From contig JAFGWL010000014.1 of NCBI GenBank assembly GCA_016937175.1, positions 1 to 13,498 on the forward strand: DNA of 13,498 nucleotides, given 5' to 3'. Positions 1 to 13,498 of this stretch are shown here, one piece after another. The DNA comes from Candidatus Mcinerneyibacteriota bacterium (GTDB taxonomy: Bacteria; Macinerneyibacteriota; Macinerneyibacteria; Macinerneyibacteriales; DSCS01). Made by a program: the position numbers and the translations under genes. Below the pieces are notes generated by a model. That model saw only the letters and a list, made by a program, of their open reading frames with translations. It did not search any database and was not told the DNA's origin. Position 1 is the first letter of the stretch, and each line of letters begins with the position of its first letter.

Positions 1-359
1 CTTCGAAAGAGGAGGATTACCTGACTCCCTATGAAGACGGCGGGTTATTCGCGGAGCAGGAGACGCTTTTTATCTACACAGAAGACGGCAGCCGGGGACT
101 GAAGGGATATCCTACCGCCCTGCTGAGACAGTCTTCCCCTCAGTCTGCTGTCCATACGTGTGGGCCTCTCCCCCTGATGAAGGCCGCCGAACACATCTGC
201 CGTGAGAGGGGAATGGAGAGCTGGCACTCTCTCGAGGAGCGGATGGCCTGCGGAGCCGGGGCTTGTCTGGGTTGTGTAGTCCGGACCGTTTCGGGGAATC
301 AGCTGGTCTGCAAAGACGGGCCGGTTTTTTCCGGAGAGGAGCTCCCATGGCAGAAATGA
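1..359 (+). CDS. pyrK: Dihydroorotate dehydrogenase electron-transfer subunit PyrK, C-terminal part (5' end outside window)
   Basis: The frame is open from base 3 and gives the last 118 residues. PyrK carries FAD and a [2Fe-2S] cluster and passes electrons from PyrD (class 1B) to NAD+ in the fourth step of UMP synthesis. What is visible is the nucleotide-binding signature CGPLPLMKAAE, followed by the cluster motif C-x4-C-x2-C-x11-C (CGAGACLGC, then a final Cys before KDGPVF). This spacing and the trailing VCKDGPVF are diagnostic for PyrK within the ferredoxin-reductase-like family. The stop codon lies 13 bases inside pyrD, so the two subunits are translationally coupled. The N-terminal FAD-binding barrel is off the window. 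Confidence 0.95.
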   Translation, partial: SKEEDYLTPYEDGGLFAEQETLFIYTEDGSRGLKGYPTALLRQSSPQSAVHTCGPLPLMKAAEHICRERGMESWHSLEERMACGAGACLGCVVRTVSGNQLVCKDGPVFSGEELPWQK

Positions 360-1270
360 CCCTGAAGATAGGAGGACACGCCTTTAAGAATCCTGTCTTT
401 ACCGCATCCGGGACCTTCGGTTACGGAGACGAGTATGAGGATATCTTCGACCCGGCGCTTTTAGGAGCGGTCTGCAGCAAAGGGCTTACCCGTTTTCCCC
501 GGGAAGGGAATGCGCCGCCCCGTCTCATGGAGACCCCGGCGGGGCTGCTCAACAGCGTCGGGCTTCAGAATATGGGCATAGAGCCCTTTATCTGTGAAAA
601 GGTTCCGCAACTTATAGAAAAAGGGATCAGCGTCATCGCCAATATCGCCGGCCACAGCACAGAGGAATTCGCCGAGATGGCCTCTCTCTGCAATGAATCT
701 CCCGGGATCCTGGCTGTGGAGCTTAATGTCTCCTGCCCCAATGTTAAAGAAGGGGGGATGGCCTTCGGGATCCGCCGCCAGTCGGTTTCAGAGATCACAG
801 GTGCATGCCGCAAGGCCCTTCAGAAGCCGCTCATCGTGAAACTCTCTCCCAATGTCACCGACATTACCGAAATGGCAGAGGCGGCCCTGGAGAGCGGGGC
901 TGACGCTCTCACCGTGGCCAATACACTCCTGGGGATGGCCATCGACGTGGAGAAGAGAGCTCCGGCCATCCATAATGTCTTTGCCGGGCTTTCGGGCCCT
1001 GCCGTAAAGCCTGTGGCACTGCGGATGGTCTACCAGGTAAAAAAAGCTTTCCCCCATGCTGTGATCCTTGCTTCCGGCGGGATCGTCTCGACCCGCGATG
1101 CCCTTGAGTTTTTCATGGCGGGAGCGTCGGGGATCCAGATAGGGACAGGGCTTTTCCGGACTCCTGACCTGCCTCTCCGAATCATCCGGGGGCTGGAGGA
1201 GTTTTGTGACGAGAACGGGATGAGAACGGTTTCCGGGCTCACCGGATTAGCGATAAAGGAGATGTCATGA
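347..1270 (+). CDS. pyrD: Dihydroorotate dehydrogenase, class 1B catalytic subunit
   Basis: This 307-residue TIM barrel binds FMN and oxidises dihydroorotate to orotate, using PyrK as electron partner. The ATG at 347 is chosen because GGAGAGGA at 333-340 sits six bases upstream. A longer reading from 263 is open but would run far into pyrK and has no matching family N-terminus. The segment NVSCPNVKEGG places the catalytic base at Cys130, which is the class 1B choice (class 2 enzymes use Ser). GLQNMG (73-78) and the late phosphate-binding segments ASGGI and GIQIGTG are also present. Length is normal for the family. It overlaps pyrK by 13 bases and pyrF by ATGA. Confidence 0.97.
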   Translation: MAEMTLKIGGHAFKNPVFTASGTFGYGDEYEDIFDPALLGAVCSKGLTRFPREGNAPPRLMETPAGLLNSVGLQNMGIEPFICEKVPQLIEKGISVIANIAGHSTEEFAEMASLCNESPGILAVELNVSCPNVKEGGMAFGIRRQSVSEITGACRKALQKPLIVKLSPNVTDITEMAEAALESGADALTVANTLLGMAIDVEKRAPAIHNVFAGLSGPAVKPVALRMVYQVKKAFPHAVILASGGIVSTRDALEFFMAGASGIQIGTGLFRTPDLPLRIIRGLEEFCDENGMRTVSGLTGLAIKEMS

Positions 1271-2073
1271 ATTTTCTTGAAAAGTATAACCGGGCGGTCC
1301 GGGAAAATAACTCCCTTCTCTGTGTGGGGCTGGACAGCGACCTGTCCCGCCTTCCCGAATGCCTGAAAAAAGAGAAAAACCCCATCCTGACCTTTAACAG
1401 GGAGATCATCGAAGCTACCAAAGACTTGGTCTGCGCCTACAAACCCAACGCCGCCTTCTATGAGTCGGCGGGAAAAGCGGGTTTTGAAGCATGGGAAGCC
1501 CTTTCTGGCATGGTTGGCCCGATCCCCCTCATCGCCGATGTGAAGCGGGGGGATATCGGCAATACAGCGTCCCACTACGCCCGGGCCCTTTTTGAAGCCA
1601 ACTCTTTTGACGCGGCGACCATCAACCCTCTCATGGGACAGGATACCATCGAGCCTTTTCTGGCCTTTGAAGGGGTTTACCTCTTCCTTTTGGGGCTGAC
1701 CTCCAACGATTCGGCCCGCGATTTTGAATATACGGGGGGGCTTTACAAAAAAATCGCTCGTAAGACAGTGTGTTGGAATGAAAAGTTCGGCCACCGTCTG
1801 GGGCTGGTCGTCGGAGCCACAAAACCGGGAGAGTTGAAGAGGATAAGAAAGATCGCTTCAAAAGAAGTCTTTCTGATCCCCGGTATAGGGACTCAGGGGG
1901 GGGATCTGAGAAGAACCATTGCAGCCGGATACAGCGGAAAAGAGGGGAATATGGTCATCAATGTCTCCCGGAGTATTCTTTTTGCCGGGAAAGGGTCCGA
2001 TTTTGCCGAAAAAGCGCGGCGTGAAGCCATGCAGTACAGAGATATGATCAACAAAGCAAGGGAGGAAATATGA
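1267..2073 (+). CDS. pyrF: Orotidine 5'-phosphate decarboxylase, long (type 2) subfamily
   Basis: The product is 268 residues and catalyses decarboxylation of OMP to UMP, the last step of the pathway. The catalytic tetrad is readable: Lys59 in AYKPN, then Asp91, Lys93 and Asp96 in ADVKRGDIGNT. Length and the Cys-Val-Gly-Leu-Asp opening match the longer subfamily seen in Myxococcus and mycobacteria rather than the roughly 230-residue E. coli type. The late PGIGTQGGD motif is the phosphate-binding loop. The start overlaps the pyrD stop as ATGA, and its own stop overlaps the next gene in the same way, so the unit is tightly coupled. Confidence 0.96.
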   Translation: MNFLEKYNRAVRENNSLLCVGLDSDLSRLPECLKKEKNPILTFNREIIEATKDLVCAYKPNAAFYESAGKAGFEAWEALSGMVGPIPLIADVKRGDIGNTASHYARALFEANSFDAATINPLMGQDTIEPFLAFEGVYLFLLGLTSNDSARDFEYTGGLYKKIARKTVCWNEKFGHRLGLVVGATKPGELKRIRKIASKEVFLIPGIGTQGGDLRRTIAAGYSGKEGNMVINVSRSILFAGKGSDFAEKARREAMQYRDMINKAREEI

Positions 2074-2795
2074 AGAAATGCAGATTTTGCGCAACGATGA
2101 TGCAGGACAGTGAGACGATCTGTCCCTCCTGCGGAAAGAGCCAGGAAGAGCCTGCCGCCACTGAAGGGCTGAACAGCTTTGACGACCCCACACTCTCCTG
2201 GGGAGAAAGGATCGTGGGGACCATCCGGGAGGTCATGACTGCCCCCAACACCTTCTTTTCCACCCTTAAGGAATCCGGAGAGATCAAGGGTCCCTTTATC
2301 TATTATATGTTCATGACCTTAATCAGTACCATCGCCTATCTCTTCTGGCAGACGGCCCTCTCCAGTTCCATATCCTCCCTTATCCCCTCCATGGGCCCCC
2401 TGGGAGGGGCAGAACAGAGTCCCTTCACCCCGGCCATGTTTCCTCTTCTCCTCTTTTTTACCCTTGCCCTGGGGGCTGTCAGCCCCTTTATCACAGCAGG
2501 GCTCTACCATCTGGTCCTTCTCCTCTTTGGGGAGGGAGGGAAGGGTTATGTTACCACGCTCCGGGTCATCCTCTTCTCCTCGACGGCAGGAATCCTCTAT
2601 GTGATCCCCTTCGCCGGCTCTCTTCTCGCTGGTGTCTGGTCTCTTGCCCTGCAGGCCATGGGCCTTTCCCGGCGCCACGATATTTCCATCGGGAAGGCCC
2701 TGCTGGTCATCTTCGGGACCTTTTTCTTCATTGTCGTCCTTGTCGTCCTTTTTGTCGTCTTTATCCTCGTCGCCGCCGGGGCTCCTGTCCGCTAG
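2070..2795 (+). CDS. Zinc-ribbon plus YIP1-domain membrane protein
   Basis: This 241-residue protein is of unknown molecular role. A short N-terminal zinc ribbon (Cys4, Cys7, Cys18, Cys21) is followed by a soluble linker. A multi-pass membrane part follows, with hydrophobic segments near 76-97, 122-146, 146-153, 163-195 and 209-236. The region TLRVILFSSTAGIL, then IPFAGSLLAGVW, then GKALLVI matches the YIP1 family, whose bacterial members are poorly characterised integral membrane proteins. The start overlaps the pyrF stop as ATGA, so it is co-translated with the pyrimidine genes although nothing in the protein suggests pyrimidine chemistry. The family assignment is fairly sure; the function is not known. 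Confidence 0.85.
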   Translation: MKKCRFCATMMQDSETICPSCGKSQEEPAATEGLNSFDDPTLSWGERIVGTIREVMTAPNTFFSTLKESGEIKGPFIYYMFMTLISTIAYLFWQTALSSSISSLIPSMGPLGGAEQSPFTPAMFPLLLFFTLALGAVSPFITAGLYHLVLLLFGEGGKGYVTTLRVILFSSTAGILYVIPFAGSLLAGVWSLALQAMGLSRRHDISIGKALLVIFGTFFFIVVLVVLFVVFILVAAGAPVR

Positions 2796-2804
2796 GGGCC
2801 CCGG
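2776..2804 (+). terminator. GC-rich hairpin over the stop of the YIP1 gene, possible operon end
   Basis: CCGGGGCTCC at 2776-2785 pairs with GGGGCCCCGG at 2795-2804 over a nine-base loop. This gives ten pairs, including one G-U. The stem contains the end of the YIP1 gene and its stop codon. No U-tract follows, so it is not a classic intrinsic terminator. It may mark the 3' end by RNA stability or aid another termination mode. A new promoter starts about 30 bases further on. Confidence 0.4.
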
Positions 2805-2835
2805 GGAGGGGAGATCCAAATATTCAAGTTTAGTG

Positions 2836-2863
2836 TTGAAATATATAAAAGTGTCCTTATAAT
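2836..2863 (+). promoter_or_regulatory. Sigma-70-type promoter of perR
   Basis: TTGAAA at 2836-2841 and TATAAT at 2858-2863 are separated by 16 bases, so the -10 is exact and the -35 is close to consensus. The local sequence is much more AT-rich than its surroundings. Transcription would begin near 2870, with GAGGAG at 2874-2879 as the ribosome-binding site, leaving a very short leader. Confidence 0.75.
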
Positions 2864-2868
2864 AAGGA
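2854..2868. promoter_or_regulatory. 7-1-7 palindrome on the perR -10 element, probable PerR operator
   Basis: TCCTTAT-A-ATAAGGA is a perfect 15-base inverted repeat with one central base. Fur-family repressors, including Bacillus PerR, bind 7-1-7 sites of this shape. It contains the whole TATAAT box, so a bound dimer would block polymerase. PerR autorepression is the simplest reading. The outer half-site bases differ from the Bacillus TTATAAT half-site. Confidence 0.7.
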
Positions 2869-2886
2869 AACTCGAGGAGTTGACTT

Positions 2887-3288
2887 ATGTTGGATATTAA
2901 AAAAAAGTTTTTAGAGCACGGGATCACTCCCTCCATGCAGCGCCTGCTGATCTATCAGTATATACTCCGGGAGCGCAATCACCCCAGTGTGGATATGATC
3001 TATTCGGCGTTGAAGAAAAAAGCTCCCACACTTTCCAGAACGACAGTCTACAATAATGTCACCCTCTTTGTGGAGAAGGGGCTCCTGTTTCCCATGCTTA
3101 CCGAGACAGCCGAGACCCGTTATGATCTCACAGAACATCCTCATTCTCACTTCATTTGTTCCCAGTGCGGGATGATTTATGATATCCCATCTGTCTCCTG
3201 CGGCCCCGGGCAAATCCCTGAAGGGTTTGTCACTGCTAAGACACAGGTCTATATCCAGGGGACCTGTAAAAATTGCCGGTCAAAATAA
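2887..3288 (+). CDS. perR: Peroxide-responsive Fur-family repressor PerR
   Basis: This 133-residue repressor has an N-terminal winged helix containing SRTTVYNNV and a C-terminal metal-binding and dimer domain. The regulatory-site ligands His32, Asp80, His86, His88 and Asp99 match Bacillus subtilis PerR His37, Asp85, His91, His93 and Asp104 at a constant offset of five. Asp rather than Glu at the last position is typical of PerR rather than Fur. The structural zinc site is Cys91/Cys94 with Cys127/Cys130. In the known family, peroxide oxidises a His ligand of the Fe form and releases DNA. GAGGAG lies seven bases before the ATG. It sits directly upstream of the defence operon it presumably controls, and its own promoter carries a fitting operator. 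Confidence 0.92.
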   Translation: MLDIKKKFLEHGITPSMQRLLIYQYILRERNHPSVDMIYSALKKKAPTLSRTTVYNNVTLFVEKGLLFPMLTETAETRYDLTEHPHSHFICSQCGMIYDIPSVSCGPGQIPEGFVTAKTQVYIQGTCKNCRSK

Positions 3289-3300
3289 AAAAGTTCATAT

Positions 3301-3329
3301 TTGACATATCAGAGCTGCCATGGTAAACT
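3301..3329 (+). promoter_or_regulatory. Promoter of the flavodiiron/rubredoxin/SOR/rubrerythrin operon
   Basis: TTGACA at 3301-3306 is an exact -35. TAAACT at 3324-3329 is a 4/6 -10 at the ideal 17-base spacing. It begins 13 bases after the perR stop, with no terminator between, so the operon can be read both from here and by read-through from perR. The predicted start point near 3336 leaves a leader of about 34 bases. Confidence 0.65.
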
Positions 3330-3342
3330 GTAATAGTTACAA
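3328..3342. promoter_or_regulatory. Per-box-like operator downstream of the operon -10
   Basis: CTGTAAT-A-GTTACAA is an imperfect 7-1-7 inverted repeat, with five of seven pairs symmetric. It agrees with the Bacillus Per box TTATAATnATTATAA at 10 of 14 scored bases by hand count. It overlaps the last bases of the -10 and the predicted transcription start, a normal repressor position. The neighbouring perR gene makes PerR the likely ligand; this is inference. Confidence 0.55.
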
Positions 3343-3369
3343 TGATGATAATAATACAAAAGGAGGAGC

Positions 3370-4530
3370 ATGGAGCCTGTCAGACTAAAGGAAGGGGTTT
3401 ACTGGGTCGGTGGCATCGACTGGAAACTCAGAAATTTCCATGGTTATTCCACAGGCCGGGGATCCACTTACAATGCTTACCTGATCATTGACGAGAAGAT
3501 CACTCTCATCGATACCGTCAAGGAGTACCTTTTTGACGAGATGATGGAGAGGATCAGCAAGGTCGTCGACCCGTCTAAAATCGACATTATCATATCCAAC
3601 CATGTGGAGATGGACCATTCAGGAAGCTTACCCAGGATCATGCAGGTCTGTCCTTCTGCCCGGATCTACGCTTCTCCCAACGGCGTCAGGGGGCTCAAAG
3701 CTCATTACCGTAAGGCCTGGGACTTTGTCGAAGTAAAAGGGGGAGATACCCTCTCGCTGGGGAAACGCTCTCTTCAGTTCCTTCTGACTCCCATGGTCCA
3801 CTGGCCGGATAACATGGTCTCTTTCTGCCCTGAAGAGAAGATCCTCTTCTCCAACGACTCCTTCGGCCAGCATATCGCTTCGTCGGAGCGCTTTGACGAT
3901 GAATATCCTGCGGATATCATTTGGGAAGAAGCGGCCAAGTATTATGCCAACATCGTCTGGCCCTACAGCGCCCAGGTGAGAAAAGAGCTGGAAGCAGCCT
4001 CCGGGCTTGATTTTGAGATGATCGCCCCGAGCCACGGCCTTGTCATACGGTCCCTGGCCGGCCAGATCGTCGGACTTTATCAGAAGTGGGCGAATTTGGA
4101 GACGATAAAAAAAGCAGTGGTCGTCTATGATACCATGTGGAAGTCAACGGAGAAGATGGCCTTATCCATCGCTTCAGCCTTTGAAGCCAAAGGGTATAAG
4201 GTCCGCCTCATGAGCCTGCAGGAGAATCATATCTCCGATATCATGACAGAGCTTTTGGATGCCCGGACTCTCTGTGTGGGGTCGCCCACACTCAACAACA
4301 ATATGCTCCCCACTGTAGCGGCCTTTCTGACCTATTTGAAAGGCCTCTCTTGCGGGGGAAGAGAAGCCCTGGCTTTCGGTTCTTACGGATGGGGCGGACA
4401 GAGCGTGGCTCTTGTGGAAAAGGAGCTGGAAGCAGCAGGTTTTAACCTGATGGAGGGATTCAGGGTGAATTATGTCCCTGATGAAGCCCAGTTGAACCAT
4501 ATCAAAGAGGATTTGGAAAAACGGATCTAA
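3370..4530 (+). CDS. fprA: Flavodiiron protein (rubredoxin:oxygen oxidoreductase)
   Basis: This 386-residue cytoplasmic enzyme reduces O2 to water (some members reduce NO) with electrons from rubredoxin. The N-terminal metallo-beta-lactamase-like domain carries the diiron ligands His78, Glu80, Asp82 and His83 in NHVEMDHSG, His144 in VHWPDN, the bridging Asp163 and His222 in PSHG. From about residue 249 a flavodoxin domain follows, with the FMN phosphate loop at [14 protein letters not shown] and the later motifs VGSPTLNNN and GSYGWGG. No C-terminal rubredoxin or reductase fusion is present, and the separate rubredoxin gene follows after 17 bases. AGGAGG lies just before the ATG. It is the first gene of the PerR-linked operon. 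Confidence 0.95.
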
Positions 4531-4547
4531 CGAAAAGGAGGTGTCGA

Positions 4548-4712
4548 GTGAAGAAGTACAGATGTACTATCTGCGGTTATATCTATGACCCGGCCCAGGG
4601 AGACCCGGACGGAGGGATCGAGCCCGGGACAGCCTTTGATGCGATTCCCGAGGATTGGGTATGCCCCGTTTGCGGAGTCAGTAAGGATATGTTTGAAGAG
4701 GTCGAAGAGTAA
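4548..4712 (+). CDS. rd: Rubredoxin, GTG start
   Basis: This 54-residue electron carrier has one iron held by four Cys: Cys6 and Cys9 (CTICGY) and Cys39 and Cys42 (CPVCGV). The conserved Tyr/Asp/Gly/Pro loop ([14 protein letters not shown]) and the EDWVCP segment are standard rubredoxin. The start is GTG at 4548, with AAAAGGAGGTG ending five bases upstream. An ATG-only gene search would miss the gene. It follows the flavodiiron gene by 17 bases and is the obvious electron donor for that enzyme. It may also serve superoxide reductase and rubrerythrin encoded downstream. Confidence 0.96.
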
Positions 4713-4716
4713 ACCG

Positions 4717-4734
4717 GCGGGGGGAGGCCCCCGC
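4717..4734 (+). other. Seven-pair GC hairpin between rubredoxin and the erythrin gene
   Basis: GCGGGGG at 4717-4723 pairs with CCCCCGC at 4728-4734 over the loop GAGG. It starts five bases after the rubredoxin stop. The T-rich stretch 4739-4745 follows after a gap, so it could be a partial terminator or an RNA-processing or stability element. The only Shine-Dalgarno-like string ahead of the next gene (GGAGG, 4723-4727) lies in its loop. Confidence 0.5.
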
Positions 4735-4745
4735 ACCCTTATTTT

Positions 4746-5189
4746 ATGAAAATACCCGAAGTGAAAAACAGTGAAGAATTAGTGAGTCTGGCTTGTCTTA
4801 TCGAAGAGAGCGGACGTGAGATGTATCAAGCCCTGGCCGGAAAAACATCGGATAAAAGCCTTTCAGCCCTCTTTCTTTCTCTGGCTGAGGAGGAGGAGAA
4901 ACACAGGGAGATGTTTCTCTCTTTGAAGAGCCGTAAGGCGGAAGGGACTGATACGTCCCTTGAGGAAGGGCCGGACCTTTTCGATACCGGCCGGCTCCTT
5001 ACTGAGATCAGCCATATAGGGACAGCCGAGGATCTTCTCGGTTTCGCCATCCGGCGTGAGCTGGATACCATCCTCTTCTACAAAAGGATGGCCCACACGG
5101 GATTCGGCGACACGGCACTGCTTGAGAAAATGATCAAGATGGAAGAGACTCACTTTTACAGATTACATGAAGTCAAGGAAAAGCTTTAA
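4746..5189 (+). CDS. Small diiron ferritin-like protein (erythrin type, no rubredoxin domain)
   Basis: This is a 147-residue four-helix-bundle protein. A full diiron ligand set can be placed: Glu20 or Glu21 on helix 1, Glu50-x2-His53 in EEEEKHREMF, Glu105 in RRELDTILFY and Glu133-x2-His136 in EETHFYRL. This pattern belongs to the rubrerythrin-type diiron family. A rubredoxin domain is absent, so electrons must come from a partner such as the rubredoxin just upstream, if it is a peroxidase at all. Alternatively it binds or oxidises iron. The linker at 62-85 is acidic and Ser/Thr-rich. The ATG at 4746 lacks a normal ribosome-binding site, and a GC hairpin precedes it. The fold is fairly sure; the activity is inferred. 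Confidence 0.85.
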   Translation: MKIPEVKNSEELVSLACLIEESGREMYQALAGKTSDKSLSALFLSLAEEEEKHREMFLSLKSRKAEGTDTSLEEGPDLFDTGRLLTEISHIGTAEDLLGFAIRRELDTILFYKRMAHTGFGDTALLEKMIKMEETHFYRLHEVKEKL

Positions 5190-5204
5190 CCAAAGGAGGT
5201 CAGA

Positions 5205-5585
5205 ATGGCAAAGAAAAGCGAGATCTACAAATGCGAAATCTGCGGGAACATCGTGGAGGTTCTTCACGGCGGAGCCGGAGAACTTGTCTGCTGCGGGCAG
5301 CCCATGACCCGGATGGAAGAACAGACAGCTGACTCTTCTACAGAAAAACATGTCCCTGTCATCGAAAAGATGGGAAACGGAAAAGTCAAAGTCACCGTGG
5401 GCAGTATCCCTCATCCCATGGAGGAGAAACACTTCATCGAATGGATCGAACTGCGTTCCGGTGAGAAGAGCTGCCGCGCCTACCTCGCACCGGGACAGAA
5501 GCCCGAAGCGGTCTTCGAAATGGACGGCGATGAGTTCACAGCCAGGGAATATTGCAACATCCATAAGCTCTGGGCTACAGAATAG
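5205..5585 (+). CDS. dfx: Desulfoferrodoxin (superoxide reductase, two-iron type)
   Basis: This 126-residue protein reduces superoxide to hydrogen peroxide without making O2. The N-terminal desulforedoxin domain holds Center I with Cys10, Cys13, Cys29 and Cys30 (CEIC and VCCGQP). The catalytic Center II is His49 (preceded by Glu47-Lys48), His70, His76, Cys117 and His120, in the order of the Desulfovibrio enzyme with one residue inserted. AAAGGAGG lies before the ATG, 15 bases after the preceding gene. The peroxide product would be handled by rubrerythrin, two genes downstream. This is the 2Fe class rather than neelaredoxin, because the Center I Cys residues are intact. Confidence 0.96.
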
Positions 5586-5593
5586 GAGGGATG

Positions 5594-6079
5594 ATGAAGA
5601 AAAAGATCGAAGACGCTTTGAACGAACAGATCAATAAAGAGTTCTTCTCTGCATACCTCTATCTCTCCATGAGTGCTTACCTGGAAGGGGAGTCCCTTCC
5701 CGGAGCGGCTCGCTGGATGGAGATCCAGGCCAAAGAGGAAGCTGAGCATGCCATGAAGATTTATACCCATATCCATGAGAGGGGCGGGCGGGTCTATCTT
5801 AAATCCCTGGATGGGCCGGAACAGACGTGGAAATCCCCGTTGTCGGCCTTTGAAGATGCCCTGAAACACGAGATCTTCATCACAGAATCCATCCATAACC
5901 TGGTCACTCTGGCCACGGAAGAGAAGGATTATGCCACCCTCAATATGCTGCAATGGTTTGTCTCAGAGCAGGTGGAGGAGGAAGCCAATGCCCGGGAAAA
6001 TGTGGAGATGTTCAAACGCGTGGAAGACCATCCCCAGGGGCTTTTCATGGTAGACCGGGCTCTGGCTCAGCGAGAATAA
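5594..6079 (+). CDS. ftnA: Non-heme bacterial ferritin
   Basis: This 161-residue subunit belongs to the 24-mer iron-storage cage. The ferroxidase residues are Glu16, Glu49, His52, Glu93, Gln126 and Glu129, one position off E. coli FtnA (17, 50, 53, 94, 127, 130). The opening [13 protein letters not shown] and the AEHAMK segment are typical of ferritin. No Met ligand for heme in the bacterioferritin manner was noted. Two ATGs occur in tandem at 5591 and 5594. AGGAGG at 5584-5589 is only one base from the first, so 5594 is favoured; the difference is one residue. It lies eight bases after dfx and limits free iron in the same stress response. Confidence 0.94.
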
Positions 6080-6113
6080 GAGATCCCGTCAAGACAAACA
6101 TAAAGGAGGAACA

Positions 6114-6692
6114 ATGGGAAAAAACATTAAAGGGACAAAGACTGAGCAGAATCTTTTAGCATCCTTCGCCGGAGAATCTCAGGCGCGGAGCCGCTACACC
6201 ATGTTTGCCAAGATAGCCAAAAAAGAGGGCTACGAACAGATCGCAGCCATCTTCACCGAGACGGCGGAGAACGAGCTGGAACATGCCAAACGCTTCTTCC
6301 GTTTTCTGGAAGGCGGAATGGCTGAGATCACAGCCACCTTTCCTGCCGGCATCGAAGGGACCACCATGGAAAACCTCAAGGCTGCCGCCGCCGGCGAAAA
6401 CGAGGAACATACCGAGCTCTACCCTGAAGCGGCCATAACCGCCGAAGAAGAGGGATTCCCCGAGGTGGCCGCTCTCTTCAGAAATGTGGCAAAAGTGGAA
6501 AAACATCATGAAGAGCGATATCTGGCTCTTCTTGCACAGCTTAAAGAGGGAACTTTCTTTAAGAAAAAGGAAAAAGTCCAGTGGAAATGCAGGAATTGCG
6601 GCTACATCCATGAAGGGACGGAACCCCCTGAGAAGTGCCCGGCCTGTATCCATCCCAGAGCCTACTTCGAGATTCTCTGCGAGAAGTTCTGA
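6114..6692 (+). CDS. rbr: Rubrerythrin
   Basis: This 192-residue NADH-linked peroxidase of anaerobes reduces H2O2 to water at a diiron site. The N-terminal ferritin-like domain carries Glu21 in [10 protein letters not shown], Glu54-x2-His57, Glu95/Glu98 in [15 protein letters not shown] and Glu129-x2-His132. The C-terminal rubredoxin domain has Cys159, Cys162 (CRNCGY) and Cys175, Cys178 (CPAC), which relays electrons to the diiron site. AAAGGAGG precedes the ATG. It is the last gene of the operon, 34 bases after ferritin, and is followed by a strong terminator. It removes the peroxide that desulfoferrodoxin makes. Confidence 0.97.
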
Positions 6693-6700
6693 GTTGTTCG

Positions 6701-6730
6701 AGCCCGGAAGACTCTTCCGGGCTTTTTTTT
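6701..6730 (+). terminator. Intrinsic terminator of the defence operon
   Basis: AGCCCGGAAG at 6701-6710 pairs perfectly with CTTCCGGGCT at 6714-6723 over the loop ACT. An unbroken run of T at 6723-6730 follows. It lies nine bases after the rbr stop. The T-run overlaps the end of the convergent minus-strand gene, whose stop codon is 6729-6731. Read leftward, the hairpin has no U-tract. Confidence 0.93.
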
Positions 6731-7427
6731 AATTGACAGATGTCTTGACCGTGAAGTCGGTGATCTCCCCGCCGGCTGTCAGCGTGAAGTCGATGGACCT
6801 TCTCTGCCACGGGGCAAGATAATTAAGGACCACTTGTCTGGTCTCCACCACTGTTCCGTATGTGTTTTGAAAATGGAAGGTGATCCCCAGGTTCAGAAAC
6901 TGATACCGGCTTTCATTCTTAATGGTGCAGGAGAAGAGAGAAAAGCCATCGAAATGTTTCAGGGTGAAATCACTCAGCCGGAATGTGTGGATCTTCAGAG
7001 GCTCTTTGGCTGAAAAGAGCCCTGCAGCTGATGTCTCTGATATTTCAATGACAGCTAGCTTTTCCTTTATGCGGGTGATGAGCCTGTCGCAATTTTCCTT
7101 TTCACTTTTGGTCATGGGGATATATTCCAGATTGTCGATGGCTCCTGTATAGAAGAAGAGGGTCTTGCTGAACCCCTTTTCAAATTGGACAGACAGGCCC
7201 GTTTCTTCGTTTTCCTCCTGGCGTGTATAGAGATTATCGCTGAGAGCGGTAAACCCCTCCCGGACAAGGATCATGTGGACCACAGAAACCGCTTCGTCGA
7301 AACCATTGGGATAGGCCATCTGATAGATCTGGGGAGATTCTATGGTACGTACTCCGCCGCTCACATTGGGCTTGCATTGAAAGAGTAAAATCGTTAAGAT
7401 GAAAACGATGAAAATACGGCTTTTCAT
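6729..7427 (-). CDS. Predicted lipoprotein, C-terminal beta-sandwich resembling FxLYD domains
   Basis: This 232-residue protein is not recognised by name. A short basic start (MKSR) is followed by a hydrophobic stretch (5-16) and Cys18 in LLFQC. That is a relaxed lipobox of the kind accepted in spirochetes, so it is probably lipidated and membrane-anchored. Residues 160-232 (FSLFSCTIKNESRY onward, then APWQRRSIDFTL) look like the FxLYD or similar extracellular beta-sandwich, with polar-neutral contrast to a middle part that is mostly helical. It is the only minus-strand gene here. It converges on rbr and shares the terminator T-run, and it diverges from gpsA across 47 bases. No good Shine-Dalgarno was found before its ATG. 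Surface localisation is inferred. Confidence 0.75.
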   Translation of the reverse strand: MKSRIFIVFILTILLFQCKPNVSGGVRTIESPQIYQMAYPNGFDEAVSVVHMILVREGFTALSDNLYTRQEENEETGLSVQFEKGFSKTLFFYTGAIDNLEYIPMTKSEKENCDRLITRIKEKLAVIEISETSAAGLFSAKEPLKIHTFRLSDFTLKHFDGFSLFSCTIKNESRYQFLNLGITFHFQNTYGTVVETRQVVLNYLAPWQRRSIDFTLTAGGEITDFTVKTSVN

Positions 7428-7433
7428 AGCAGC

Positions 7434-7462
7434 AGTGTATCAAAAAGCAAGGCATACTTCAA
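7434..7462 (-). promoter_or_regulatory. Possible promoter of the minus-strand lipoprotein gene
   Basis: On the minus strand TTGAAG (7462-7457) and TACACT (7439-7434) are 17 bases apart, each matching consensus at four of six. The predicted start would fall at or very near the ATG at 7427, giving a leaderless or nearly leaderless message. That would fit the missing ribosome-binding site. The site is weak, and chance cannot be excluded. Confidence 0.3.
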
Positions 7463-7474
7463 GGAGAACCTTTC

Positions 7475-8476
7475 ATGAATAGGATCTGTGTCATCGGAGG
7501 AGGTATCTGGGGGAGTGTTATGGCCCACCGGCTGGCCAAAAAAGGATTGTCTGTCCTCATCTGGGCCCGCGAAGAAGAGGCCGTCCGGGACATAAACGAG
7601 AATCACGAAAATCGCGCCTTTGCCCCGGGGCTTACCCTTCATCCCGAGCTTAAAGCTGTGAGCTCGTTTGAAAGCCTTTATGATTGCAGCCTTTATATCA
7701 ATGCTGTCCCCGTTCAGTTTATCCGTGACGTCTGGAAGGATATCCCCCTGAAAGCGGGGCGTCCTCTGGTCAACCTCTCCAAAGGCATTGAAAACGCCAC
7801 CGGGGAGTTTCCCGCAGAGATCCTGCAGAGCCTGGCAGGGCCTAAGAACCCTGTCTATACCCTTTCGGGGCCCTCCTTTGCCCGGGAAGTCTACGAGGAG
7901 AAATATACGGCGGTGGTCCTGGCGGGAGAAGAGAGCGAAGGAGCCAGAGACCTTCAGGCTCTGCTCAGTGATGATACCTTCCGTGTCTACAGGAATGATG
8001 ACCTGATGGGGGTGGAGATAGCCGGAGCCCTGAAAAATGTCATCGCCATCGGGGCAGGGATCATAGACGGGATCAAGGCGGGGATGAACAGCCGCGCAGC
8101 GGTGATCACCCGGGGCGTGGCCGAGACCATGCGTCTGGGGCGGGAAATGGGGGCCAAAGAGACGACCTTTTTGGGGTTGGCTGGTTTCGGCGATTTTATC
8201 CTGACTTGTACCCATGCCATGAGCCGGAACTTCTCCTTCGGGCGTTTCCTGGCCAGGACCGGTTCCGTCACGGAAGCCCTGGATAAGGCCGGCGGCGTGG
8301 TGGAAGGCTATTTTACCCTGAAAAGCGCTGTGGAACTGGGCCGCTCGTTCGGAGTGGAACTGCCTATCATAGACGGCCTCTATGCTATTATCTACGAGGG
8401 GAAAAGTATCGAAGACGTTATCACCGCTCTTATGCGCCGTGACCTGAAAACAGAGTGGGGGAGTTACTCACAGTAA
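7475..8476 (+). CDS. gpsA: NAD(P)+-dependent glycerol-3-phosphate dehydrogenase
   Basis: This 333-residue cytoplasmic enzyme reduces dihydroxyacetone phosphate to sn-glycerol 3-phosphate for phospholipid synthesis. The Rossmann start GGGIWGS (8-14) is followed by Lys103 in LSKGIE, SGPSFAREV (131-139) and the catalytic Lys187 in GALKNVIAIGAG. GFGD (237-240) and MSRN (249-252) complete the usual substrate set. AAGGAG at 7461-7466 lies eight bases before the ATG. It diverges from the lipoprotein gene and is followed after 25 bases by the nucleoside kinase, with which it is probably cotranscribed. Nothing is unusual in length or motifs. Confidence 0.96.
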   Translation: MNRICVIGGGIWGSVMAHRLAKKGLSVLIWAREEEAVRDINENHENRAFAPGLTLHPELKAVSSFESLYDCSLYINAVPVQFIRDVWKDIPLKAGRPLVNLSKGIENATGEFPAEILQSLAGPKNPVYTLSGPSFAREVYEEKYTAVVLAGEESEGARDLQALLSDDTFRVYRNDDLMGVEIAGALKNVIAIGAGIIDGIKAGMNSRAAVITRGVAETMRLGREMGAKETTFLGLAGFGDFILTCTHAMSRNFSFGRFLARTGSVTEALDKAGGVVEGYFTLKSAVELGRSFGVELPIIDGLYAIIYEGKSIEDVITALMRRDLKTEWGSYSQ

Positions 8477-8501
8477 AGATGTGGAAAGAAGAGGAAGAAT
8501 C

Positions 8502-10103
8502 ATGATGAGAAAACTAGTCGAACAGTGGAGCCAGGAGGGATGTGTGGTGGGTTTCCAAAAGATGAACAGGCCCTTTTCGCTCCTGGAACTCGAAGAGGGG
8601 GGAGACGGGACAGGCTGTTCTCCCATCTATCTTGATACCCCTCAGGGCCATGCTTTCTATGAAAAGAGTCTGATCCTCCTCTTTGCCGCCGCTGTAAAGG
8701 ACCTGTACCCCCATGCTGAGATCCACGTGGAGCACACCATCGACACCGGCCTCTATTTTACCCTTTCTGACCGCTCTTTTCCCATCCTCAAGATGGAGCA
8801 TGTGTCCCGGATCAAAGAGAAGATGGACGAGATGGTGGAAGAGGATATTCCCTTCACCCTCTACCGGGACCTCCCCCGAAAAGAGATGCTCTCCAGACTG
8901 AGAAAAGACAAAGACGAAGACAAGCTGGAACTTTTCGAACAGCTTGAATGCCAGTCCCTTGTCTCTCTGGACGACAAAGCCATCGATTACGGCCTCTTCA
9001 AGACAGTCCCTTCGACCTCCTATCTCAAGGTCTTCGACCTCCTTTATTATCCTCCCGGGCTCATTATCCGGATGCCCCTTATCGGGGACCATTCGGTTTT
9101 GGCGCCTTTCCAGGAACAGAAGAAACTCTTCCGGATCCACCAGGAGTTCAAACATTGGGCTGATATCCTGAGCATGGAGTTTGTGACTTCCCTCAACGAG
9201 CTCATAGAAGAAGAGAAGTACCGGGAGATGATCCTTGTTTCCGAGTCCATGCAGGAGAAGCATATCATCGGAATAGCCGAGGAGATCATCAAACTTGACG
9301 GGCACAGCCGGCTTATTCTCATCGCAGGGCCCTCCTCTTCCGGAAAGACGACCTTCTCCAAAAGGCTGGCCACATCCATCAAAACGTGGGGGATCCAGCC
9401 TGTGGCCATCGGCATGGACGACTATTTCCTCCCCTGGAAAGAGACGCCGCGTAATGAAAATGGGGAGATGGATTTTGAATGTGTGGAGGCCATTGATATT
9501 GCGCTTTTCAATGAGCATCTTCTGCTCCTCATGGAAGGGCATGAAGTCACCCTTCCCAAATATGACTTTTTAAACGGGACACGCAAAGAGGGGGAGAAGC
9601 TCAAACTCAACTATAACCAGCCTATCATCGTAGAGGGGATCCACGGCCTGAATCCCAAACTGACCGAAGCTATCCCGGACAATCTGAAGTTCAAGATCTA
9701 CGTGAGCGCTCTGACGCAGCTCAACATGGACTCTTTTAACCGGATCAAGACCACCGATGTCCGCCTTGTCCGGCGCCTTGTCAGGGATGCCCAGTTCCGG
9801 GGCCATTCAGCCCTGGATACTTTGAAGATGTGGGAAAAGGTAAGGGCCGGGGAGGACAAGTATATCTTCCCGTACCAGGAGAGTGCCGACGTGATGTTCA
9901 ACTCTTCGCTCCCCTATGAGCTCTGTGTTTTGAAGAAATTCGCCCTGAAACTGCTTAGAGAGGTACCCCCGCAAGAGCCTGAAGTGACTAAAGCGAGGGA
10001 GCTGATCATGCTGCTCAGCCTTATCCGTGAGATCGATCCCTACTATACCCCAAAGACATCGATTATCCGGGAATTCGTGGGAAACAGTCTCTACGATTAT
10101 TGA
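8502..10103 (+). CDS. Nucleoside (uridine) kinase with ThrRS-like N-terminal domain
   Basis: This 533-residue protein has two parts. Residues 1-240 resemble the second additional domain of threonyl-tRNA synthetase (AAAVKDLYPHAEI, then EHTIDTGLYFTL, and PSTSYLKVFDLLYYPPG at 170-186), but the synthetase HxxxH editing motif is not kept. The C-terminal part is a P-loop kinase of the phosphoribulokinase/uridine kinase family. Its Walker A is GPSSSGKTT at 276-284, followed by MDDYF and IIVEGIHGLN. The family likely phosphorylates uridine or a related nucleoside; the true substrate cannot be read from sequence. The ATG at 8502 is preferred over the GTG at 8481 because GAGG at 8491-8494 is seven bases upstream and the family begins near here. 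Confidence 0.85.
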   Translation: MMRKLVEQWSQEGCVVGFQKMNRPFSLLELEEGGDGTGCSPIYLDTPQGHAFYEKSLILLFAAAVKDLYPHAEIHVEHTIDTGLYFTLSDRSFPILKMEHVSRIKEKMDEMVEEDIPFTLYRDLPRKEMLSRLRKDKDEDKLELFEQLECQSLVSLDDKAIDYGLFKTVPSTSYLKVFDLLYYPPGLIIRMPLIGDHSVLAPFQEQKKLFRIHQEFKHWADILSMEFVTSLNELIEEEKYREMILVSESMQEKHIIGIAEEIIKLDGHSRLILIAGPSSSGKTTFSKRLATSIKTWGIQPVAIGMDDYFLPWKETPRNENGEMDFECVEAIDIALFNEHLLLLMEGHEVTLPKYDFLNGTRKEGEKLKLNYNQPIIVEGIHGLNPKLTEAIPDNLKFKIYVSALTQLNMDSFNRIKTTDVRLVRRLVRDAQFRGHSALDTLKMWEKVRAGEDKYIFPYQESADVMFNSSLPYELCVLKKFALKLLREVPPQEPEVTKARELIMLLSLIREIDPYYTPKTSIIREFVGNSLYDY

Positions 10104-10108
10104 TGAAA

Positions 10109-10136
10109 TTGACAGAGTGAAACTTTTCAGTATAAT
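10109..10136 (+). promoter_or_regulatory. Exact-consensus sigma-70 promoter of the SPFH operon
   Basis: TTGACA at 10109-10114 and TATAAT at 10131-10136 are both perfect, with a 16-base spacer. The site begins six bases after the kinase stop. Transcription would start near 10143 and give a leader of about 90 bases. This is the strongest-looking promoter in the window. A second TTGACA at 10154-10159 has no -10 partner. Confidence 0.85.
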
Positions 10137-10168
10137 GAACGGAGAAAAGTGTTTTTGACAGGGGTCAG

Positions 10169-10191
10169 GCAACATCTCCCGGGAGAGTTGC
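10169..10191 (+). repeat. Inverted repeat in the SPFH-operon leader
   Basis: GCAAC-a-TCTCCC meets GGGAGA-GTTGC with no central spacer, giving eleven-base arms with one bulged A. As RNA it would fold as a hairpin with a CCGG-containing tip. As DNA it could be a dimeric operator. It lies about 26 bases after the predicted transcription start and 32 bases before the ribosome-binding site. A smaller TGAC-agGG-GTCA repeat lies just upstream at 10156-10167. Between this repeat and the gene nothing else was seen. Confidence 0.55.
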
Positions 10192-10233
10192 AGGATGGAG
10201 CCCTTTGGGGCGCATCAACCGACAGGAGAGATT

Positions 10234-11352
10234 ATGTCAGAATTTATTGAAATCCTGGAAGTGACCGACAGCGATGAAAACGAGATAGTGAAGCGGATCC
10301 CTGAAGAGGGATCTCTGCCTATTAAAATCGGAGCCCAGCTCATCGTGCGTGACCATCAGCGCGCTGTCTTTTACAGGGACGGGAAAGCTCTTGATGTCTT
10401 CGGCCCGGGACGCCACACCGTCACCACAGCCAACCTCCCTGTACTGACCAAAGCCCTCTCTCTGCCCTTCGGCTTCAAATCTCCCTTCCGGGCGGAAGTC
10501 GTCTTTGTCAATTCCAAAGTCTTTCTCAATATGAAGTGGGGGACCAAAAACCCCATCGCCCTGAAGGACAGAGACCTGGGCGTGGTCAACCTGCGCGCTT
10601 TCGGGATCTACTCCATCCGTATCATCCAGCCCATCGTCTTCGTCAACAATATCGTCGGGGCCCGGGGGCTCTATGAGACCCGTCCTTTGGAAGATTTCTT
10701 CCGCGACCTCATCTCTTCACGTATTACCGATCTTTTAGGAGAGAGTGTTACCTCTGTCTTTGACCTGCCCGCCCGGTTCGATGAATTGTCCCGTCAGGCC
10801 CGGGAGCGTGTGGTGGAGGATTTCAAGCAATACGGGATCGAGCTGAAGGATTTTGCCATCAGCAGCATCAACCCCCCTGAAGAGGTCCAGCAGATGATCG
10901 ACGAACGTTCCGGAATGGGGTTGTTTTCCGATACAAAAGACTATCTTCAGTTCAAAGCTGCCCGTGCCATGGGGGATGCCGCCGTCAAAGGCGAAGGAGG
11001 AGCCTCCGAGGGTATGGGGCTGGGGATCGGAGCCGGCCTGGGATTTCTCCTGCCGGGCATGGTGGGAAACGGACGTGTGGCCCCGGGACAGGAAAAGGTC
11101 CCATGTCCCTTCTGCGGAGCCATGAACGAAGTAGGGGCCAAATTCTGTGCATCCTGCGGTGAAAAGATCCTTGCAGTCAACCGGTCAGGGGAGACTTGCG
11201 CCTCCTGCGGACAGCCTGTTCCCCTGGGAGCCAAGTTCTGCCCTCACTGCGGCGAGGTCATCCAGAAAAAAAAGTGTCCCGCCTGCGGAGCTGTCCTCTC
11301 TGATGAGAACAAGTTCTGCCCTCAGTGTGGCCATGATCTCAAAGGGGAATAG
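10234..11352 (+). CDS. SPFH-domain protein with three C-terminal zinc ribbons (YdjI / virion-core-protein-like)
   Basis: This 372-residue protein has an SPFH/band-7-like core at about 25-225 (FGPGRHTV, then RAFGIYSIRI, then DFAISSINPPEEVQ). A Gly-rich hydrophobic stretch follows at 255-279. Three zinc ribbons close it: Cys291/294/305/308, Cys322/325/336/339 and Cys348/351/362/365. No N-terminal signal or clear transmembrane segment is seen. Bacillus subtilis YdjI, a relative, works with a PspA-like protein at the membrane, so a membrane-associated scaffold role is plausible but inferred. The ATG at 10234 is chosen because AGGAG at 10224-10228 fits; the upstream ATG at 10195 has no such site. 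A perfect promoter precedes it and a coiled-coil gene follows after three bases. Confidence 0.85.
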   Translation: MSEFIEILEVTDSDENEIVKRIPEEGSLPIKIGAQLIVRDHQRAVFYRDGKALDVFGPGRHTVTTANLPVLTKALSLPFGFKSPFRAEVVFVNSKVFLNMKWGTKNPIALKDRDLGVVNLRAFGIYSIRIIQPIVFVNNIVGARGLYETRPLEDFFRDLISSRITDLLGESVTSVFDLPARFDELSRQARERVVEDFKQYGIELKDFAISSINPPEEVQQMIDERSGMGLFSDTKDYLQFKAARAMGDAAVKGEGGASEGMGLGIGAGLGFLLPGMVGNGRVAPGQEKVPCPFCGAMNEVGAKFCASCGEKILAVNRSGETCASCGQPVPLGAKFCPHCGEVIQKKKCPACGAVLSDENKFCPQCGHDLKGE

Positions 11353-11355
11353 AAA

Positions 11356-11934
11356 TTGGCTCCCAAAGTCAGCTATAATGACATAAAAAAGCTTGAACAC
11401 AAACTCAAAGAACTCGAAGATGAGATCAAAGAGCTCTATAACGCCCCTTTTCACAGAAAATCGTATCATGTCCGGGTGATCCGGGAGATCCAGAACTATA
11501 TCGAACAGCGCATACAGGAGTATACCGCTCAGGTGGGACAGATGCCTACCAGCGTAAAATTCCCCTTTGAGAATTACGTCTATGTCTACAGAGCCAAAGA
11601 GGGAGTCTTTGAAAGCAAGATCAACGAGGCCCTCTACCGGCCGCCGGGCTCCTTTACCGTGGACGAAAAGAGCGGGAAAGTAGTAGAGATCGCCAAGAGC
11701 GTGGCCGAAAAAGTCACAGGAAAGCCCAAATCCGATCCCCTGGACAGCAAGCTCGATTCGGCTCTCTCCCAGATCGTGCGGGACGAGACCAAGAGGGCGC
11801 TCCTCAAACAGTCTGTCAAAGAACAGATCGAAGCGGCGAAAAAGAAAGCCGGCAGCGATTATAAAGTGACTGTGCAAGTGGGTAAGAACGATTCCGGGAA
11901 ACCGGCCATCAAGGTCAAACTCGTCAAGAAATGA
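11356..11934 (+). CDS. Coiled-coil protein of unknown function, TTG start
   Basis: This 192-residue protein is not recognised. A charged heptad-like helix at 6-30 (KKLEHKLKELEDEIKELY) is followed by a conserved-looking middle containing FPFENYVYVYRAKEG (69-83), then helices at about 100-175 rich in Lys, Glu and Ala. A basic beta-like tail (TVQVGKNDSGKPAIKVKLVKK) ends it. No signal, membrane segment or Cys is seen, so it is probably cytoplasmic. TTG at 11356 is the only reasonable start, because the first in-frame ATG is 60 codons on; AAGGGGA at 11342-11348 supports it. It lies three bases after the SPFH gene and overlaps the DUF523 gene as ATGA, so it is part of that operon and may bind the SPFH protein. 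Confidence 0.75.
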   Translation: MAPKVSYNDIKKLEHKLKELEDEIKELYNAPFHRKSYHVRVIREIQNYIEQRIQEYTAQVGQMPTSVKFPFENYVYVYRAKEGVFESKINEALYRPPGSFTVDEKSGKVVEIAKSVAEKVTGKPKSDPLDSKLDSALSQIVRDETKRALLKQSVKEQIEAAKKKAGSDYKVTVQVGKNDSGKPAIKVKLVKK

Positions 11935-12302
11935 AGCCCGGACCTCTCCTCGTCAGTGCATGCCTTCTGGGGCTGCCGTGCCGTTATGACGGAACAAGCA
12001 AAAACAAAAGGAGCCTGGATGAGGCCCTTTTCTGTGTCCCTCTCTGTCCGGAGCAGCTGGCCGGATTTTCCACTCCAAGAGAGCCGGCGGAGCAGAGGGA
12101 GGACGGGCGTGTCATCCGTCTCTATTCAGGGGAGGATGTGACCGAAGCCTTTGAGCGGGGAGCAGCGGCTGTTGTGGAGTATTGCCGTAAACGGGGGATC
12201 ACCCGGGCTCTTCTCAAGGGAGGAAGCCCTTCCTGTGGAGAGGGAGGCGTTACGGCGAAATTGCTGGAAAAGAACGGTGTTGAGGTCGAATATATCGATT
12301 AA
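11931..12302 (+). CDS. Compact DUF523 (YbbK-like) protein with a shortened conserved loop
   Basis: This 123-residue protein has the DUF523 motifs SACLLGLPCRYDG (9-21), CPEQLAGFSTPREP (39-52), GEDVTEAF (67-74), LLKGGSPSCG (94-103) and GVTAKLLEKNG (106-116). Typical single-domain members are about 150 residues and have a stretch with DGTFSG between SPSCG and GDGVTA. Here only Glu-Gly separates SPSCG from GVTA, so roughly 17 residues are missing in frame. Conserved Cys11, Cys17, Cys39 and Cys102 are kept. The family may act in thiol, sulfur or RNA-base chemistry, but function is not firmly known. The start overlaps the preceding stop as ATGA. Family call is sure; whether this shorter form is active is open. 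Confidence 0.85.
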   Translation: MKPGPLLVSACLLGLPCRYDGTSKNKRSLDEALFCVPLCPEQLAGFSTPREPAEQREDGRVIRLYSGEDVTEAFERGAAAVVEYCRKRGITRALLKGGSPSCGEGGVTAKLLEKNGVEVEYID

Positions 12303-12327
12303 GCGTTAAGGAAAAACGGAGGGAAAA

Positions 12328-13278
12328 ATGAAAAACATACTTGTACTAGGCGCATCCGGGCAGATCGGATCGGAACTTGTGGGAGAGCTTAGAAAGATCT
12401 ACGGGGATTCCCATGTCGTGGGAGGGGATATAAACCTGAACGTCTCCTGCGAACTGAAAGAGAGCGGCCCCTATGAGTATCTGGACATCCGCGATACTGA
12501 AAAGATCGTGACCGTCATCAAAAAATACAATATCGATACCATCTATAACCTGGTGGCCCTCCTTTCGGCTGTGGGGGAGCAGAAGCCTCAGTTTGCCTGG
12601 GAGATAAACATCGGAGGGCTCATGAATACCCTGGAGATCGCCCGGGAACATAAGTGCGCCGTCTTCACGCCCAGCTCCATCGGCGCTTTCGGCCCTTCTA
12701 CGCCTCCGGACCATACTCCCCAGGACACCATCATGCGTCCCACGACCATCTACGGGATCAGCAAGGTCGCCGGAGAGTTGCTCAGCGACTACTATTATCT
12801 CAAATACGGCGTCGATACCCGAAGCGTCCGTTTCCCCGGCCTCATCTCTTACAAGACCCTTCCCGGGGGCGGGACTACAGATTATGCCGTGGAGATCTTT
12901 TATGAGGCCATTAAAGCTAAAAAATATACCTGCCCGCTTCCCGGCGGCACTTTCCTGGACATGATGTATATGCCCGATGCGGTCAAGGCGGCTATCGAGA
13001 TCATGGAAGCAGACCCCTCAGCATTAAAGCATCGCAATTCCTTTAACGTCACTGCCATGAGTTTCGACCCGGAGATCCTGGCAGCTGAGATCAAAAAACA
13101 TATCCCGGGATTTACCCTGAGCTATGACATCAATCCCACCCTGGTCAAGATCGCCAACTCCTGGCCCAACTCCATGGATGACAGCTGTGCGCGTAACGAG
13201 TGGGGCTGGAAGCCTGACTACACACTGGCAGATATGACCTCCGACATGCTGGATAAACTCAAAGAGAAACTGAAATAA
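12328..13278 (+). CDS. tdh: L-threonine 3-dehydrogenase, short-chain (SDR/epimerase-like) type
   Basis: This 316-residue enzyme oxidises L-threonine to 2-amino-3-ketobutyrate with NAD+. The Rossmann motif is GASGQIG (8-14). The SDR catalytic pair is Tyr142 and Lys146 in YGISK, with Ser116/Ser117 in TPSSIGAFGP. The segments PTTIYGISKVAGELL, RFPGLISY, GGGTTDYAVEI and FLDMMYMPDA are the signature of SDR-type threonine dehydrogenase and set it apart from sugar-nucleotide epimerases and from the zinc MDR-type Tdh of E. coli. GGAGGG at 12318-12323 precedes the ATG. It follows DUF523 by 25 bases with no terminator seen between. Its usual partner kbl (glycine C-acetyltransferase) is not in the window. 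Confidence 0.93.
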   Translation: MKNILVLGASGQIGSELVGELRKIYGDSHVVGGDINLNVSCELKESGPYEYLDIRDTEKIVTVIKKYNIDTIYNLVALLSAVGEQKPQFAWEINIGGLMNTLEIAREHKCAVFTPSSIGAFGPSTPPDHTPQDTIMRPTTIYGISKVAGELLSDYYYLKYGVDTRSVRFPGLISYKTLPGGGTTDYAVEIFYEAIKAKKYTCPLPGGTFLDMMYMPDAVKAAIEIMEADPSALKHRNSFNVTAMSFDPEILAAEIKKHIPGFTLSYDINPTLVKIANSWPNSMDDSCARNEWGWKPDYTLADMTSDMLDKLKEKLK

Positions 13279-13285
13279 AGAAACG

Positions 13286-13318
13286 GCTGAACGCCCCTGG
13301 ACGACAGGGGCGTTCAGC
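13286..13318 (+). terminator. Perfect 14-pair hairpin after tdh
   Basis: GCTGAACGCCCCTG at 13286-13299 pairs without mismatch with CAGGGGCGTTCAGC at 13305-13318 over the loop GACGA. It starts eight bases after the tdh stop. No U-tract follows, so termination efficiency is uncertain. A partial gene starts only 15 bases beyond it. Confidence 0.6.
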
Positions 13319-13332
13319 TCCGAAAGATTCCC

Positions 13333-13498
13333 ATGCACACAAAAAAGCCTGATCTCGCTGACGACAATCTTTTGCGTCTTCTGACGCAGATGTCACTTCC
13401 AGCCATTGTGGCCATGTCGGTCAATGCCCTTTCCAATGTGGTAGTTGCCGCCTCTGTGGGCCGGGGAGTCGGGACACCGGGGCTGGCGGGGGCCTCCC
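13333..13498 (+). CDS. MATE-family efflux transporter, N-terminal fragment (3' end outside window)
   Basis: Only 55 residues are in the window, and the frame stays open to the end. After a polar start (MHTKKPDLADDNLL) comes a hydrophobic segment, LPAIVAMSVNALSNVVVAA, followed by VGRGVGTPGLAGAS. The order LPAI...N...V...VGRGVG...LAG matches the first two helices of bacterial MATE antiporters of the DinF/NorM superfamily, which export cationic drugs or metabolites with Na+ or H+. The ATG at 13333 has only a weak GAAAG string upstream, so a different start is possible. Substrate cannot be told. It lies 15 bases after the tdh hairpin. Confidence 0.7.
   Translation, partial: MHTKKPDLADDNLLRLLTQMSLPAIVAMSVNALSNVVVAASVGRGVGTPGLAGAS

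Follow-up and report, generated by a model that had tools for sequence, protein, structure and literature searches.

The locus described here raises the question of whether a perfect palindrome lying over the -10 box of a perR promoter is an operator with a recognition code of its own, or a coincidental feature of an otherwise standard anaerobe PerR locus. The window (the whole stretch of DNA analysed) is a complete contig of 13,498 bases, and its phylum is sparsely sampled; the features of the region are listed in Table 1. The preliminary description placed TTGAAA-16-TATAAT before perR, with the TATAAT inside TCCTTAT-A-ATAAGGA, and both the sequence and the coordinates are confirmed: the two hexamers lie at 2836-2841 and 2858-2863 with 11/12 matches to consensus, and the palindrome at 2854-2868 forms 7/7 pairs and ends 18 bp upstream of the perR ATG at 2887. 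The promoter is of the sigma-70 type and is conserved in the congener, which upholds the earlier claim that perR has a promoter of its own.

Table 1. Features of the perR-fprA region, with positions in the window; G001 is the sole available congener and G002 a genome of the same order.
Feature	Position	Strand	Evidence or remark
perR promoter (TTGAAA, 16-nt spacer, TATAAT)	2836-2863	+	both hexamers and spacing identical in G001
Perfect 7-1-7 palindrome TCCTTATAATAAGGA spanning the perR -10 box; unlikely to be a conserved operator	2854-2868	.	7/7 pairs; 8/15 bases in G001
perR, Fur-family regulator of the PerR type, 133 aa	2887-3288	+	Pfam FUR match; best solved relative B. subtilis PerR
fprA promoter (TTGACA, 17-nt spacer, TAAACT)	3301-3329	+	TTGAC and TAAACT identically placed in G001
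Canonical PerR-type 7-1-7 box CTGTAAT-A-GTTACAA, likely PerR operator	3328-3342	.	12/14 consensus; kept in G001 and G002
Second, overlapping PerR-box consensus match TTACAATGATGATAA	3337-3351	.	12/14; 11/14 in G001
fprA, flavodiiron protein	3370-4530	+	profile searches
Rubrerythrin-like ferritin-fold protein	4746-5189	+	profile search
dfx, desulfoferrodoxin (superoxide reductase)	5205-5585	+	TIGR00320 over cut-off
ftn, ferritin	5591-6079	+	profile search
rbr, rubrerythrin	6114-6692	+	NF045767 over cut-off
Intrinsic terminator-like hairpin after rbr	6700-6724	+	

Because the hexamer TATAAT is itself nearly symmetric, perfect symmetry around a -10 box gives weak grounds for inferring an operator. 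Here TATAAT occupies positions 5-10 of the 15-mer and by itself supplies two of the seven pairs; the chance of the remaining five also matching is P = 0.00125. This is unusual for a single promoter, yet about one such case would be expected over the roughly one thousand promoters of a genome. Three perfect 7-1-7 palindromes are present in the window against about 1.03 expected at its composition, one of which forms the terminator stem at 6700-6724. A role of the palindrome as an RNA element was rejected, since its end roughly coincides with the expected transcription start. The adjoining leader repeat AACTCGAGGAGTT was also rejected as an RNA hairpin; its folding is no better than that of shuffles, and the fold is not the one predicted for the congener. 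An inverted repeat, AACTC-GAG-GAGTT (window 2869-2881), surrounds the perR ribosome-binding site; its bases are largely kept in the congener, but its predicted hairpin likewise does no better than shuffles and differs from the fold predicted for the congener.

The product of the gene at 2887-3288 is PerR-like, an assignment supported by several features of the protein. Its Fur-family fold is recognized by the Pfam FUR profile at 76 bits (cut-off 23.1), and alignment to B. subtilis PerR shows all of the regulatory metal ligands (H32, D80, H86, H88, and D99) and a complete structural Cys4 site (C91, C94, C127, and C130), as the preliminary description had stated for the five metal ligands and the zinc site. 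The B. subtilis equivalents of the five ligands are taken to be H37, D85, H91, H93, and D104, a numbering that agrees with the alignment. The top NCBIfam match is a PerR model at 85.3 bits, for which the cut-off is 180, the PerR models there seeming to be lineage-specific. Helix 4 reads TVYNN, and its first Asn, N56, aligns with the TVYNN of B. subtilis; the helix-4 residue discriminates PerR-box from Fur-box binding, being Asn in PerR and Arg in Fur (PMC8638967, PMC8638851). Peroxide-sensitive, metal-dependent DNA binding would be predicted for the protein from its family.

The comparison set consists of the three available genomes of the phylum, including the sole available congener G001 (contig DSCS01000018.1, locus L031; labelled Bacillota bacterium) and G002 of the same order; a single scan of genome contigs for further congeners returned the same congener and distant relatives, and some assemblies in the comparison are incomplete. 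The PerR of G001 is 70% identical to that of the window, and in its perR leader the hexamers TTGAAA and TATAAT, the 16-nt spacing between them, and the ribosome-binding region are all preserved. Where the palindrome stands, G001 has CACCTATAATGGGAG, with 8/15 bases identical, six of those eight being the -10 box; 5/7 pairs are left, a value reached in 16% of trials by random flanks around TATAAT. Arm pairs 1:15 and 4:12 are changed on both sides with pairing retained, which would also be the outcome of a degenerate symmetric site. The palindrome had been put forward as an operator, a claim that its own author tied to conservation upstream of perR orthologues; in the one congener, which holds the sole close perR orthologue, the arms have diverged and the 15-mer is not conserved, so that on this single orthologue the claim is not supported.

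A different picture is seen at the adjoining fprA promoter. The PerR-box consensus scored was TT(G/A)TAATNATTA(C/T)AA over 14 positions, and the only places in the window that score at least 11/14 are at this promoter (3328-3342 and 3337-3351). Some 40 bp downstream of perR, the box at 3328-3342 overlies the -10/+1 region of fprA; its G001 version is CTGTAATCGTTACAA, 14/15 identical with only the central base differing, and the G002 fprA promoter carries a perfect TTGTAATGATTACAA, the sole exact match in that genome. The box thus has a canonical core, overlaps the promoter, and is conserved at orthologous promoters, a pattern that would be expected of a 7-1-7 operator in use. Genome-wide totals of the canonical box are not clearly above those of a reversed-pattern control, and the argument therefore draws on the position of the box at fprA, which is conserved, and not on its numbers. 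In a strand-aware scan the box was mostly absent from the leaders of distant fprA genes, and conservation of the box is accordingly claimed within this order only.

A second Fur-family gene of the genus serves as an internal control. Its protein has TVYRAL in helix 4, with Arg where PerR has Asn, and its leader holds TGCAAAT-N-ATTTGCG just before the start (L081:1850-1864; own genome contig C6, near 202.6-203.0 kb), of which 14/15 bases are kept in the congener and only the centre differs; the sequence is perhaps a Zur-type autoregulatory site. This box shows what a kept operator looks like, the two Fur-type boxes standing at 14/15 against 8/15 for the perR palindrome.

Copies of the palindrome elsewhere bear on two further readings. 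Besides 2854-2868, exact copies number none in the own genome or in G001 and one in G002; the G002 copy and the three near matches whose context was read all lie inside reading frames. Hits for the pattern and for its reversed control number 8 vs 8 in the own genome, 21 vs 12 in G001, and 20 vs 41 in G002. A reading in which some other regulator represses perR by binding the palindrome is very unlikely: the palindrome is symmetric, is sited where a repressor would act, and keeps partial symmetry in the congener (5/7 pairs), but a second exact copy is missing from the own genome, the near matches read in context lie within reading frames, and the one further member of the Fur family found in this genome is paired with another conserved box, GCAAAT-N-ATTTGC.

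The preliminary description proposed that TCCTTAT-N-ATAAGGA is the lineage's own PerR operator and represents a new recognition code. Its perfect symmetry on the -10 box and its 7-1-7 shape, as in the Fur family, are consistent with this, and lineage-variable PerR boxes have been proposed before, one of them overlapping the -10 element of the perR operon in Geobacter (PMC545781); however, the palindrome is not conserved in the congener, it has no other exact copy in its own genome, and the TTAT of its inner half-site is not the TAAT core preserved at fprA. The canonical TGTAAT-N-(G/A)TTACA box is kept at adjoining fprA in all three genomes, and the PerR of the window has the helix-4 Asn; a lineage-specific code is thus very unlikely. 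Were it true, the divergent code would be a natural test of change in Fur-family half-site specificity. It is similarly improbable that PerR has a dual specificity, for the canonical TGTAAT box of fprA as well as for a divergent TCCTTAT-N-ATAAGGA fused to its own -10 box, in which case the doubly changed arm pairs of the congener would be drift under kept symmetry.

Alternatively, the palindrome may be a genuine but weak autoregulatory PerR site that limits perR expression, TTATAAT (the -10 box with the preceding T) being a perfect PerR half-site. TTATAATAAGGAAAC scores 10/14 against the canonical consensus, canonical boxes are present in the perR leader of several distant relatives, and the PerR of C. 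difficile is described as autoregulated (PMC11841134). However, 10/14 is the best score in the perR leader and is equalled by 17% of shuffles (P = 0.17), so that the box at 2854-2868 matches the canonical consensus no better than chance; the best match in the G001 perR leader, also 10/14, is at another place, and 46% of shuffles score as high. Weak autoregulation is on these grounds unlikely, and the earlier statement that autorepression can be read directly from the sequence was too strong. In G002 perR is located elsewhere, and its leader has a 12/14 canonical box (P = 0.07) that is not significant alone; in more distant perR genes a canonical box is frequent in the leader, so autoregulation appears to be common in the family.

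The explanation considered most probable (about 0.68) is a standard anaerobe PerR locus in which PerR acts at the fprA box and the perR palindrome is coincidental; because the palindrome is not kept in the congener while the fprA box is, the locus is read as that of an ordinary peroxide regulator and not as evidence of a new recognition code. In the proposed mechanism perR would be transcribed from an ordinary sigma-70-type promoter of its own; PerR loaded with Fe or Mn would occupy 3328-3342, cover the -10/+1 region of fprA, and block RNA polymerase, and peroxide would oxidise PerR, leading to release of fprA. The rubrerythrin-like, dfx, ferritin, and rubrerythrin genes (to 6692) would probably be released together with fprA; their transcription from the fprA promoter is only possible, because the 215-bp gap after fprA holds a terminator-like hairpin (4717-4734). 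The symmetry of the perR palindrome most likely arose by chance around TATAAT, a hexamer already close to symmetric, rather than marking a lineage-specific operator. In this scheme the promoters, the boxes and their conservation, the residues of the protein, and the order of the genes are observed, whereas binding and repression by PerR, the sensing of peroxide, and co-transcription of the cluster are predicted.

Among known systems, B. subtilis PerR (box TTATAATNATTATAA) shares the five metal ligands, the Cys4 zinc site, the helix-4 Asn, and a 7-1-7 box with a TAAT half-site core, found here at the fprA promoter. Unlike in B. subtilis, the fprA box belongs to the TTGTAAT type, no significant canonical box is present in the perR leader, and the predicted targets are anaerobe oxygen-defence genes, the cluster holding neither catalase nor ahpC. 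The adjacency of PerR to rubrerythrin and desulfoferrodoxin genes resembles the Clostridium and Clostridioides PerR regulons (PMC11841134, PMC11980386); in C. acetobutylicum the PerR targets include flavodiiron proteins (PMC11841134, PMC11980386), and PerR control of such oxygen-defence genes is established in Clostridium (PMC11841134). In C. difficile, however, the perR gene described as autoregulated lies inside the operon, whereas perR and the cluster have separate promoters here. Among the PerR sites predicted for delta-proteobacteria (PMC545781), the D. vulgaris perR site CAGTAATtGTTACTG has the core GTAAT-N-GTTAC in common with the fprA box. At Geobacter perR-rbr-roo (PMC545781) a palindrome lies over the -10 element, the layout that the preliminary description proposed; two species share the Geobacter palindrome, whereas the one described here is not conserved in the congener and is unrelated in sequence. 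Lineage-variable PerR boxes were already proposed in 2004 (PMC545781), together with the Geobacter -10 palindrome, and even a new code would therefore add one more instance to an idea already described. With a standard PerR locus as the preferred reading, a sparsely sampled phylum would join the lineages that have a canonical PerR-type box on anaerobe oxygen-defence genes.

Two further sites were noted. A perfect-consensus promoter, TTGACA-16-TATAAT, is located at 10109-10136 of the window, upstream of an ORF at 10195. Each congeneric genome has a sole exact TTGTAATNATTACAA site (L057:1501-1515, which is C56:11109-11123 of the own genome, and L056:1501-1515, which is C39:5665-5679 of the congener), 49-56 bp upstream of the same gene, which encodes a C25-family (gingipain-like) peptidase with a propeptide; this gene is a possible further PerR target.
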